Assembly (NCBI RefSeq): GCF_000949295.1
Contig: NZ_JXYS01000026.1
Span: forward strand, 1-64,000
DNA: 64,000 nucleotides
Reading direction: 5' to 3'
DNA from: Acidithrix ferrooxidans
GTDB taxonomy: Bacteria; Actinomycetota; Acidimicrobiia; Acidimicrobiales; Acidimicrobiaceae
Within the stretch, counting starts at the first letter, position 1, and every line of letters begins with the position of its first letter. Made by a program: the position numbers and the translations under genes. Shown in pieces: positions 1 to 64,000 of this stretch. Under the pieces are notes generated by a model. The model made no database searches. It was not told the DNA's origin and was given only the letters and a program-made list of their open reading frames with translations.

Positions 1-300
1 ACGGTGCAACTGCACAACCTGGCGCGGTGCAACTGCACAACCTGGCGCGGTGCAACTGCACAACCTGGCGCGGTGCAACTGCACAACCTGGCACGGTGCA
101 ACTGCACAACCTGGCGCGGTGCAACTGCACAACCTGGCGCGGTGCAACTGCACAACCTGGCGCGGTGCAACTGCACAACCTGGCGCGGTGCAACTGCACA
201 ACCTGGCGCGGTGCAACTGCACAACCTGGCGCGGTGCAACTGCACAACCTGGCGCGGTGCAACTGCACAACCTGGCGCGGTGCAACTGCACAACCTGGCG
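1..300. repeat. 23-bp tandem repeat array, 13 full copies
   Basis: Thirteen head-to-tail copies of a 23-bp unit (CGGTGCAACTGCACAACCTG plus GCG) fill 2-300. The copies look identical except for a G-to-A change at the last base of copy 4 (position 93). Base 1 is also A, so the array seems to continue upstream of the window. Each unit holds a short inverted repeat (GTGCA-AC-TGCAC). Because 23 is not a multiple of 3 and the unit has no stop in any frame, all six frames stay open, and every forward frame repeats the same 23-residue peptide. The long predicted proteins here are therefore artefacts of the repeat rather than evidence of a gene. Confidence 0.95.
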
Positions 301-489
301 CGAATAGGTGCTATTACAGAAACTGTTATCACCACACCAAAGCTTCGACGGTGTTACTTTCAGATCGCAGGACATATCACTCGTTCAGCTAGAAAAGTAA
401 TACTGCATCTTGAAGAACACTGGCCCTATAAGGATAAGTTCTTAGAGGCTCTTGATCGGATCAGAAAGTTTGAGATCGCCATCACCTGA
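301..489 (+). pseudogene. Transposase C-terminal fragment (IS1380-like)
   Basis: After the array, the frame opened at position 4 continues for about 60 residues that are no longer repetitive. They resemble the C-terminal tail of DDE transposases of the IS1380 type: a segment reading ITRSARKVILHLEEHWPY followed by an acidic/basic helix, which recalls the usual R-S-A-R...L-x-L-x-x-x-W-P pattern of that tail. The catalytic domain is absent, so this is a remnant left where the array replaced or invaded the element. The family assignment rests on recalled motif similarity only. It reads in frame from the array, but expression as a fusion is unlikely. Confidence 0.5.
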
Positions 490-815
490 AGATCTGGTTA
501 CCTAACACACTGAATATTACTTGAAGGAACTGCTCTAGAAGACAAGGGATTAGGTCACTATACCCAAAATGAGATTTCACAATCTCAAAAATGACCAAAC
601 AGGCTCAACCACAAAGGGAATAGGTCATATTTGGCACTCTGAAACCAGATTTAAGCCATAGACCCTCCGTCAAACCTAAATCAGATCCGAAAAACCGACT
701 CAGAGTCACACCGAGGGGCTCAAGCTGGTCCATTTCTGTGGATTCAGGTTAAAGCTACGCTAGCTTGGATGCCGGGATAACTTTGGTCACAGTATAGGGG
801 TCGAGCGTTCAGTCT
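490..815. other. Intergenic region after transposase remnant
   Basis: No convincing gene is seen. A 6-bp perfect hairpin lies at 752-766 (AAGCTA-CGC-TAGCTT), next to the sequence CTGTGGATTCAGGTTAA (736-752). The latter could be the right end of the insertion sequence whose transposase tail is at 301-489, but the matching left end is outside the window. The hairpin also lies downstream of the minus-strand transporter that ends at 816. Confidence 0.4.
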
Positions 816-1739
816 TTAATTTAAGGTTGGAGACGCTTGGCGCTCAACCTTTTTATCTCGCACAAGGATCGCGCCAGCAACGCCCAAGCTAATCAGGAGA
901 CCGCCGATGATCGTTCCTTGGCTGATATGTTCACCGAGGATTACTGCTCCCAGGATGACTCCAGTCAATGGCTGGAACAGTAGCATCACGGCGCCTTTTG
1001 AAGCGTCAACGTGTTTGAAGCCCGAAACCCACAGAAAGAAGGCAATGACCATGCCCATTATGGAGATGTAGGCGACTTCGCCCCAACCTAAAAGGGTCGT
1101 TGGAAGTGGCGAGTTGGTGTTGGCGGCAGATATAAGGGCCAAAGGCAAACTGGTGATTGCTCCGACTGCCGACGCTAAGGCAACGACCGTGATTGCGTGG
1201 TAGCGATCGAGAAGGCGACGGCTCCATATCGTATAGATCGACCAGGCAACCATGGCAATTAATAAAAGTACGATACCTTTGGTCGCTTGGCTACCTCCAG
1301 AGGGGGTTCCAAGGACGACTATCACTCCCACAAAGGCTATTGCAATGGCGATCCACCGCAATAGTGGAACGTGTTCTTTTAACACCAACACGCCCAACAC
1401 TGCGATCAGGATAGGTGAGGATGCAGTGACCAGAGATCCAAGGCCCGCACCGGCATCGTGGGTTCCAGTAAATTGAAACCCGATAGAGATGGTAAATCCC
1501 ACGAGGCCAACTCCAAAGAACGAAAGATAGTCTTCGCGCTGCACGTGCAACAGGCCACGCCTTTTTGCAATGGCGATTAGAACTATTGCAGCTAATAACT
1601 CCCTTAGTTCTAAAGCGACAAAGGGAGGAATTTGTCGCATTAGCGCATCGCTTGCTACGTACATCCCACCCCAAATTACAGATGCACTGGCAAGAGATAC
1701 GAATCCACGTCGAGCGGGGGAATTAAACACGTCATCCAT
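816..1739 (-). CDS. EamA/DMT-family transporter
   Basis: An inner-membrane protein of about 307 residues with roughly ten hydrophobic segments arranged as two homologous halves, the hallmark of the drug/metabolite transporter superfamily with two EamA domains. The first segment contains the typical SVIWGGMYVASD pattern. The second half has an E-H-x(8)-GG-x-L-I-S-x-G arrangement near the C terminus. Such proteins export metabolites or amino acids; the substrate cannot be read from sequence. I chose the ATG at 1739; a TTG at 1763 would add eight residues, and neither has a clear Shine-Dalgarno sequence. It is a single gene, divergent from the sigma factor at 2095. Confidence 0.85.
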   Translation of the reverse strand: MDDVFNSPARRGFVSLASASVIWGGMYVASDALMRQIPPFVALELRELLAAIVLIAIAKRRGLLHVQREDYLSFFGVGLVGFTISIGFQFTGTHDAGAGLGSLVTASSPILIAVLGVLVLKEHVPLLRWIAIAIAFVGVIVVLGTPSGGSQATKGIVLLLIAMVAWSIYTIWSRRLLDRYHAITVVALASAVGAITSLPLALISAANTNSPLPTTLLGWGEVAYISIMGMVIAFFLWVSGFKHVDASKGAVMLLFQPLTGVILGAVILGEHISQGTIIGGLLISLGVAGAILVRDKKVERQASPTLN

Positions 1740-2094
1740 TCTAGAGCGAGGTTTTGGAACCAAATGGCGTAGTTGCTTGGGATAAAAATCCGGATTAGTC
1801 TTGGTGGGAAACCAATCAAGTCACCCAAGTCGTCTTTTGTCCTATGCGGATCAACTTTGAGTTTTGGCGGAATGTACACGACGGGATCCTTGGGATTTTG
1901 ATAGTTGAGAAGAAATAAAGTGAGACCAAATTGCGAGAAATTAGCACTAGCTTCCAATAGTGGGAACTTTAAGGCTCAGGATCAGCTTTAATGTTTATTT
2001 GAGGATTTTTTAAAGGTGAGAGCGCCTTTATGAATTTTGGACGACCGGTACCTTTCACAGGATCTGCTTATAAAAGACCGTAGGATGTTTAACC
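1740..2094. other. Divergent intergenic region, transporter/sigR
   Basis: This stretch must hold the promoters of the minus-strand transporter and the plus-strand sigma factor. A 93-residue minus-strand frame overlaps the transporter start and looks like chance. I see no defined operator. Confidence 0.4.
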
Positions 2095-2670
2095 ATGGCA
2101 GAACAAATCAAGTTTGTTGAAGACGCGATGGGGTTTATGGACGCGTTATTTTCAGCAGCTTTACGTATGACGCGAAATGCGGCTGAAGCCGAAGATCTCG
2201 TTCAAGAAACTTACCTTAAAGCCTACAGGGGGTATGGTTCATTTCAAGAAGGCACGAATTTGAAGGCATGGCTCTATCGAATTCTGACAAATACATTTAT
2301 CAACTCCTACAGAGCAAAAAAGAGACGACCAGACGAAAGTGATCTAGACGACGTAGAGGACCTATATCTATATCGTAGACTCGGAGGATTGGAGGCAGCC
2401 CAAGCAGGGCGCTCCGCCGAAGAGGAAGTGCTAGAGTCATTTACCGACGATGAGGTAAAGGCGGCGATTGAATCGCTTCCTGACCAGTTTCGTTTAGCCG
2501 TTTTATTGAGCGACGTGGAGGGTTTTTCCTACAAAGAGATAGCTGAAATTATGGATGTTCCAATTGGAACCGTAATGTCGAGGCTTCATCGTGGAAGAAA
2601 AGCGCTTCAAAAAGAGTTGTATCAGTTTGGTACGAATCGAGGATTGGTAGCAGGCCGAAGTGGGAATTAG
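2095..2670 (+). CDS. sigR: ECF RNA polymerase sigma factor (SigR/SigH-like)
   Basis: A 191-residue sigma-70 factor of the ECF group. Region 2 is seen in the [16 protein letters not shown] segment (about residues 32-47) followed by [19 protein letters not shown], and region 4 in the helix-turn-helix [20 protein letters not shown] (about residues 144-163). These are the signatures of the actinobacterial SigR/SigH type that responds to thiol-oxidative stress. The next gene overlaps its 3' end and encodes a zinc anti-sigma factor, which is the expected partner. The symbol follows the family and partner rather than proof of the regulon. Confidence 0.85.
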
Positions 2671-2926
2671 TTTTAATAGCAACTCTATGATCGAGTGTCA
2701 AGAAGTGATATCTAGGTTGTATACATTTCTAGATGGGGAGCTCACGGAGGAGCGTCGCATTAAGATTCGTCATCACTTAGATGAGTGTTCACCGTGTCTA
2801 GAAGCCTTTGAATTTGAATCCGAGTTGAGACAGATGGTCGCCAATCGACTCCGAGATCGAGTGCCAGATAGCCTCCGGATAAGGATTTCTAATTTGATCG
2901 ATTCGGAGCGAGGATCCGCCCGATAA
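2660..2926 (+). CDS. rsrA: Zinc-binding anti-sigma factor (RsrA-like)
   Basis: A small soluble protein of 88 residues from GTG 2660 (overlapping the sigma gene by 11 bp) or 79 from ATG 2687; the start is unresolved because neither has a strong ribosome binding site. It carries the zinc anti-sigma motif H-x3-C-x2-C within HLDECSPC, after an N-terminal [16 protein letters not shown] helix. In this family a zinc-bound, reduced protein holds the sigma factor and disulfide formation releases it. Overlap with sigR implies translational coupling and fixed stoichiometry. No membrane segment is present, in contrast to the second anti-sigma factor at 37822-38514. Confidence 0.85.
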
Positions 2927-2964
2927 AGGCGGAATATTTTTATTTAGTTTGAGTTAGTCCTAAT

Positions 2965-3159
2965 ATGGCAAATAGAACTGAAGCGGTGGGTGGAGCCCCG
3001 GCAAGCGGACTGTCGAGACCTTCTAAGGCATATCCAAAAGATCGGATATGCAAAGAGGTAAACTGCGACACAAAGTTATCCATATACAACAGTGGAAAGT
3101 TTTGTTACTCTCATCAGCCCCTTACAGTGCCGCGCACTAGGGGGCGTAAGATCAATTAG
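2965..3159 (+). CDS. Small Cys/His-rich conserved protein
   Basis: A basic 64-residue protein with a C-x4-C pair (CKEVNC) followed by C-x2-H (CYSH) and an Arg-rich tail, an arrangement suited to one zinc ion. The central pattern C-x4-C-x-x-x-L-S-x-Y-N recalls small uncharacterised actinobacterial proteins. I do not know a function. It starts 38 bp after the anti-sigma gene and could be co-transcribed with the sigma operon, which would fit a redox- or nucleic-acid-related role, but this is only inferred from position. Confidence 0.6.
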   Translation: MANRTEAVGGAPASGLSRPSKAYPKDRICKEVNCDTKLSIYNSGKFCYSHQPLTVPRTRGRKIN

Positions 3160-3215
3160 ATAAGCCTCGTTGGCTCCTACGAGACTAGTTTAGGCAAAGC
3201 AACGGAGGTGCTAAT

Positions 3216-4280
3216 TTGATAGCGTGGGATACGGCAGCCAAGGTTGCCAAAGGTCTAATTTCAACTTTTCCAAAAGAGGATAAGGTCGCGCTCGAGCGAA
3301 TGAGCGATTCGTTATCCGATTTTGGAAGTCAAGCGCTTGATCTCGTTGAGAATGTGAGCGGGCTAACTCTTTTGGATAAGACTATTTCCGTAAGATGTAC
3401 TACTCGATCCGAGTGGGTAGATTCAAATGTTTTGTCCATGGCTTCGCTAATGGATCCAATGTTGAATAAGTTTGCACACAAGCTTCCAGGCGGTCTTTCA
3501 ACCATTTCCGCCAACGCAGGTGCGGTTCAGTTTGGTCTCTTGTTTGGATGGATGTCCAAAAGGGTATTGGGACAATATGATGCGGCGCTCTTTGCCAACG
3601 TAAACCCTGACGAGAATACGACTGTGCCAATTTATATGGTTGGTTCTAACATATTGGATCTAGAGGCTAAATTTGGCTTCCCAAGAGCTCAATTTGAGCG
3701 ATGGGTTCTGTTGCACGAGTTAACACACAAGGTCCAATTTGAATCTGTTAGCTGGATGAATAGTTATTATCGTTCACTGATATCTTCCTTGATTGACGGC
3801 GTCAACTTGGGTCCATCGGATCTTTTTGGGGCGATTGTACGCGTAGCAGAGGACATTAGAGTGGGTAGAAATCCCCTTGCCGAGGCGGGTTTAGCGGGAA
3901 TCTTTGTCTCCGAAGAACAACGTAAGTCGCTCTCGAAGATAGGTGGCCTCATGAGCGTTCTCGAAGGACATGCCGATTTTGTAATGGCGCGTGCAGCAAG
4001 AGGGATAATTGAAGAGGCCGATCACTTCGAGGAGGTACTTCATGATCGACGTGAATCTCCGAACTTTGTTAGCAAAATCGTTTCGCAGCTCTATGGACTA
4101 GATGCCAAGGTGAAACAGTATGCGGCCGGAAGATCGTTCCTTGAAGCCATCGACGACGCAGCTGGCAGAGATGGCATCAAAACTCTGTTTATGGCGAGTG
4201 AAAATATGCCGACTTTGGATGAGATTTCTAGGCCAGATCGCTGGATGGAGCGAGTTTTGACGCCATTGGTCAAGTCCTGA
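3216..4280 (+). CDS. Zinc-dependent metalloprotease, DUF2342/zincin_2
   Basis: A 354-residue protein of the actinobacterial family sometimes labelled 'coenzyme F420 biosynthesis-associated'. The zinc motif HELTH (about residue 168) lies in WVLLHELTHKVQFE, and a downstream SVLEGHADFVMAR (about residue 247) supplies the usual second conserved block. The TTG start at 3216 is supported by GGAGGTG at 3204-3210. Its physiological substrate is not established. It sits before tilS and hpt, the conserved order in actinobacteria. No signal peptide is apparent, so it is probably cytosolic. Confidence 0.8.
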   Translation: MIAWDTAAKVAKGLISTFPKEDKVALERMSDSLSDFGSQALDLVENVSGLTLLDKTISVRCTTRSEWVDSNVLSMASLMDPMLNKFAHKLPGGLSTISANAGAVQFGLLFGWMSKRVLGQYDAALFANVNPDENTTVPIYMVGSNILDLEAKFGFPRAQFERWVLLHELTHKVQFESVSWMNSYYRSLISSLIDGVNLGPSDLFGAIVRVAEDIRVGRNPLAEAGLAGIFVSEEQRKSLSKIGGLMSVLEGHADFVMARAARGIIEEADHFEEVLHDRRESPNFVSKIVSQLYGLDAKVKQYAAGRSFLEAIDDAAGRDGIKTLFMASENMPTLDEISRPDRWMERVLTPLVKS

Positions 4281-4365
4281 TTTTGATTTGATCTAGCCTT
4301 TTATCCGCCGTTTTTAGTTCGCCTTTCCTCACATCTCACACTACTTGCATTAGCATGGTTGAGTT

Positions 4366-5310
4366 ATGTCGATCGTATCGAGCCAAAGCCGAATTTTATC
4401 GCAAAGAGTCATTCGAATGGCAATCTCCCTTGAGGTTAAGCCCATCGATCAGATCTTGAAACGGTGTTTTTTCCCCGATCCATCGAATGGGATTTTGAAT
4501 GTGGCAGTCTCGGGAGGCTCAGATTCGCTCTGTCTAGCCTCTTTGGCGGTCGCGGCGGGTCACAAGATCAAAATATGGCATTTGGATCACAAGATTAGGG
4601 ACTCCTCTTTCGAAGAAGCACACTTTGTGAGCGAGTTTGCTGAGATGATTGGGGCTCAATTCCAACTGGTTGAAGTAAGCGTTAAAGGGAGATCCAATCT
4701 TGAAGCTCGTGCTCGCAACGAACGTAAAAGTGCATTTCCCCAGGGGATCGCGACGGGTCATACCATGGACGATCAAGCTGAAACGCTACTGCTAAATCTG
4801 CTCAGAGGAAGTGGGATGCGAGGCTTGAGCGCAATGGCGAGAGATCCGACTAAGCCTATATTAACGTTGAGGAAGTCCGAGACCATCGCTATTTGTTCTG
4901 CACTTCGACTAAATCCAGTTATAGATTCGTCTAATTTTTCACCTGATTTTTTACGGAACCGAATTCGAAATGAGGTCATTCCTCTATTGGCGCAAATTGC
5001 GCACCGTGACATAGTTCCGATTTTTGATAGAACCGCAACTCTTCTATTCGATGAAGATCGGTATCTAGATAGTCTTGCTCTTTGCCTTGATGTGACAAGT
5101 ACAATAGCGCTTTGTGGTGCCGATTCAATTCTGAGGCGTCGAGCTCTGCGGTTGGAGATCGAACGGCGAACTGGATACCCGCCATCGTTAGCACAGATAG
5201 AGGAGCTAGAAGGTAAAGTTTTGGGACGTTTGGATTTTAGGATTCAATTGCCCCGGGGCTTGGAGATAGCGGGGCGTCGAGGAGTCATTGACTATAAGAC
5301 GATTGAGTAG
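4366..5310 (+). CDS. tilS: tRNA(Ile)-lysidine synthetase
   Basis: Modifies C34 of the CAU-anticodon tRNA-Ile with lysine so that it reads AUA. The PP-loop ATP-binding motif SGGSDS is at about residues 49-54, followed by WHLDHKIR and the TGHTMDDQAET block that is typical of TilS. Its 314 residues resemble short actinobacterial TilS lacking most of the C-terminal domain. ATG 4366 is used; ATG 4417 is an alternative that removes 17 residues of non-conserved leader. It lies between the metalloprotease and hpt, a conserved neighbourhood. Confidence 0.9.
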   Translation: MSIVSSQSRILSQRVIRMAISLEVKPIDQILKRCFFPDPSNGILNVAVSGGSDSLCLASLAVAAGHKIKIWHLDHKIRDSSFEEAHFVSEFAEMIGAQFQLVEVSVKGRSNLEARARNERKSAFPQGIATGHTMDDQAETLLLNLLRGSGMRGLSAMARDPTKPILTLRKSETIAICSALRLNPVIDSSNFSPDFLRNRIRNEVIPLLAQIAHRDIVPIFDRTATLLFDEDRYLDSLALCLDVTSTIALCGADSILRRRALRLEIERRTGYPPSLAQIEELEGKVLGRLDFRIQLPRGLEIAGRRGVIDYKTIE

Positions 5311-5624
5311 ATTAAATCTGCGTTCAAATAGCCGAGACTCTTCTTTGCCTTGATCTTGAACTAATTAAGATTTATGGGCTCATTGCGTTGTAGCAGGTTC
5401 ATAAAGCGACGAGACTCTCTAAGCAAAAGTATTCGGGATGGGGGTCCTTAGCTTTAGGCGATGAGTTTTCTCCTAAAGCGAGAGTTCCGCCAGAAAAATC
5501 AATGCGTAATTGTTGAATTCTTCTTCGAGATGTTGGGATTTGAGGATCTGAACAAGAGATCGTCCGCGGATATTGCCTAGGATCTTCTAGGATTAATCAT
5601 TTATGATGAGCAGTTGGGATTTTT
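5311..5624. other. Intergenic region tilS-hpt with 8-bp hairpin
   Basis: 314 bp without a gene. An inverted repeat GCTTTAGG (5451-5458) / CCTAAAGC (5472-5479) could form an 8-bp hairpin, but no T-run follows. The region must carry a promoter for hpt, since tilS and hpt are usually closer in this gene order. Confidence 0.35.
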
Positions 5625-6182
5625 ATGGTGTCCGGTCCTGAAGTGTGGAGTCGCAACGACCCCAATTTGGTTGGTGTTGTAGTCTCGCAGGAAGATTTGA
5701 ATCGCCGCGTTCGAGAACTTGGTAAAGAGATCTCAGAGGTCTATAAAGGCAAGAATCTGCTTTTGATAGGGGTTCTCAAAGGAGCATTCCTATTTATGGC
5801 AGATCTGGCGCGCCAGATAGAAGTACCGGTGGAATTTGATTTCATGGCGGTCTCCTCTTACGGATCGGCTACGAAGACCTCGGGAATAGTTCGAATCTTA
5901 AAGGATCTAGATATCGATCTTACAGATCGCCATGTCCTGATCGTCGAAGATATTATTGATTCCGGCCTTACTTTGTCATATCTGATTCGTAATCTGAAGT
6001 TTCGTAATCCGGCCTCTTTGTCAGTCTGCGCTTTGTTGGTAAAAGAGGGTGTTGACGCGACCGAATTGGATCTTGGCTTTGTTGGATTTACAATTCCAAA
6101 TGAATTTGTCGTTGGGTATGGTTTAGACGTCGCGGAGAAATATAGGAATTTGCCATATATTGCAACGCATAAGACCGATTGA
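5625..6182 (+). CDS. hpt: Hypoxanthine phosphoribosyltransferase
   Basis: A purine salvage enzyme that joins hypoxanthine or guanine to PRPP. The 185-residue protein has the PRPP-binding loop in VLIVEDIIDSGLTLSYL (about residues 105-121), the early LLIGVLKGAFLFMADL block, and the C-terminal VGYGLDVAEKYRNLPYI segment that contacts the base. Length is typical. It is followed after only 59 bp by folE; in most actinobacteria ftsH lies between these genes and is missing here. Confidence 0.93.
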   Translation: MVSGPEVWSRNDPNLVGVVVSQEDLNRRVRELGKEISEVYKGKNLLLIGVLKGAFLFMADLARQIEVPVEFDFMAVSSYGSATKTSGIVRILKDLDIDLTDRHVLIVEDIIDSGLTLSYLIRNLKFRNPASLSVCALLVKEGVDATELDLGFVGFTIPNEFVVGYGLDVAEKYRNLPYIATHKTD

Positions 6183-6241
6183 TTGTGGATCTATTTACTA
6201 AAAGCTCCAGGGTTGCTCTATGAGACGGTTAGGGGTTACCA

Positions 6242-6829
6242 GTGGATGTTAAACGTGTCGTTCAGGCGGCAGATGCATTTCTGGACGCCCTAGGGGTTCC
6301 CCTCGACGATGAGGCGCGTACTGCTACTGCCAGACGGGTAGGCGAGCTCTGGTGTGATTTGCTTTCAGGAGAGAGCGATGACCCATCACGATACCTAAAC
6401 GGCGGATTTGGCGGTGAGTTCCATGAAATGATCGCAGTCAATGACATTACCTTTCATTCAGTGTGCGAACATCATTTGCTGCCATTTTACGGCAAAGTCA
6501 GCTTATGTTATCTTCCGGGAGAGGCAGGGTTGATCGCGGGTGCATCAAACCTGACCCGAGTCGTCGAAGTAGTTTCAAAACGCCTCCAAATTCAAGAGAG
6601 ACTTTCAAGTCAGATTGCCCAGGCTATTGAAGATGGAATAGGTGCAGCCGGAGTTTTGGTAGTGGTGCGAGGTACTCATTTTTGCATGACAATGCGTGAG
6701 ACTAAAGACACAGGTTCTTGCCTTGTGACTGTGGCATCCAGGGGAGTGTTAACCAGTAATAGCGATCTACGCCGTGAAGCTAGATCTCTTATCATGGATG
6801 ATTTCCGATCTGACTCAGATGATCTTTAG
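6242..6829 (+). CDS. folE: GTP cyclohydrolase I
   Basis: Catalyses the first step of folate synthesis, GTP to 7,8-dihydroneopterin triphosphate. The 195-residue protein has the zinc and active-site block FHSVCEHHLLPFYGKV (about residues 75-90) and the later HFCMTMRE segment with the second zinc cysteine, so the enzyme is the zinc-dependent FolE1 type. The GTG start at 6242 has AGGGG a few bases upstream. It begins the folE-folP-folB-folK run. Confidence 0.93.
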   Translation: MDVKRVVQAADAFLDALGVPLDDEARTATARRVGELWCDLLSGESDDPSRYLNGGFGGEFHEMIAVNDITFHSVCEHHLLPFYGKVSLCYLPGEAGLIAGASNLTRVVEVVSKRLQIQERLSSQIAQAIEDGIGAAGVLVVVRGTHFCMTMRETKDTGSCLVTVASRGVLTSNSDLRREARSLIMDDFRSDSDDL

Positions 6830-6850
6830 CTTTTCACTTGGATTGGAATT

Positions 6851-6964
6851 GTGATTTTGCAAGGAAGTAACTCTGGCTCCTTTGTCGAGTTGTTTATGGA
6901 ATTGGAAGAAGAGATCCGATGGTTGGTCAGAGCCATGGCTAAAGGTCAATTGAGGGGTGATTAA
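6851..6964 (+). CDS. Possible 37-residue peptide coupled to folP
   Basis: A GTG-started frame encodes 37 residues ending two bases before the folP ATG. Its C-terminal half (MELEEEIRWLVRAMAKGQ) would form an amphipathic acidic/basic helix, which is unlike random sequence. It could be a real small protein, a leader coupling translation into folP, or chance. There is no recognisable family and the ribosome binding site is weak. Confidence 0.25.
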   Translation: MILQGSNSGSFVELFMELEEEIRWLVRAMAKGQLRGD

Positions 6965-6966
6965 AG

Positions 6967-7740
6967 ATGAAGTTAGTTATGGGCGTTGTAAATGTCACGC
7001 CCGACTCTTTTTCCGATGGTGGAGAGACCTTCGATACACAAAAGGCGATTTCTCGCGGGCTTTCTTTGGCTCAAGCCGGTGCAGATATCTTGGATATTGG
7101 CGGGGAATCTAGCCGTCCAGGGGCGCTTTCGATAGATGCTCGCGAAGAGATGAGACGGATAATTCCAGTCGTTGAGGCACTTAGCCCCATTGTGCGAGTC
7201 TCAGTTGATACCACCAAGGAGGAAGTGGCAAGGCGTGCCGTTTTGGCAGGTGCAACTTTGATCAACGACATTTCTTCAGGGCTAGCGCACGTGGCCGCAG
7301 ATTTGGGGGTGGGATGGGTGGCCATGCACATGCAAGCTTCACCGGAGATAATGCAGCGCGATCCTCGCTATAGTGACGTCGTCTTCGAAGTTAGGAACTT
7401 TCTAATTGAACGCGGCGAATATGGGAGACGTCTAGGAATCTCCGAAGTGTGGATTGATCCAGGGATTGGCTTTGGCAAGACAATTGAGCATAATCTAGCC
7501 TTGCTGAGGGAGATTGACTTTCTTGCTGATTGTGACTTTCCGGTTCTGGTAGGCACCTCGCGTAAGACATTTATAGGAAAAGTAGCGGCGCGATATGAAG
7601 GTGAGATCCCCCCGCCAAAGGATCGTTTGGAGGGGTCGCTGGCCACCGCGGCATGGTGTTATCGCCACGGTGTATCAGCCATGAGGGTGCATGATGTCAA
7701 AGAGACCATCGATCTTTGTCGTCTTGCCGGCTACCGTTAA
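6967..7740 (+). CDS. folP: Dihydropteroate synthase
   Basis: Condenses p-aminobenzoate with hydroxymethyl-dihydropterin diphosphate to give dihydropteroate. The 257-residue protein starts with MGVVNVTPDSFSDGG, the first pterin-binding signature, and shows DILDIGGESSRPG (about residues 40-52), DVSVDTT-like and VGTSRKTFIGK (about residues 196-206) motifs. TIM-barrel length is normal. It is the second enzyme gene of the folate run and overlaps nothing; folB starts directly after its stop. Confidence 0.94.
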   Translation: MKLVMGVVNVTPDSFSDGGETFDTQKAISRGLSLAQAGADILDIGGESSRPGALSIDAREEMRRIIPVVEALSPIVRVSVDTTKEEVARRAVLAGATLINDISSGLAHVAADLGVGWVAMHMQASPEIMQRDPRYSDVVFEVRNFLIERGEYGRRLGISEVWIDPGIGFGKTIEHNLALLREIDFLADCDFPVLVGTSRKTFIGKVAARYEGEIPPPKDRLEGSLATAAWCYRHGVSAMRVHDVKETIDLCRLAGYR

Positions 7741-8160
7741 TTGTTTATGACGAAAGGTACTAACAGCTCCTCTTTTGCCATTGAATTAGGAGTCGTTGAG
7801 GTCAGGGACTTAGTTGTAAGGGGAATTCACGGGTTGCTACCCTCGGAGCGCCTGACACCCCAGGACTTTTCCATCAGTCTCAAGATGAGGCTGAGCATCC
7901 AAGATGCGGCTCTTTATGACGATATCAGTGGCACCGTAGACTATTCGCTAGCAGCGACGATAGTAGAAGAGATCGTCCAAGGGATGAGCTTTGATCTGGT
8001 CGAAAGGTTGGGTTACGTAATTGCCCTGACTTTGATGGAACGCTTCGATACTATCTTGTCGATTTGGGTCTTGGTCAAGAAACTGCGCCCACCTATGCCT
8101 TCTGATTTGGCCTATGTGGGTGTTGAGGTGACCCTGAACAGAAATGGAGAATCCGATTGA
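7741..8160 (+). CDS. folB: Dihydroneopterin aldolase
   Basis: Converts dihydroneopterin to hydroxymethyl-dihydropterin and glycolaldehyde. The 139-residue protein carries the family pattern VRDLVVRGIHGLLPSER, a GTVDYS segment and a C-terminal KLRPPMP block with the catalytic lysine region. TTG 7741 directly abuts the folP stop; ATG 7747 is an equally good start. The stop overlaps the TTG start of folK as TTGA, which indicates translational coupling. Confidence 0.9.
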   Translation: MFMTKGTNSSSFAIELGVVEVRDLVVRGIHGLLPSERLTPQDFSISLKMRLSIQDAALYDDISGTVDYSLAATIVEEIVQGMSFDLVERLGYVIALTLMERFDTILSIWVLVKKLRPPMPSDLAYVGVEVTLNRNGESD

Positions 8161-8669
8161 CTTACTTTCTGTCCATGGGCTCCAATTTAGGAGATCGCAG
8201 GAAGTTTTTACGGTTGGGTTTGGATCAAATTCCCTTCCTCGTTGCCGTCTCTTCTTTGTATAGAAGCTCACCGATGCAAATGCGCGATGAGGCGGCGGAG
8301 TTTTACAATATCGCCGTTGAGATCGAGTGCGACATGGAACCTCATCTCTTGCTTGAGATGTTGCATCGAATCGAAGAAAGCGCAGGAAGAGTTCGACCCT
8401 ATCCTAATGCTCCGCGATCTTTGGATATCGACATTATCTATTGGAGTGGCGGTGAGCTAAACGATAGTGATCTTGTGATTCCACACCCTAGAGCTCATGA
8501 GCGACTCTTTGTATTGGCGCCACTCTATGAGTTGTCGCCCGAGATTGCACTTAGGCTGGACCTCAAGGGGCGTTTTGACTTGTCGGCTACGATGGCAATT
8601 ACCGACGATGAGCCGGCGATGGCAGATTCCTATGTGATTAGGTCTTCGGATTCGAGCTGGTATAGCTAG
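8157..8669 (+). CDS. folK: Hydroxymethyldihydropteridine diphosphokinase
   Basis: Transfers diphosphate from ATP to 6-hydroxymethyl-dihydropterin, feeding FolP. The 170-residue protein begins LSMGSNLGDR and contains the HPPK signature RPYPNAPRSLDIDIIYW (R-x2-P-R-x2-D-x-D core, about residues 78-94) and the IPHPRAHER motif. The TTG start shares three bases with the folB stop. The last roughly 30 residues are not conserved in the family. Confidence 0.92.
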   Translation: MTYFLSMGSNLGDRRKFLRLGLDQIPFLVAVSSLYRSSPMQMRDEAAEFYNIAVEIECDMEPHLLLEMLHRIEESAGRVRPYPNAPRSLDIDIIYWSGGELNDSDLVIPHPRAHERLFVLAPLYELSPEIALRLDLKGRFDLSATMAITDDEPAMADSYVIRSSDSSWYS

Positions 8670-8738
8670 AGTCCTGGCGAACAATGATCCTTGTGTGCTA
8701 TTTGGTTAAATCCAATTGATTTAGGTAGGCGATAAAGG

Positions 8739-9599
8739 TTGCAGGTAATAGACAATTGCGAAGAGCTCTTTGATTTTGCTCAGGAGAGCCGAGCCCAAGG
8801 CTTGAAGATCGGCTTTGTGCCGACAATGGGAGCGTTACACCGAGGCCATCTTTCCTTAGTCTTGGCCGCTAAGCAAAAGTGCGATTTGGTTGTTGTCTCG
8901 GTCTTTGTGAATCCACTGCAGTTCAATAACCCTTTGGACTTTGAGCGCTATCCAAGAGATCTGGCACACGACCTAAGTTTGCTTGAGAATTCTGGGGTTG
9001 CGCTGGTCTTTTCCCCAAGCGAAGATGAGATGCACCCAAAGCCAATGCAGATAGGTTTTAGAGTAGAGGGCATCTCTGAGGGCCTCGAAGGTAAGTTTCG
9101 GCCGGGTCACTTCGATGGCGTAGCCAATGTGGTTGGAAAGCTTTTCAATTGTATTGGTCCCGCAACGGCGTTCTTTGGCGAAAAAGATTACCAGCAGGTC
9201 AAGGTGATCAATCGGCTGGTGCGCGAGTTTCATTTTCCCATTGAGATTTTTGTGGTGCCAACTCTACGCGAAGTGGATGGTTTGGCTATGTCTTCGCGGA
9301 ACCTTCTCTTGACGCCTCGAGCAAGGAAAGCTGCAGCTGGAATTTATGCAGCTTTTTCATTTGGCCGTGGCTTGGCGATTCAAAACGAACCTTCAGATGA
9401 GGTACTTGAATCGATGACTAATATTTTGATCGATCGCGCTGGGGGCGAAGGTGCCCAATGCAAGGTCGATTATGTTGCACATGTGCGAGGTGAGAGTCTC
9501 GAAGAGATCTCGCTATTTGAAGATGGATCTCGCTTTTTTATAGCGGCGAGTTACGACGGAGTTCGTCTTATCGATAACATTGGGGTATTCGATAAGTAA
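8739..9599 (+). CDS. panC: Pantothenate synthetase
   Basis: ATP-dependent ligation of pantoate and beta-alanine. The 286-residue protein has the nucleotidyl-transferase signature GFVPTMGALHRGHLSL (about residues 25-40), VSVFVNPLQFN, and FFGEKDYQQ followed by the KMSKS-like MSSRN. Length is typical. A TTG start is used. panD, the aspartate decarboxylase that often follows panC and makes beta-alanine, is absent before coaX, so that step must be encoded elsewhere or use another enzyme. Confidence 0.93.
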   Translation: MQVIDNCEELFDFAQESRAQGLKIGFVPTMGALHRGHLSLVLAAKQKCDLVVVSVFVNPLQFNNPLDFERYPRDLAHDLSLLENSGVALVFSPSEDEMHPKPMQIGFRVEGISEGLEGKFRPGHFDGVANVVGKLFNCIGPATAFFGEKDYQQVKVINRLVREFHFPIEIFVVPTLREVDGLAMSSRNLLLTPRARKAAAGIYAAFSFGRGLAIQNEPSDEVLESMTNILIDRAGGEGAQCKVDYVAHVRGESLEEISLFEDGSRFFIAASYDGVRLIDNIGVFDK

Positions 9600-9619
9600 G
9601 TTTTGGAGGCTAGGCGTCA

Positions 9620-10444
9620 GTGCTTCTCGTGATAGATGTTGGTAACTCCAACACCGTAATTGGAGTTTATGAGTCTCAAAGCCTCGTAATGGGTGAGGTA
9701 AAGGTTGGGCGGAGTGCTGATTTCGGCTTGACTCATCATTTCCGAGTCGCTACAGTCGCAGAGAAGACCGCGGATGAATACGCGCTCTTATTGGTGCAAC
9801 TCCTAGGGATGAAAGGGCTCGATCGATTGAGCTCGATCAGTGGAGTTGTAATCTCCTCTACGGTTCCCTCGGTCACTCAGACCATGAGGGAGATGACGGA
9901 TAATTGGTTCGGTGTCGTACCCCTGATAATTGGACCTGGAGTTAGGTCAGGCATGCCGATCTTGTACGATAACGCTAAAGAGGTAGGAGCTGACCGAATA
10001 GCAGATGCTGTGGCCGGAATGGATCTCTATGGTTCGCCACTTATAGTCGTTGACTTTGGGACAGCCACGACCTTTGATGCGGTCTCTGCCAAAGGAGAAT
10101 ATTTAGGGGGAGCAATCTGTCCGGGGGTTGAGATCTCCATGAATGCGCTGGTATCGAGGGCTGCGGCACTTAGAAAGGTCGAGTTGGTCGCTCCAAGGGG
10201 TGTCATTGGCAAATCCACCGTTGAATCGATCCAGTCCGGTGCTCTCTATGGCTTTGCTGCTCAAACCGATGGAATGGCCCGGCGCTTTAAAGCGGAGTTG
10301 GGTCAAGAGGCTAAAGTGATTGCAACCGGAGGTCTTGCAGTGGTGGTAGCGCCATATTGCGAAGAGGTGGATGCGGTGGAGCCATGGCTTACATTGCACG
10401 GACTGCGACTTTTATACGAGAAGAATTTCACACCAGTGCGTTGA
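9620..10444 (+). CDS. coaX: Type III pantothenate kinase
   Basis: Phosphorylates pantothenate, the first committed step to coenzyme A. The 274-residue protein of the ASKHA fold starts LLVIDVGNSNTVIG (phosphate-1 loop with catalytic Asp), and shows GADRIADAVA and VDFGTATTFDAV (phosphate-2 region) then ATGGLA (adenosine motif). The GTG start at 9620 lies 20 bp after panC, so the pair is probably one transcript supplying CoA synthesis. Confidence 0.93.
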   Translation: MLLVIDVGNSNTVIGVYESQSLVMGEVKVGRSADFGLTHHFRVATVAEKTADEYALLLVQLLGMKGLDRLSSISGVVISSTVPSVTQTMREMTDNWFGVVPLIIGPGVRSGMPILYDNAKEVGADRIADAVAGMDLYGSPLIVVDFGTATTFDAVSAKGEYLGGAICPGVEISMNALVSRAAALRKVELVAPRGVIGKSTVESIQSGALYGFAAQTDGMARRFKAELGQEAKVIATGGLAVVVAPYCEEVDAVEPWLTLHGLRLLYEKNFTPVR

Positions 10445-10529
10445 CGATTTTGCTCATTTGGCTCGTACGCGTTTTAGACTGGCAGTTAAAGCTAGATGAC
10501 AGTTAATTTCGTATTCCAAAGGGGCTCCT

Positions 10530-11954
10530 GTGGCGCAGAATATCTCTGATATTGAGATTCCATATACTTTCGACCCCGACATGACGACAAAGCAAATTCG
10601 TGACACCTTCGGAGATATCGCCGATGGCGAGGTTACGACGCAACGCCATAGCCTAGCAGGGCGTGTAATGCTTCTTCGTCGACAAGGTAAGGTTGCATTT
10701 GCTGAACTGAGAGATCAGCACGGAGCAATCCAACTCTTTGCGCGATCGAATGATCTTGAGCGATTTGATGCTTTTGGCGATTTGAATTTGGGAGACTGGA
10801 TCGGCGCTCGGGGTTTTGTAGGTAAGACCAAAAAGGGAGAACTTTCACTCTTTATAGATAGCTTTGTTTTGCTTGCAAGAGCGCAACGGAGCTTTGGCGA
10901 TAAATGGCACGGAATTTCAGATGTAGATACTCGATATCGCCAGCGCTATGTGGATCTTTGGGCTAACCCAGAGACCCGAGTCGCACTGACTCGACGATTT
11001 CGCATGGTGTCGAAGATGAGACGTTACCTCGAGGACCTGAATTTTATAGAGGTAGAGACTCCTCTATTGCATCCAATTGCCGGAGGCGCTTTAGCTAAGC
11101 CATTCATAACTCACCACAACTCTCTAGACATGGAGTTATACCTTAGGATTGCTCCTGAGCTCTACCTAAAGCGATTGATCGTTGGTGGCTTCGATAAAGT
11201 TTTTGAAATTGGAAGGGTCTTTCGGAACGAGGGAATTTCTCCTCGTCATAACCCTGAATTTACCATGCTAGAACTTTACGAGGCATACGCGGACTATCAA
11301 GATATGATGACCTTGACTGAAAACTTGGTTGCCTATTTGGTATTTGATGCTTTTGGTACGACAAAGATTTCATATCAAGACAGAGAGATTGATTTTACAA
11401 CGCCTTGGCGTAGAGCTACCTTAGAAGACCTAACGAGTGAATCTCTTGGGTATGAGATTTCGCTCGAGACCCCGATTGAAAAGCTCAAAGAGATCGCCGA
11501 TGGACTTGGAATTGTGGGCGATAGCAAATGGGGTTCCGGGAAATATCTACTGGAGATATACGAGCGAACGACAGAGTCAAGCCTTTGGGATCCTGTTTTT
11601 GTTATGGACTTCCCCAGGGAGGTTTCACCACTTTCTAGGGACCACAGGTCCAAGGCGGATCGGGTCGAGCGTTTCGAAGCCATAGTAGCTGGGCGAGAGC
11701 TAGCAAACGCATTTTCTGAATTAAATGACCCAATCGAACAGAGAAGGCGTTTTGCCCATCAGGTTGAACTTGCTCAAGGCGGAGACGATGAGGCAATGAA
11801 TATGGATGAAGACTATATTCGCGCCCTCGAATATGGCCTCCCTCCAACTGGAGGACTTGGAATTGGCATCGATCGTTTGGCGATGCTGCTGTGTGATGCC
11901 TCTCAGATTCGCGAAGTGATAGCTTTTCCGGCTCTGCGCAAGGAAACGCTATAG
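10530..11954 (+). CDS. lysS: Lysyl-tRNA synthetase (class II)
   Basis: Charges tRNA-Lys. The 474-residue protein has an N-terminal OB-fold anticodon-binding domain (about residues 40-140), class II motif 1 in the MRRYLEDLNFIEVETP region, motif 2 in FRNEGISPRHNPEFTMLE (about residues 231-248) and motif 3 in GLGIGIDRLAML (about residues 445-456). The GTG start follows GGGGCTCCT. The position after coaX matches the usual actinobacterial order. A strong hairpin terminator follows at 12013-12043. Confidence 0.94.
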   Translation: MAQNISDIEIPYTFDPDMTTKQIRDTFGDIADGEVTTQRHSLAGRVMLLRRQGKVAFAELRDQHGAIQLFARSNDLERFDAFGDLNLGDWIGARGFVGKTKKGELSLFIDSFVLLARAQRSFGDKWHGISDVDTRYRQRYVDLWANPETRVALTRRFRMVSKMRRYLEDLNFIEVETPLLHPIAGGALAKPFITHHNSLDMELYLRIAPELYLKRLIVGGFDKVFEIGRVFRNEGISPRHNPEFTMLELYEAYADYQDMMTLTENLVAYLVFDAFGTTKISYQDREIDFTTPWRRATLEDLTSESLGYEISLETPIEKLKEIADGLGIVGDSKWGSGKYLLEIYERTTESSLWDPVFVMDFPREVSPLSRDHRSKADRVERFEAIVAGRELANAFSELNDPIEQRRRFAHQVELAQGGDDEAMNMDEDYIRALEYGLPPTGGLGIGIDRLAMLLCDASQIREVIAFPALRKETL

Positions 11955-12012
11955 ATCTACAAAAGACAAGCTCGGTCGTTTGGGATGACCTGATTGCAAT
12001 CGAGTAGAGGTG

Positions 12013-12043
12013 ATTTTGCCCTATCAAATCGATAGGGCAAAAT
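12013..12043. terminator. Bidirectional terminator between lysS and crp-like gene
   Basis: A perfect 13-bp stem (ATTTTGCCCTATC at 12013-12025 with GATAGGGCAAAAT at 12031-12043) and a five-base loop. A- and T-runs at both stem ends allow it to act on either strand. It lies exactly between the lysS stop and the stop of the convergent regulator, so both genes can use it. Confidence 0.9.
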
Positions 12044-12703
12044 TTATCCGGCGATGATCTCTAGCTGTGGTCTATTTTTGATCCTATATAGTCGGTCATT
12101 TATGTCGATGTAACCAGCCCGCACGAAGGCCGCAAGTGTCTTGTTGACTCGTTCTCTTGAAGCTCCGATTAGCCCCGCGAGTTCTTCTTGGGTGAGTGGA
12201 ATTATGAACTCGTCTAAATTGGCTGCCAGCTCCAGGAGTCGTTTTGCGGTTCTACCGGTGACATCTAGGAACATTGCATCTGTGAGGGCGTCATCGGTTT
12301 GGCGTAGGCGATTCGCCAATAGCTCAAGGAGTGACCAGAGTAAGACGGGTCGATGCTCAATTGCGCTTCGTATCGGCGTGTAGGAGATGGCAGCCACCTC
12401 TGAGCGCTCAATTGCCCTTGCGGTAGCAGATCGTCCTTGTCCATCGAATAGGCCCAGTTCGCCAAAGAGATCTCCAGTTTCCATGATCGCCACCATGGAC
12501 TCCTTGCGATCTAAAAATGCCTTCAAGATTGCGATTCTTCCAGAAGTTACTATGTAAAGCGAGTCGGCGAGATCATTTTCATGGAAGATTTCGTCCCCAC
12601 GTTTGAGTTTGATACGTCGGTGGCTCGCTAGGACGAGTGCCATCGTTTGATTGTCTAGCGATCTAAAGAGCGATGTATTGGCTAGAAGCTCCACAATGTC
12701 CAC
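12044..12703 (-). CDS. Crp/Fnr-family transcriptional regulator
   Basis: A 219-residue regulator with an N-terminal cyclic-nucleotide-binding domain (about residues 10-125, with a GDLFGELGLFDGQGRSATARA phosphate-binding cassette-like block) and a C-terminal winged helix (LTQEELAGLIGASRERVNKT recognition region, about residues 167-186). The Arg-Ser-Ala pattern of the cassette is compatible with cAMP binding. It lacks the cysteine cluster of Fnr. The GTG start has no clear ribosome binding site, hinting at leaderless expression. It is divergent from carD. Confidence 0.88.
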   Translation of the reverse strand: MDIVELLANTSLFRSLDNQTMALVLASHRRIKLKRGDEIFHENDLADSLYIVTSGRIAILKAFLDRKESMVAIMETGDLFGELGLFDGQGRSATARAIERSEVAAISYTPIRSAIEHRPVLLWSLLELLANRLRQTDDALTDAMFLDVTGRTAKRLLELAANLDEFIIPLTQEELAGLIGASRERVNKTLAAFVRAGYIDINDRLYRIKNRPQLEIIAG

Positions 12704-12851
12704 AAAGACACGTTAGCGACTTTTTTCCGATTAAGGTGGCAAAAAAGAGTATATGATTGGATATCCTTGACGAATAGATGAAGTATTTGGGATCAAGGTG
12801 GAAATTTAGCTCTAAAATTAAGGGGTAAATCTATCTAGCTTCGGGAGAAAT

Positions 12852-13331
12852 ATGAAATTCGAGGTTGGCGACAAAGTTGTCTACCCCCACCACGGAGCTG
12901 CCATAATTCTAAAGCGCGAGGAGATGGACTTTCTTGGAGAAACCAAGGAGTACCTCGTACTAAAGTTAGCTTTTGGGGATCTGACATTGAAGGTCCCGGT
13001 TGATAAGGCCGAAGAAGTGGGAATCCGCGAGGTAATCAACGACGAAGAAGTTGAAGAGGTTTTTGCCGTTTTGAAGAAGAAAGACGCGCGTATGCCAACT
13101 AACTGGTCGCGTCGTTATAAGAACCACGTTGAAAAACTTAAATCCGGTGATATCTATCAAGTCGCCGAAGTCGTTAGGAACCTGACGATTCGTGATAACG
13201 ATAAAGGTCTCAGTGCAGGGGAGAAGAGGATGCTCTCGAAGGCCCGCCAGATCTTAGTCTCTGAATTGACGTTCGCTCTAGGCGTTGCCGAGGCCGAAGC
13301 CGAGTCTAAGCTCGACGCAGCATTGGCCTAG
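12852..13331 (+). CDS. carD: CarD-family RNA polymerase-binding regulator
   Basis: A 159-residue actinobacterial CarD: an N-terminal RNAP-interaction (Tudor-like) domain with VGDKVVYPHHGAA and a C-terminal helical DNA-binding domain including NWSRRYKNHVEKLKSGD and the conserved tryptophan (about residue 80). CarD stabilises open complexes at housekeeping promoters. A GGGAG sequence precedes the ATG. It is followed closely by ispD and ispF, the conserved actinobacterial arrangement. Confidence 0.94.
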   Translation: MKFEVGDKVVYPHHGAAIILKREEMDFLGETKEYLVLKLAFGDLTLKVPVDKAEEVGIREVINDEEVEEVFAVLKKKDARMPTNWSRRYKNHVEKLKSGDIYQVAEVVRNLTIRDNDKGLSAGEKRMLSKARQILVSELTFALGVAEAEAESKLDAALA

Positions 13332-13344
13332 AAGAGGCTGACAA

Positions 13345-14034
13345 ATGGCTCAAACTTCCACAAGGGGTGAAGTCTGGACCGTGGTTGTGGCAGGAGGATC
13401 TTCCATACGGTTTGGTTCTCCAAAGATGCTTGAGCTGATTGAGGGAAAATCGGTTCTGGAGATCTCGATGGAACAGGCACGAAATAACTCGCATCGGGTG
13501 GTCTTGGTTGTGCCTGGGAACTTATTGGCTACCTTTGACTCTATGGCTGACATTGTCGTTAGCGGCGGTCCAAGCCGCAGTGCTTCGGTGAGTAATGGAG
13601 TCATGGCTGTTCCACAAAGCGCTAGGAGCATTCTTATTCATGATGGGGCTCGACCCCTAGCTAGTTCGCTTCTTTATCGTAGGGTAATAGCAAAGATTGA
13701 CGATGGAGCTTTAGCGGTTGTTCCCGTTGTTCCAATCACGGACTCTCTCAAGTCAATTGACGACTTCGGGCACGTAAAATCTATTTCGCGCAGTGGTTTT
13801 TTTGGGGCACAAACACCACAAGGTTTTGATTTTAATAGTGCACGAGCAATTGCCCAGGCGACTTTGGATCAGACAGATGATATTTCAACGGCACAGGCAC
13901 TTGGCTTGGAGGTCTCCTACGTAGAGGGTGAGACGACAAATATTAAGATCACGGTGCCTTCTGATTTGGTAGTGGCCAGAGCTCTCTATGACTACCTCCG
14001 ACTAAAAGAATCAGGCGCCCAACCCGGAAGCTGA
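13345..14034 (+). CDS. ispD: 2-C-methyl-D-erythritol 4-phosphate cytidylyltransferase
   Basis: MEP-pathway enzyme joining CTP with methylerythritol phosphate. The 229-residue protein shows the nucleotide-binding start VVVAGGSSIRFGSPKML (G-G-S-x-R-x-G core), IHDGARPL (about residues 96-103) and the T-P-Q-G-F motif, ending with the TNIKITVPSDLVVA block. Slightly short but intact. It begins 14 bp after carD and is followed after 9 bp by ispF. Confidence 0.92.
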   Translation: MAQTSTRGEVWTVVVAGGSSIRFGSPKMLELIEGKSVLEISMEQARNNSHRVVLVVPGNLLATFDSMADIVVSGGPSRSASVSNGVMAVPQSARSILIHDGARPLASSLLYRRVIAKIDDGALAVVPVVPITDSLKSIDDFGHVKSISRSGFFGAQTPQGFDFNSARAIAQATLDQTDDISTAQALGLEVSYVEGETTNIKITVPSDLVVARALYDYLRLKESGAQPGS

Positions 14035-14043
14035 GAGGCGGTA

Positions 14044-14535
14044 ATGGTGGATTTCTCAAAGTTGCGCATTGGTTCTGGGTATGATTTGCACCCGATTTCA
14101 GATGATCCAACACGCAAGTTTTACCTTGGAGGAGTGGAGATCTCCTCGGGCAGTGGGCCAATGGGCCACTCCGATGCAGACGTCGTCTGCCATGCAATAG
14201 CAGATGCCATTTTGGGGTTGGTCGGCCTTGGAGGTATCGGTGATCATTTTCTAGCTAGTGATCCACAGTGGAAGGATGCCAAGAGTACCTTGATGTTGGC
14301 GAGATGTCTTGATATGGTGACAGATCGTGGTGCGTATGTAATCAATGTGGATGTAACGGTTATCCTTCAAACACCTCGGATCTCGCCTTATAGAAGTATG
14401 ATCGAGGGAGCATTGAGCGAGTTGTTGAAGGTCCCTGTATCTCTAAAGGCTAAGAGCCCTGAACACGTGGGTTCGCTCGGACGAAATGAGGCAGTGGTAG
14501 CCCAAGCTGTCGCTCTGGGGTATCTCAACCCCTAA
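14044..14535 (+). CDS. ispF: 2-C-methyl-D-erythritol 2,4-cyclodiphosphate synthase
   Basis: Fifth MEP-pathway enzyme, cyclising CDP-methylerythritol phosphate to the cyclodiphosphate. The 163-residue protein carries the metal ligands in GSGYDLHPI (D-x-H) and the GHSDADVVCHAIADAI block. GIGDHFLASDPQW follows, and the C-terminal LGRNEAVVAQAVAL segment is typical. It ends the carD-ispD-ispF unit; a terminator follows at 14593-14633. Confidence 0.94.
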   Translation: MVDFSKLRIGSGYDLHPISDDPTRKFYLGGVEISSGSGPMGHSDADVVCHAIADAILGLVGLGGIGDHFLASDPQWKDAKSTLMLARCLDMVTDRGAYVINVDVTVILQTPRISPYRSMIEGALSELLKVPVSLKAKSPEHVGSLGRNEAVVAQAVALGYLNP

Positions 14536-14592
14536 ATTCCACGAGGTCGAGACAATGCTATCTAGGACATTAGGATCTATCTAAATATTTTT

Positions 14593-14633
14593 TAATAAGC
14601 GAAACCTCTGGTTGGCGTCGCTTATTACTTTTT
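14593..14633 (+). terminator. Terminator after ispF
   Basis: A stem TAATAAGCG (14593-14601) / CGCTTATTA (14619-14627), with a nested AACC/GGTT hairpin in the loop, followed by CTTTTT. It lies 57 bp past ispF. It also overlaps the earliest possible start of the next reading frame, which supports the later start chosen for rlmB. Confidence 0.8.
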
Positions 14634-14719
14634 GGTTGTGTTGTAGCGCATGGCCATTAAGGACCATTTTCAAACATGGGCCCTATGGCTCCACTCAATC
14701 GTTAGGAAACTTAGAGTCA

Positions 14720-15550
14720 ATGGCACAACGTAATAGACCTCCAGTAAACAGAGATCGTCGGGGCCGAGATCAACAATCTTTCGTTCAAAAACGACGCTCC
14801 TTGGGAGGTGAACAAGTCGAGGGACGTCAGGCCGTTCGAGAGTTGTTGATCGCCAAGCGGCGAACTGTCGAATACATCTGGATCGAAGAGACTGTAGAGC
14901 GAAAGGGTATAGTCACCGAGATTGTAGAGTTGGCGCTAAATCGTAGAATTCCGCTACTCACAGTCTCAAGACGCAAGTTCGAATCTGAGGTTAGATCTGA
15001 AGGTAGCCAAGGAATATTAGCAAAGGCGGCAGCACTTCGTGACGTTGATCTTGAGGATCTAGTCAATGGAGTGGAATCGCCGTTTTTGGTAGTTGTAGAT
15101 GGAATTACAGACCCACACAACCTTGGCGCAGTTCTACGTTCTGCCGAGTTAGCAGGTGTAACCGGTATTGTTTTGCCACAACATCGTACTACGCATATAA
15201 CCCCCACTGTAGCCAAAGCAGCAGCTGGAGCTGTTGAATACTTGAACTTTTCTTTGGTCTCTGGAGTCCCTAGTGCCCTTCGTAGCCTTGAAGAGCTGGG
15301 TGTTTTTAGAGCAGGACTTGATGTAAGAGGAAAATCCAGCGTATTTTCGATAAGTCCTATGGTGGTGGATAGACTAGCGCTAGTCTTGGGTTCAGAGGAC
15401 AAAGGATTGTCGCGTTTGACATCTGAACGGTGCGACGAGTTGGTTCGAATTCCCCAGGCGGGTCGATTGGACTCTCTGAATGTGTCAGCGGCGGCCGCGA
15501 TTTCACTTTTTGAGGTGGCCAGATTGAGGTCAGCCGCCACCCCCGGATAA
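14720..15550 (+). CDS. rlmB: 23S rRNA 2'-O-methyltransferase, TrmH/RlmB type
   Basis: A SpoU-class methyltransferase (276 residues). After a basic leader (NRDRRGRDQQSF) come the substrate-binding domain starting GEQVEGRQAVRELL, then the knotted SAM-binding domain with VVDGITDPHNLGAVLRSAE (motif 1), LVLGSEDKGL (motif 2) and IPQAGRLDSLNVSAAAAI (motif 3). These motifs match RlmB, which methylates G2251 of 23S rRNA. The frame is open from 14612, but that lies inside a terminator, so ATG 14720 is used. cysS, common just upstream in actinobacteria, is not present. Confidence 0.9.
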   Translation: MAQRNRPPVNRDRRGRDQQSFVQKRRSLGGEQVEGRQAVRELLIAKRRTVEYIWIEETVERKGIVTEIVELALNRRIPLLTVSRRKFESEVRSEGSQGILAKAAALRDVDLEDLVNGVESPFLVVVDGITDPHNLGAVLRSAELAGVTGIVLPQHRTTHITPTVAKAAAGAVEYLNFSLVSGVPSALRSLEELGVFRAGLDVRGKSSVFSISPMVVDRLALVLGSEDKGLSRLTSERCDELVRIPQAGRLDSLNVSAAAAISLFEVARLRSAATPG

Positions 15551-15818
15551 TCTGTTGATTGCCAAGGTATCGATTTGGGCGAGGGCGTGTCTTTTGCAGC
15601 CCTAGCCTTTGGTCGTCTGTTTTGATTTATTAATATCAATTCAAGCACTCTTTAATTCTCCACCAATGTAGAGATATTTTGGAACACGCGAACCCTTGAA
15701 GTCTTTTGGTGGGTCATTGTCGATACCTCCGAGGCGAAGAGGGGGGGATGTTGCTTTCTCGGCGTGGTTGATAGTCCCTTAGTCAACCTTAGATATCCCA
15801 AGCAGCTATGTGAAATTG

Positions 15819-15891
15819 AAAGTTCAGTCGTCGCTGTCCATCACTGAGCCTATAAGGTGGCCTTAGCGTGATGGCCTTGACTCTGAACTTT
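15819..15891. ncRNA. Candidate structured RNA or long inverted repeat
   Basis: Three nested pairings are visible: AAAGTTCAG (15819-15827) with CTGAACTTT (15883-15891), CCATCA (15838-15843) with TGATGG (15869-15874), and CTGAGCC (15844-15850) with GGCCTTAG (15859-15866, one bulge and one G-U pair), closing on an 8-base loop. This much complementarity in 73 bp is unlikely by chance. There is no T-run, and the strand is not decided. It may be a small RNA or a mobile-element footprint. Confidence 0.35.
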
Positions 15892-15958
15892 AGCGATCTA
15901 GTCTAAGGCCTATTTCTCATGCCATTGTTAAGCGGTTATGGCGGAGCCGTCAAGTCAC

Positions 15959-16000
15959 TTGGTCATAGTTATTTTGGTCATAGTTATTTTGGTCAGAATT
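15959..16000. repeat. 15-bp tandem repeat, about 2.8 copies
   Basis: TTGGTCATAGTTATT occurs at 15959-15973 and 15974-15988, and a third partial copy (TTGGTCAGAATT) at 15989-16000. It lies 64 bp past the 3' end of the tRNA-Thr gene. Confidence 0.9.
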
Positions 16001-16063
16001 GTTTGGGTTGCGAGCCGAGGGTGGCATCTGCCCTGTTTAGTTGTCGGCCTCATTGGTTGAATG

Positions 16064-16136
16064 AGCCGGTGGTCGGACTCGAACCGACGACCTGACGATT
16101 ACAAATCGCCTGCGCTACCAACTGCGCCACACCGGC
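16064..16136 (-). tRNA. tRNA-Thr (anticodon UGU)
   Basis: The minus strand folds into a complete cloverleaf: acceptor GCCGGTG/CACCGGC, D-stem GCGC/GCGC with AGTTGGTA loop, anticodon stem GGCGA/TCGTC with loop TTTGTAA (anticodon TGT), five-base variable region and T-arm GTCGG-TTCGAGT-CCGAC. With the discriminator base at 16064 it is 73 nt; no CCA is encoded. UGU reads ACA threonine codons. Confidence 0.95.
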
Positions 16137-16431
16137 ATTGAGAAAAATATTCTAGCGTTAGGTGACCACTTTGGCTCCGTAGACATCAAAGTAAATTCTT
16201 TCCCTAAGGCCAACTCTTGGGTGATAGCGCCTTGGTGGCGTTGCGACTTTTGCTTTTATCGACCCAGCGTTATTCTTATCGTTTTCGGTTTGGCTTTAAT
16301 ATCTCTGGTTTGGCTGTCTAGTGTCTTTCAAATTACAGTATTGTTATTATTGAATATTCATTTTTAAATATGCTTATAAAGTTCGGTAAATCTGACTGTT
16401 TTTAATTTGACGGTGAAACAGGGGGAAGTAA
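16137..16431. other. AT-rich intergenic region upstream of LytR_C gene
   Basis: 295 bp without a gene. An AT-rich stretch around 16330-16380 is a likely promoter for 16432. The tRNA promoter must lie just right of 16136. Confidence 0.4.
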
Positions 16432-17256
16432 ATGGTTGATGGTAGGTTCCCCAACGACGAGATCTTCAAGAATCCGTTGGATCCCGGAAAAAGGCCGAAG
16501 CATCTTAGTCCTAACCCTTCTCGTTCCCGTTTGGGTAAGGTGGGAGTCTCCTCCGGATCAGCCGTTACAGGGGTAGCTATCTTGGCCTTTATAGCCCTTT
16601 TAGCCTTTGGCATACCCAATATTAACGCTTCGTCAAGTCGAACAACAACAACCAGCACCGTGCTGTCGGCCGCTCCACCTCTCCAACCTTCGCCTACGAT
16701 TGTTTCCGCCTCCCCGTCGTCTTCGTCATCTAAATCGAGCGTTCAAAGTGGTACTTCATCGGTTTCCTCCGTAGCTGGAGGTGCCAAAGATTCTGCGCCT
16801 ACGACCTTGCCACAGCATGCAACCACTTCTTCTCCAAGAGTTGCATCCTCCCCGACAACTACTGGAATTTTGGGCTCAACTCGAGGGGCATCATCGAGAT
16901 CTACCTCTCCGACTACCTCTCCGACTACTTCTCTTGCGGCTGGGGTTAATCCGGCGAACGCCTTGATAACGGTAAGGGTTGCCAACGCAACATCGGTTGC
17001 GGGAGCAGCTGGTACGATAACTTCCAAGTTGGCGGCGCTTGGCTTTAATGTTTTAGCTCCCACAAATGCAGGAGCGTCAAATCTGAGCACAACTACGGTC
17101 TATTATTATTCGGGTTTTGTTGTAGCGGGTCAGGCTGTTGCTAGGATTTTGGGTCTTCCAGCCTCTGATGCCGTTCCATATTCGACCCAAGCTCCAATCG
17201 GCGCTGCAAGTCCTTCAGATATAAACGTTGTGTTAGGCTCAGACATTGCTGGATGA
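16432..17256 (+). CDS. Membrane-anchored protein with LytR C-terminal domain
   Basis: A 274-residue protein with a cytoplasmic basic leader, one membrane segment (about residues 43-63, VAILAFIALLAFGIP), a long Ser/Thr/Pro linker (about 65-175) and a C-terminal LytR_C-like domain (about 178-272: ITVRVANAT...LAALGFNVLAPTNA...VYYYSGFVVAGQAVARIL). Such domains accompany cell-wall proteins, though their role is unclear. GGGGGAAG precedes the ATG. Short duplications in the linker (TCTCCGACTAC repeated near 16907-16930) show slippage. Its end overlaps the otsB start by 11 bp, an odd pairing. Confidence 0.75.
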   Translation: MVDGRFPNDEIFKNPLDPGKRPKHLSPNPSRSRLGKVGVSSGSAVTGVAILAFIALLAFGIPNINASSSRTTTTSTVLSAAPPLQPSPTIVSASPSSSSSKSSVQSGTSSVSSVAGGAKDSAPTTLPQHATTSSPRVASSPTTTGILGSTRGASSRSTSPTTSPTTSLAAGVNPANALITVRVANATSVAGAAGTITSKLAALGFNVLAPTNAGASNLSTTTVYYYSGFVVAGQAVARILGLPASDAVPYSTQAPIGAASPSDINVVLGSDIAG

Positions 17257-18067
17257 CCTAGATGCGGTGCTTTTGGAATTTGCCAATGCATCAAGAACTG
17301 TGGGTGAGTCGGTAGGCTTTATCTTCGATTTCGATGGCACCTTGGCGCCTATTGTTGAATCGCCATCTAAGGCTCGAATGCACCCTCTCTTCGTCCCATT
17401 GCTGAGAAGGATAATTTCTTCGTATGATCTAGCAATTGTCTCGGGTAGGCCGATAGATTTTCTCCTCGAGCAGTTCAAATTTTTAGCTTCGCAAACGAGT
17501 AATTTTCGGGTTCGTCTCTTTGGCCACTATGGCTTTGAAAGTTCTGATTTAGAGGGTCTCTCGATTGAGCGTCGAGTGATCCCTGCTGGAGAATTGGAGA
17601 AACTAGAGGAATTTAGGAATCGATGGAAGCGCATGAGCTTCCCCGAAGTTGCCTTTGAGGATAAGGGAGTCTCTTTTGGTCTTCACTATCGAGGCGCCCC
17701 ACAGATACGCCAGCCTTTGGGCGCATGGATCTCTCAAGAGCTCGCACAACTGCAAGGATTGATAATTCGTCCCGGCAAGATGGTCTTTGAAGTTGCTCCA
17801 GCATCAATGCCATCCAAAGAAGTCGTCGTAAATGAGTTGCTTAGCTTTACTCCGAGGGTTGTATTTAGTGGTGATGACTATGGAGATCTGGGAGTCTTTA
17901 GATTGCTACGCCTCGATAACTACTCGAAGCGATGCTTGTCTATCCTTGTGGCGAATGCAAGTGAGACCCCAGACGAATTGGCCGAGACGTGCGATTTAAA
18001 GACACAGTCGCCTGCTGAATTGGCTTTGGTTATCGATCGATTACTGGGGCTTTTGGACCAAAGCTAA
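17246..18067 (+). CDS. otsB: Trehalose-6-phosphate phosphatase
   Basis: Dephosphorylates trehalose 6-phosphate. A HAD-superfamily enzyme of 273 residues: motif I FDFDGTLAPI (nucleophile Asp at about residue 29), motif II in AIVSGRP (about 70), motif III lysine in the SKEVV area and motif IV in FSGDDYGDLGVFR (about 210). The TTG at 17246 overlaps the preceding gene by 11 bp; a GTG at 17270 is an alternative start. otsA, the partner synthase, is the convergent gene directly downstream, so the two trehalose steps sit tail to tail. Confidence 0.9.
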   Translation: MLDDLDAVLLEFANASRTVGESVGFIFDFDGTLAPIVESPSKARMHPLFVPLLRRIISSYDLAIVSGRPIDFLLEQFKFLASQTSNFRVRLFGHYGFESSDLEGLSIERRVIPAGELEKLEEFRNRWKRMSFPEVAFEDKGVSFGLHYRGAPQIRQPLGAWISQELAQLQGLIIRPGKMVFEVAPASMPSKEVVVNELLSFTPRVVFSGDDYGDLGVFRLLRLDNYSKRCLSILVANASETPDELAETCDLKTQSPAELALVIDRLLGLLDQS

Positions 18068-18082
18068 CTAGTTAAAAGCCCC
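18046..18082. terminator. Hairpin between convergent otsB and otsA
   Basis: GGGGCTTTT (18046-18054) pairs with AAAAGCCCC (18074-18082) across a 19-base loop that contains the otsB stop codon and the palindrome AACTAGTT. The A/T flanks of the stem would let it work on either strand. The long loop makes it weaker than the other terminators in the window. Confidence 0.5.
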
Positions 18083-18109
18083 AGGATGTTGTGATGGCTT
18101 TGCTTTTAC

Positions 18110-19510
18110 CTAAGGTGCATTGAACCAATTGATCTGGTTAGAAAGCCACAACTGTGGATTGAACTCTAGGAATCGAGTTTTCAAATGCGAGTTGTGAGAC
18201 TTTCTTTGTTCTTTGTTGAGCGCAAGCGACTGCGAGATTGCAAGAGCTGTCTCTTTGATATCGAATGGGTTGACGAGGGGGATGATCTCGGAAACGATCT
18301 CAGCAACTCCGGCGTTTTTGGAAAGGACCAGTACTCCATCGTGCTCGTTCAGTATTGTGCCCTCGCTTGCGACTAAGTTGAGGCCATCCCTGATTGGATT
18401 GACCAATAAGACGTCGTAGCTTCGAAGGATTGCTAACGATAGGGCAAAATTATCTTCCGAGAAAAGTACGATTGGGTCGCTCTCCAACTCTATCTTAAGC
18501 GGTCGTGCCAATTCACGGAGGTACTTATTGGCGCTTTCAACCTTTTCGTGGACCTCTCTGGCGTATTCGCCATAGTCAGGAATAGCCTCCCGGCTCGGGT
18601 AGCAGTTTGCAAAGTGCACTGTGGTAGCTAGAAGGTACGGATAGAACTTATACATCTCAACTATTGAATCGATTCCCCGGAGGATATTCTTGGATGGCTC
18701 CATCCTGTCTATTCGTGCAATTATTCTCCGTCCGTTAGCCAAGGCCCCTAATTTGTCTGCTGCCTCTTCAACTTGGGGCGTGTTGCCTAAGTTGACTATG
18801 TCGATAGCGTCGGTACCGAGTGGGTTAACCCAAGAATGTTTGGCCCGGTTTGCCCCAAAGGAACTTACGCAGTCTAAGTAATTTTGCTGCCATTTGGCAG
18901 CGTGAAAGCCAAGATGATCAAGGTTTGAAAGCGATTCTAGAATTTGTTTTGCTATCTCATTAGGAAGGACGTCAAGTTCAGACGGAGACGAAAATGGTGT
19001 ATGTAAGAACATCGCCAGGGAGGAGTCAGGCCGAAGTGGTGCAAGAAAGTGTGCCACCATGAACATGTGGTAGTCCTGAAGGATAATCCGCGCTCCTTTT
19101 GGAGCGATTTCAGCGACACTTTTGGCAATTTCGCTGGAGTACTCGAGGTACTTTTTCCAACTTAAGTAAAAGACACTGTCGAAGGAGGGATTTCTTGAGG
19201 TTTGGAACATTCCATGGGTGAGATACCAAAGAACCTTATTGGAGATGTCGTTATAGGCGGCGTCGTAAACGTCAGGGGCTACTTCAATTGGCTCTAGCCC
19301 TTGCATGAATCTGCCAAAGAGACCATGGCTCTGTGCGTCGAGTTCGGCTTGGGATGAGATCGGAAAGCACCATTTTATGGCGCCATCTTGTGCCAGAGGG
19401 CTAAGCGCGCTCACAAGTCCGCCGCCGCCCCGTGAGAGAATAACATCCCCGCTGGGAGTGACTTTGGCCGAAGCGGGACCACGATTTGAAACGATAACTA
19501 ATGGATCCAT
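18110..19510 (-). CDS. otsA: Alpha,alpha-trehalose-phosphate synthase (GT20)
   Basis: Makes trehalose 6-phosphate from UDP-glucose and glucose 6-phosphate. The 466-residue glycosyltransferase shows LVIVSNRGPAS at the start, GGGGLVSAL (about residues 28-36), ILQDYHMFMVAHFL, RIDRMEPSKNILRGIDS and the C-terminal DGLNLVASEGTILN block that binds the nucleotide sugar. AGGGG lies just before the ATG. It is convergent with otsB and divergent from glycerate kinase. Confidence 0.92.
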   Translation of the reverse strand: MDPLVIVSNRGPASAKVTPSGDVILSRGGGGLVSALSPLAQDGAIKWCFPISSQAELDAQSHGLFGRFMQGLEPIEVAPDVYDAAYNDISNKVLWYLTHGMFQTSRNPSFDSVFYLSWKKYLEYSSEIAKSVAEIAPKGARIILQDYHMFMVAHFLAPLRPDSSLAMFLHTPFSSPSELDVLPNEIAKQILESLSNLDHLGFHAAKWQQNYLDCVSSFGANRAKHSWVNPLGTDAIDIVNLGNTPQVEEAADKLGALANGRRIIARIDRMEPSKNILRGIDSIVEMYKFYPYLLATTVHFANCYPSREAIPDYGEYAREVHEKVESANKYLRELARPLKIELESDPIVLFSEDNFALSLAILRSYDVLLVNPIRDGLNLVASEGTILNEHDGVLVLSKNAGVAEIVSEIIPLVNPFDIKETALAISQSLALNKEQRKSHNSHLKTRFLEFNPQLWLSNQINWFNAP

Positions 19511-19641
19511 ATCCCCTAAAAGCTAGTGCAATCACCACTCGATCCATTCGCAAACGCAATTGAGGTTCAATTTATTAAAAGCACGACACACTAGTGACTC
19601 GAACCACGAATGTCATTTTGGAATCGAATAGCCTTAGATGA

Positions 19642-20640
19642 GTGAAGGTTTTGATTCTTCCTGACAAGTTTCGTGGCACTTTGACTTCAGGTGACTTTAT
19701 TGAAGTGGCGACAGCAGCTTTGACCCCACGCCATAGTGTGATCGCAAGGCAGATCTCCGATGGCGGGGAAGGACTTTTAGAGGCAGTTGGTGGTAGATCG
19801 CGCCCCTTGGTGGTAAGAGGTCCGCTAGGGAAAGATGTCGAATCCCGTTACCATCTGCTTCGAAATGGCGACGCAGTTGTTGAGATGGCACTGGCCTCAG
19901 GGCTGGCACTTATCGGCGGGGCAACAAAAAATGATCCTATTGCAGCTTCTACCTATGGGACAGGGCAGCTTATTAGGGCTGCGATCGAGGACGGTGCTAC
20001 TCATATTGTGGTGGGCTGTGGTGGATCGGCAACAACCGATGGAGGCTGGGGCGCGCTTGTGGCGTTGGGGCCAAAGATCGATCTTCCAGGCTTGAAATTG
20101 ACTGCGTTGGTTGACGTAGAGACGCCTTTTTTGGATGCACCGGCTGACTTTGCTCCCCAAAAAGGGGCCACGCCTCTAGAGGTTCGGTTTTTGGAGCGAC
20201 GTCAGCTGGCTATTGCCGGTCAACTTTTGGATCGATTCGGAAGAAGTCCCCTTGGTCTTCCCAAGACGGGCGCCGCAGGTGGGCTTGCTGGAATGCTCTA
20301 TTGCGCCGGGGGTGACCTTGAACTTGGCTTTGATTACTTGAGCGAGCTTCTTGGCCTAGAGGAGCTGATATTGGAGGCAGACTTAGTCCTAACGGGCGAG
20401 GGGTGCTTGGACAATGAGAGTTTCAACGGCAAGGTGGTTGGGCGAATCATCGAGAGATGTACCTACCTGTCTCGCAGGATTGTAGTAGTCGTTGGAATGA
20501 TTGCGAGTGATTTTGATCGCAATCATTTAAGTGAGGGTGTCGAACTTGTCTCTTTGGCAGAACGCTACGGCGAGGATCGATCTATTATCCATACCAAAGA
20601 ATGCTTGAGAGATGCCATTGGCGCCGTCTCGTTAGACTAG
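19642..20640 (+). CDS. Glycerate kinase
   Basis: Phosphorylates glycerate for entry into glycolysis or serine synthesis. The 332-residue protein starts with VLILPDKFRGTLTS, then ARQISDGGEGLLEA and a VGCGGSATTDGGWGAL motif (about residues 122-138), the pattern of the GarK/GlxK family. Which carbon is phosphorylated is not readable. The GTG start at 19642 follows a 131-bp gap from otsA. It is somewhat shorter than typical members of around 370-380 residues. Confidence 0.88.
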   Translation: MKVLILPDKFRGTLTSGDFIEVATAALTPRHSVIARQISDGGEGLLEAVGGRSRPLVVRGPLGKDVESRYHLLRNGDAVVEMALASGLALIGGATKNDPIAASTYGTGQLIRAAIEDGATHIVVGCGGSATTDGGWGALVALGPKIDLPGLKLTALVDVETPFLDAPADFAPQKGATPLEVRFLERRQLAIAGQLLDRFGRSPLGLPKTGAAGGLAGMLYCAGGDLELGFDYLSELLGLEELILEADLVLTGEGCLDNESFNGKVVGRIIERCTYLSRRIVVVVGMIASDFDRNHLSEGVELVSLAERYGEDRSIIHTKECLRDAIGAVSLD

Positions 20641-20815
20641 CTCGCTTTTGAGGTTTTGGATCTAGGGTTTTATGCCATCTTTGATGTTTGTCTCAGCTCA
20701 TTTGCGTGAATCGAGAGGCTTTTTAGATCGTTTTTGAGGCATCTTTCCATGGAGGTATAGTGTGCATCATTTGCCAAATCAGGCAGTAAACTATTTGGTC
20801 AAATAAAACTAAATG

Positions 20816-20896
20816 TCATCCAGAGCGGTTGAGGGACGGGCCCGAAGAAACCGCGGCAACCAGTGTTAATACCAGGTGCCAATGCCCGACCGATGA
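20816..20896 (+). promoter_or_regulatory. SAM-clan riboswitch, compact P4-less form
   Basis: The SAM-I core is recognisable. P2a is GCGGTT (20825-20830)/AACCGC (20849-20854). P2b is GGG (20833-20835)/CCC (20841-20843) with loop ACGGG. P3 is GGCAACC (20855-20861)/GGTGCC (20875-20880). P1 is TCATC (20816-20820)/GATGA (20892-20896). Loop CGGG (20837-20840) can form the pseudoknot with CCCG (20885-20888). No room is left for the P4 hairpin of SAM-I, so it fits SAM-IV or the SAM-I/IV variant better. The Shine-Dalgarno GAGGAGG (20895-20901) shares two bases with P1, pointing to control of translation initiation. Confidence 0.85.
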
Positions 20897-20910
20897 GGAG
20901 GTAGACGTAC

Positions 20911-22158
20911 TTGTCATACGTAAAATCATTGACCTGTAAAGAGTGCGGTCAGAATTACGAGGCTAAGGCGTATCACGTATGTGAATTTTGCTTTGGACCT
21001 CTTGAGGTTAGTTACGACTACGATGCGATCTCTCGTTCTATATCTCGTGAATCAATTGCAAGCGGACCGCTTTCGATTTGGCGCTATCGTGATCTTCTTC
21101 CCGTAGAGGGGAGCGACTATGTCTCATTAGGGGCAGGATTTACACCGCTGGTTCGAGCTGAACGTCTGGGGAGGGCCCTTGGCCTAGATGACCTTTGGAT
21201 CAAGAATGACACCTTGAATCCGACTGGATCTTTCAAGGATCGTGTAGTTTCAGTTGCATTAACTAGAGCTCGAGAACTCGGATTAAAGGTCGCCGCCTGT
21301 GCGTCGACTGGAAATTTGGCTAACTCCGTAGCAGCGCACGCAGCCTGGGCGAATATGGACTCTTACGTCTTTGTGCCAGCCAATTTGGAGCGAGCTAAAA
21401 TTATTACTACCGCCATCTACGGCGGCAACTTAATTGCAATTGATGGAAACTATGACGATGTAAATCGACTCTGTGCAGAGATTGCATCTGAAGTTCCAGA
21501 TTGGGCTTTTGTCAATGTAAATGTTCGAACCTATTACTCTGAAGGCTCTAAAACTCTAGCCTTTGAAGTTGCAGAGCAGCTTGGCTGGCAAAGTCCTGAC
21601 CATGTTGTTGTTCCGGTTGCATCTGGAAGTCAGCTGACAAAGATCCACAAGGGGTTCAACGAGCTCTATCGCGTAGGCCTCTTGGATAAGGAACCTAAGG
21701 TCAGGATATCTGGAGCTCAGGCCGCCGGGTGTTCACCGGTGGCATCGGCATTTGATCAAGGCGTGGATGTTATTCGCCCAGTGAAACCAGATACAATCGC
21801 TAAATCGCTAGCGATTGGTAATCCAGCAGATGGCTACTATGCGTTAGATATTGTGCGAAAGACCGGCGGAGCCTTTGGATCGGTAAGCGATGATGAAATT
21901 TTAGATGGTATCCGGCTTCTAGCACGAACTGAGGGAATCTTCGCAGAGACCGCAGGTGGTGTAACTATCGCGACGTTAGCCAAGTTGGTCAAGGCGGGCG
22001 TTGTGCAAAAGGGGGAAAAGACCGTTGCTTACGTGACAGGCAATGGCCTAAAGACTGTAGAGGCGTTGGCCCCCACGACGGGTCCCACCATCACAGTTGG
22101 CCCCTCACTCGATGGGTTTTTTGATTTTTTAAATTCACAAAGAAGGAGCTCAAAATAA
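20911..22158 (+). CDS. thrC: Threonine synthase-like PLP enzyme
   Basis: A fold-type II PLP enzyme of 415 residues. It has an N-terminal zinc-ribbon pattern (CKECG...CEFCFG, about residues 9-30), the PLP lysine in NPTGSFKDRV (about residue 108), the ASTGNLANS phosphate-neighbour loop and a C-terminal VTGNGLKT block. By sequence it converts O-phosphohomoserine to threonine. The context is odd for that role: a SAM riboswitch controls it and a CysO-like sulfur carrier overlaps its stop by one base. A threonine biosynthetic gene is not expected to respond to SAM, so it may instead accept a carrier thiocarboxylate as nucleophile to make homocysteine. That is inference; plain threonine synthase remains possible. 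Confidence 0.85.
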   Translation: MSYVKSLTCKECGQNYEAKAYHVCEFCFGPLEVSYDYDAISRSISRESIASGPLSIWRYRDLLPVEGSDYVSLGAGFTPLVRAERLGRALGLDDLWIKNDTLNPTGSFKDRVVSVALTRARELGLKVAACASTGNLANSVAAHAAWANMDSYVFVPANLERAKIITTAIYGGNLIAIDGNYDDVNRLCAEIASEVPDWAFVNVNVRTYYSEGSKTLAFEVAEQLGWQSPDHVVVPVASGSQLTKIHKGFNELYRVGLLDKEPKVRISGAQAAGCSPVASAFDQGVDVIRPVKPDTIAKSLAIGNPADGYYALDIVRKTGGAFGSVSDDEILDGIRLLARTEGIFAETAGGVTIATLAKLVKAGVVQKGEKTVAYVTGNGLKTVEALAPTTGPTITVGPSLDGFFDFLNSQRRSSK

Positions 22159-22439
22159 TGGCTATTACGGTTCGTGTACCTACTCAACTTAGAAGTCTTA
22201 CTAACGGTGTGTCAGAGGTAACAGTAAATGGCGAAAATGTAGGTGAAGCACTAGCCGATCTAGGAGATCAATTTCCGGGATTGAGTGATCGTATCTTTGA
22301 TGATTCAGGTGCGATCCGGAGATTCGTCAATATCTTTTTGGCCGATGAAGATGTGCGATTTCTCGATGGCCCACAAACCAAGGTGAGCGATTCCCAAGTT
22401 ATCTCAATAGTGCCAGCGGTGGCTGGCGGTGCTTTTTGA
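22158..22439 (+). CDS. CysO/ThiS/MoaD-family sulfur-carrier protein
   Basis: A 93-residue ubiquitin-fold protein close in pattern to mycobacterial CysO: VTVNGENVGEALADL, then the RRFVNIFLADEDVRFLDG block and the C-terminal IVPAVAGGAF. Carriers of this family are adenylated and thiocarboxylated on a terminal Gly-Gly. Here Ala-Phe follows the di-glycine, so the protein as encoded cannot be activated until two residues are removed, as reported for QbsE and for HcyS-Ala, where a JAMM-type peptidase trims the tail. No such peptidase is seen in the window. The ATG overlaps the thrC stop by one base, so the two are co-translated under the riboswitch. Confidence 0.9.
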   Translation: MAITVRVPTQLRSLTNGVSEVTVNGENVGEALADLGDQFPGLSDRIFDDSGAIRRFVNIFLADEDVRFLDGPQTKVSDSQVISIVPAVAGGAF

Positions 22440-22791
22440 CCTTGATTGTCAAGCATTGAGATTCAGATCGAGTTGCTTTGAGATTTGTGGCCTTGAGCGG
22501 CCTTGAGCGGCCTTGAGCGAAGAATTTCTGACTCTCTTGGGTGATTAAAGATCCAGGCACATGGAAGGTACCATGGTGATCCATAGTTCCTATCTCAGAA
22601 CCTTCGGCGTTGTTATCAACTTTTTTAGGTAAGTTCCATGGTGGCAATGGGTGTCGCATGCCAGTGGTGTGGGTGAAGTTGTAAGCACCACTGGGATTTA
22701 GTCGGTTTTGCAGTGTCGGTTGCACATATCTAGATTTCAGAGGAAGTAGCGTTGGCGAGCTTTTATTAGAGAAAGCTACATTAAATTTTAA
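22440..22791. other. Intergenic region before groEL, with 10-bp tandem repeat
   Basis: 352 bp without a supported gene. CCTTGAGCGG is repeated at 22491-22500 and 22501-22510, with a near copy at 22511-22520. The groEL promoter should lie near 22750-22790; TTGGCG (22752-22757) and TACATT (22777-22782) are a weak candidate pair with 19-bp spacing. Confidence 0.45.
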
Positions 22792-22818
22792 TTAGCACTC
22801 TAGTATTGAGAGTGCTAA
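22792..22818 (+). promoter_or_regulatory. CIRCE element (HrcA operator)
   Basis: A perfect TTAGCACTC (22792-22800) - 9 bp - GAGTGCTAA (22810-22818) inverted repeat, the canonical CIRCE operator bound by the heat-shock repressor HrcA, 27 bp upstream of the groEL start. hrcA itself is not in this window. Confidence 0.97.
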
Positions 22819-22845
22819 ACGGTGACCCAATGGAGGGAGCAATAA

Positions 22846-24465
<1,620 letters not shown>

Positions 24466-24515
24466 GAGTAGCTCAAGTGCTTTTTTGAGCGCTTCTTTAT
24501 TCGAAATTACTTGAT

Positions 24516-24560
24516 CTTTGTGGGTAGGAACTTGTTTGTTCCTACCCACAAAGTCTTTTT
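24516..24560 (+). terminator. Rho-independent terminator after groEL
   Basis: A perfect 16-bp stem (24516-24531 with 24538-24553) and six-base loop TTGTTT, followed by TCTTTTT. It begins 50 bp after the groEL stop. Confidence 0.95.
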
Positions 24561-24668
24561 AACTTTGATTGATTTTTCAGCAGAATTACAGTAAATGCCA
24601 CTATCTATTAGTGTGCAGGGTTGAGTATCGTTGAGTTATGATATTCGACACAAGGGTTTCGGAAAAGG

Positions 24669-25382
24669 TTGAATTTGTCCGACTATAGGATCCGCAAGGT
24701 GACAAAGAAGTTTTTGCCGCTACGGCCCCTATGGCGCCCACTGTTTGGCGTGGGTCTATTTGGCCTGGCCCCAGTAATATTGAGCGCATGTGGTTCTAGC
24801 TTTGGGTTCTATAACTTCAAAAGCGCGGCTGGCGCCGATATGTACTTTAAGGTTCCATCGAATTGGACCGACTTTGGACCAAGGCAAGTCTTTTCTACTA
24901 CCCAGACGACGATCTCTCAAAGTCAACTGTCGGCTATCGAGACGGGTAACTGGGCGAATGTATTCACGGCGCAGAAAATTAGCAACATAGCCAATTTGAA
25001 CGGTGTCTTTTCTAATCAGCCTTTTGGAATCAGCCAAGCCACAAAACTTTCTGCGAGCCAGCGAGACACCTTCTCATTGGCCGGTATGAGGAAGTTGTTG
25101 TTGCCAGTTGACCCGCTCTCTTCGAGTAATACATACTCTGGGGCAACATATTCGTCACAAAGTTATAGTGAATTTGTGACACCATCGGGAATGCGGGGGT
25201 CGAAGATGCTTGTTTACATAAAGCAAGCTGGGAAGCCCACCGCAGTGCTAGATCAGGTCGCCGAAGTTGATTCCGGAACAAATTGGGTCTACCTAATTGG
25301 CGTTGGATGCGATTTGACGTGTTACAAAGCTAATAAGGCAACGATCAATGTAATAGTTAACTCTTGGAATGTTAGGAGCTGA
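24669..25382 (+). CDS. Predicted lipoprotein of unknown function
   Basis: A 237-residue protein with a basic leader, hydrophobic segment and lipobox LSAC (cysteine at about residue 41), followed by a soluble extracytoplasmic domain containing DMYFKVPSNWTDFGP, a pattern reminiscent of small secreted domains but not a family I can name. GGAAAAGG precedes two possible TTG starts (24669, 24675); the second gives better spacing. It ends two bases before the earliest start (TTG 25385) of the FtsH-like protease gene, so the two are probably co-expressed; a role as a periplasmic-side partner or substrate of the protease is only a guess. Confidence 0.6.
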   Translation: MNLSDYRIRKVTKKFLPLRPLWRPLFGVGLFGLAPVILSACGSSFGFYNFKSAAGADMYFKVPSNWTDFGPRQVFSTTQTTISQSQLSAIETGNWANVFTAQKISNIANLNGVFSNQPFGISQATKLSASQRDTFSLAGMRKLLLPVDPLSSSNTYSGATYSSQSYSEFVTPSGMRGSKMLVYIKQAGKPTAVLDQVAEVDSGTNWVYLIGVGCDLTCYKANKATINVIVNSWNVRS

Positions 25383-25387
25383 AATTG

Positions 25388-27841
25388 ATGAGGCCAAAAA
25401 ATGGTCGTCGAGGTATGGGTAATCCATACGATGACGATGACGATTTCGACTCGCCAGAGTACGTAGAGATGAAGACACGCCCCAAGATGGAGCTTTGGGA
25501 CCGAATCAAGTTTCTTTTGATTTTAGGAATTCTGTTTTTGTTTCTAACTGTTGGGGCTTCTTCGGCGAATCCGCTAATGTCAACGTGGCAGTCGATAATC
25601 CATGAGGCTAACGCCGCTTGGTGGTTGGTTCTTTTATTTGCCATCGAAGGGATTCGACAACTTCACTACCTCGTGGCCGAGCAGTCCCCAGAATGGAACA
25701 CCTTTTTTAGCCAAGTACTTTCTTCAGGAGTTCAGCGACGCAGCGCGAATATGAACGATTGGACTAAATATAGGATGAGCAGAGCCCTAAAATACATTGG
25801 GGTTCTAGCGATTCTCGATATCTTTCTAGCAGCTCATTACCACCTTTCGGTCTTTACTGCTCTGTTCCAAGCTCCAGCTGCTCTAGCCTCCTCTATGCCC
25901 TTGGTATTGCAATTGGCCTTCGGCTTCGTCTTTGTCATTCTTCAATTTGTAGGCCTCTTTTGGTTTCTCTCCAAGGGTGGAGTAGACGTCTATTTTCCGG
26001 GTGACGTAAAGACTCGTTTTTCTGACGTCTGGGGCCAAGATGCTGTTTTGGAGCGCATCAAAGAGAACATCATCTTTCTAAAAGATCCTGATGCTATAGA
26101 AGAAAAGGGTGGATACGTCCCAGGAGGTATCCTTTTATGGGGTCCGCCTGGAACCGGTAAGACCCTCATGGCTGAAGCGGTGGCCGGTGAGACCGAGAAT
26201 CCCTTTGTCTTTGTAGACCCAGGAGCATTCATCAACATGTTTATGGGCGTAGGCGTGATGAAGGTCAAAGGCCTTTTTCGCAAACTGCGCCGATTGGCGG
26301 TACGTTACGGCGGGGTCGTTGTCTTCTTCGATGAAGCGGATTCCCTTGGTTCTAGAGGGTCGCTATCTGGTGTGCAGGGAAATGCAAGCAACAGACACTC
26401 TTTTTCGTCCCATGTAACGGCCTGTAATGGCAGCTCATACTTAAGTCCAGCCTCTCTAGCAGAAGTTTTGCGTTCTTATCAAGGCGATTCCATAGCAGAC
26501 CAGCCAGATTCTAGGGGTCGGTTATCCAGATTTATTGCTGGCGCAGGTGGCATGGGTGGGGGTGGCATGGGTGGTTCCGGGACCCTTCAGGCCCTTCTGA
26601 CTGAGATTTCAGGCCTCAAGAAGCCTCGTGGATTTTTTAATCGTACAGTACGACGGGCCTTTGGCCTAAAGCCCAAGGATCCGCCCAAGTATCGTATGTT
26701 GATTATGATGGCCACCAACATGCCTGAGTCTCTTGATGAGGCATTGCTTAGACCTGGGCGTATTGATCGAATATATCGAGTGGGTTATCCGTCTAAGGTC
26801 GGACGTATTAGAACATACAAAGGTTATCTTGAAAAGGTCAATCATGAACTTACTGAGGACGAGATCGATCGCTTGGCAACCATTACTCCATATGCCACCG
26901 GAGCTACGATCAAGGATTTGGTAAATGAGTCTTTGATTATTTCGATTCGCGATGGCAGGGATTCGATAACTTGGAGGGATGTCGTTCGAGCTAAGCAACT
27001 CAAGGAGTTCGGACCGCCTGACGATGTCGAGTATATCGAACGTGATCGCCATGCTGTGGCCATCCATGAGGCGTGTCACGCTGTAGCTGCCGTCAAGATT
27101 CGACAGCACCTAACTATTGATATTGCAACCATTGAAAAAGGAAGTAATTTCCTTGGTCTGGTCGCATCGATTCCACCAGAGGATCAGTTCACTCGTTGGA
27201 GAAGCGAATACGAAGCCGACATTATGGTCTCGCTAGCTTCGTTGGTCGGGGAGAGAATGTTCTTTGATGGCGATAACTCTTCGGGCGTCTCTGGAGACCT
27301 TGAGTCGGCTACAACCGTGGCGACACTCATGGAGGGCTATTGGGGAATGGGGTCGACGATCTCCTCTCACGCTATATCTCAAAAATCAGGGACCGGATCG
27401 GCACGGCCAGGGGGCAAGGGTTCCGGTAGGCGCGAAGGCAAGGATCTTCCAGTAATGCTTGGCGATCGTATAGAGGCTAAATTGGACGAACTCTACCGTC
27501 GGGTTCGGATTTTGCTCGAGGACAATAGGGATAAAGTTTTTTCTGTAGCCCATGCACTCGAGGCATACAAGACCGTTACAGGAGAGGACATCACCGCGAT
27601 AATCGAAGGACGACGCGGTCCTTTGCTTGACGGATCGGTCTATGGTGACTCAGCCTTTATAGCCAAGTTGGAGCACTATCACAATGCTGTGTTAGCAGCT
27701 CATCGCGACCATAGGACTCCTGATGTAAGCCTTCCTATGCCGCCTAATACTGCGGCATTGATATCTGGCGATTCGACCCTTCTTGTTCAAGACTTTGCTC
27801 TTGATGTTGTTGCTCCAATGACTAAGCCTGAAGAGGCTTAG
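25388..27841 (+). CDS. Divergent FtsH-like AAA+ membrane metalloprotease
   Basis: An 817-residue protein with three to four N-terminal membrane segments (about residues 38-60, 75-95, 135-160, 175-200), then an AAA+ ATPase (Walker A GPPGTGKT at about 252, Walker B VVFFDEAD at about 312, second region of homology LLRPGRIDR at about 450). A peptidase-M41 domain follows with HEACH at about 560 and a candidate third zinc ligand in GDLESATTVATLMEG (about 640). It differs from standard FtsH by two insertions between Walker B and the SRH: a glycine-rich stretch of about 85 residues with a GGMGGGGMGG core, and a basic stretch of about 25. ATG 25388 has GGAG upstream. It is not in the usual hpt-ftsH-folE position. 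Confidence 0.8.
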   Translation: MRPKNGRRGMGNPYDDDDDFDSPEYVEMKTRPKMELWDRIKFLLILGILFLFLTVGASSANPLMSTWQSIIHEANAAWWLVLLFAIEGIRQLHYLVAEQSPEWNTFFSQVLSSGVQRRSANMNDWTKYRMSRALKYIGVLAILDIFLAAHYHLSVFTALFQAPAALASSMPLVLQLAFGFVFVILQFVGLFWFLSKGGVDVYFPGDVKTRFSDVWGQDAVLERIKENIIFLKDPDAIEEKGGYVPGGILLWGPPGTGKTLMAEAVAGETENPFVFVDPGAFINMFMGVGVMKVKGLFRKLRRLAVRYGGVVVFFDEADSLGSRGSLSGVQGNASNRHSFSSHVTACNGSSYLSPASLAEVLRSYQGDSIADQPDSRGRLSRFIAGAGGMGGGGMGGSGTLQALLTEISGLKKPRGFFNRTVRRAFGLKPKDPPKYRMLIMMATNMPESLDEALLRPGRIDRIYRVGYPSKVGRIRTYKGYLEKVNHELTEDEIDRLATITPYATGATIKDLVNESLIISIRDGRDSITWRDVVRAKQLKEFGPPDDVEYIERDRHAVAIHEACHAVAAVKIRQHLTIDIATIEKGSNFLGLVASIPPEDQFTRWRSEYEADIMVSLASLVGERMFFDGDNSSGVSGDLESATTVATLMEGYWGMGSTISSHAISQKSGTGSARPGGKGSGRREGKDLPVMLGDRIEAKLDELYRRVRILLEDNRDKVFSVAHALEAYKTVTGEDITAIIEGRRGPLLDGSVYGDSAFIAKLEHYHNAVLAAHRDHRTPDVSLPMPPNTAALISGDSTLLVQDFALDVVAPMTKPEEA

Positions 27842-27929
27842 ACGGTAAGTCAGTGTCATTTAGACGAAGCTACAGTATTTACATGGTGCGGACAGACGGT
27901 TTCGAGCTAGGTTTTCGAGTTACAAGGCA

Positions 27930-27970
27930 CTTGGTCGCCCTGTTATTGCGGGTGACCAAGGTTATTTTAT
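27930..27970 (+). terminator. Terminator between FtsH-like gene and hemQ
   Basis: CTTGGTCGCCC (27930-27940) pairs with GGGTGACCAAG (27950-27960) with one G-U pair over a nine-base loop, followed by GTTATTTTAT. Confidence 0.8.
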
Positions 27971-27997
27971 CGATCGCAATATTATAAGGAGACAGTT

Positions 27998-28708
27998 ATG
28001 TCTGAAGTGGTCTTTCCGCCCCTAAGTTCCCAAGATGAATCGTTTAGCCCCAAGGAGGGCTGGTCTGTTTTGCATCTTTTTTGTAAAGGCACTGCAAACT
28101 TGGATTTCGCGAGCGTCATGGTAGCTCATAAGTCGGCTGTTGCCGATGGATATCAGATTATCCCCTTTGGCCTTTTGGGGCATAAGGCGCAGATTGGTTT
28201 TCTAGCACTAGGGCCTAGTTTTGTTCGACTAAAGGAGTTTCAACGTGATTTAGAGCGCTCTGGATTGTCTGTGGTGGACTCCTATGTCTCTATGACCGAG
28301 GTCTCTGAGTATGCGAGCGGCATGCCAAAGGATCGCAAGGAGCCCAGACTTCATCCACTCCTACCTCCGAGTGGGATGTACAATATTTGCTTTTATGGTA
28401 TGTCGAAAAAGAGAGGCGAGAAGGATAACTGGTACTCCTTGTCATACGAGGAGCGCGAGCGAATGATGTTTGGTCATGGTGCATCTGGCAGAGCTTTTGC
28501 CGGTAGAGTCGTCCAGTTGGTTACTGGCTCCACGGGAGTGGATGACTATGAGTGGGGAGTGACCCTTTTTGGAGCTCGCCCCGACGATCTAAAGGAAGTT
28601 GTCTACACGATGCGCTTCGACGAAGCGTCTGCACTCTATGGCGAGTTTGGCCCATTTTACACCGGAGTGATCGGGGACATCGAGAGTGTCTTAGCCGCCT
28701 CTTTCTAG
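27998..28708 (+). CDS. hemQ: Coproheme decarboxylase (chlorite dismutase family)
   Basis: Final step of the coproporphyrin-dependent haem pathway: oxidative decarboxylation of coproheme to haem b. The 236-residue protein has the Cld-family fold pattern with the C-terminal haem region FYGMSKKRGEKDNWY, then YEERERMMFGHGASGR containing the conserved histidine of HemQ (about residue 165). It lacks the distal Arg context of true chlorite dismutases as far as I can judge. AAGGAG lies before the ATG. hemE and hemY are in the same window at 50728-53279, separated from it by some 22 kb. Flanked by terminators on both sides, so monocistronic. Confidence 0.88.
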   Translation: MSEVVFPPLSSQDESFSPKEGWSVLHLFCKGTANLDFASVMVAHKSAVADGYQIIPFGLLGHKAQIGFLALGPSFVRLKEFQRDLERSGLSVVDSYVSMTEVSEYASGMPKDRKEPRLHPLLPPSGMYNICFYGMSKKRGEKDNWYSLSYEERERMMFGHGASGRAFAGRVVQLVTGSTGVDDYEWGVTLFGARPDDLKEVVYTMRFDEASALYGEFGPFYTGVIGDIESVLAASF

Positions 28709-28733
28709 CCCTAGATAGTGGTTGATTTTTCCT

Positions 28734-28770
28734 TTTGCCCCTGGATTAGCACCCTAGGGGCAAATTTATT
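28734..28770 (+). terminator. Terminator after hemQ
   Basis: TTTGCCCCT (28734-28742) pairs with AGGGGCAAA (28756-28764), extended inside by GG/CC, followed by TTTATT. Confidence 0.8.
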
Positions 28771-28790
28771 TAGAAAGTGGGTTTTGGGGC

Positions 28791-29600
28791 GTGGTTGATG
28801 AACTAGATAGTGCCCTTGATGTGCTAGAGGAGATTCTTCTAGCCATGGGGTCGGTTGTGGTCGGATTTTCGGGAGGAATTGATTCCACGTATCTTGGTGT
28901 CTTTGCGAATAAGGTGCTCGGCCCGGAGAACGTTCTCGTTGTAACTGCGGATTCACCCTCTTTGGCAAGAAGTGAGTTTGAAGAGGCTAAGTCACTAGCT
29001 CTGGAGCTAGGTCTATCTTTCGAGGCAGTCTTGACGAGGGAATTTGAGATGGCGGAATACCTAGTCAATGATGAATTGCGATGTTATTACTGCAAGTCAG
29101 CGCTAATGGATCGACTGGGTCCGATAGCTAAAAGTCGTGACGCAGTCGTTATTCTGGGCGTAAACGCTAGCGACGAGGGTGATTATCGGCCGGGCCAAAT
29201 TGGAGCAAGAGAGGCCGGAGCCAGGTTTCCACTACTGGAGGCACGGATGTCTAAAGAGATGATTCGTCAGCACGCTCTTGCCCTGGGAATTCCTATTCAT
29301 GATAAGCCAGCCTCTGCCTGTCTATCCTCTCGTGTACCATATGGTACTGCTATAACAATCGCAGTTCTTAGCCGGGTTGAGCGTGCTGAGCGGGAGCTTC
29401 GATTGCGGGGCTATCGTCAAGTAAGGGTCAGGGACTTTGACGAGACTGCGAGGATTGAGGTTGAAATAGAGATGATGCCACAGCTGATACAGGAGGCAGA
29501 TGAAGTCGTTCGGGCCCTAAAGAAGCTGGGTTATCTCTACGTTACCTTGAGCTTAGAGGGGTTTGTTTCGGGAAATCTTAACCGAGCTATCGGTCGATAA
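28791..29600 (+). CDS. larE: LarE-type ATP-dependent sulfur transferase
   Basis: A PP-loop protein of 269 residues: VVGFSGGIDSTYLGV (SGGxDS ATP motif at about residue 26), LRCYYCKSALMDRL (about 96) and KPASACLSSRVPYGTAI (about 168). In LarE of Lactobacillus plantarum the equivalent cysteine of the last motif is the sacrificial sulfur donor used to build the nickel-pincer cofactor. larB and larC are not in the window, and the next gene encodes a NIL-domain protein, so this homologue may serve another sulfur transfer. A GTG start is used; the hemQ terminator overlaps its upstream region. Confidence 0.87.
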   Translation: MVDELDSALDVLEEILLAMGSVVVGFSGGIDSTYLGVFANKVLGPENVLVVTADSPSLARSEFEEAKSLALELGLSFEAVLTREFEMAEYLVNDELRCYYCKSALMDRLGPIAKSRDAVVILGVNASDEGDYRPGQIGAREAGARFPLLEARMSKEMIRQHALALGIPIHDKPASACLSSRVPYGTAITIAVLSRVERAERELRLRGYRQVRVRDFDETARIEVEIEMMPQLIQEADEVVRALKKLGYLYVTLSLEGFVSGNLNRAIGR

Positions 29601-29646
29601 CAAATAAGGTGAGAGAAGCGACTCGTGACCGTTTAAGCTCTTGAAT

Positions 29647-29886
29647 ATGGCACATCAGCGCGTTAAATTGATCTACCCCCCTGGTCTGGTTACTCAGCCC
29701 GTATTGGCTCACTTGGCTTTGGATCACAGGGTCATGGCCGACATTAGAAGGGCCAACGTTGAAGACGGCACCGGTTGGTTGGTATGCGAGCTAGAAGGCG
29801 ATGCTATCGACCTTACCTCTGGATTGGCATGGCTGGTTGAGATTGGCGTTGAGGTGGAATCCTTGGGTGACGTAGTCGAATCCTGA
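29647..29886 (+). CDS. NIL-domain protein
   Basis: A 79-residue single-domain protein with the NIL pattern: RVKLIYPPGLVTQPVLAHL, then MADIRRANVEDGTGWLVCELEGD and a C-terminal LAWLVEIGVEVESLG. NIL domains occur on methionine transporters (MetN) and with proteins of homocysteine and sulfur metabolism, where they are thought to bind amino acids. ATG 29647 is used; a TTG two codons earlier is possible. It follows larE by 46 bp, which suggests a joint role in sulfur transfer. Confidence 0.82.
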   Translation: MAHQRVKLIYPPGLVTQPVLAHLALDHRVMADIRRANVEDGTGWLVCELEGDAIDLTSGLAWLVEIGVEVESLGDVVES

Positions 29887-29950
29887 TTCGTGGTCGGCTT
29901 TTACCTAGATGGGTTTCACAGACGTAGCCGTCGTTTCTTGGCATAGCCGA

Positions 29951-29990
29951 TGGTCGCTTTAGATCGCTTTAGATCGCTTTAGAGTGGTTT
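29951..29990. repeat. 10-bp tandem repeat, 2 exact and 2 near copies
   Basis: AGATCGCTTT at 29961-29970 and 29971-29980, with diverged copies TGGTCGCTTT before and AGAGTGGTTT after. It lies upstream of the PAC2 gene. Confidence 0.85.
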
Positions 29991-30093
29991 TTATGGCATG
30001 CATGGTGCTGGTCTAATTGGCTGGGTCGGTGGATATCTTATTTTGCACCCACAACTCCAAGTTCAATTCCCAACTTCTTGCTATCGTGTAGTT

Positions 30094-30990
30094 ATGACTG
30101 AAGTCTCGTGGATTAGGCAGAACCCGACAGCATTGGTGAATCCTTTGCTTATCGCGGCCTTTGAAGGGGAGGATGATCCGGCACGCGGTGGTTTCATGGC
30201 GCTGGCGTACATGAGAGATGCATTTGATGCTGTGAGAATTGCAGAAGTCGACGTCGATCGTTTCGTGGACTATGATTCAACACGCCCATTTATATCAACT
30301 ACCGATGGGATCGACCGTCATATAGAATGGCCCAAGATTGAGATCTACCAAGGCAAGGATGTCTCGAGCAATCGCGATATTATCTTGGTTCATTTTTTGG
30401 AGCCTCGCGTTGAATGGCGTAGCTACTGTGCGTTGGTCGTGGATGTCATCAATACCTTTAATCCAAATGACACGATATTTTTGGGTGGCCAAATTGTGAA
30501 TGCGCCACATACCTCGCCATCTGAAGTTTCGGTTCGATCAAATAGCCCTCGGCTGATGAGATCCTTGGGGTTGATGTCAGATAACTTCGTAGGTCCTACA
30601 ACTATGATGGGCGCCGCCCAGATAATATTGGATGGCAAAGGTGCCTCTGTCGCTACCATGTGGTCATCTGTTCCTCATTATTTAGTACAGACGCCTTCAC
30701 CCAAGGCCGCTCAGGCTTTGGTGGCAAAGATCGGCGAGCTTTTCCATCTCGCCCTTGATGCATCGGAGCTAGATGGGGCGGTTAGCGATTACGAAGATTC
30801 CATTACCAAATTGGTGGAATCCGACGATGAAGTATTTAATTATCTAGCCCGACTCGGAATTTCTGAGACCGATGATGACGAGGCTGACGAAGATGAATTT
30901 GCAGCCATGGATCCGACTGCATACGCCTCTGAAATGATTGATGAGGCCGAGAGCTATTTGCGTTATATCCTGCGTGATACGGATAGGTGA
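30094..30990 (+). CDS. PAC2-family protein
   Basis: A 298-residue soluble protein of the PAC2 family (proteasome-assembly-chaperone-like fold), recognised from LLIAAFEGEDDPARGGFMALAYM near the start, the FISTTDGIDRHIEWPKIEIYQ block and the GGQIVNAPHTSP-like centre. The function of actinobacterial PAC2 proteins is not settled. The acidic C-terminal tail (ETDDDEADEDE) is unusual in charge. The frame is open from 29998, but the leader is unlike the family, so ATG 30094 is chosen. A 7-bp repeat spans its stop codon. Confidence 0.82.
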   Translation: MTEVSWIRQNPTALVNPLLIAAFEGEDDPARGGFMALAYMRDAFDAVRIAEVDVDRFVDYDSTRPFISTTDGIDRHIEWPKIEIYQGKDVSSNRDIILVHFLEPRVEWRSYCALVVDVINTFNPNDTIFLGGQIVNAPHTSPSEVSVRSNSPRLMRSLGLMSDNFVGPTTMMGAAQIILDGKGASVATMWSSVPHYLVQTPSPKAAQALVAKIGELFHLALDASELDGAVSDYEDSITKLVESDDEVFNYLARLGISETDDDEADEDEFAAMDPTAYASEMIDEAESYLRYILRDTDR

Positions 30991-31000
30991 TAGGTGATAG
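30982..31000. repeat. 7-bp tandem repeat across the PAC2 gene stop
   Basis: GATAGGT at 30982-30988 and 30989-30995, then GATAG at 30996-31000. The gene's TGA (30988-30990) lies inside it. Confidence 0.85.
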
Positions 31001-31193
31001 TTCGATTCATCTGGTGATGCAATTCGGGTGATGCAGCTCGGGTGCTAGATGGTCGAAGCGACCTTTTGGAAGATGGCTTGTTGCTGGAGCTATCTATCTT
31101 TGGGAGATGTGACTCTTTGTTCATGATTAGCAATGGTTCATAGATAGCCATGTAGCCATGGTTGATTATGAACTTCGTATTGGCTCTATTACT

Positions 31194-31883
31194 TTACTCT
31201 TCGCGCCAGAAGGGGGTTCTCACCGTGTCAAAATGGGTCTCATCTATAATTCCGTCTATTGCGCGAAAGGCCATAGGGATCCACGATTCAGGGCGAACCA
31301 TTGGAGAAGGGAGGTTGTTACGAGAAAACCAACCAACGTCCCGGCATTCAAGAGGATGCGCCTTGAGCTCTCCTCCTATGCTTCGACAGTAGAACATAGT
31401 TGAATACAAGGGAACCGCGGTATATCCCCTTCGCATACCATCGATAATGGCTAAGACCCGAACTACCTCGATATCGATTCCAGTCTCCTCTTTGACTTCT
31501 TTTGTGGCTACTTCGGATGGCGAATATCCAACGTCAGCCCATCCAGTAGGGTATAGCCAAATTCCAGAATCTGACCTTTGGATAAGGAGGATCTCGCCCT
31601 TTTCGTTGCCGACGATCGTGGCGATTGCACTTTTGGGAGTTACGTAACCTGGAATTCCATCCCCTACGGATTGGAGCCAATGGTCAAAAATCTCATCACC
31701 GCTCGACTCGGGGTCTATACCAAGGCCACTGATTTGGGCGCAACTTCGTATCTCTGATGCAATCTTTAATATCTCTTCGAACCTCTCGATCTCATAAAGG
31801 CTTTTTGTAAAGCCGAGACCAGTCCGAGCTGATCCTCCGAGGGCTTCGGCCCATCGTAGCAATGTAGTTCTAGAAATATCCAC
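31194..31883 (-). CDS. NUDIX hydrolase with NUDIX_N-type leader domain
   Basis: A 229-residue protein with an N-terminal helical domain (about 1-70, starting RTTLLRWAEALGGSARTGLGFTKS, as in proteins with the 'X-linked nucleoside diphosphate' N-domain) and a NUDIX domain (about 85-220). The NUDIX box reads G-x5-Y-x7-K-E-V-x-E-E-x-G-I: the catalytic REUxEE core is kept as KEVKEE, while the usual Glu after the first spacer is Tyr. The substrate is not predictable. It is convergent with the upstream PAC2 gene; the region between holds no gene. Confidence 0.83.
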   Translation of the reverse strand: MDISRTTLLRWAEALGGSARTGLGFTKSLYEIERFEEILKIASEIRSCAQISGLGIDPESSGDEIFDHWLQSVGDGIPGYVTPKSAIATIVGNEKGEILLIQRSDSGIWLYPTGWADVGYSPSEVATKEVKEETGIDIEVVRVLAIIDGMRRGYTAVPLYSTMFYCRSIGGELKAHPLECRDVGWFSRNNLPSPMVRPESWIPMAFRAIDGIIDETHFDTVRTPFWREE

Positions 31884-32323
31884 AACTCAAAAACTACCAA
31901 CGATTTTATAATTGCGGTCCAATAATTCCAGAGATCTCCAGATAGCGTCCCAACTAGGATTTTTGAATCGATACTGTCATTGACGACTTTTTACCATTCG
32001 ATCTTGGGGCTCAAACGATTTAGGCTGGATCGCTCAAAAGCCATCTTTGGATAAAGCCACCCAGACGACTTATAAGATAAAGCAATAACCTCCAGTTTGA
32101 TCAACCAGTCTCTATGCAAATGCTGTCGGCCAGGACCCAAAGGCCATTTATCCTTGCCCGCTGAATTGAAAACTACCTCTTTTGGTTCTAATCGTGGCAG
32201 AGATGGTTCATTCTTTTGTGGCAGTGGCACTGATTCTTGGAGCTTTGCTCAGCCATGGCTAGGTGTTCTCAATGAATGGATGGTTTTCATCTGAAATATG
32301 GTTTGGGCCCCTGTGGGATCTGA
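31884..32323. other. Intergenic, no supported gene
   Basis: 440 bp. A 79-residue minus frame and a 65-residue plus frame overlap each other at 31991-32294, and neither resembles a family. I see no RNA or repeat. Confidence 0.35.
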
Positions 32324-32596
32324 ATGAAAAGTGTGGATCCTCATAGACAAGGAGAAATTTGCACCGAGGTAGTTTTCAATTTGAGATATTCCCGAGGTGC
32401 TATGACCGCCATTGGGACCGATTGCACAGGTGGTCGGTTAGATTTTGTAAACCAGATCGGCCATATTGCGGCCTTTGGATCTGGAGTGGTATTTGAAGTG
32501 TTGGACATCTCTTGGTCTGGCTACTTTAAATGGCATCAATCTATTGGATCTCTAGAGTGTCAGTCTCTGGCGCTAGAGAGTCTTATAGATGAGTAA
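32324..32596 (+). CDS. Hypothetical protein, 90 residues
   Basis: An ATG-started frame lying just before the GNAT gene. The middle (AIGTDCTGGRLDFVNQIGHIAAFGSGVVFEVLDIS) has a regular hydrophobic pattern compatible with a beta-rich fold, and codon choice looks similar to neighbours. No motif is recognised and no good ribosome binding site is seen. It may be real or a relic. Confidence 0.3.
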   Translation: MKSVDPHRQGEICTEVVFNLRYSRGAMTAIGTDCTGGRLDFVNQIGHIAAFGSGVVFEVLDISWSGYFKWHQSIGSLECQSLALESLIDE

Positions 32597-32670
32597 GAGG
32601 CGCTAAGTTTGATTCAATGCGAGAGCGAATCGCTCCGAGAGAATCTAGAGATAGTAAGTGATTTACCAAG

Positions 32671-33120
32671 GTGGTAGTGGTGGCCGAAGATGTGATGATT
32701 GAGTTGGCGAGGTCAGCTGATGGTGAGACTCTAGCGTCGCTTAACGCTTTGATTCCTCAACTTTCTTCTTCGGCGAGGCCGCTCGAAGTTGGAGACCTAA
32801 AAAAGTTGATCGATGATGGTAATATCTCGCTCCTTTTGGCCCGCGATCGCAACGGTGAAATATCCGGGACGTTGACGTTGGTAACCTTCTCGATCCCTAC
32901 GGGTATTCGGGCCATCATTGAAGATGTGGTTGTGGATGGTCAAAAGCGTGGCATGTCGATTGGTGCCAAGTTGGTCGATTTTGCACTTGATCTTGCTCTC
33001 TCGTTGGGTGCAAAGACAGTTGACCTAACTTCGCGTCCGGATCGAGAGTCAGCAAATCGACTTTATCTCCGAAAGGGATTTCAGATCAGAGAGACCAATG
33101 TCTATCGTTTTTCTTTTTAA
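32671..33120 (+). CDS. GNAT-family N-acetyltransferase
   Basis: A 149-residue acetyltransferase. Motif A with the acetyl-CoA loop is VVDGQKRGMSIGAKLVDFAL (Q/R-x-x-G-x-G/A type, about residues 90-109), preceded by AIIEDVVV, and motif B is ESANRLYLRKGFQIRETNVYRF. Substrate unknown. GTG 32671 is used; ATG 32695 is an alternative that removes eight residues. Monocistronic, followed by a long non-coding stretch. Confidence 0.85.
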   Translation: MVVVAEDVMIELARSADGETLASLNALIPQLSSSARPLEVGDLKKLIDDGNISLLLARDRNGEISGTLTLVTFSIPTGIRAIIEDVVVDGQKRGMSIGAKLVDFALDLALSLGAKTVDLTSRPDRESANRLYLRKGFQIRETNVYRFSF

Positions 33121-34437
33121 TGATAAGGGCTGAATTTCAAGCATTATATTCAGAATAAACCTGCAGAATCCTAGAGTGTGATTCGACTAGGAGCTCTTAG
33201 TTGAATTTTGTGACGTTGTGTCTAGTGCGGTTGTGACTGGAAAATGCTGGGCTTTTGCCGCGGGATGAGGTTACGGCCAGTACTTGTTATCTCTGTTATT
33301 TGCCTCATAAAGGGTGCCCTGGCTAACATTGTGAAGGATAAACTACGTTGATGGCCAGGGGTTTCTTTGGCGCATTATGTCCATAGGCTTCAGTCGGAGT
33401 AGGGCCAATGATAAAGTGTCTAGGATAAGATAAGGGATAAATAATTCGCGTAATTTAGTGTCGAATACTTTGATAGATGAGACTAGATGTGTGTCAATAT
33501 TATTGACCTATTTGTCTATTTAATTCGATAAAGTAACTTTTAGGTGGTGGATTTTGTCGCAAATGACCAAATTCTTGGGCGCCAAGAAGGTGCGGCTCGA
33601 ATCAACTATATCTTTACTTAATGGGCTAGGTTCAAAAAGAGTGGGACCGCGTCTGCTGTAGATGGGTTAATGCAAGATTGTATTAACTGTTTTTAATTCG
33701 TCAACTTGCAGTAAAGCTCGAATGCTGTTTGGGCGATTTTCTGATCGGGCCTTCTGCAACAATTTGCGCTATTGATTTTTTCTCAAAGAATGAAAGTTAT
33801 CTCGATTTTGAGCCTAGGACTTCCCTTGGATGAGCCTTGGGTCATCGGCGATGGCTTTTAGTGCTTTAGATCCCTTTTTGATGGTCGGGCGGCTTTGCCA
33901 AAGCGAACTTTGACTTTTTGGTGAATCCTGACTCTAGGGGAGTCGGAATGGTATTTGCCGTAGAGTTATTCTGATTGGAATGTTCTTTCTCGCATCTTTC
34001 GCCACCCAGCGCTTTTTTGCTGCAGGCCATTGGATCTCATGGTTACAGGTAAAGGTACGACGATGCTTAATCAGCCGGTGGCTTGGTCATGAGGATTTTT
34101 GAGGAAAGAAGCTTAACTTGATTTAACGGGTCGCCATTTTGGCAAATAATATATTACTCTCAGGAAAGTTATGGTCGATAGATCCAAGAGCAAGCGCGTG
34201 GTAAGACGCATTGAACCAAGATCTTGGCATCCTTGTTCAAAGTGGATGACTGGGTGTTTTCACCTGATGCCGACTCCTTTTTTTTAAATGTTTTGTGACA
34301 AATTGGTCAAATGCGTCAAATGTGTTTAGTCTTAGGAGTGGACATCATACGGTAATTTGCAGAGTGATTCCAAACTTGTTTATACTCAAAAAAGTTTTGA
34401 GCATTTCCACGTAAAGAGTAAACGGAGGCCATTAGTC
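33121..34437. other. 1.3-kb non-coding region upstream of gltA
   Basis: No frame above about 60 residues is convincing. A 7-bp stem CCCTGGC (33317-33323)/GCCAGGG (33354-33360) followed by GTTTCTTT may be a weak terminator. Three 9-bp direct repeats lie at 34297-34323. The rest looks like decayed or regulatory sequence. I see no tRNA or known ncRNA. Confidence 0.45.
34297..34323. promoter_or_regulatory. Three 9-bp direct repeats upstream of gltA
   Basis: G(A/T)CAAAT plus two bases begins at 34297, 34306 and 34315, an exact 9-bp period, about 115 bp before the gltA start. It could be an operator array for a regulator that binds on nearly one face of the helix. The factor is unknown. Confidence 0.4.
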
Positions 34438-35706
34438 GTGCCAGAATCGATCACGATCACCGATAACCGCAGCGGTAAGTCGGTTGAGATCCCTATTGAA
34501 AACGGTGGAATATCTTCAGATGCTTGGCGAAGTATTCTTCCCGGTACTTGGTTTTTCGACGCTGGTTTGACCACTACGGCCATGACCGAGAGCGCGATAA
34601 CCTACTTAGATGGCGACGGGGGAGTGTTGCGTTATCGCGGCTATCCAATTGAGCAATTAGCCGAAGAGTCAACTTATCTCGAGGTAGCGTATCTGTTGCT
34701 GAAGGGAGAACTCCCCAATAAAGTTCAATACGACGCCTGGGTGAATGATATTACCCATCACACATTTATTCATGAAAACGTTAGAAAGCGCTTTCTGGAA
34801 GGGTTCCATTACGATGCACACCCGATGGGTATGCTTGTCTCTGCGGTAGCCGCCCTGTCTACCTTCTACTCTGATGCCAAGGATATTCACAATCCTGAGG
34901 TGCGTGAGAAGCAGATCGTGCGCTTGATAGCAAAGATGCCAACTTTGGCGGCTGCAGCGCACCGTTTTAGCGTTGGAATGCCCTTCGTCTATCCAGATAA
35001 CGAGCTTCCATTCCCAGCTAACTTCTTGTCCATGATGTGGAAGGTTGCGGAGCCGCATTACAAGGCGAACCCGGTTTTGGTAAGAGCGATTGACGTCTTG
35101 TTTATCCTTCACGCCGACCACGAGCAGAATTGTTCTACGACAGCGATGCGTACAGCAGGATCTGCCCATGCCGATCCATACTCCTCAGCTGCCGCAGCTT
35201 GTGCGGCTCTCTATGGCCCACGCCACGGCGGAGCCAACGAGGCGGTCGTGAGGATGCTTACCGAGATTGGCTCGATCGATAATGTCGACGCCTTTGTTGA
35301 ATCCGTGAAAGCCGGTAAGACCCGTCTTCAAGGCTTTGGCCATCGTGTCTATAAGAACTATGATCCTCGTGCGAGGATCATCAAGAAGGTCGCCTATGAC
35401 GTCTTTGAGGTAACGGGAAAGAACCCGCTTCTAGATATCGCATTGAAGTTGGAAGAGACTGCATTGAGCGATGATTATTTTATCTCGCGAAAGCTCTATC
35501 CAAATGTTGACTTTTATTCTGGTTTGATCTATCAGGCGATGGGCTTTCCAATTGACATGTTCCCAGTCCTTTTTGCTATTCCGCGAATTTCTGGGTGGCT
35601 TTCTCACTGGTCTGAGCTCTTGGACCAAGACGCTAAAATCGTTAGGCCACGCCAGCTCTATACGGGTGCTCCTGAGCGAAATTATGTAACTATTGAGCAG
35701 AGGTAG
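34438..35706 (+). CDS. gltA: Citrate synthase
   Basis: Condenses acetyl-CoA and oxaloacetate, the entry step of the TCA cycle. The catalytic triad is visible in FILHADHEQNCST (His), GFGHRVYKNYDPR (His) and VDFYSGLIYQAMG (Asp). The GTG start at 34438 gives 422 residues and has GGAGG at 34424-34428 with nine bases spacing. The frame is open to a TTG at 34357, which would add 27 residues without a ribosome binding site, so the later start is preferred. Type II hexameric-like sequence. A strong terminator follows. Confidence 0.95.
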   Translation: MPESITITDNRSGKSVEIPIENGGISSDAWRSILPGTWFFDAGLTTTAMTESAITYLDGDGGVLRYRGYPIEQLAEESTYLEVAYLLLKGELPNKVQYDAWVNDITHHTFIHENVRKRFLEGFHYDAHPMGMLVSAVAALSTFYSDAKDIHNPEVREKQIVRLIAKMPTLAAAAHRFSVGMPFVYPDNELPFPANFLSMMWKVAEPHYKANPVLVRAIDVLFILHADHEQNCSTTAMRTAGSAHADPYSSAAAACAALYGPRHGGANEAVVRMLTEIGSIDNVDAFVESVKAGKTRLQGFGHRVYKNYDPRARIIKKVAYDVFEVTGKNPLLDIALKLEETALSDDYFISRKLYPNVDFYSGLIYQAMGFPIDMFPVLFAIPRISGWLSHWSELLDQDAKIVRPRQLYTGAPERNYVTIEQR

Positions 35707-35750
35707 CCTCGAGCCAACTTGTTGATGTAGCCCTATTTGTGAGTTAAATG

Positions 35751-35790
35751 CTATAGGGCTCCTTGTCTTTGAAGGAGCCCTATAGTTTTA
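35751..35790 (+). terminator. Terminator after gltA
   Basis: A perfect 14-bp stem (CTATAGGGCTCCTT 35751-35764 with AAGGAGCCCTATAG 35772-35785), loop GTCTTTG, followed by TTTTA. It may also serve the convergent tesB. Confidence 0.95.
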
Positions 35791-35836
35791 ATTGCAACTA
35801 TCGCTGGTCTTTTGGCGTTTTTAGGTGGATCGTGAT

Positions 35837-36703
35837 TTAGAAGTCCTGAATCTCTTGATTTATGATTCGCACTAACCCTTCCTGAACCACAGAGACGACC
35901 AATCGACCATCGCTCGAGAAGATCTGACCGCGAGCGAGTCCTCGTGATCCAGAGGCGGTTGGGCTCTCCTGGTCGTACAAGAACCATTCATCGGCCCTAA
36001 ATTGGCGGTGAAACCACATAGCATGATCGAGGCTCGCTACCATTACGCCAGGTTGATCCCAAGATACTTTATGTGGAAGCATCACTGAATCCAAAAGGGT
36101 CATATCTGAGGCGTAGGCTATCACGCATGCATGTAAAAGTGGGTCATCTGGAAGAGTTCCATCTGCACGTACCCATACCCTTTGATAGGGTTCGCGCTTT
36201 TCTTGGGTCTTGAACATGTTTGGTTCGGTGATGTAGCGCTGGTCCAATGGCCGTGGCCTAGAGTACCACTCGCCCATCCTCTTGGCATATGGCGCCATCT
36301 TTTCTTTAAAGGTAGGCAGCGAAAGTGGATCTGGCACGTCGGGCATCTCGCTTTGATGATCGATTCCTGGCTCTTGAATATGAAAGGATGCAGAGAGGTT
36401 AAAGATCGCTTCCCCTCTTTGGAGAGCGATGACTCTTCGGGTCGTAAAGGACTTGCCATCACGAATTCTATCGACTAGGTAGACGATAGGGATTCTGGGA
36501 TCGCCGGGCCTTAGAAAATAGGCATGTAAGGAGTGTACGTTTCCCTTAGAAACGGTTCGTCCTGCGGCCACAAGAGCTTGTCCAGCCACCTGTCCGCCAA
36601 AGACCCTCATTCTGTGCTCTTCGGGCGAATAGCCCCGAAAGATATTTTCTTCTATTTGGTCTAAATCAAGTAGCGTAATTAGCGCATCGAGAGAATCTGT
36701 CAC
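35837..36703 (-). CDS. tesB: Acyl-CoA thioesterase II
   Basis: A double-hotdog hydrolase of acyl-CoA. RVFGGQVAGQALVAAGRTV (about residues 29-47 after the chosen start) and the catalytic ASLDHAMWFHRQ (Asp) are intact, as is the final GLARGQIFSSDGRLVVSVVQEGL block. The frame is open back to a TTG at 36775 with an unrelated Cys-rich leader and no ribosome binding site. GTG 36703 gives the family-typical start VTDSLDALITLLDL (288 residues). It is convergent with gltA. Confidence 0.85.
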   Translation of the reverse strand: MTDSLDALITLLDLDQIEENIFRGYSPEEHRMRVFGGQVAGQALVAAGRTVSKGNVHSLHAYFLRPGDPRIPIVYLVDRIRDGKSFTTRRVIALQRGEAIFNLSASFHIQEPGIDHQSEMPDVPDPLSLPTFKEKMAPYAKRMGEWYSRPRPLDQRYITEPNMFKTQEKREPYQRVWVRADGTLPDDPLLHACVIAYASDMTLLDSVMLPHKVSWDQPGVMVASLDHAMWFHRQFRADEWFLYDQESPTASGSRGLARGQIFSSDGRLVVSVVQEGLVRIINQEIQDF

Positions 36704-36824
36704 ACCTACATCTTTGCCTAAAAATCTGCAGCATCGGTCGGAATACTCAGAACATGGTGAGATTTTGCGCTTCAATAATTAATATTTTACAAAATGACTA
36801 CTAAGTTTCGTAAGTTTTATCTGT

Positions 36825-36915
36825 ACTGAAAGCAAAATGGAGCCTATCTTTACTGGAGGATATGATTGAAGAAGGCGGCAAGGTAGATATTTCTGGCACC
36901 TATGGAGCACTTCGC
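36825..36915. repeat. Diverged dispersed repeat, copy A
   Basis: This shares an ordered set of short blocks with 40815-40905 (copy B): AAAATGG, GATAT, GAAG, GGCAAG, GATA and CCTATGG, with nearly equal spacing (65 bp against 62 bp from first to last block). Both copies lie just upstream of a minus-strand gene. Probably remnants of the same element. Confidence 0.4.
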
Positions 36916-37298
36916 TTAGCAAGAAGCCGATAAAAGTTCATGAGATCAAATTGCAGTGGTAAGGGAGCTTTTGCCGCCTACCATATTTGCATCCACCGAT
37001 ATGACTTTCATCCATTCGCCTTATTTAACCCAAACTTGTACCACGCGTGCGGTATTTCGAATTTCATCACTTGACAGGGCGTCTATTAAATTGACACTTT
37101 CTATCTTTTATTCACTTTCAATTTAGAATATTGAGCGATCCACCTCCCTTGGGATGAGTAGATAGAGATCCTTTTGGAATCTTTTAAGCTGGCGTGTACG
37201 CAGCGGGTGAAATGTTCTTTTTTGTACTCCGTTTCATCGCAAGCGGATCGGCTACGAAGTTGGCAGGCGGGCCAAAGAGTTCTTCAAATGCGAGTTGA
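36916..37298. other. Non-coding, AT-rich decayed region
   Basis: No credible frame. Together with the repeat at 36825 and the broken frames from 37299 it looks like a decayed insertion or lost gene. Confidence 0.35.
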
Positions 37299-37706
37299 GG
37301 ATGGCGCATTGCCTTACTCTGGCATCTGGTCAGCCTTTTGTTTAAACACTGGGATGTTGGCCAGTTCAGTGCGCTAACCACCGAGGAAATTTCCGGCATT
37401 GGACAAAGCCTATCCACATCAATAATTACTGATCGATGAATTCCAAAGGATTTCGTCGCCGTCACTTGAGGCTTTAGCTAACAAGAGGGAGACGAAGCTC
37501 TAGTCAACATCAAAGAAAAGGGACTAATTACGAAGGAGAGCCTCATCGGTAAAGTGGGAGCAATTACCAAAGAAAAAATTGAGGAGACCACAGGTCGCCT
37601 ACTCTCAAGCTTCATAACTGCGCCAAGAGATGATTCATGCGAGGTGCTCAGTCTTTTGATAGGTATCTCTTTGGTCATTAGGAAGACAGATGGCCTACCC
37701 TTCTAA
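37299..37706 (+). pseudogene. Candidate gene broken by two frameshifts
   Basis: Three successive frames read like one protein. The first spans 37299-37439 (46 residues, with WDVGQFSALTTEEISGIGQS). The second passes through DEFQRISSPSLEALANKRET (about 37435-37494). The third, 37482-37706 (74 residues), has no ATG and reads EALVNIKEKGLITKESLIGK, then VGAITKEKIEETTGRLLSSF, and ends IGISLVIRKTDGLPF. Each has a regular helical pattern and ends where the next begins. A continuous product of about 140 residues results if two indels are repaired. I recognise no family. Chance cannot be excluded. Confidence 0.4.
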
Positions 37707-37821
37707 CTGAGCGTCCGAAGGAACTTGTCTAACTTTTTCTAAGAGAAATTATCTAGTAAAGATAGCAGCACTTGCTTATGAGAGTAGGAAAGAGAGGCTT
37801 TGGGCAACCTAATTTTAGGAG

Positions 37822-38514
37822 TCAAAGACTCTTGGCGTAAGTTGAGCCATTGTTAGCGATTATCTTTATGGCCGTGATCATCGGAGTGCGTATGGATGAA
37901 GCCGTGATAACGTGAAGAGTTCCGGCTTTTGGAACCATGTAGCTACCTGCCCCATCTTGTACTTTACCGCTTTCAACGACAATCTGATAGGTCTTGCCAG
38001 CCTTTAGCCCATCCACTGTCAAGACCAACTGCGACCCCCATCCTCGCGGTTCAGCCACAATTGTTCCCACGGGTGAAGCCGCCTTATTGTTAGAGACGAG
38101 ATTTACTACCATCGATGATGGAGAGGACGTTACTGTTGCAAGGTAAGACGGTGCCTTTGGTCTCAGGGCAAGCGTTGACAGCGAGACTACTGCAACTATC
38201 GAAGCTGCTATTGCTCCATATCTCATATTTCTATTTGACCTTCGCAACTTCGAAATCTCGACGAGAGCCAGATCACGGTCGACCTTAGATGATCGTTCTT
38301 CAATAGCCCTAGGTGGCACTATGAGTGCTACAGAAGCAGGTGTCGCTGAATGCGACCTTCGAATGATAGCGATTGTGGAGCGTATTTCACCTATCTCGCT
38401 CTGGCACTCAGTACAACTCATTAAGTGATCTTCGAGTTCAGGATTGCTTCCCGGCCCTTCTATCACATAGCCGCCAAGAGACTCTTTGAACTTGAGGTGT
38501 TCGTCCATCTGCAC
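37822..38514 (-). CDS. Membrane anti-sigma factor (RskA/zinc-finger type)
   Basis: A 230-residue protein with a cytosolic zinc anti-sigma domain (motif HLMSCTEC, H-x3-C-x2-C, about residues 30-37), one membrane helix (AIAASIVAVVSLSTLAL, about 100-116) and an extracytoplasmic RskA-like C-terminal domain (SPVGTIVAEPRGWGSQLVLTV...KTYQIVVES). This is the layout of anti-sigma factors controlled by regulated proteolysis. It lies directly behind the ECF sigma gene with adjacent stop and start, so the pair is one unit. The signal is unknown. Confidence 0.85.
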   Translation of the reverse strand: MQMDEHLKFKESLGGYVIEGPGSNPELEDHLMSCTECQSEIGEIRSTIAIIRRSHSATPASVALIVPPRAIEERSSKVDRDLALVEISKLRRSNRNMRYGAIAASIVAVVSLSTLALRPKAPSYLATVTSSPSSMVVNLVSNNKAASPVGTIVAEPRGWGSQLVLTVDGLKAGKTYQIVVESGKVQDGAGSYMVPKAGTLHVITASSIRTPMITAIKIIANNGSTYAKSL

Positions 38515-39048
38515 CTACCTCACCTCCTCGCCCATATTTTCTCGAGCCTTCTTCAAGCCATAATAAATGCGCGACTTGACTGTCCCAATTGGAACTTTCA
38601 AGATCTCACTTGCGTCGAACAACGATAGGCCCTCAACTACGACTAAATCAATAACTATGCGATGGTCGCTCGATAGAGCATCTAGTGCGTTATTGATCAC
38701 GATACGGTCAACAACCATCGTATCTAGGTTGTAGAAGCCATCCAACTCTGTAGCATTGTCACCGTTACGACTATGGTTTGGGTCAGTATCGGTCGTGGCA
38801 GTCGAGACGTTTTCTTTACGTCTAAAGTTGTCCACCACTAAATTCCGGACCACCTTAAAGAGCCACGGTCGAGCGCTATCTTCATTTAATAGCGTTGGCG
38901 AACGTTGAAGTTGTGAGATCAATCTCACAAAACTCTCCTGAACGACGTCGAGAGCTTGACTGCGATCACCGCAGAGTGAGAATGCATATCCAACGAGATC
39001 ATCTGAACATGACCTCCAAACTACATCCACCCGTTCTGATGCTAGCAA
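38515..39048 (-). CDS. ECF sigma factor (SigK-like)
   Basis: A sigma-70 ECF factor. Region 2 is DDLVGYAFSLCGDRSQALDV and VVQESFVRLISQ with PWLFKVVRNLVVDNFRRK; region 4 is LSLFDASEILKVPIGTVKSR. The frame is open to a GTG at 39096, but that start lies within a 15-bp terminator stem (39087-39133), so I choose the TTG at 39048, which has AGGGG five bases upstream and gives 177 residues with the usual short leader. Its partner anti-sigma factor follows at once. The upstream minus-strand neighbour encodes a secreted propeller protein, a plausible member of the regulon. Confidence 0.8.
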   Translation of the reverse strand: MLASERVDVVWRSCSDDLVGYAFSLCGDRSQALDVVQESFVRLISQLQRSPTLLNEDSARPWLFKVVRNLVVDNFRRKENVSTATTDTDPNHSRNGDNATELDGFYNLDTMVVDRIVINNALDALSSDHRIVIDLVVVEGLSLFDASEILKVPIGTVKSRIYYGLKKARENMGEEVR

Positions 39049-39086
39049 TTGTTCCCCTAAACGTCTCGCAGAGTGCCGTATAAGAA

Positions 39087-39133
39087 AATAGAACACCCGT
39101 TGTGGAGATTAACCTCGAAACGGGTGTCCTATT
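39087..39133 (-). terminator. Terminator between propeller gene and sigma gene
   Basis: A 15-bp stem with one G-U pair (39087-39101 with 39119-39133), a 17-base loop, and on the minus strand the following sequence TTCTTAT. It ends the transcript of the upstream gene at 39166 and decides the start choice of the sigma gene. Confidence 0.8.
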
Positions 39134-39165
39134 TCAATCTAGCTAAAGATTTACGGTAAAATTGA

Positions 39166-40725
39166 TTAGCCGACTACTGGGGCAGCCAGAACCATTCCAC
39201 CAGTCGAACCCATGTAGCTTGCATCTCCGTAACTAAAGACGCCGCCATCTTGGGCAATTAGCCAATATCCGCCACCATACGGGGTTGCGAGTATGCCAAC
39301 TATCGGCTGATTTAGCTTCATTGAGGCGGCCCCGCCATAGTAGCTTGCATCTCCGTAACTAAATACGCCGCCATCTGCTGCGACCAACCAATAGCCTTTG
39401 CCATCTGGAGTAGAAGCAATGCCAACTATCGGCTTATTTAGCTTCATTGAGGCGGCCCCGCCATAGTAGCTTGCATCTCCGTAACTAAATACTCCGCCAT
39501 CGCTACTTGCAAATCGATACCCACCGGGAGTACTGCGAGTTACAAGTTCGTGGACACTGTTTTGAGTATCATTTAAGTAGTAGATAGCTAGCGAACCATC
39601 GCTTAAAGTGACAGCTTGGATTCCAAAGAGGCTGCCTGGTGGTTCGTTTGGAGCAACATTTCTCATGGCGTCAACCATTTTGGTCATGGGGTTGATCTCA
39701 ACGATTGTATTGACTCCACCATTTGCAACTAGGAGGTCACCGTTGAGGGGGTTTATAGTAATCCCAACTGGCACATTCAAAGCACCGTTGCTAACAACCA
39801 AGCTTGTTGTGGGTGACGACGTCGATACCCCAGAAATTGCATAGACGCTGTTGTTATATGCATCAGTCGCATAGAGGGTGTCGTTGGCTTTGGAGTAGAC
39901 GATCGCCGATGGCCCTAAATTTGTAGCCGACGAACTTGAACTTCCAGGGGCTGGTCCCCATGGAAGGCTGGCGAGAAGAGTAACTCTGTCCGCGCCAAAG
40001 TTTGGCGCGGTGAGGTTGGAGATAGAGTAGACCTTCCCGTCGTTGACATTACTCCAGTAAAAGACGGGAGATGACCCGTTGCCGTTGAATGCCTGACCCC
40101 ATGGCCCGTTGAAGGAGTTGGTTACCTTATTGGATGCAGTGGTTTTGTTATTTATGGTTCCAGAACCATTGGTAGAAGCTAACGCTGCTCCGTTTGGGTT
40201 ATTGTTGCCTAGAACGATTGATACGTCGCCGCTTGGCATCCCACTCGGAGTTGGACCAATATTACTCGTCCAAAGGGCCGCACCATTAGCGTTGAAGGCC
40301 AGCCCTGCTGTTCCAAAGAGCTGCCCTTGTGAAATGGTTGTCGTAACACCATTTCTAATCCGGACAATAGAACTGCCTGCTCCATTAGTACCGGCGCTGT
40401 TATTGAAATCGCTTACGATTACGTCGCCAGGTTGCCAAAGCGAATTTGAAGTAGGCACATAGTTTTGAGGTACGATAGCGATACCGTAAGGATTTGTATC
40501 GCCATTTGCCGAAATAGTTGAGCCAATATTTACATCAACTAGTGATGAAAGAATCGAGCTAGGTGAAGCCATTGTCGCAGATGCTATCTGTGGGGCAGCC
40601 ACCAAAGTAGCTGCGCCTGAAATTAGCCCAGCGATAGATGTAAGGCCAGCTGCAGCAAGGGTCGGCATTAAGCCGAACCTCGAGACAGAACTAGCCCGCG
40701 TTGTTGAGTGTGGTTTTATTCTCAT
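39166..40725 (-). CDS. Secreted beta-propeller protein with GDASYYG-type repeats
   Basis: About 519 residues: a long basic leader and signal peptide (LAAAGLTSIAGLISGAATLVAAP), an NHL/SMP-30-like propeller rich in Asn, Gly and Ser (about 60-400) and a C-terminal block of three repeats of about 42 residues with the core GGVFSYGDASYYGGAASMKL plus PIVGI and GYWLVAxDGG. These C-terminal repeats are frequent on secreted acidimicrobial proteins and may bind the cell surface; function is unknown. ATG 40725 is used; TTG 40794 would add 23 residues. Two of the DNA repeats are nearly identical, a sign of recent duplication. It lies just upstream of the ECF sigma gene. Confidence 0.75.
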   Translation of the reverse strand: MRIKPHSTTRASSVSRFGLMPTLAAAGLTSIAGLISGAATLVAAPQIASATMASPSSILSSLVDVNIGSTISANGDTNPYGIAIVPQNYVPTSNSLWQPGDVIVSDFNNSAGTNGAGSSIVRIRNGVTTTISQGQLFGTAGLAFNANGAALWTSNIGPTPSGMPSGDVSIVLGNNNPNGAALASTNGSGTINNKTTASNKVTNSFNGPWGQAFNGNGSSPVFYWSNVNDGKVYSISNLTAPNFGADRVTLLASLPWGPAPGSSSSSATNLGPSAIVYSKANDTLYATDAYNNSVYAISGVSTSSPTTSLVVSNGALNVPVGITINPLNGDLLVANGGVNTIVEINPMTKMVDAMRNVAPNEPPGSLFGIQAVTLSDGSLAIYYLNDTQNSVHELVTRSTPGGYRFASSDGGVFSYGDASYYGGAASMKLNKPIVGIASTPDGKGYWLVAADGGVFSYGDASYYGGAASMKLNQPIVGILATPYGGGYWLIAQDGGVFSYGDASYMGSTGGMVLAAPVVG

Positions 40726-40814
40726 AGGCCAACAACGTCTTAGGTGGCCAAAAGGTTCAATCAATTTACGGATATTTTGCAAAATGCATTTCAACCTTTC
40801 TAACTCTTACCTCT

Positions 40815-40905
40815 GCTGAGACCAAAATGGTGCTGGACGTGATTGATCAGATATTCGATGAAGCTGGCAAGTGGATAGGTGAGGTCCTATGGCACTCTTA
40901 GATTT
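40815..40905. repeat. Diverged dispersed repeat, copy B
   Basis: Partner of the sequence at 36825-36915, with the shared blocks AAAATGG (40824), GATAT, GAAG, GGCAAG, GATA and CCTATGG (40886). The piece reads as a short helical peptide (LDVIDQIFDEAGKWIGEVLW) before a stop, so both copies may be coding relics. Confidence 0.4.
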
Positions 40906-41554
40906 GTAAGAAGTACAAAGGATTTTTTGATTCGATTTCGATAAAAAATGGGCGTTAGTCACCTAAAGTGCGACTCCGGCCATATTGCCTCAGCTGAAGG
41001 TAGTCCGTTACCACAAACGCGACACCTCGATCGCCACACTTCAAACGTTTCTCAAGTCAAGTGTTGTGTGACGTCGGGGCTATCTTTCAAGAAAGTCATA
41101 CCCCAATATCCGATAGACATCTTTGTCATCTTTCTGTCATCTAACAACAAGCGTGGTAGGTTGTCGACCCGACCTGCCAAATCCCTCCAAGTGGCGTCTT
41201 TTCCTGACTTTTCTTTATCCAATACTGGCTGGTTGACGCTAAGCAAGCTAGATATTGCAGTGGCAGAGAACCATTTATTGACAGGGACTTGGAGAAAATC
41301 CCATATGGGACCGGTACACAATTCCAAGATTAATTATTTCGGAATAGTTTTTGGCTCAAGTTACCGTTGCTATTCCTTTTGTGCCAGTGGGTGCGGGGCT
41401 TAGAATTCAAAAAGGTTTAATATCTACTTTTGCAATTGTCTTCTAGGTGGATGAGCTCTTGCCTTGAGGGATCAGTCGTAGGTGAAGACAGGGTAAAAAG
41501 GGCAAGAAAAGTGGCGACCCAAACCAATTTCCCCAGTGGCCTATGAATTAGCAT
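40906..41554. other. Non-coding region with weak overlapping frames
   Basis: A 151-residue plus frame (40948-41403) and a 91-residue minus frame (41052-41327) overlap; neither has a motif or ribosome binding site. I treat them as unproven. No RNA is recognised. Confidence 0.35.
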
Positions 41555-41998
41555 TTGGGGTGGCGGTTGCTTTGCTATGTTCAGGTCACCCTAGGTACCT
41601 CTGCAAAATCACCTGAAGATGTTTTTGTCAAGGGTCGATATTTTCAAGACTATTTCTACACGAAGCCGACCAGCCTGATGCGATCTAAGGCGTGGTTAAT
41701 GTTTTCAAAGAACTTGGATTTGCACAATGGGCTACTTTGTCAAAGGACGAATCGTTGCATGCAATAATTAGATGGAGCAGCACCTCAAATTGGAAATTAC
41801 TAAAAATTTATCGTCAGACCGTCACGGACTGACCGCAAAAGAAGATATGCAAGTTACCCATTGGGGAATTTTAGATATCGCCCTAACCGATGGACAGCGA
41901 AACGTCATTGGTAGAGCGACTTGCAAAAAGATGTGGCTTTGTTGTCCTACAGCCATCAATCCTAGAACCAAACTCCAAGATGGTTCATACCTGTGAAT
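41555..41998 (+). pseudogene. Possible decayed coding region
   Basis: Successive plus frames look protein-like but shift: 41692-41832 reads VVNVFKELGFAQWATLSK and RWSSTSNWKLLKIYRQ, then stops, and 41772-41998 continues GLTAKEDMQVTHWGILDIAL and TDGQRNVIGRATC. A single indel near 41825 would join them. No family is recognised, and the case is weaker than at 37299-37706. Confidence 0.25.
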
Positions 41999-42215
41999 CT
42001 TTATAAGGAGTTTTTCAATTCCAACTCTCCAACTCGTTACCTTCCTACCGCCGTGTTTAGGATATAAAGAGTTCATTTTGTCGTGAATTGTTTCACATTA
42101 TCGCTATAGAAAATCGCAAAAGTTGTCGACTCTGATCTAGACTGATATTATTCATATATCTGTGGGCGCAAAAATGTGGTAATGGAATCTTGGGCCCGAC
42201 GAGGTTTTATCGAAA

Positions 42216-42734
42216 GTGTTTAATTTGAAAAAGTTAAGTTCCCTGCTGCTTGAGGTTCGAGCATCCGGTAAATATGTAAAGGCGTTTCGATACGTTGTGA
42301 CCTCTGGCGTCTCCGTAGTAGTTGCCCAGGTCGTTCTCTTTGTTTGCTTTGGTCTTACTCGACGTTTTAGCGCCACCACCTCAAATTTCATCGCAACTGG
42401 GGTTTCGGCAGTTCCTGCTTATTACATGAATCGCAATTGGGCGTGGGGTAAAAGCGGAAAGTCTCACTTTTGGCGCGAAGTCTTCCCTTTTTGGTTCTTG
42501 GCGTTTTTGGGCCTTGGTCTATCGATGGGTATGATCGCCCTGACCACAAGATTTGCTACCACTCATGGCTATACCCACTTTAAGACAGCAATTTTGGTAA
42601 ATCTTGCTTCGATATTTGCCTTTGGAATTCTTTGGGTTGGCAAGTTCTTTATCTTTAATAAGTTTATGTTTACCAATGATGACATCAACTCGACCCTAGT
42701 TGCCAGTGGTGCCTTTGAAGCTGAAGCGGTCTGA
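42216..42734 (+). CDS. GtrA-family membrane protein
   Basis: A 172-residue protein with four membrane helices, matching GtrA: FRYVVTSGVSVVVAQVVLFV (first helix), then AYYMNRNWAWGKSGK (the conserved N-R-x-W-x-F/W loop, about residues 70-84), FWFLAFLGLGLSMGMIAL and a last helix ending FFIFNKFMF. The family helps move lipid-linked sugars for cell-wall or O-antigen glycosylation. The GTG start lacks a strong ribosome binding site. It precedes cobT by 44 bp without a clear functional link. Confidence 0.85.
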   Translation: MFNLKKLSSLLLEVRASGKYVKAFRYVVTSGVSVVVAQVVLFVCFGLTRRFSATTSNFIATGVSAVPAYYMNRNWAWGKSGKSHFWREVFPFWFLAFLGLGLSMGMIALTTRFATTHGYTHFKTAILVNLASIFAFGILWVGKFFIFNKFMFTNDDINSTLVASGAFEAEAV

Positions 42735-42778
42735 TCTGGTAAATTCGAAAGTTTTGGCGTTTGTTTTAAGGTTAGTTG

Positions 42779-43837
42779 ATGGATGTTTTTGAAGCTGCAA
42801 AGCTAGTCGTTGGTATCGATACCAAGTCTTTCGAGGAAGCTAAAGCTAGGCAGTTGACCCTTACAAAGCCGCCTTATGCGCTTGGAGCCTTAGAAGATGT
42901 TGCGGCTCAAATTTGTGGAATCGCCTCATTGGTGCCGGCTAGAACTCCCTCTCGTGGAGCCCTGGCTATATTCGCCGGAGATCACGGTGTGCTAGAAGAG
43001 GGGATCTCTCCATGGCCAATGGAAGTGACTGCCCAGATGGTCGGAAACTTCCTAAGCGGAGGAGCCGCTGCCAATGTTCTGGCTAAGCGAACATCGACCA
43101 AGGTCCTAGTTGTCGACGTTGGAGTGGCTCTAGACCTTGTGCCAACAGAGGGTCTCATTATCCAGAAAGTTGCTAAGGGTACCTCCAACCTAGCTAAAGG
43201 TGCTGCTATGACAAGAGAACAAGCAGCCAAAGCAATTCAAGTTGGCTTTGATGTCGCCTGTGACTTAGTTTTAGATGGCCATGACATTCTAATCGCGGGC
43301 GATATGGGAATTGGGAATACAACCCCTTCAGCCGCGATTGTAGCCTTTATGGTCGGTGCCCCCGTGGCATCGGTGACGGGCTATGGTACTGGTATCTCTT
43401 CGGAGTTGTTTGAGAAGAAGGTTGCAATCATTGAGAGCGCAGTTTCTAGGACTGCTAGTTCGATAGATAGAAGTGACGTATTGGGAGTTCTAAGTTCGAT
43501 CGGAGGCTTTGAACATGGCGCAACCGTTGGCTTTATAATCGGGGCTGCATTTTCAAAGGTTCCACTTGTATTAGATGGTGTGATATCAAATTCCTCTGCA
43601 CTTCTTGCTCGTGAGTTGTCTCCTTTATCTCTCCAATATTGTTTTGCCGGTCATGCATCACGAGAAGTTGGAGCCAAGGTGGCTAATTCCGCGCTTGGCA
43701 TGGAGCCTCTTTTGAATTTGGATCTTGCTTTGGGCGAAGGTTCAGGCGCACTCCTTGCGCTAGGACTGATTCAAGGTGCCACAGACCTCTTGGCGGATAT
43801 GGCGACCTTTGATCAAGCCGGAGTTACCGAAAAGTAA
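42779..43837 (+). CDS. cobT: Nicotinate-nucleotide:dimethylbenzimidazole phosphoribosyltransferase
   Basis: Makes alpha-ribazole phosphate, activating the lower ligand of cobalamin. The 352-residue protein has IFAGDHGVLEEGISPWP (about residues 63-79), the VVDVGVA motif, LIAGDMGIGNTTPSAA (about 174-189) and FAGHASREVGAK with the C-terminal LGEGSGALLAL block that contains the catalytic Glu. ATG 42779 is chosen over the TTG just before it. A 14-bp tandem duplication spans its stop codon. No other cobalamin gene lies nearby. Confidence 0.9.
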   Translation: MDVFEAAKLVVGIDTKSFEEAKARQLTLTKPPYALGALEDVAAQICGIASLVPARTPSRGALAIFAGDHGVLEEGISPWPMEVTAQMVGNFLSGGAAANVLAKRTSTKVLVVDVGVALDLVPTEGLIIQKVAKGTSNLAKGAAMTREQAAKAIQVGFDVACDLVLDGHDILIAGDMGIGNTTPSAAIVAFMVGAPVASVTGYGTGISSELFEKKVAIIESAVSRTASSIDRSDVLGVLSSIGGFEHGATVGFIIGAAFSKVPLVLDGVISNSSALLARELSPLSLQYCFAGHASREVGAKVANSALGMEPLLNLDLALGEGSGALLALGLIQGATDLLADMATFDQAGVTEK

Positions 43838-43855
43838 TCTTTGAAAAGTAATCTT
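43828..43855. repeat. 14-bp tandem duplication across the cobT stop
   Basis: GAAAAGTAATCTTT at 43828-43841 and 43842-43855. The TAA stop (43835-43837) lies in the first copy. Confidence 0.9.
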
Positions 43856-43954
43856 TGAGCTTGGAGCGAAGCTATTTCTTGGCAGATCTTTAGGATAGGT
43901 GGATCGATCAAATGGCCGTTACCAATTCATTTATTTGACTAGATTTGGTTAGTC

Positions 43955-44974
43955 TTAGCTAGCAAGCTCAGCTGTAAGTTTTGCGCTGATGAGAGCGTCG
44001 ATTCCATCTAGGAGATTTGGGGAGAGATCGCCCAAGTATCGCGAAACTGGGTTATTGAGAGAGAGTCCTATCTCGGCCGCTTCGTCGCAATATGTCCGTG
44101 CGATCTCGACGCTTTGTTCTAGCGCCCCAGATATTAGAATTTCGCGTCGCGCAAGGGAGAGTTCACCTAAACCAAAGGCACCTTGGCGGTTGGAATCTAG
44201 TAGCCGTCGCAATTTTGAGGATTCGCCTGCGTTTTCTAGGGCAATTATTGTTGGAAGTGTGTAGATTCCTTCAAGTAGATCTTGGCCAGGGGCTTTTCCG
44301 AGTTGGTCGTCAGAGCCTATAATGTCCAATACATCATCTCTTATCTGGTATACCATTCCAAAGAGATATCCGACTCGATCGAGTTTTTTAGCGACATCGT
44401 CCTCCAACCCGGCAGCTAACGCACCGATCTTGCAAGACGTTGCCATCAAAGAGGCGGTTTTCCCCGAGATAGCTGAGAAATATTCCTGTTGGGTCCGATT
44501 GGTTTCAAAGGCCGAGTTAACTTCGAGGATTTGGCCCTCACATAGTCGAGCTAAGGTGTCTGCAAGGAGTTCTGCTATCGATTGGCTAAGTCGAGCTGCG
44601 ATGCCAGCTGCTCTTGCTAGAAGGAAGTCGCCAGCTACGATTGCTATGAGGTTTCCCCACTTTGCATTTACGCTGGTTACATTGCGACGGGTGGTTGCTT
44701 CGTCCATGACGTCGTCATGGTAGAGCGATGCCAAGTGTACTAGTTCAACCGCCACTCCGGCTAAGAGTATCGATTCATTAAGTTCACAACCGCCAGCGAT
44801 CGCGGATGCCATCGCAAGGGTAGGTCGTATTCTTTTGCCACCAGCGTTTATTAGATGGGTGGCTACTTCGGATAGGCGAGGATCATCAGATGCGACAGAT
44901 CGAGCTAGTAAAGCTTCGATTCGATCCATTTGAGCGGGATAGCCTTCTATAGGTATGTCGTAGAGTAAATGCAC
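43955..44974 (-). CDS. Polyprenyl diphosphate synthase
   Basis: A trans-prenyltransferase of 339 residues making a medium or long isoprenoid chain for menaquinone or a related lipid. The first Asp-rich motif DDVMDEA (about residues 90-96, small DDxxD form with Leu-Tyr-His before it) and the second, QIRDDVLDIIG (about 215), are intact, and the GGKRIRPTL lysine/arginine block is at about 50. The small residues before the first motif favour a C30-C40 product over geranylgeranyl diphosphate. A GTG start is used. It is convergent with cobT. Confidence 0.88.
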   Translation of the reverse strand: MHLLYDIPIEGYPAQMDRIEALLARSVASDDPRLSEVATHLINAGGKRIRPTLAMASAIAGGCELNESILLAGVAVELVHLASLYHDDVMDEATTRRNVTSVNAKWGNLIAIVAGDFLLARAAGIAARLSQSIAELLADTLARLCEGQILEVNSAFETNRTQQEYFSAISGKTASLMATSCKIGALAAGLEDDVAKKLDRVGYLFGMVYQIRDDVLDIIGSDDQLGKAPGQDLLEGIYTLPTIIALENAGESSKLRRLLDSNRQGAFGLGELSLARREILISGALEQSVEIARTYCDEAAEIGLSLNNPVSRYLGDLSPNLLDGIDALISAKLTAELAS

Positions 44975-45463
44975 TGTATTCTAGGCTATGTGAAGTTAAC
45001 CATAAAGTAGTAACGTGCGCGAAAAAAAAGCATTTAGTCCATTGTTTTAGTGACGAGATCGGGGTAATACTTCTCGTTGAAATGGATTATCTAGCAAAAG
45101 GTGTGTCAACTTTCACAGCAAAATGTTAGTTGATTGTTAACTGAGCTCTACTCTAGGTCGATAAAAGTTCGATACTTAGGTAGAAGGTGGTTCTCGGCGA
45201 TGGCAAAGCTGTAGGTGCCCGGTGCGAATAGTGCGTTATTGTTGATTCATAGAGGATCTAATTTGGTAATTTGTTTGGCATTTTTAACCCTTTTGAGTCA
45301 GATCGAGGTTTTGATTGAAAAGATCTCCTCGATAGGGAAAGAAAACAGCCAAGTGAGTGTTTCAATACTTACGAATAGTTAATGAACAGGTCTGATATGG
45401 GTTTTAGCGAAATCGAAATTACAATTGATAGTGTTCTATCAGCCCTAGCGGGGAGGCAAAGTC
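44975..45463. other. Intergenic region upstream of clpC
   Basis: 489 bp without a gene, holding promoters for the minus-strand prenyltransferase and for clpC. An imperfect pairing between TCGAGG (45304) and CCTCGA (45328) is visible. No CtsR, HspR or ClgR site is recognised. Confidence 0.35.
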
Positions 45464-47965
45464 TTGTTTGAAAGATTCACAGATAGAGCTAGACGAGTTT
45501 TAGTGCTTGCACAAGAAGAAGCTCGCCTTCTCAATCACAACTTCATTGGAACTGAGCACATCCTATTGGGCTTAATCCACGAGGGCGAAGGAGTGGCCGC
45601 AAAGGCACTCGAGTCCCTTGGGATATCTTTGGATGCTGTTAGATTTAAAGTCGAGGAGCTTATCGGCCCAGCAGCCGGCCCAGCAGCCGGTTCTCCGCCT
45701 TTTACCCCGAGGGCCAAGAAGGTTCTCGAGCTTTCACTTCGTGAGGCACTTCAACTCGGCCATAATTACATTGGCACCGAGCACATGCTTCTGGGATTGG
45801 TTCGAGAGGGCGAAGGTGTAGCCGCTCAGGTTCTAACCTCCCTTGGAGCCGATCTCTCGCGTGTTAGACAACAGGTCATACAGATCCTCTCTGGTTATCA
45901 GAATCGAGAGACCGCTGGAGCTAGCGTGGGCGGACAGACCTCTCAGGGCGAAAATTCAACGGGATCCCCAGTTCTAGATCAATTTGGCCGAAACTTGACG
46001 CAAATGGCTCGCGATAAGGAGTTGGACCCTGTAGTGGGTCGCGATAAAGAGATCGAACGTGTAATGCAGGTCTTATCGCGACGTACAAAAAATAACCCAG
46101 TTCTAATCGGAGAGCCTGGGGTCGGAAAGACTGCCATAGTAGAGGGTCTTGCCCAAAAGATAGTGGCTAACGACGTCCCAGACACTCTTAGAGGCAAGCA
46201 GCTTTACACTTTGGATCTTGGTTCATTGGTAGCAGGTAGCAGATATCGTGGTGACTTTGAAGAGCGTCTGAAGAAGGTTCTAAAAGAGATTAAGACCCGC
46301 AAGGACATCATTCTCTTTATCGACGAACTTCATACCTTGGTAGGTGCTGGTGCTGCAGAGGGGGCTATAGATGCCGCTTCGATTCTCAAGCCTATGCTTG
46401 CGCGTGGTGAGTTGCAGACGATAGGTGCTACAACCCTAGATGAGTATCGTAAGCATCTTGAGAAAGATGCTGCCCTAGAGCGACGTTTTCAGCCCATAAA
46501 GGTGGGAGAACCAGCCCTTGAGCACACCATTGAGATCTTGAAAGGTTTGAGAAATCGCTATGAATCCCATCACAATGTCACTATCACCGATCAAGCGATA
46601 GTAGCAGCTGCAAATTTGGCGGATCGTTATATTGCTGATCGTTTCCTTCCTGATAAGGCTATCGATCTAATCGATGAAGCCGGGAGCCGCCTGCGAATTC
46701 GTCGTATGTCGATGCCACCTGAGCTAAAGATTATCGAGGACGAGATAAATGGTCTAAAGCGTGACAAGGAGGCAGCAATCGAGCGTCAAGCATTTGATGA
46801 CGCCAAGAGGATTGCCCTTCGTGAAAAGGAACGCCAAGAGGCAAAGACTGCGCTAGAGCTTGAATGGAAAGCCTCCGGTCAAGATCTCTTTGACATTGTC
46901 GATGAGGATGTAATAGCTGAAGTTCTTTCCAATTGGACAGGGATTCCGGTCTACAAGCTAACTGAAGCTGAGACAGCCAAGCTTTTGCGTATGGAAGACG
47001 AGTTGCACAAGAGGGTTATAGGCCAAAATGAGGCCATAAAGGCACTTTCTAAGGCGATTCGCAGAACTAGAGCAGGATTGAAGGATCCTAAGCGACCGAG
47101 CGGTTCCTTTATCTTTTTAGGGCCGACAGGCGTTGGAAAGACGGAGCTGGCTAAGACCTTAGCTGACTTTCTCTTTGGTGATCAAGATGCTTTGATTCAA
47201 CTCGATATGAGCGAGTATATGGAAAAGCACACAGTTTCTAGGTTGGTTGGTTCGCCTCCAGGATATGTCGGTTATGACGAGGGTGGTCAATTGACGGAAG
47301 CTGTCAGACGAAAGCCGTTCTCCGTCGTCCTCTTCGATGAGGTAGAAAAGGCTCACCCTGATGTCTTCAATGCTCTTTTGCAGATCTTAGAGGATGGTCG
47401 TCTTACCGATTCGCAAGGGCGAACAGTTGACTTCAAAAATACCGTTTTGATTATGACTTCGAACCTTGGAACTGGCGATCTGCGCAAGTCCAGCGTCGGT
47501 TTTTCTAAATCAAGTGACGATGTGACCTATGAGATGATGAAGCGTCGAGTGAACGATGCTCTCAAGGCTCACTTCAAGCCTGAGTTTTTGAACCGTATTG
47601 ACGACGTGATCGTCTTCCACGAGCTGACACAAGAAGAAGTTACAGAGATCGTTGATCTAATGATCATGCGTGTTCAGTCGCAGCTTGAGGCGATGGGAAT
47701 TGGATTGGTCCTTACCCTTAGCGCGAAGGAATATGTGGGAAAGAAGGGTTACGATCCAGCACTTGGTGCCAGACCGTTGCGAAGAGCGCTCCAGAGGTTG
47801 ATCGAAGATCCGCTATCTGAGAAGCTCCTTTGGAAGGAGTTCAACGCCGGCGATACTGCAGTTGTGGATGTCGAAGGTGATGAGTTGGTCTTTAGGAGAG
47901 TTGAGGGTCTACAACCGCCAGAGATCGAGCTAGCTGAAACTGGTTCTGGACAAGAACAGCAATAG
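45464..47965 (+). CDS. clpC: ATP-dependent Clp protease ATPase subunit ClpC
   Basis: AAA+ unfoldase that feeds ClpP. The 833-residue protein has two N-terminal Clp repeats (about 4-65, 80-140), AAA-1 with Walker [10 protein letters not shown] (about 218) and [15 protein letters not shown], a UVR coiled middle segment (about 430-470), and AAA-2 with GPTGVGKTE (about 556). The TTG start has GGGAGG upstream. A 12-bp duplication (45665-45688) adds a Gly-Pro-Ala-Ala repeat between the N-domain halves, which looks recent. The usual order with radA and disA is kept, but lysS is not adjacent. Confidence 0.95.
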
Positions 47966-48095
47966 ATCATAGGTATTATTTAGGAACCGCTGAAATTGGC
48001 ATCTTTATAGTTTGCATGGATCTTCAGATAAATCTTTGAGACCAAAAGATGAATTAGGATCTAAATTTTTGTCAGGTTTTCAATATGTTTAGATT

Positions 48096-48134
48096 GCTTC
48101 CCCTCTCACATCTGTGAGAGGGGAAGCTTTCTTT
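48096..48134 (+). terminator. Terminator after clpC
   Basis: A 14-bp perfect stem (48096-48109 with 48114-48127), loop ATCT, followed by TTTCTTT. Confidence 0.93.
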
Positions 48135-48219
48135 AAGATCTCTTTTGTAACTTCTTGAGAGTGAAAGGTCGCATTGGTTTTGGCCATTGGGTTACAACAA
48201 GCTGATAGCGTCTAAGGCA

Positions 48220-49587
48220 ATGAAAGCTAATTCGAAAAACTCTCCCAAGTATGCATGTGGCGATTGCGGATCAGGATATGCGACTTGGCTTGGACAGTGC
48301 GGGGTCTGTGGGGGATGGAATACCATAGCACCCATAGTGCGGCCAAATAACATAAGTGGAGCCGACAAAAGAGTTTCGGTTGCTCCGAGTGTTCTTTCCC
48401 AGGTTGCAAATGGTCCGAGTGTTCGGATCTCTAGCGGACTGAGTGAATTTGATCGAGCGCTCTCTGGTGGAATTGTCATGGGTTCGACGACCTTAATCGG
48501 TGGCGAACCAGGAATCGGTAAGTCGACTTTGGCCCTAGTGGTTGCCAATTCAATTGGTAATGCTAATTTTCGAGTACTTTATGTAAGCGGTGAAGAGTCT
48601 GGCGCTCAAGTGGCAGGTCGTGCGAGCCGCATGGGCCTTGATTCAGGGGCAGTTGACTTTTTGCATGCCGTAGAGCTACAGGAGATTTTAGGGGTAGTCG
48701 CTAACTACGATCTGCTCATAGTGGACTCCATACAAGCTATTTACGACGGCGAGAATACAGGAATGGTTGGTTCGGTAAATCAGGTCCGCCACTGTGCGAC
48801 AACCCTAAATGAGCTTGCCAAGGCGAATGGGATATGTGTTTTGATTCTTGGCCACGTAACAAAGGATGGCTCGATAGCAGGTCCTAAGTTGCTTGAGCAT
48901 CTGGTAGATGCCGTTTTCGTCCTTGAAGGTGAGAGAAGTGGGCAAGATCGCTCGATTCGTTGCGTGAAGAATCGCTTTGGTCGCGTCTCTGAGGTCGGTT
49001 ATTTCAAGATGGTCAACCAGGGCCTTGTGGATGAGCCTGATCCTTCAGTAGCACAGCTTCAAGACAGACTAGAGGGTGCTAGCGGTTCTGTGATTAGTGC
49101 CATTCGAGATGGTCTTAGGGTGAGGTTGGTTGAAATCCAAGCCTTAGTTGTCCTCAATTCGCGTGAGATCCCAAAGCGAGCTTTTCTGGGTCTCAGTGGC
49201 CAACGATGCCAGGTGATAGTAGGTTTGATTGAACATTTCGCAAAGATTCGTCTCGACAAGTTCGATATCTTTGTTTCACTTACCGGAGGCGTTGTCTCGG
49301 ACGATCCCGGATTGGACCTTGGCATAGCAACTGCCATTGTTTCGGGAGTTTTAGGTCTTGCACTACCCCAAAATGTTGGAGTATTGGGTGAATTGGGGTT
49401 GACGGGTGAAGTTCGGCGGGTGAGCGGCGACGCCGAGCGTATTACAGAACTACAGCGCCACGGCTTTGATCGATCGATAGTGCCGAGACTCGCTGAGGCG
49501 AGCCGTGGGGCAAGATCTGTAACAACCCTGAATGAAGCCTTAGCGTCGCTCTCTCTAATCAAGAATAAAAGCTCCACAAACCATTAG
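48220..49587 (+). CDS. radA: DNA repair protein RadA
   Basis: A hexameric helicase that helps process recombination intermediates. The 455-residue protein has an N-terminal zinc finger (CGDCGSGYATWLGQCGVCGG), a RecA-like ATPase with Walker A GGEPGIGKST (about residue 95), the family motif KNRFGRVSEVG (about 252) and a C-terminal Lon-like domain (GGVVSDDPGLDLGIATAIVSG). The frame is open from TTG 48187; ATG 48220 gives the usual short leader before the zinc finger. Followed by disA after 5-11 bp. Confidence 0.92.
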   Translation: MKANSKNSPKYACGDCGSGYATWLGQCGVCGGWNTIAPIVRPNNISGADKRVSVAPSVLSQVANGPSVRISSGLSEFDRALSGGIVMGSTTLIGGEPGIGKSTLALVVANSIGNANFRVLYVSGEESGAQVAGRASRMGLDSGAVDFLHAVELQEILGVVANYDLLIVDSIQAIYDGENTGMVGSVNQVRHCATTLNELAKANGICVLILGHVTKDGSIAGPKLLEHLVDAVFVLEGERSGQDRSIRCVKNRFGRVSEVGYFKMVNQGLVDEPDPSVAQLQDRLEGASGSVISAIRDGLRVRLVEIQALVVLNSREIPKRAFLGLSGQRCQVIVGLIEHFAKIRLDKFDIFVSLTGGVVSDDPGLDLGIATAIVSGVLGLALPQNVGVLGELGLTGEVRRVSGDAERITELQRHGFDRSIVPRLAEASRGARSVTTLNEALASLSLIKNKSSTNH

Positions 49588-49598
49588 AATACTTGTAC

Positions 49599-50693
49599 AT
49601 GTTTTCTAAGACGGGGCCCGAAATATCATCTACGCTGGCACTTGTATCGCCAGGTGCTCCTCTTCGTGATGGTTTGGATAGAATTCTGCAAGCCCGCATG
49701 GGAGCTTTGGTCGTCGTTGGAGATAGCGCTGACGTTCTTTCGATTTGTACGGGCGGATTTCTCTTAGACACCGAGTATTCCCCTCAGCGTCTCTATGAGC
49801 TTGCCAAGATGGACGGAGCCATAATTTTATCGGGGGATGCGCGCCGTATCGCTCGGGCCAATGTCCATTTGATGCCGGATCCAAAGGTTGTAACCTCTGA
49901 GACAGGAACGCGCCACCGCACAGCTGAAAGAGTCGCTAGAAGCCTTTCAATCCCGGTATTATCCGTCTCAGAGGAGCAGTCGGTAATAACAGCATATCGT
50001 GGTGATAAGCGCCATTCTCTGGCCTCAATAGGGGCTCTGCTCTCGAAATCGAATCAAGCACTAGCAACCTTGGAACGCTATGGACAACGCCTAGATGAGG
50101 TATTGGCACGACTGGATCAATCGGAATATACCAACCAAGTTCATTTTCGAGATGTGGTCCTTGTCTTACAAAGGTACGAGATGGTTCGACGGATTGCAGA
50201 GGAGATTGAGACATCCCTCGTCGAGCTTGGTGTCGATGGGCGCTTAGTCTCGCTCCAACTCAATGAACTTTCAAGTGGTTTTGAGCTTAACTATCGGGCG
50301 GTTATCGAAGACTATATGGGTGCTTGTTCTACTACTGAGGCCGATATGGTAATAGAGTTTTTGGGATCAATGGAGACCGACGATCTCTTGATTCTTGAAA
50401 AGGTAGCCAAAGGCCTTCTTGGGATATCGCTGTGCGCAAAGGTCTGGGGTAACTTCGATCGTCGCGACCACAGGCTCGAAGAGAGCCAGGTCTCGGGACG
50501 AGGAATGAGAGTTATGGCAAAAGCCCAAGAGCTACCCGTTTCGGTTCGATATGCCATTTTAGATGGCTTTCCCGCCGGGAGAAGTCTTGCTGAAGCCTCG
50601 GTTGAAGATTTGGTAGAGATACCAGGAGTTAGTCAGATCTGGGCTAGAGCTGTGGTCGACATCTTTGCTGGCGAGGACCCCAAAGTCCATTAG
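49599..50693 (+). CDS. disA: DNA integrity scanning diadenylate cyclase
   Basis: Makes cyclic di-AMP and scans DNA structure. The 364-residue protein contains the DAC domain signatures ELAKMDGAIILS (Asp-Gly-Ala) and GTRHRTAERVA (Arg-His-Arg), a central helical spine and a C-terminal helix-hairpin-helix domain (EDLVEIPGVSQIWARAVVDIF). ATG 49599 is used; TTG 49593 would add two residues. The radA-disA order is conserved and fits a DNA-damage checkpoint. A 16-bp duplication spans the stop codon. Confidence 0.93.
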   Translation: MFSKTGPEISSTLALVSPGAPLRDGLDRILQARMGALVVVGDSADVLSICTGGFLLDTEYSPQRLYELAKMDGAIILSGDARRIARANVHLMPDPKVVTSETGTRHRTAERVARSLSIPVLSVSEEQSVITAYRGDKRHSLASIGALLSKSNQALATLERYGQRLDEVLARLDQSEYTNQVHFRDVVLVLQRYEMVRRIAEEIETSLVELGVDGRLVSLQLNELSSGFELNYRAVIEDYMGACSTTEADMVIEFLGSMETDDLLILEKVAKGLLGISLCAKVWGNFDRRDHRLEESQVSGRGMRVMAKAQELPVSVRYAILDGFPAGRSLAEASVEDLVEIPGVSQIWARAVVDIFAGEDPKVH

Positions 50694-50713
50694 CAATAAA
50701 GTCCATTAGCGAT
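50682..50713. repeat. 16-bp tandem duplication across the disA stop
   Basis: AAAGTCCATTAGCAAT at 50682-50697, followed at 50698-50713 by the same unit with one change (AAAGTCCATTAGCGAT). The TAG stop (50691-50693) lies in the first copy. Confidence 0.9.
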
Positions 50714-50727
50714 TTACTTTCAGGGAG

Positions 50728-52173
50728 CTAGAGGTCATTGGCCCCGACCGTTGCATGAAGGCGTTGTGCTGCTTTTTGGCCTGACTCAATGCAAGACGGA
50801 AGACCGACGCCGTCGTATGCAGCTCCACAAATTTCGATAGCTCCGACTTTGGAAAGCTCTTCTCTCGCTGAGGCGACTAGCTGGGAGTGAAAAGGACGAT
50901 ATTGCGCAAGTGCATCCTTCCACCTAAAGACGACCGATTCTATCGGTGCAACTGTGGCACCTAAGACCTCCCCAACTTCTTGGCTGACAGCTCTAGTGAG
51001 ATCTTCATCGCTCATCGATTCGAACCTAGTATCTCGGTGGCGTCCAATCGAGACCTTTAGTATCTCAAGGCCTGAATTATCGAGGTGGCTCCACTTTCGA
51101 CTTGCAAATGTGATTGCCGTGATGAGCCTATTGTTTATCTTGGGAACTAGGACGCCACTTCCTTTGAGAGGGGCTTTGAAGCTTCCCTTCTTGTAGGCCA
51201 ATAGGACGATTCCCACTTGTGAGTAGTCGATTCTCCCAATTAGTTCTGCGACCGCTTGAGATACTCCACCAAGAAGTGTGGTGGCTTGAGGGGCTGGCAG
51301 CGCAAGGATTAGAGCATCGGCGCTCAACTCTTGTGCTATCTCTGAGTCGTTCTCGGTTGCAATTGCCGTTGATTTGGTTCTAACGTGAAATTTAATGCCA
51401 TCGCTAGCCAGAGCTATAGCTTGAGTAGACGTCATTATGGTCGCTCCCTCTTTGAGAAGATGGGCGACACCTCCTTGAACTAAAGTTTCAAGGCCGCCTC
51501 CAAATGATGCGAAGGGTATCTCACTCTTTGTCCCATCGGCCGAAGGTTTAGGCGGTGCGATCTTTATTAGCGATTTTGCTAGCGAACGTCCACTTTGGCT
51601 GTTATAAGACTTTAAAAATGCAGGCGCTACTGAGGCGAGTCCCAAATACTTGGTGGAGCCGGCGTTGATCCCACCCACCATGGGGTCGACCAATAGTTCG
51701 TCAACTTCGTGGCCAAAGCGAGCACGGATTAGATGAGATATTGTGGCGTCATCACCGATCTTTGTCTTAGGGAGTACAAAGTCCAACCCTGCGCGAAGTC
51801 GACCTTTTAAGCTGAGCATCGATGCGCTACCCAGAAAGGCCCTGATATCGACTGGAACACCCAACATGATGCCCGAGGGCACATCATGAAGACGCCCTTT
51901 GGCGAAGATGGTTGCTGAGAAAGTGCTGGGTCGAACGACTTGATCGAGGATATTAAGTTTCTTGGCGAGGTCGATTCCGGCCTGGCTTCGGGTGAGGAAA
52001 GAATCGGGGCCAACGTCGATGGAAATGCCCGCGATCATCTTTGATCGGATCTTTCCACCACAGCGATCTTGAGCCTCTATTAGGGTAATTTTGGTAGGGT
52101 CGACTCCCAAAGAGATTAGCTCTATCGATGCTGCTATGCCGGTGATTCCGGCGCCAACTACAAGGTAGTTCAC
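50728..52173 (-). CDS. hemY: Coproporphyrinogen III oxidase (HemY/CgoX)
   Basis: A flavoprotein of 481 residues with an N-terminal FAD site (YLVVGAGITGIAASIEL, then LIEAQDRCGGKIRSK). VDIRAFLGSASML and the C-terminal ICGAAYDGVGLPSCIESG second FAD contact are also seen. Because hemQ is present, the substrate is probably coproporphyrinogen III as shown for monoderm bacteria, rather than protoporphyrinogen IX. Its ATG overlaps the hemE stop by four bases (ATGA). It is convergent with disA. Confidence 0.9.
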   Translation of the reverse strand: MNYLVVGAGITGIAASIELISLGVDPTKITLIEAQDRCGGKIRSKMIAGISIDVGPDSFLTRSQAGIDLAKKLNILDQVVRPSTFSATIFAKGRLHDVPSGIMLGVPVDIRAFLGSASMLSLKGRLRAGLDFVLPKTKIGDDATISHLIRARFGHEVDELLVDPMVGGINAGSTKYLGLASVAPAFLKSYNSQSGRSLAKSLIKIAPPKPSADGTKSEIPFASFGGGLETLVQGGVAHLLKEGATIMTSTQAIALASDGIKFHVRTKSTAIATENDSEIAQELSADALILALPAPQATTLLGGVSQAVAELIGRIDYSQVGIVLLAYKKGSFKAPLKGSGVLVPKINNRLITAITFASRKWSHLDNSGLEILKVSIGRHRDTRFESMSDEDLTRAVSQEVGEVLGATVAPIESVVFRWKDALAQYRPFHSQLVASAREELSKVGAIEICGAAYDGVGLPSCIESGQKAAQRLHATVGANDL

Positions 52174-53279
52174 TTGATGTGTTCCTCCCTGTTGGCTAAA
52201 GTTGCGCTAGCCCTTTCGTTTTTTCGAATCTCTTCTCCGTTTTGATGGAGAAAGTCCACAAGTTCAACAAGTTTTGTGGGGTCTGTTTCTGGAAGCACAC
52301 CATGGCCAAGGTTGAAGACATATCCAGGTGCGAACGCTGAATCCATAAGCACTTGGCGTGCCTGTGAGATAATATTATCGACTGAAGTCAGACAGACTAC
52401 TGGATCGAGGTTACCTTGAATCGCCACCTTGTCGCCGAGGCGTTTGGTTGCAGTTGTAATTTCGGTATTAGAGTCGAGGCCAACTGCACTTGCCCCAGCC
52501 TCTACGAAGAGTCCGAGCAGTTCAGAGGTATTGGTTCCAAATGAAATCATGGGAATGTTGAACTTTGAGAGTGATGAGAATATCTCTGAGGCACAGGGGG
52601 TAATAAATCGACGATACTCTCTAGGAGAGAGGGCGCCCACCCAAGAGTCAAAGAGCTGAATTGCATTTACTCCGGATTGAGCTTGGGCGCTGAGAAAGTC
52701 CACGGTAATCTCTGTCAAACGCCAAAGGAGTGATTCAAAGAGCTTTGGTTGGGTGTACATCATCTGCTTTGTCTTTATGAAATTTCGACTTGGCTTTCCC
52801 TCGATAAGGTAACTGGCTACAGTAAATGGACCTCCGGCGAAGCCGATTAGCGGGACTTCAAGCTCTTTTTTTAGAATCTCAATCGTCGAAAGGACATACC
52901 CGGTATCGGTTTTGGCATCAAAATTGGCTAGGCGCTTTAGATCTGATTCGCCTTCAAAAGGTCGATCGGTAGTTGGGCCGGTACCTGGAATAATATCGAT
53001 ACCGAATCCGCAGGCATGGACCGGAACGATAATGTCCGAATACAATATTGCTGCGTCTACCCCGTATCTTTTTACCGGTTGCATGGTGATCTCGGCGGCG
53101 AGCGATGGGTTTGCGACTGCATCTAAGATCGAACCTACTCCCCGAATTGCTCGATACTCAGGTAGGGAACGTCCTGCTTGACGCATGAACCATACGGGAG
53201 TTTTTTCTGTTTTGCCAAGGCTAAGTGCCTGAATAAAGTTTGACTCGCTAAAGTCAGCCATTTGGCTGGTTGAATCCAT
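52170..53279 (-). CDS. hemE: Uroporphyrinogen decarboxylase
   Basis: Converts uroporphyrinogen III to coproporphyrinogen III. It has PVWFMRQAGRSLPEYR (about residues 29-44 after the chosen start), the catalytic Asp in YSDIIVP, GFAGGPFTVASYLIEG, and a final NLGHGVLPETDP block. The frame is open to a TTG at 53321. ATG 53279 (369 residues) has AAAGG about nine bases upstream and better matches family length. Translationally coupled to hemY. Confidence 0.92.
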   Translation of the reverse strand: MDSTSQMADFSESNFIQALSLGKTEKTPVWFMRQAGRSLPEYRAIRGVGSILDAVANPSLAAEITMQPVKRYGVDAAILYSDIIVPVHACGFGIDIIPGTGPTTDRPFEGESDLKRLANFDAKTDTGYVLSTIEILKKELEVPLIGFAGGPFTVASYLIEGKPSRNFIKTKQMMYTQPKLFESLLWRLTEITVDFLSAQAQSGVNAIQLFDSWVGALSPREYRRFITPCASEIFSSLSKFNIPMISFGTNTSELLGLFVEAGASAVGLDSNTEITTATKRLGDKVAIQGNLDPVVCLTSVDNIISQARQVLMDSAFAPGYVFNLGHGVLPETDPTKLVELVDFLHQNGEEIRKNERASATLANREEHIK

Positions 53280-53321
53280 CTGTATCTTGCCTTTTATGGG
53301 AAATTGGTGGTCGAAATTCAA

Positions 53322-53672
53322 AACACCCTCTAGAGAGCGAGTGCCATCAGAAAGTTTTGAAGAGCGCCTTCGATTTCTACGTCTTTAAATTATCTATCTT
53401 CGAAGAGATCCTGGCCATTTAGAACCATCTTCAATATTCTAGATGGCAAGGCCCAACAAGTGATAAATGATCCATGACATTTTGTTTGCCTATTCCTGTA
53501 GTTGCTCTTATCGGCCTGGCCTTGCCATCTAGAAGTCAGTGACTGATACTTTAAATGCTCAACTAGCCTTTAATGGCGCAATTATGACGGTGTTGTTGAA
53601 GGGGTTTCAAAGAGGTCATCTCTCCTCTTTTAGCGCGGGGCATTTATTTGAAAATCGGTTGCAGCTTGAGTT
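53322..53672. other. Divergent intergenic region hemE/helD
   Basis: 351 bp without a supported gene; it should hold promoters for both flanking genes. No operator is recognised. Confidence 0.35.
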
Positions 53673-55898
53673 TTGGCTTTAAGACCCATGAGAGGATCAA
53701 TTCGTTTGAATACTCATCCCGATCTCGCACGTGAGCGAGACTACATAAAAAGGGCCTATGAGCGTTTGGACGAGATCCGTGCCGGCCTCAATAGCACTCT
53801 TTCGGATGCTTTTGAGCAAGAGCGCGGTGGAACCCATCAGGCTCGTACGGAGCGAGACATGGTCGTACGAGCGACACTCGATCGCCTAGAACATCTAGAA
53901 TTTGGCATCTTGGCGCTGTGCTTTGGCCGGATTGACAGGGATAAAGATATCATTGGCCCATCTGAAAGTTTTTATCTTGGGCGAGTCGCTGTCGCTGATT
54001 CTGACATGGAGCCCTTGGTAATCGATTGGCGGGCGCCGGTCGCGGAACCTTTTTATAGAGCAACTGCTCGAAATCCTATGGGTATTTCCCTAAGGCGCCA
54101 CTTTGAAATTAAGGATCGAGAGCTGATCGCGATAGAAGATGAACTTCTAGGTGATCTTGATAGTTCTGGTGGCCAAGGGGTGGAACTTTCGGGGGCAGGT
54201 GCGCTCTTTAGCGCCATGGACCGTGTTCGAACTGGCCAAATGGGAGATATCGTTGCTACGATCCAGGCTGAGCAGGATGAGATTATTCGTGCCCCACTTC
54301 CTGGAGTTCTTGTCGTTCAGGGTGGCCCAGGTACTGGAAAGACGGCAGTCGCACTGCACCGTGCAGCCTATCTTTTGTATACCTATCGCGCGAGGCTTGA
54401 AAATCAGGGGGTTCTCGTAGTAGCTCCAAATGCCACATTTGCGCGTTATATCGAGCGCGTCTTGCCTTCGCTTGGTGAAACTGGTGTAGAGATTACAACG
54501 ATCGCGAATCTTATTGACTTGAATGTGGAGCTTCGTCGGGCAAACGATCAAGAGGCCCTGATTAAATCGGACCAAAGGATGGTTTCGGTAATTTCTAAAG
54601 CAGTTTTAGATCGAGAGCGCCCGCTCTCTAAGGATCTATCTTTTTATCTTGGTTCGGTTCAGCTTTGGGTTACCAGAGAGATGTCGATGAAGGCTATACG
54701 CCAGGCCAGAAGGAGAACGGGAAGCCACAACGAGAGGGCAAAGATTGTCGAGGCAGTACTCTCCCGTCAGCTGGCCAAGATCTATATAGAGCTTACAACA
54801 AGGTTTCAAAGAGATGAACTAGCAAAGTTTAACGAAGAATCTCAAGCATACGACCAGGAGCATCAAGACCTGATTATTGAGGCAGTCGATCCCGAAGAAG
54901 ACGACGAGGCCGTGATAGCAGAGGTCGTAGGATCCATAAAATCTGAGTCGGAATTTATTAGAATCGTTACCCGAATTTGGCCGCGTCTGACCTCGCTTGA
55001 ATTGGTGAACGACCTTTTTGCTCACCCTGCATTGACCCGTTTGGCATCAAGAGGAGTCCTAAACGAGAAAGAGGTTGAGGTCTTGACCTCTTCTCACAAA
55101 AGAGGCTACTTCTCGAGGTTTGATCTTGCCCTGGCGGACGAAGCTTATGTGCATCTGGGTCCAGTTTTGAAACGAAAGGGCCATCAGTCTGAGGTCAATC
55201 GTTATGGCCATATAGTCGTCGACGAGGCGCAGGAACTTTCATACATGGAGGCGCGCGTTCTTGCGCGTCGATCAATTAGCTCTTCTATTACTTTGGTAGG
55301 TGATCTATCTCAGACGACATCAATCTATGGTCAACGGGATTGGAATTTGATAGTAGCGCCGCTGTGCGGCGCAATTTCAAAGTGGAACTATAACGAGCTC
55401 AGTATAAACTATCGCACTCCCATCGAGATCTCGGACCTCGCCTATCGCCTCTTTGATCCAACTTCCATGGGTCTCGCGCCCACGGTGTCGATTCGCTCTA
55501 CAGGTGTTGAGCCCAAGATCATAGAGATATCTGGCAAAGTTGAAAGTGAATCGATCTGGCGTTGGGTTGAAGCTGCCGCCACTGAGATTGGTAGTGGACT
55601 AGTTGGAGTAGTGGTTCCCTCCAATTTTGAGCTATATGAAGATTTGGAAAATTGCAGAGCTCTATGGATGCAAGATCACCAAGAGTCAGCTTTAATTGAG
55701 ATTAGGGAACTCGATTATGCCAAAGGTCTTGAATTCGATTGTGTCGTGATAGTTGAGCCCACTTGTTTGGTCAAAGATGAGGCATCGGCGAAAGCCGCCC
55801 TCTTTACAGCGATAACTCGTGCCACCAAGAGGTTAACGATTATCTATGGCGAATACGAGAGATCGAAATTGTTGGAATGGAAGATTATTGGAAGTTAA
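53673..55898 (+). CDS. HelD-like superfamily 1 helicase (HelR-type)
   Basis: A 741-residue protein of the HelD family, RNA polymerase-associated ATPases that free stalled enzyme from DNA. Recognised by the N-terminal coiled-coil leader (RERDYIKRAYERLDEIR), YLGRVAVADSDMEPLVIDWRAP (HelD-specific block, about residues 102-123), Walker A VVQGGPGTGKTAVALHRAAY (about 212), Walker B HIVVDEAQELS (about 514) and the final GLEFDCVVIVEP and FTAITRATKRL motifs of UvrD-like enzymes. Related actinobacterial HelR proteins give rifampicin tolerance. TTG 53673 or ATG 53688 may be the start. Confidence 0.85.
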   Translation: MALRPMRGSIRLNTHPDLARERDYIKRAYERLDEIRAGLNSTLSDAFEQERGGTHQARTERDMVVRATLDRLEHLEFGILALCFGRIDRDKDIIGPSESFYLGRVAVADSDMEPLVIDWRAPVAEPFYRATARNPMGISLRRHFEIKDRELIAIEDELLGDLDSSGGQGVELSGAGALFSAMDRVRTGQMGDIVATIQAEQDEIIRAPLPGVLVVQGGPGTGKTAVALHRAAYLLYTYRARLENQGVLVVAPNATFARYIERVLPSLGETGVEITTIANLIDLNVELRRANDQEALIKSDQRMVSVISKAVLDRERPLSKDLSFYLGSVQLWVTREMSMKAIRQARRRTGSHNERAKIVEAVLSRQLAKIYIELTTRFQRDELAKFNEESQAYDQEHQDLIIEAVDPEEDDEAVIAEVVGSIKSESEFIRIVTRIWPRLTSLELVNDLFAHPALTRLASRGVLNEKEVEVLTSSHKRGYFSRFDLALADEAYVHLGPVLKRKGHQSEVNRYGHIVVDEAQELSYMEARVLARRSISSSITLVGDLSQTTSIYGQRDWNLIVAPLCGAISKWNYNELSINYRTPIEISDLAYRLFDPTSMGLAPTVSIRSTGVEPKIIEISGKVESESIWRWVEAAATEIGSGLVGVVVPSNFELYEDLENCRALWMQDHQESALIEIRELDYAKGLEFDCVVIVEPTCLVKDEASAKAALFTAITRATKRLTIIYGEYERSKLLEWKIIGS

Positions 55899-56107
55899 CT
55901 GAAAGGCTGCTCTGATCAGGTCGATATGAAATTATTTGTAAGATTTGATAGGCATAAAGAGGTTTGATTGATTTAGTACGATTTTATTTTATAGAACAGA
56001 GATCCTGACTTTCGGGTTAGTCTAGATTCTGCAATACTGAACAAAATGTCAGCTTTAGGGGTGACTGTGGCCGTCTAGGTCAGTTTGAACGTATTTTACG
56101 GGTAAGA

Positions 56108-56716
56108 ATGGGGTATATGTCTCAAACTATCGCTACGCGCAGTGGCGCTGAAAGCGAACCAATTCGCTTTAATCGTCCATCGATGCTTGGAATTGGCACG
56201 ATGGTATGGTTGTCGTCAGAATTGATGTTCTTTTCGGGTCTGTTCGCTGCATATTTCACCTTGCGCTCCAACGCAACGGGACCATGGCCTCCTGGTGGCA
56301 TCAAATTGGATGTCATTCAGTCGGGTATCTTTACAATAATTTTGGTTATGTCTTCGGTGACGATGCAAAAGGCTGTATTTGAGGCCGAGCATGGTCGCAG
56401 AAAGTCCGCTATTTGGTGGATCGTATTGACGATCACCATGGGCGGTTCATTCGTGGCCAACCAAGTTGTTGAGTGGACGCACGTTGCCTTTAGCGCATCC
56501 ACGAACTCCTTTGGATCTTTGTTTTTCGTGATGACCGGCCTTCATGGTCTCCACGTCATTCTAGGTCTAGTGGCAATGATCTTTTTGATTGGCAGATTGG
56601 CTGGTCGAACAGACGATCCAGGCGCTCTGCCTGTTATCCAGTCGCTCAGTTACTATTGGCACTTTGTAGACATCGTATGGATTGCTCTATATGCCGTGCT
56701 TTTCTTGACTCATTAG
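56108..56716 (+). CDS. ctaE: Cytochrome c oxidase subunit III
   Basis: A 202-residue membrane protein with five to six helices. MLGIGTMVWLSSELMFFSGLFAAYFTLR at the start and the later MTGLHGLHVILGLVAMIF (subunit III His motif), then SYYWHFVDIVWIALY at the end are typical. It lies directly upstream of the qcrCAB genes, as usual in actinobacteria, where the bc1 and aa3 complexes form a supercomplex. ATG 56108 or 56117 may be used. Confidence 0.93.
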   Translation: MGYMSQTIATRSGAESEPIRFNRPSMLGIGTMVWLSSELMFFSGLFAAYFTLRSNATGPWPPGGIKLDVIQSGIFTIILVMSSVTMQKAVFEAEHGRRKSAIWWIVLTITMGGSFVANQVVEWTHVAFSASTNSFGSLFFVMTGLHGLHVILGLVAMIFLIGRLAGRTDDPGALPVIQSLSYYWHFVDIVWIALYAVLFLTH

Positions 56717-56725
56717 GAGTGGCGA

Positions 56726-57622
56726 ATGTCAATACGCAAGACCTCTAAGACGTTGCTGAAAAGAGCAGGTTTGATTCCAATTGCTGTTGGGACCTTGACT
56801 GTGGGTGGGAGCATTTTGGCCCTTTATCCTCAAGCTAGTTCAGCTCAATCAAATAACACTTCTCATCTTTCAAATAACGCTTCAAACTACGGTTATACCG
56901 GTTCGTATATCTATGGTTCTAAGACAGGTGGCGGATCATCCAATAGTGCTGCCATCACTAATTTGACTCTAAGCGCCTCCTCGATTCCATTGGGGAAGTC
57001 GCTCTTTCTGGAGAACTGCTCGAGCTGCCATGGCACTCAAGCCCAGGGAAGTTCCAGGGCGCCTAACCTTCAAGGCCTAGGTGCAGCGACTGTCGATTTT
57101 TGGGTCTCAACGGGGCGTATGCCCTTAGCTGATCCTACTATACAAGCTGTTCAGAAACCCTCTCGGTTTTCACGGAGTCAAACTCTCGCCATCGACGCAT
57201 ACGTAGCTTCACTATCGAGTGGTGGTCCGCTGATACCCAACGTAAATCTATCTCTTGCCAGTGAGTCCGCGGGCGCAACGTTGTTCTCTACGAACTGTGC
57301 CGCCTGTCATACCATTACTGGAGCTGGGGATGCGCTAGCTTCTGGGGTTTACGCCCCAAGCCTCTCGGTCGCAACTCCTACTCAGATCGCTGAAGCCATT
57401 CGAACTGGTCCAGGAAACATGCCTCGCTTTGGTCCTTTAACTCTGTCCAACCAACAGGTTGCCGATCTAGCAAAGTATGTTGGTTACCTCCAACATCCTA
57501 ATGATCGAGGCGGAATTGCACTAGGGCATGTTGGCCCTGTTACCGAAGGTTTTGTTGGAATCCTTGTTGGACTTGGCTCTATCATGCTCGCAGGTTTTTG
57601 GATCGGAGGAAAGAACAAATGA
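56726..57622 (+). CDS. qcrC: Dihaem cytochrome c subunit of bcc complex
   Basis: 298 residues with two c-type haem sites, CSSCH (about residue 92) and CAACH (about 190). The distal ligands are likely Met residues in VSTGRMPLAD and GPGNMPRFG. An N-terminal membrane helix acts as signal or anchor (LIPIAVGTLTVGGSILALY) and a C-terminal helix (VGILVGLGSIMLAGFWIGG) anchors the protein. This dihaem QcrC is the bound electron carrier between the bc and aa3 complexes in actinobacteria. The stop overlaps qcrA as ATGA. Confidence 0.94.
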   Translation: MSIRKTSKTLLKRAGLIPIAVGTLTVGGSILALYPQASSAQSNNTSHLSNNASNYGYTGSYIYGSKTGGGSSNSAAITNLTLSASSIPLGKSLFLENCSSCHGTQAQGSSRAPNLQGLGAATVDFWVSTGRMPLADPTIQAVQKPSRFSRSQTLAIDAYVASLSSGGPLIPNVNLSLASESAGATLFSTNCAACHTITGAGDALASGVYAPSLSVATPTQIAEAIRTGPGNMPRFGPLTLSNQQVADLAKYVGYLQHPNDRGGIALGHVGPVTEGFVGILVGLGSIMLAGFWIGGKNK

Positions 57623-58524
57623 GCAAGGTCGATAACGAATCCCCTACTCCCCCTGAGGTTGCCAATTCACAGGTGCCAGAGCGCTCAACAAGATCGATTG
57701 AGATCTTAGTGGCGGTGTGTTTTGTGATCTCGGTTTTGGCAACCGTTGGTTTAGCTGTTACCTACTGGCTTGGTGGACAACCCCAAGTTGAAGGTGGACT
57801 TTTATTTGCCACACTTGGTGGAATAGGCGTTGGAATGGTTGCTTGGGGAAAGTATCTAGTTCCACAAGGACCATATGTCCAGGAACGCGATACCATCAAG
57901 AGCGAGATCTTGGAGCGTCAAGCTCTCTTGGAAAGTCTTGATCGAGGTTCCAAGGCGGTCGGGCGTCGACCCTTCCTTGGAAAACTCATGGGAGCTTCGA
58001 TAGCCCTCTTTGGGCTGATAAACCTGTTTCCTTTTCTGCGATCACTGGGTCCCGTACCTAAGAAAGCTTTGACGACTACACCTTGGAGGAAAGGGTCGGC
58101 AGTAGTTGGCCCAGACGGAAAGCAAGTTACCTCTTCTACCCTTGAGGTCGGTGGCGTTATGACTGTCTTTCCATCAAATGACGTAGGTGGGGCCATCTCA
58201 CAAACCGTCTTGATCAGAGTGGGCACGGCAAACTGGACCACAAGACCGGGGCGCGAGACCTGGGGGCCACTGGGATATCTGGCCTTTTCCAAGGTATGTA
58301 CTCATGCTGGTTGTCCCGTAGGACTATATGAGGAATTGACACAGCAGTTGCTCTGTCCCTGCCATCAGTCGTTGTTTGACGTTTTAACTGGAGCAACTCC
58401 AGTCTTTGGGCCCGCCCCACGTCCGCTTCCTCAGCTTCCGATTTATTTTGATTCAAACGGTAATATGCACGCACAGGCTGGTTATGACCAACCTGTAGGC
58501 CCCGGATATTGGGAGCGCCCATGA
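57619..58524 (+). CDS. qcrA: Rieske iron-sulfur subunit of bcc complex
   Basis: 301 residues with three membrane helices (two near residues 25-50 and 58-80, one at about 125-145), typical for actinobacterial QcrA, and a C-terminal Rieske fold. The [2Fe-2S] ligands are in VCTHAGCP (Cys, His; about residue 223) and LLCPCHQSLFD (Cys, His; about 244). The ATG at 57619 overlaps the qcrC stop. The frame is open from 57598, but the coupled start is preferred. Confidence 0.95.
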   Translation: MSKVDNESPTPPEVANSQVPERSTRSIEILVAVCFVISVLATVGLAVTYWLGGQPQVEGGLLFATLGGIGVGMVAWGKYLVPQGPYVQERDTIKSEILERQALLESLDRGSKAVGRRPFLGKLMGASIALFGLINLFPFLRSLGPVPKKALTTTPWRKGSAVVGPDGKQVTSSTLEVGGVMTVFPSNDVGGAISQTVLIRVGTANWTTRPGRETWGPLGYLAFSKVCTHAGCPVGLYEELTQQLLCPCHQSLFDVLTGATPVFGPAPRPLPQLPIYFDSNGNMHAQAGYDQPVGPGYWERP

Positions 58525-60146
58525 TTACTCAAACTACAGATTGGTTTGATGAGCGTTTAGGAATTGCTAAGTTCACGAGGAAATCTCTAAATAAGATCTT
58601 CCCTGACCACTGGTCGTTCATGCTCGGTGAGATCGCGATGTACTCCTTTGTGATATTGCTATTCACAGGGGTATTCCTCACCTTCTTCTTTGTACCCTCT
58701 AGCAAGCTGATTACCTACCATGGCGCCTATCTCCCAGATCGAGGCCACAAAGTCTCGGAGGCATTTGCTTCAACTTTGAATATCTCATTCTCGGTTAGAG
58801 CGGGATTGGTAATGCGCCAGATGCACCACTGGGCCGCCAACGTATTTATAGCTGCGATAATCGTGCACGTATGTCGTATCTTTTTCACGGGTGCCTTCCG
58901 AAAGCCTCGAGAGATCAACTGGTTCGTTGGAACGGGACTATTGGTATTGGCAATTGTCAATGGATTCCTCGGCTACTCTTTGCCGGATGATTTGATCTCT
59001 GGAACTGGCCTTAGAATCGCCTATTCGATTGTTTTGAGCGTTCCGGTGGTCGGAAGTTACTTGGGATTCTTCTTGTTTGGTGGGACATTCCCTGGTAATG
59101 CCATCATCCCACGCTTTTATACATTGCATATTCTAATTATTCCGGGATTGATCATTGGACTGCTGACGGCACACTTGGCTATTATGTGGCATCAAAAGCA
59201 CACTCAGTTCAAGGGTAAAGGAAAGACCAATCGAAATGTTGTAGGTGTGGCGATGTGGCCTGCATATGCATTTCAAGCTGGTGGATTTTTCTTTGTAACT
59301 GCGGCGGTCATTGCTGCGCTGGGTGGATTGGTCCAGATTAATCCGATTTGGCTCTACGGGCAGTACGTTCCCTATCGGGTCTCATATGCGGTTCAGCCAG
59401 ACTGGTACATGGGTTGGTTGGATGGCGCTTTGCGACTGATGCCTTCTTGGGAGATACAGGCCTTTGGCCATATGATCCCTAATGTCTTTTTCCCAGCGGT
59501 TCTATTGCCGGGTATTACTTTCACACTTCTTGGTGCGTGGCCGATGATTGAGCGCAAGATCACCAAGGACTATGAAGAGCACCATTTGCTCGACAATCCG
59601 AGAGATGTGCCGTGGCGGACGTCGCTTGGAGTTGGAATATTGGCCTTTTACGTAGTGCTATTCTTTGCTAGCTCCACAGACGTCTTGGCTAATAGCTACA
59701 GCCTCTCGCTGAACTTTGTCCTGTGGGCCTTTAGAGTCCTGTTGTTCGTGGTTCCTCCTCTGGCGGCATTTGTCGCATACAAGGTTGCCTCCGAAACGGG
59801 TGCGGTATCGACTACGGGTCGACGCAAACGGATACTCATTATCTCTCGTTCGTCTGAGGGTGAGTTTTCCACTACTGAGACTGCGCTAAGAGCTCCAATG
59901 CACGAGGAAGTTATAGAGGAACTTCCTGAAGAGATTAGGTATCACGCCATCAAAGACGGTCATGAAGAGTTGGCTTCGGCGATTGCCGTTGGTGCCCCTT
60001 CTGGAGGATCAACGATCTCCACAAACGATGTCGACCTTGGACCGCTACAAAGCGGTGGGACGGGAGTCTATCAGATTCCTCGAACTCCAAGGGGTGGAAC
60101 GGGCGACCCCCGAGGGCGCATTTCTAGGCGAGATAAAAGAGAATAA
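58521..60146 (+). CDS. qcrB: Cytochrome b subunit of bcc complex
   Basis: 541 residues, a fused actinobacterial cytochrome b with eight or more helices. Haem ligands sit in RQMHHWAANVFIAAIIVHV (first His pair) and TLHILIIPGLIIGLLTAHLAIMWHQKH (second pair), and the PDWYMGWLDG segment corresponds to the PEWY-like quinol-site motif. A cytoplasmic C-terminal tail of about 120 residues follows the last helix. The ATG overlaps the qcrA stop (ATGA). A long inverted repeat lies 16 bp after the stop. Confidence 0.95.
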   Translation: MITQTTDWFDERLGIAKFTRKSLNKIFPDHWSFMLGEIAMYSFVILLFTGVFLTFFFVPSSKLITYHGAYLPDRGHKVSEAFASTLNISFSVRAGLVMRQMHHWAANVFIAAIIVHVCRIFFTGAFRKPREINWFVGTGLLVLAIVNGFLGYSLPDDLISGTGLRIAYSIVLSVPVVGSYLGFFLFGGTFPGNAIIPRFYTLHILIIPGLIIGLLTAHLAIMWHQKHTQFKGKGKTNRNVVGVAMWPAYAFQAGGFFFVTAAVIAALGGLVQINPIWLYGQYVPYRVSYAVQPDWYMGWLDGALRLMPSWEIQAFGHMIPNVFFPAVLLPGITFTLLGAWPMIERKITKDYEEHHLLDNPRDVPWRTSLGVGILAFYVVLFFASSTDVLANSYSLSLNFVLWAFRVLLFVVPPLAAFVAYKVASETGAVSTTGRRKRILIISRSSEGEFSTTETALRAPMHEEVIEELPEEIRYHAIKDGHEELASAIAVGAPSGGSTISTNDVDLGPLQSGGTGVYQIPRTPRGGTGDPRGRISRRDKRE

Positions 60147-60162
60147 GAGACTACGGACATTC

Positions 60163-60209
60163 GTTCTAGAGTTGCTAAATTTAGCTTTTCGATTTAACAA
60201 CTCTAGAAC
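60163..60209. other. Long inverted repeat between qcrB and ctaC
   Basis: GTTCTAGAGTTG (60163-60174) pairs with CAACTCTAGAAC (60198-60209), continued inside by TAAAT (60176-60180)/ATTTA (60092-60096 region, exactly 60192-60196) after one mismatch, with an 11-base loop. No T-run follows, so it is not a typical terminator. It may be an mRNA processing or stability element that sets the ratio of bcc to oxidase transcripts. Confidence 0.75.
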
Positions 60210-60281
60210 TATGGACGCTGAGATGCTATGAATAGTGAATTATAAGTTGCGAAATGAATATAAAAGGGTTTGGTTTGAACT

Positions 60282-61067
60282 GTGAATTCTTATAAGAGAG
60301 AATCAGCGTTCGATGAGACGTCAGAGGCTTTGGATGGTTCTGGGGTACCATTAAAACGTACGCGAACGCTTGGCACGTTGGCTTTGGGCGGGTTGATTCT
60401 TAGTGCGTGTGGTCCAACTTTTGGTGCCTTTCGAGGTGCTACCACCCAGGGTCAGAGTATGTTCCATCTGTACCAAGGGTTTTTCTACACTGCTATTGCC
60501 GTTGGCGCAATTACTTTTTCCGGCCTTTTGTATGTCGTTTTACGCTTTAGACGCAGGACCGATACAATTCCACACCAACGCCATTCGAACGTTCCAATTG
60601 AAGTGATCTATACTGTCATACCGACATTGATCGTGATTGCCCTTTTTGTCTTTACAGTTCGATCCGAGAATAAGATCACAGCGGTGAGTTCTACGCCGAA
60701 TGTCTCTGTGAAGGTGACGGCTTTTCAATGGGGATGGCGATTTACATATGCAAATGGTGTAAGTATCGTCTCGCAAGGTGCGAACTATCCGCAATTGGTT
60801 TTACCCGAAACTGAGACTACCAAGATCACTCTGGTCTCCCAGGACGTGGTGCATGGATTTTATATTCCAGCATTTAATTTCTCGCGCTATGCGCTACCAG
60901 GGGTTACGAATTATTTTGACTTCAATCCGACGACGACAGGGACATTTGTGGGACGCTGTTCCCAGCTTTGTGGTCTGTACCACGGCGAGATGTTATTTAG
61001 TGTGCGGGTTGTAACTCCCGCTCAGTTCCAAAGTTGGCTTACACAGCAGAAGGCGGCAACGGCATGA
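60282..61067 (+). CDS. ctaC: Cytochrome c oxidase subunit II
   Basis: 261 residues with a lipoprotein-type leader (GGLILSACGPTF, lipobox LSAC), two membrane helices (FFYTAIAVGAITFSGLLYVV; VIYTVIPTLIVIALFVFTV) and a periplasmic cupredoxin domain with the CuA ligands in GRCSQLCGLYHGEM (C-x3-C-x3-H-x2-M). It passes electrons from QcrC to the haem a centre. The GTG start lies 72 bp after the inverted repeat. Overlaps ctaD as ATGA. Confidence 0.94.
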   Translation: MNSYKRESAFDETSEALDGSGVPLKRTRTLGTLALGGLILSACGPTFGAFRGATTQGQSMFHLYQGFFYTAIAVGAITFSGLLYVVLRFRRRTDTIPHQRHSNVPIEVIYTVIPTLIVIALFVFTVRSENKITAVSSTPNVSVKVTAFQWGWRFTYANGVSIVSQGANYPQLVLPETETTKITLVSQDVVHGFYIPAFNFSRYALPGVTNYFDFNPTTTGTFVGRCSQLCGLYHGEMLFSVRVVTPAQFQSWLTQQKAATA

Positions 61068-62767
61068 CGATAGCTGAGGAAAAAAGAGTTGATCATGGCT
61101 CCGATGACCATGGCCATAACGAGCCCAGAGGCATCTATCAATGGCTGACATCCACTGACCACAAGGTCATTGGTAAGAGCTATATGTATACTTCGTTGGT
61201 CTTTCTTTTGATCGCGGGTTCTATGGCGATGTTGATTCGCATTCAGCTCACCGGACCAAACAACCACTTTATCTCCCAACAGGCCTACAACGAGTTGTTT
61301 ACGATTCACGGCTCGATAATGCTCTATCTATTTGCGGGTCCTTTTGCCTTTGGTGGATTTGCAAACTTCATACTCCCACTGCAAATAGGTGCACCAGATA
61401 TGGCATTTCCACGATTGAATGCTCTCTCTTACTGGCTGTATCTGACCGGTGGAACGACGATGTTGCTGGGGTTCTTTACAGCTGGTGGTGCTGCTGCCTT
61501 TGGGTGGGTGGCATATGCTCCTCTTTCGAGTTATACTAACGCTCCAGGAGTTGGCCCGGATCTCTGGATTATAGCGATTGCGCTTACGGGTTTTTCTGGT
61601 ATCTTCACTGCAGTCAATCTGATCACTACCGCGTTCTATCTTCGAGCGCCGGGTATGACGATGTTTCGTCTGCCTATCTTCACTTGGAATATGATCGTGA
61701 CCGGAATGCTGATTCTTATCGCTTTTCCGATTTTGACCGCAGCAATGATAATGCTCTATGCTGACCGTCACCTTGGTACTCACTTCTTCACGGTGGCTGG
61801 CGGAGGATCTCCTGTTATGTGGCAGAACTTGTTTTGGTTCTTTGGCCATCCGGAGGTTTACATCTTAGCGCTGCCTTATTTTGGAATCGTATCTGAGATT
61901 ATTCCCGTCTTTTCTCGTAAGCCTGTCTTTGGCTACAAAGGACTTGTCTTTGCGACTTTATCTATAGCTGCTCTCTCCACAGGGGTATGGGCACACCATA
62001 TGTTCACTACGGGTACGGTTCTGCTCCCCTTCTTCTCGGCGTTGTCTCTTTTGATTGCGGTGCCCACGGGTATAAAGGTCTTTACCTGGCTCGGAACAAT
62101 GTGGGGTGGAAATATTGCCTTTGATACTCCTATGTTATGGGTTATTGGATTTATCGTAACTTTCGTAATGGGTGGAATTACTGGAGTCATGCTCGCATCT
62201 CCGCCGATTGACTTTGCAGTTCACGATACCTATTTTGTGGTTGCCCACTTCCATCAGGTTCTTGCAGGCACAGCGGTCTTTGCCGGTTTTGCTGGTTTTT
62301 ATTATTGGTATCCAAAGCTGACGGGGCGTATGCTTCGCGAGAGACTGGGCAAAGCCCAATTTTGGCTAGCCTTTATTGGGTTTGGACTTACATTTATACC
62401 GCAATATCTGATCGGACTGCGGGGAATGCCACGACGCGTACCTGTCTATCTAGTTAGCGATCATGTAACCTTTCTTAATCGGGTCTCGACCTTTGGGGCG
62501 GCCATTACCTTTCTCTCCTTCGTTGTGTGGTTGGTAAATCTCTATGTCTCCTGGAAAAAGCCGGTGAAGGCGAGTGGAAACCCATGGGATGGCCACACTC
62601 TTGAGTGGGCAACAACTTCTCCGCCGGCACATCATAACTTCACCTCAATCCCTCCGATTCGATCCCAGAGGCCGGTTTGGGATGCTAATCATCCCGAGTA
62701 TGCCGATTATCTCGAAAGTCACGACCCCAAGGGTTCGAAGTCTTCAGAAAGGACGAAGAAGCAATGA
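61064..62767 (+). CDS. ctaD: Cytochrome c oxidase subunit I
   Basis: 567 residues, twelve helices. Haem a and CuB ligands are seen in LFTIHGSIMLYL (His), WFFGHPEVYILALPYFGIVSE (CuB His with the cross-linked Tyr), WAHHMFTTG (CuB His pair) and VVAHFHQVLAG (haem a3 and a His). The Tyr in HPEVY marks an A-type oxygen reductase with a K-channel. The ATG at 61064 overlaps the ctaC stop; the frame is open from 61034, but the coupled start is used. Confidence 0.96.
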   Translation: MTIAEEKRVDHGSDDHGHNEPRGIYQWLTSTDHKVIGKSYMYTSLVFLLIAGSMAMLIRIQLTGPNNHFISQQAYNELFTIHGSIMLYLFAGPFAFGGFANFILPLQIGAPDMAFPRLNALSYWLYLTGGTTMLLGFFTAGGAAAFGWVAYAPLSSYTNAPGVGPDLWIIAIALTGFSGIFTAVNLITTAFYLRAPGMTMFRLPIFTWNMIVTGMLILIAFPILTAAMIMLYADRHLGTHFFTVAGGGSPVMWQNLFWFFGHPEVYILALPYFGIVSEIIPVFSRKPVFGYKGLVFATLSIAALSTGVWAHHMFTTGTVLLPFFSALSLLIAVPTGIKVFTWLGTMWGGNIAFDTPMLWVIGFIVTFVMGGITGVMLASPPIDFAVHDTYFVVAHFHQVLAGTAVFAGFAGFYYWYPKLTGRMLRERLGKAQFWLAFIGFGLTFIPQYLIGLRGMPRRVPVYLVSDHVTFLNRVSTFGAAITFLSFVVWLVNLYVSWKKPVKASGNPWDGHTLEWATTSPPAHHNFTSIPPIRSQRPVWDANHPEYADYLESHDPKGSKSSERTKKQ

Positions 62768-63156
62768 AGGTAGAATTTCGAATTTACCTAGGGATTGGGC
62801 TTTTTGTCCTCGTAATAACTACCATCTATCTCTTTTGGGCTAGAGAATATGGTGGTGCCACCATGCTGTTTGGCACCGCAGGTCTAGGAATTATGCCAGC
62901 CCTTTATATGGGTTGGTGGCGGAAGCGGATGGATCCTCGTCCTGAGGATTCTAAGGATGCTACGATCGCCGAGAGCCAAGGAACTATCGGAACCTTTCCA
63001 GGTCATACGATTTGGCCATTTGTGCTCGGTATGGGTGTCTTTTTTAGTGCACTATCCTTGGCCTTTGGAGCCTGGACCCTAGTTATAGGTGGAGCGCTCT
63101 TGATCTTTGCAGCTACCTCGGTCGTGCTTGAGTCAAGGCGGGGCGGGCTAGTGTAG
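62764..63156 (+). CDS. ctaF: Actinobacterial cytochrome c oxidase subunit IV
   Basis: 130 residues with four predicted helices (VEFRIYLGIGLFVLVITTIYLFW, GATMLFGTAGLGIMPALYMGWW, then two in the C-terminal half) and the loop RMDPRPEDSKDATIAESQG, which matches the actinobacteria-specific subunit IV. The ATG overlaps the ctaD stop (ATGA). It closes the oxidase operon. Confidence 0.9.
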   Translation: MKVEFRIYLGIGLFVLVITTIYLFWAREYGGATMLFGTAGLGIMPALYMGWWRKRMDPRPEDSKDATIAESQGTIGTFPGHTIWPFVLGMGVFFSALSLAFGAWTLVIGGALLIFAATSVVLESRRGGLV

Positions 63157-63229
63157 CCCTAACTGGAGATTGCTCACGGGCTTTTAGGTTTTTCTTTTAT
63201 GTCCGCCTTTTGATTGGGCGATTGACAAG

Positions 63230-63263
63230 TGAGAGGCTAAGGACATACGTCCTTAGCCTCTCA
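63230..63263. terminator. Perfect 15-bp hairpin after ctaF
   Basis: TGAGAGGCTAAGGAC (63230-63244) pairs with GTCCTTAGCCTCTCA (63249-63263) around loop ATAC. No T-run follows, so it may stop transcription only partly or protect the 3' end of the oxidase mRNA. Confidence 0.7.
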
Positions 63264-63298
63264 TCATATTCAAAGTTGTTTTAGGTTATCATTACTAT

Positions 63299-63976
63299 GT
63301 GTCTTTTATTACAAATAACCTTTTGACCTTGAGCGGCTGGACTGCCATTGCATTGATCTTTCTTTTGCCGGCATTGGAGTCTTCGGTATTTCTTGGTTTT
63401 ATCGTTCCAGGGGAGACAGCAGTACTAGTCGGTGGTGTCTTGGCTTATGAGCACCATATCTCTCTATGGGCTGCACTATTAGCCTCGGTCATGGGAGCGA
63501 TAATCGGTGATTCAATTGGATACTTCGTTGGCAGGAAGTTTGGACGACGAATCCTGGCTTCGAAATACGGTCGGTTTGTAAAAGCTCGCCATATTAAACT
63601 GGCCGAAGACTTTATCGCCCGCAGGGGAGGACTGAGCATATTTATTGGTCGATATGCTGCCACGCTTCGAGCGATAGTTCCTGGTCTAGCTGGAATGACG
63701 GGTATGCGCTATAAGACCTTCGCGATCTTTAATGTCTTAGGCGGAGCTACTTGGGCTATCTTATTTTCGCTAGCTGGATATTTAGCGGGAGCGAGTTTTC
63801 ATCGCGTACAATCGATTTCAGGGATTGCGGGTTATGTCCTCATGGCCTTGATACTAGTGATTTTGGTCGTTGCTTACCTGCTAAAGCGGCGCGTTGGCAG
63901 GAAAATGCTGGGGGCCGAAGCCATTTTCGTCGGTCGGCCAGACGATGGCGAAGAGAGATCTAGCGAGGCGGAATAG
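63299..63976 (+). CDS. DedA-family membrane protein
   Basis: 225 residues with five to six helices. The DedA pattern is clear: FLGFIVPGETAVLVGGVLA (E-x(n)-P-G-E block, about residues 32-50), then GDSIGYFVGRKFGRR, and FIGRYAATLRAIVPGLAGMTGM (R-x3-R motif, about 112-133). DedA proteins act as lipid scramblases or flippases needed for membrane homeostasis. A GTG start follows a 35-bp gap from the hairpin. The stop lies 24 bp before the window's end. Confidence 0.92.
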   Translation: MSFITNNLLTLSGWTAIALIFLLPALESSVFLGFIVPGETAVLVGGVLAYEHHISLWAALLASVMGAIIGDSIGYFVGRKFGRRILASKYGRFVKARHIKLAEDFIARRGGLSIFIGRYAATLRAIVPGLAGMTGMRYKTFAIFNVLGGATWAILFSLAGYLAGASFHRVQSISGIAGYVLMALILVILVVAYLLKRRVGRKMLGAEAIFVGRPDDGEERSSEAE

Positions 63977-64000
63977 GCGGCTTCGGCGAAGGAGAGTTGA

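Follow-up and report, generated by a model that had tools for sequence, protein, structure and literature searches.

What does a bacterium do with a threonine synthase-like enzyme that is encoded next to a sulfur carrier and placed under the control of SAM? This question is raised by a locus of Acidithrix ferrooxidans, a member of the Acidimicrobiia, in the 64,000-nucleotide stretch of contig NZ_JXYS01000026.1 that we analysed (hereafter the window). The first-pass annotation, made from the DNA letters, had described a thrC-like enzyme coupled to a carrier ending in GGAF under SAM control, and we confirmed the open reading frames, their one-base overlap and the match to a riboswitch. The enzyme gene (20911–22158, + strand) starts with TTG and encodes 415 amino acids; NCBIfam models name the product threonine synthase and we predict it to be a MetM-type homocysteine synthase. 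The carrier gene (22158–22439, + strand) shares one base (22158) with the enzyme ORF and encodes a MetO-type sulfur carrier of the CysO/ThiS family with 93 amino acids and the C-terminus PAVAGGAF. Upstream of both is a SAM-I riboswitch aptamer, RF00162 (20813–20899, + strand), which cmscan found at 68 bits with a gathering threshold of 44.4 (E = 1e-13). Our answer, which we hold with high confidence, is that this operon is a MetM–MetO route that makes homocysteine from O-phosphohomoserine with carrier-delivered sulfur.

The leader gives some indication about how SAM might act. A Shine-Dalgarno-like GAGGAGG (20895–20901, + strand) spans the 3′ end of the aptamer and stands 9 bases 5′ of the start codon. 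Because of this overlap and spacing, SAM may occlude the ribosome site, and from the layout of the leader the mode of control is probably translational, with bound SAM hiding GAGGAGG. A plain energy fold of the leader RNA gave a z of –0.54 and lent no support to occlusion. A SAM riboswitch was present 5′ of the enzyme orthologue in 20 of the 20 class loci scanned (out of 30 class loci) and also upstream of the orthologue in Nonomuraea gerenzanensis. No SAM riboswitch was found in 12 enzyme loci of other phyla or in the 20-kb stretch around the metX and metY genes of A. ferrooxidans itself. The carrier gene adjoins the enzyme gene in 107 of 110 orthologous loci, a set that includes the window's own locus and the best 80 loci from named genomes, among which the count is 78 of 80. 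The loci where no carrier is next to the enzyme are L048, where the contig ends, L089 and L110. Since the riboswitch occurs in all 20 class loci scanned and the carrier in 107 of 110 loci, the arrangement is not due to chance.

A system of this kind has been described before. According to the portions of a 2025 paper on Microcystis that were available to us (PMC12172450), MetM of Streptomyces albulus turns O-phosphohomoserine into homocysteine (Hasebe et al., 2024), S. albulus metM has a SAM riboswitch, the same organism has a sulfur-carrier gene, metO, and homologues of MetM occur in cyanobacteria. The A. ferrooxidans operon likewise has its SAM riboswitch upstream. The first-pass annotation had proposed that phosphohomoserine and a carrier thiocarboxylate yield homocysteine by an uncharacterised pathway; the chemistry is probably right, given the published MetM, the clade and the pocket described below, but the pathway has been characterised as MetM–MetO (Hasebe et al., 2024, via the available portions of PMC12172450). 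The pair thus belongs to a described kind and the pathway itself is not new. Orthology to S. albulus MetM runs through the Microcystis enzyme, which those portions give as 51.6% identical to MetM and as adjoining a gene that resembles metO. The same portions report that in vitro the homologue from Microcystis converted O-phosphohomoserine to threonine and also acted as a threonine deaminase, that with sulfide it gave only an unidentified peak so that homocysteine formation was not established, and that in the view of the authors it is apparently not fully a MetM in the cell. These activities are a caution for assigning function by orthology.

They also bear on another explanation, in which the enzyme serves as a second threonine synthase (or threonine synthase/deaminase) beside a carrier gene that is only a passenger. 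The enzyme is a fold-type II PLP protein of the PALP family with a four-cysteine ribbon at the N-terminus, and it scores above the cut-offs of threonine synthase models (301 bits with TIGR00260 thrC, cut-off 167.1; 307.9 bits with PRK08197, cut-off 303), as this explanation would have it. Its best matches are threonine synthases and it did not classify as a CysM-type PLP enzyme. The predicted structure has a mean pLDDT of 91.8 and is also nearest to threonine synthases (2zsj_A, 38% identity), and the PLP lysine motif SFKDR is common to the enzyme and canonical ThrC. The two activities of the Microcystis homologue in vitro, as reported in the available part of PMC12172450, point the same way.

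By contrast, the finer comparison with canonical ThrC separates the two. Orthologues of the enzyme in the class share 59–75% identity with it and the next paralogues at most 41%, which is a sharp gap. A tree was built from 41 chosen rows (24 from the MetM group, 8 canonical ThrC and 9 others); in it a 100/100 branch split the MetM group from canonical ThrC when only these two were compared. Nonomuraea and the homologues from cyanobacteria fall inside the MetM group, separate from ThrC, and so does L197, at zero distance from L097. A single clade, in which the substrate pocket is rebuilt, unites orthologues from at least five phyla. At five positions that are invariant in 31 canonical ThrC rows (Thr88, Ser155, Asn157, Arg160 and Asn188), all 112 MetM-group rows, at least two of which are duplicates (own gene/L020 and L110/L200), carry invariant replacements. 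In Thermus thermophilus numbering, counted from the alignment, Thr88 is replaced by Leu, Ser155 by Asn, Asn157 by Arg and Arg160 by Tyr, and the fixed replacements extend to Gln164 and Asn188, both to Ser. The loop holding the Asn188 position changes from GNAG in canonical ThrC to mostly ASGS in the MetM group, and a one-residue insertion, relative to the 31 canonical rows, lies immediately before the Ser155 position. The row sequences come from local alignments and are incomplete at their ends. The residues of the replaced set in canonical ThrC, Ser155, Asn157 and Arg160 among them, presumably bind the substrate phosphate. The four ribbon cysteines at the N-terminus do not vary among 18 class sequences, and among 40 mostly named sequences they vary little or not at all. 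An apparent internal stop in the enzyme of Acidimicrobium ferrooxidans was ruled out, the flagged codon being the natural TAG end.

The pocket replacements in 112 of 112 rows thus argue against a second threonine synthase, as do control by SAM instead of threonine, the linkage to a carrier in 107 of the 110 loci (the best 80 named ones included) and the MetM activity reported in the portions of PMC12172450 available to us. So does the presence of a canonical ThrC (at least 58% identical to that of A. ferrooxidans) in 71 of the 77 enzyme-bearing genomes examined, which means that threonine is already covered; one of the positive genomes, G129, was counted on a 229-residue match, and the genomes lacking a canonical ThrC are G079, G092, G148, G149, G150 and G153. 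We therefore regard a second threonine synthase with a passenger carrier as improbable and a MetM-type function as the better account of the enzyme.

The carrier raises a different alternative. It matches the ThiS family at 44.8 bits (cut-off 22.5), and its closest solved relative is 3dwg_C of Mycobacterium tuberculosis (E = 7.8e-20), filed as a culture filtrate antigen, which we take to be CysO; the resemblance to mycobacterial CysO suggested at first reading was thus borne out. With CysO as the nearest solved structure, the carrier could serve the enzyme in turning O-phosphoserine or O-acetylserine into cysteine, in the manner of CysM–CysO, and clusters in Nitrospirota do include a cysteine synthase (L070; TIGR01139, 459.9 bits, cut-off 351). 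That enzyme is a CysK carried alongside MetM, though, which speaks against a cysteine-forming role for MetM, as does the A. ferrooxidans genome, where a CysK-type gene (52.7% identical to the CysK of L070) stands before one read as serine acetyltransferase. Control by SAM points to methionine, and the enzyme has the sequence and fold of a threonine synthase, not of CysM. A role in cysteine synthesis is consequently very hard to credit, and we keep to homocysteine as the predicted product.

The two residues after the di-glycine had been taken as the key feature of the carrier, requiring a JAMM peptidase. Across the loci this did not hold up: the C-terminus is exactly GG in 87 of 107 carriers and tails of 1–7 residues occur in 20 of 107. 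With so many carriers ending in GG, cleavage by a JAMM peptidase beforehand cannot be a general step, and the GGAF tail of the A. ferrooxidans carrier is incidental. As a separate observation, eight cyanobacterial loci (L077, L078, L082, L086, L098, L112, L114 and L118) have a second MoaD-like carrier gene near the enzyme, and that of L086 ends in PPVSGG.

We then considered what the rest of the A. ferrooxidans genome (4.02 Mb in 183 contigs, 98% complete) contains. The enzyme at 20911–22158 is not its sole threonine synthase-type gene, since the search for another thrC urged by the first-pass annotation turned up a canonical one about 52 kb downstream on the same contig (74738–75808), beside a gene read as hom. 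A JAMM protein, also sought on its advice, is encoded on contig C44, outside the metM–metO operon, with the motif HSH...SPTD. The annotation had further implied that no other methionine route is present, but adjacent MetX-type and MetY-type genes occur on contig C1. It had held that a complete conventional methionine route together with this gene as the sole thrC would speak against its proposal; the genome has the conventional route (MetX–MetY) but also the separate thrC. A second Cys/Met PLP gene has cystathionine gamma-lyase as its best NCBIfam model, below the cut-off, and the genome also has a MetH-type domain and two more ThiS-family carriers. The HcyBio/DUF39 family (PF01837) had no match in the genome, and tblastn with two MoeB-type proteins found none in the stretches of it that were examined. 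Because conventional enzymes for both threonine and homocysteine are present, metM–metO is an additional, SAM-controlled route in this organism and is redundant there. A third threonine synthase-like gene appears to be split over two contigs (L018:910–1830 on C29, and L019 on C147). The same transposase-like ORF lies near both halves, and what reads as an S-adenosylhomocysteine hydrolase gene lies close to the split gene.

To see where the route might not be redundant we examined its distribution. Orthologues of the enzyme occur in 41 of 119 class genomes (59–75% identity, one of them partial). The best 80 loci from a scan of named genomes are 59–82% identical and, by the phylum labels in the record titles, span Actinomycetota, Nitrospirota, Nitrospinota, Cyanobacteria, Chloroflexota, Omnitrophota and a MAG of Aquifex aeolicus. 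Among 30 of 100 plasmid records matching the enzyme, the best was an 11.85-Mb Nonomuraea record at 54.7% identity and the next reached 35.5%; nine plasmid records matched the carrier. Within the class, the enzyme was found in 14 of the 16 genomes that have neither MetX nor PF01053, compared with 27 of the 103 others (Fisher test, 4e-6), and when one reduced family of 26 genomes was left out the comparison was 14 of 16 with 27 of 77 (1.6e-4); the 14 genomes come from 12 genera and the statistics otherwise ignore relatedness. Absence of MetX alone was weakly linked to the enzyme (21/41 vs 24/78, p = 0.046). No match to TIGR01392, not even that of a control, reached the 500 bits of its curated cut-off, so MetX was called present or absent at E ≤ 1e-30. 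Two class genomes lack the enzyme as well as MetX and PF01053; a MetH-type domain is present in one of them, G040, and absent from the other, G080.

A similar examination of 44 named genomes with the enzyme, hand-chosen from the best 80 loci, counted 8 with MetX (one of them by a weak match), 16 with PF01053 and 14 with HcyBio, these 14 being cyanobacterial without exception. Altogether, 34 enzyme genomes had no match to MetX, PF01053 or HcyBio, namely 14 class genomes, which were selected for absence of PF01053, and 20 named ones, which were not, with several of the assemblies incomplete. MetA without a PF01053 enzyme is not known to lead to homocysteine. A MetH-type PF02574 domain is present in 30 of the 34, all but G103, G152, G153 and G154, and mostly belongs to a frame longer than 1000 residues, which is also the case in MetH; a canonical ThrC is present in 31 of the 34, all but G079, G150 and G153. 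Genomes G004 and G128 had matches at identical coordinates and are apparently one genome in both samples; they are outside the 34. We rejected a dependence of cyanobacteria on MetM–MetO: 14 of the 15 cyanobacterial genomes examined have HcyBio/DUF39, so the gene is not needed there for homocysteine. Co-occurrence with JAMM was also rejected as evidence for the route. A JAMM protein is found in 38 of 41 enzyme genomes of the class and in 48 of 78 others (p = 2e-4), and the signal is gone once the reduced family of 26 genomes is left out (38/41 vs 48/52, p = 1); the presence of JAMM alone is thus uninformative within the class.

These profiles meet a gap in the literature. In the part of it available to us, Price et al. 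(2018; PMC5764234) list Acidimicrobium ferrooxidans, Aquifex aeolicus and Pyrolobus fumarii as organisms for which no homocysteine pathway is known, and the available part of PMC3035218 describes Acidimicrobium ferrooxidans as an iron oxidiser with autotrophic growth. The genome of Acidimicrobium ferrooxidans, which belongs to the same family as the window, has the SAM riboswitch, the enzyme and the carrier, together with a canonical ThrC, a MetH-type domain and a JAMM protein. MetX and HcyBio had no match in it, and its single Cys/Met PLP gene is a weaker match (248.5 bits). The A. aeolicus MAG has the enzyme, a canonical ThrC and a JAMM protein; it gave no match to MetX, PF01053, HcyBio or PF02574, and up to the contig end no carrier adjoins the enzyme. 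These data suggest that MetM–MetO is the homocysteine answer for Acidimicrobium and perhaps for Aquifex; this would account for one of the three gap organisms and perhaps a second.

The genes around the operon in various phyla suggest candidates for the activating, processing and handling steps, judged here by family membership and position. In the window, a LarE-family ATP-dependent sulfur transferase (28791–29600, + strand; TIGR00268, 272.5 bits, cut-off 150) is followed by a stand-alone NIL-domain protein of 81 amino acids (29641–29886, + strand; PF09383, 47.8 bits, cut-off 24), both possible accessory genes. The LarE family turns a carboxylate into a thiocarboxylate, and a functional link of LarE to the metM–metO operon is possible. 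The same LarE-then-NIL pair occurs in Acidimicrobium ferrooxidans and in L057, L061 and L063, where it lies farther on from the enzyme. A NIL homologue is near the enzyme in 20 of the best 80 loci, with flank lengths that differ between loci; it is directly 3′ of the carrier in all 14 Nitrospirota and Nitrospinota loci among them (L064, L067–L071, L073, L074, L084, L104, L107, L113, L124 and L127), follows the carrier in L072 and L079 and stands between enzyme and carrier in L066. Seven of the 14 (L068, L070, L071, L073, L113, L124 and L127) have the complete order CysK, MoeB-type, MetM, carrier, NIL, MoeB-type, JAMM, and the other seven have parts of it; the families were named by HMM in L070 and in the other loci by clustering with L070. 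Upstream, L104, L107 and L124 carry genes read as sahH; L107 and L124 also have a gene read as metK there, identified in L107 by TIGR01034. Ten of the 44 named genomes, each of them one of the 13 from Nitrospirota and Nitrospinota, have a JAMM gene at most about 1.6 kb from MetM.

The neighbouring genes can be read jointly as parts of a larger machine, in which NIL would be a dedicated part, LarE would replace or supplement MoeB in Acidimicrobiia, and CysK and MetM of Nitrospirota would share one carrier together with MoeB and JAMM. We offer this as a speculative and rather doubtful extension. Under it, NIL may handle or sense the substrate or homocysteine, and it may be a domain that recurs in two unrelated homocysteine pathways, MetM–MetO and DUF39 with NIL/ferredoxin. 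Two other features of the surroundings were seen. A groEL gene lies downstream of metM–metO in the window (22846–24465), as it does in Acidimicrobium ferrooxidans, Nonomuraea and several named loci from actinobacteria, and the order in N. gerenzanensis (riboswitch, enzyme, carrier, small ORF, groEL) is much as in the window. An ORF of the window at 27998–28708 resembles a chlorite-dismutase-like haem protein (HemQ), named from its sequence.

What we observed for A. ferrooxidans, namely the gene identities, the operon, the riboswitch match, orthology, the altered pocket, a separate thrC, and a JAMM protein and a MetH-type domain in the genome, leads to the following scheme, in which we infer the substrate, the donor of the sulfur and the product, as well as the enzyme that activates the carrier, the trimming of the tail, the formation and release of an adduct, and the direction in which the riboswitch responds. 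The AF tail of MetO would be trimmed, and a MoeB/ThiF-type enzyme would adenylate and thiocarboxylate the C-terminal glycine. In S. albulus, metO is reportedly downstream of metM and thiocarboxylated MetO is said, in the abstract of the original report, to be the sulfur donor. MetM would remove the phosphate from O-phosphohomoserine and add the sulfur of the MetO thiocarboxylate at the gamma carbon. Homocysteine might then be freed directly, or a JAMM peptidase might release it from a carrier–homocysteine adduct, on the model of CysM–CysO–Mec, and MetH would convert the homocysteine to methionine. High SAM would close the riboswitch and turn metM–metO off.

Three points are added here: the assignment in Acidimicrobiia, the likely answer to the gap in Acidimicrobium and perhaps Aquifex, and the context of NIL, LarE, MoeB and JAMM. 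We did not meet these points in the partly available literature that we surveyed, which does not include the original report (Hasebe et al., 2024; AEM 90:e01247-24), and we make no claim that they are unpublished. The portions of PMC12452182, PMC7311316, PMC13257386 and PMC7857596 available to us hold nothing on the MetM–MetO route. The route may explain methionine synthesis in bacteria that have no other recognised one, such as Acidimicrobium. Because NCBIfam names the enzyme threonine synthase, gaps may be wrongly read into the methionine pathways of groups such as Nitrospirota and Acidimicrobiia.

Compared with known systems, the enzyme shares its fold and the SFKDR motif with canonical ThrC and differs from it in the one-residue insertion, the replaced pocket residues and the N-terminal four-cysteine ribbon. 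The Microcystis enzyme described as a moonlighting ThrC likewise has a neighbouring carrier gene, but it is without a SAM riboswitch and has a reported threonine deaminase activity. With CysM–CysO–Mec of M. tuberculosis the A. ferrooxidans system has in common a fold-type II PLP enzyme, a carrier of the same family and a JAMM protein in the genome. By contrast, its enzyme is of the threonine synthase type, its predicted product is homocysteine, and its JAMM gene is outside the operon, although in some Nitrospirota JAMM is inside the same cluster as MetM. The DUF39/HcyBio route differs in that its HcyBio protein has no counterpart among the matches in the A. ferrooxidans genome. In the HcyS–HcyD–HcyF–MetY system of Wolinella succinogenes a carrier thiocarboxylate is used for homocysteine, as proposed here. 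That system uses fold-type I MetY and an acylhomoserine, whereas the enzyme adjoining the A. ferrooxidans carrier is of fold-type II and would use phosphohomoserine, and the MetY-type gene is elsewhere, beside metX. MetM–MetO of S. albulus, the described kind to which the pair belongs, also combines a threonine synthase-like enzyme and a SAM riboswitch with a sulfur carrier of this kind; the A. ferrooxidans pair is set apart from it by a host in the Acidimicrobiia, the GGAF tail of its carrier, LarE and NIL nearby, and the additional presence of MetX and MetY.
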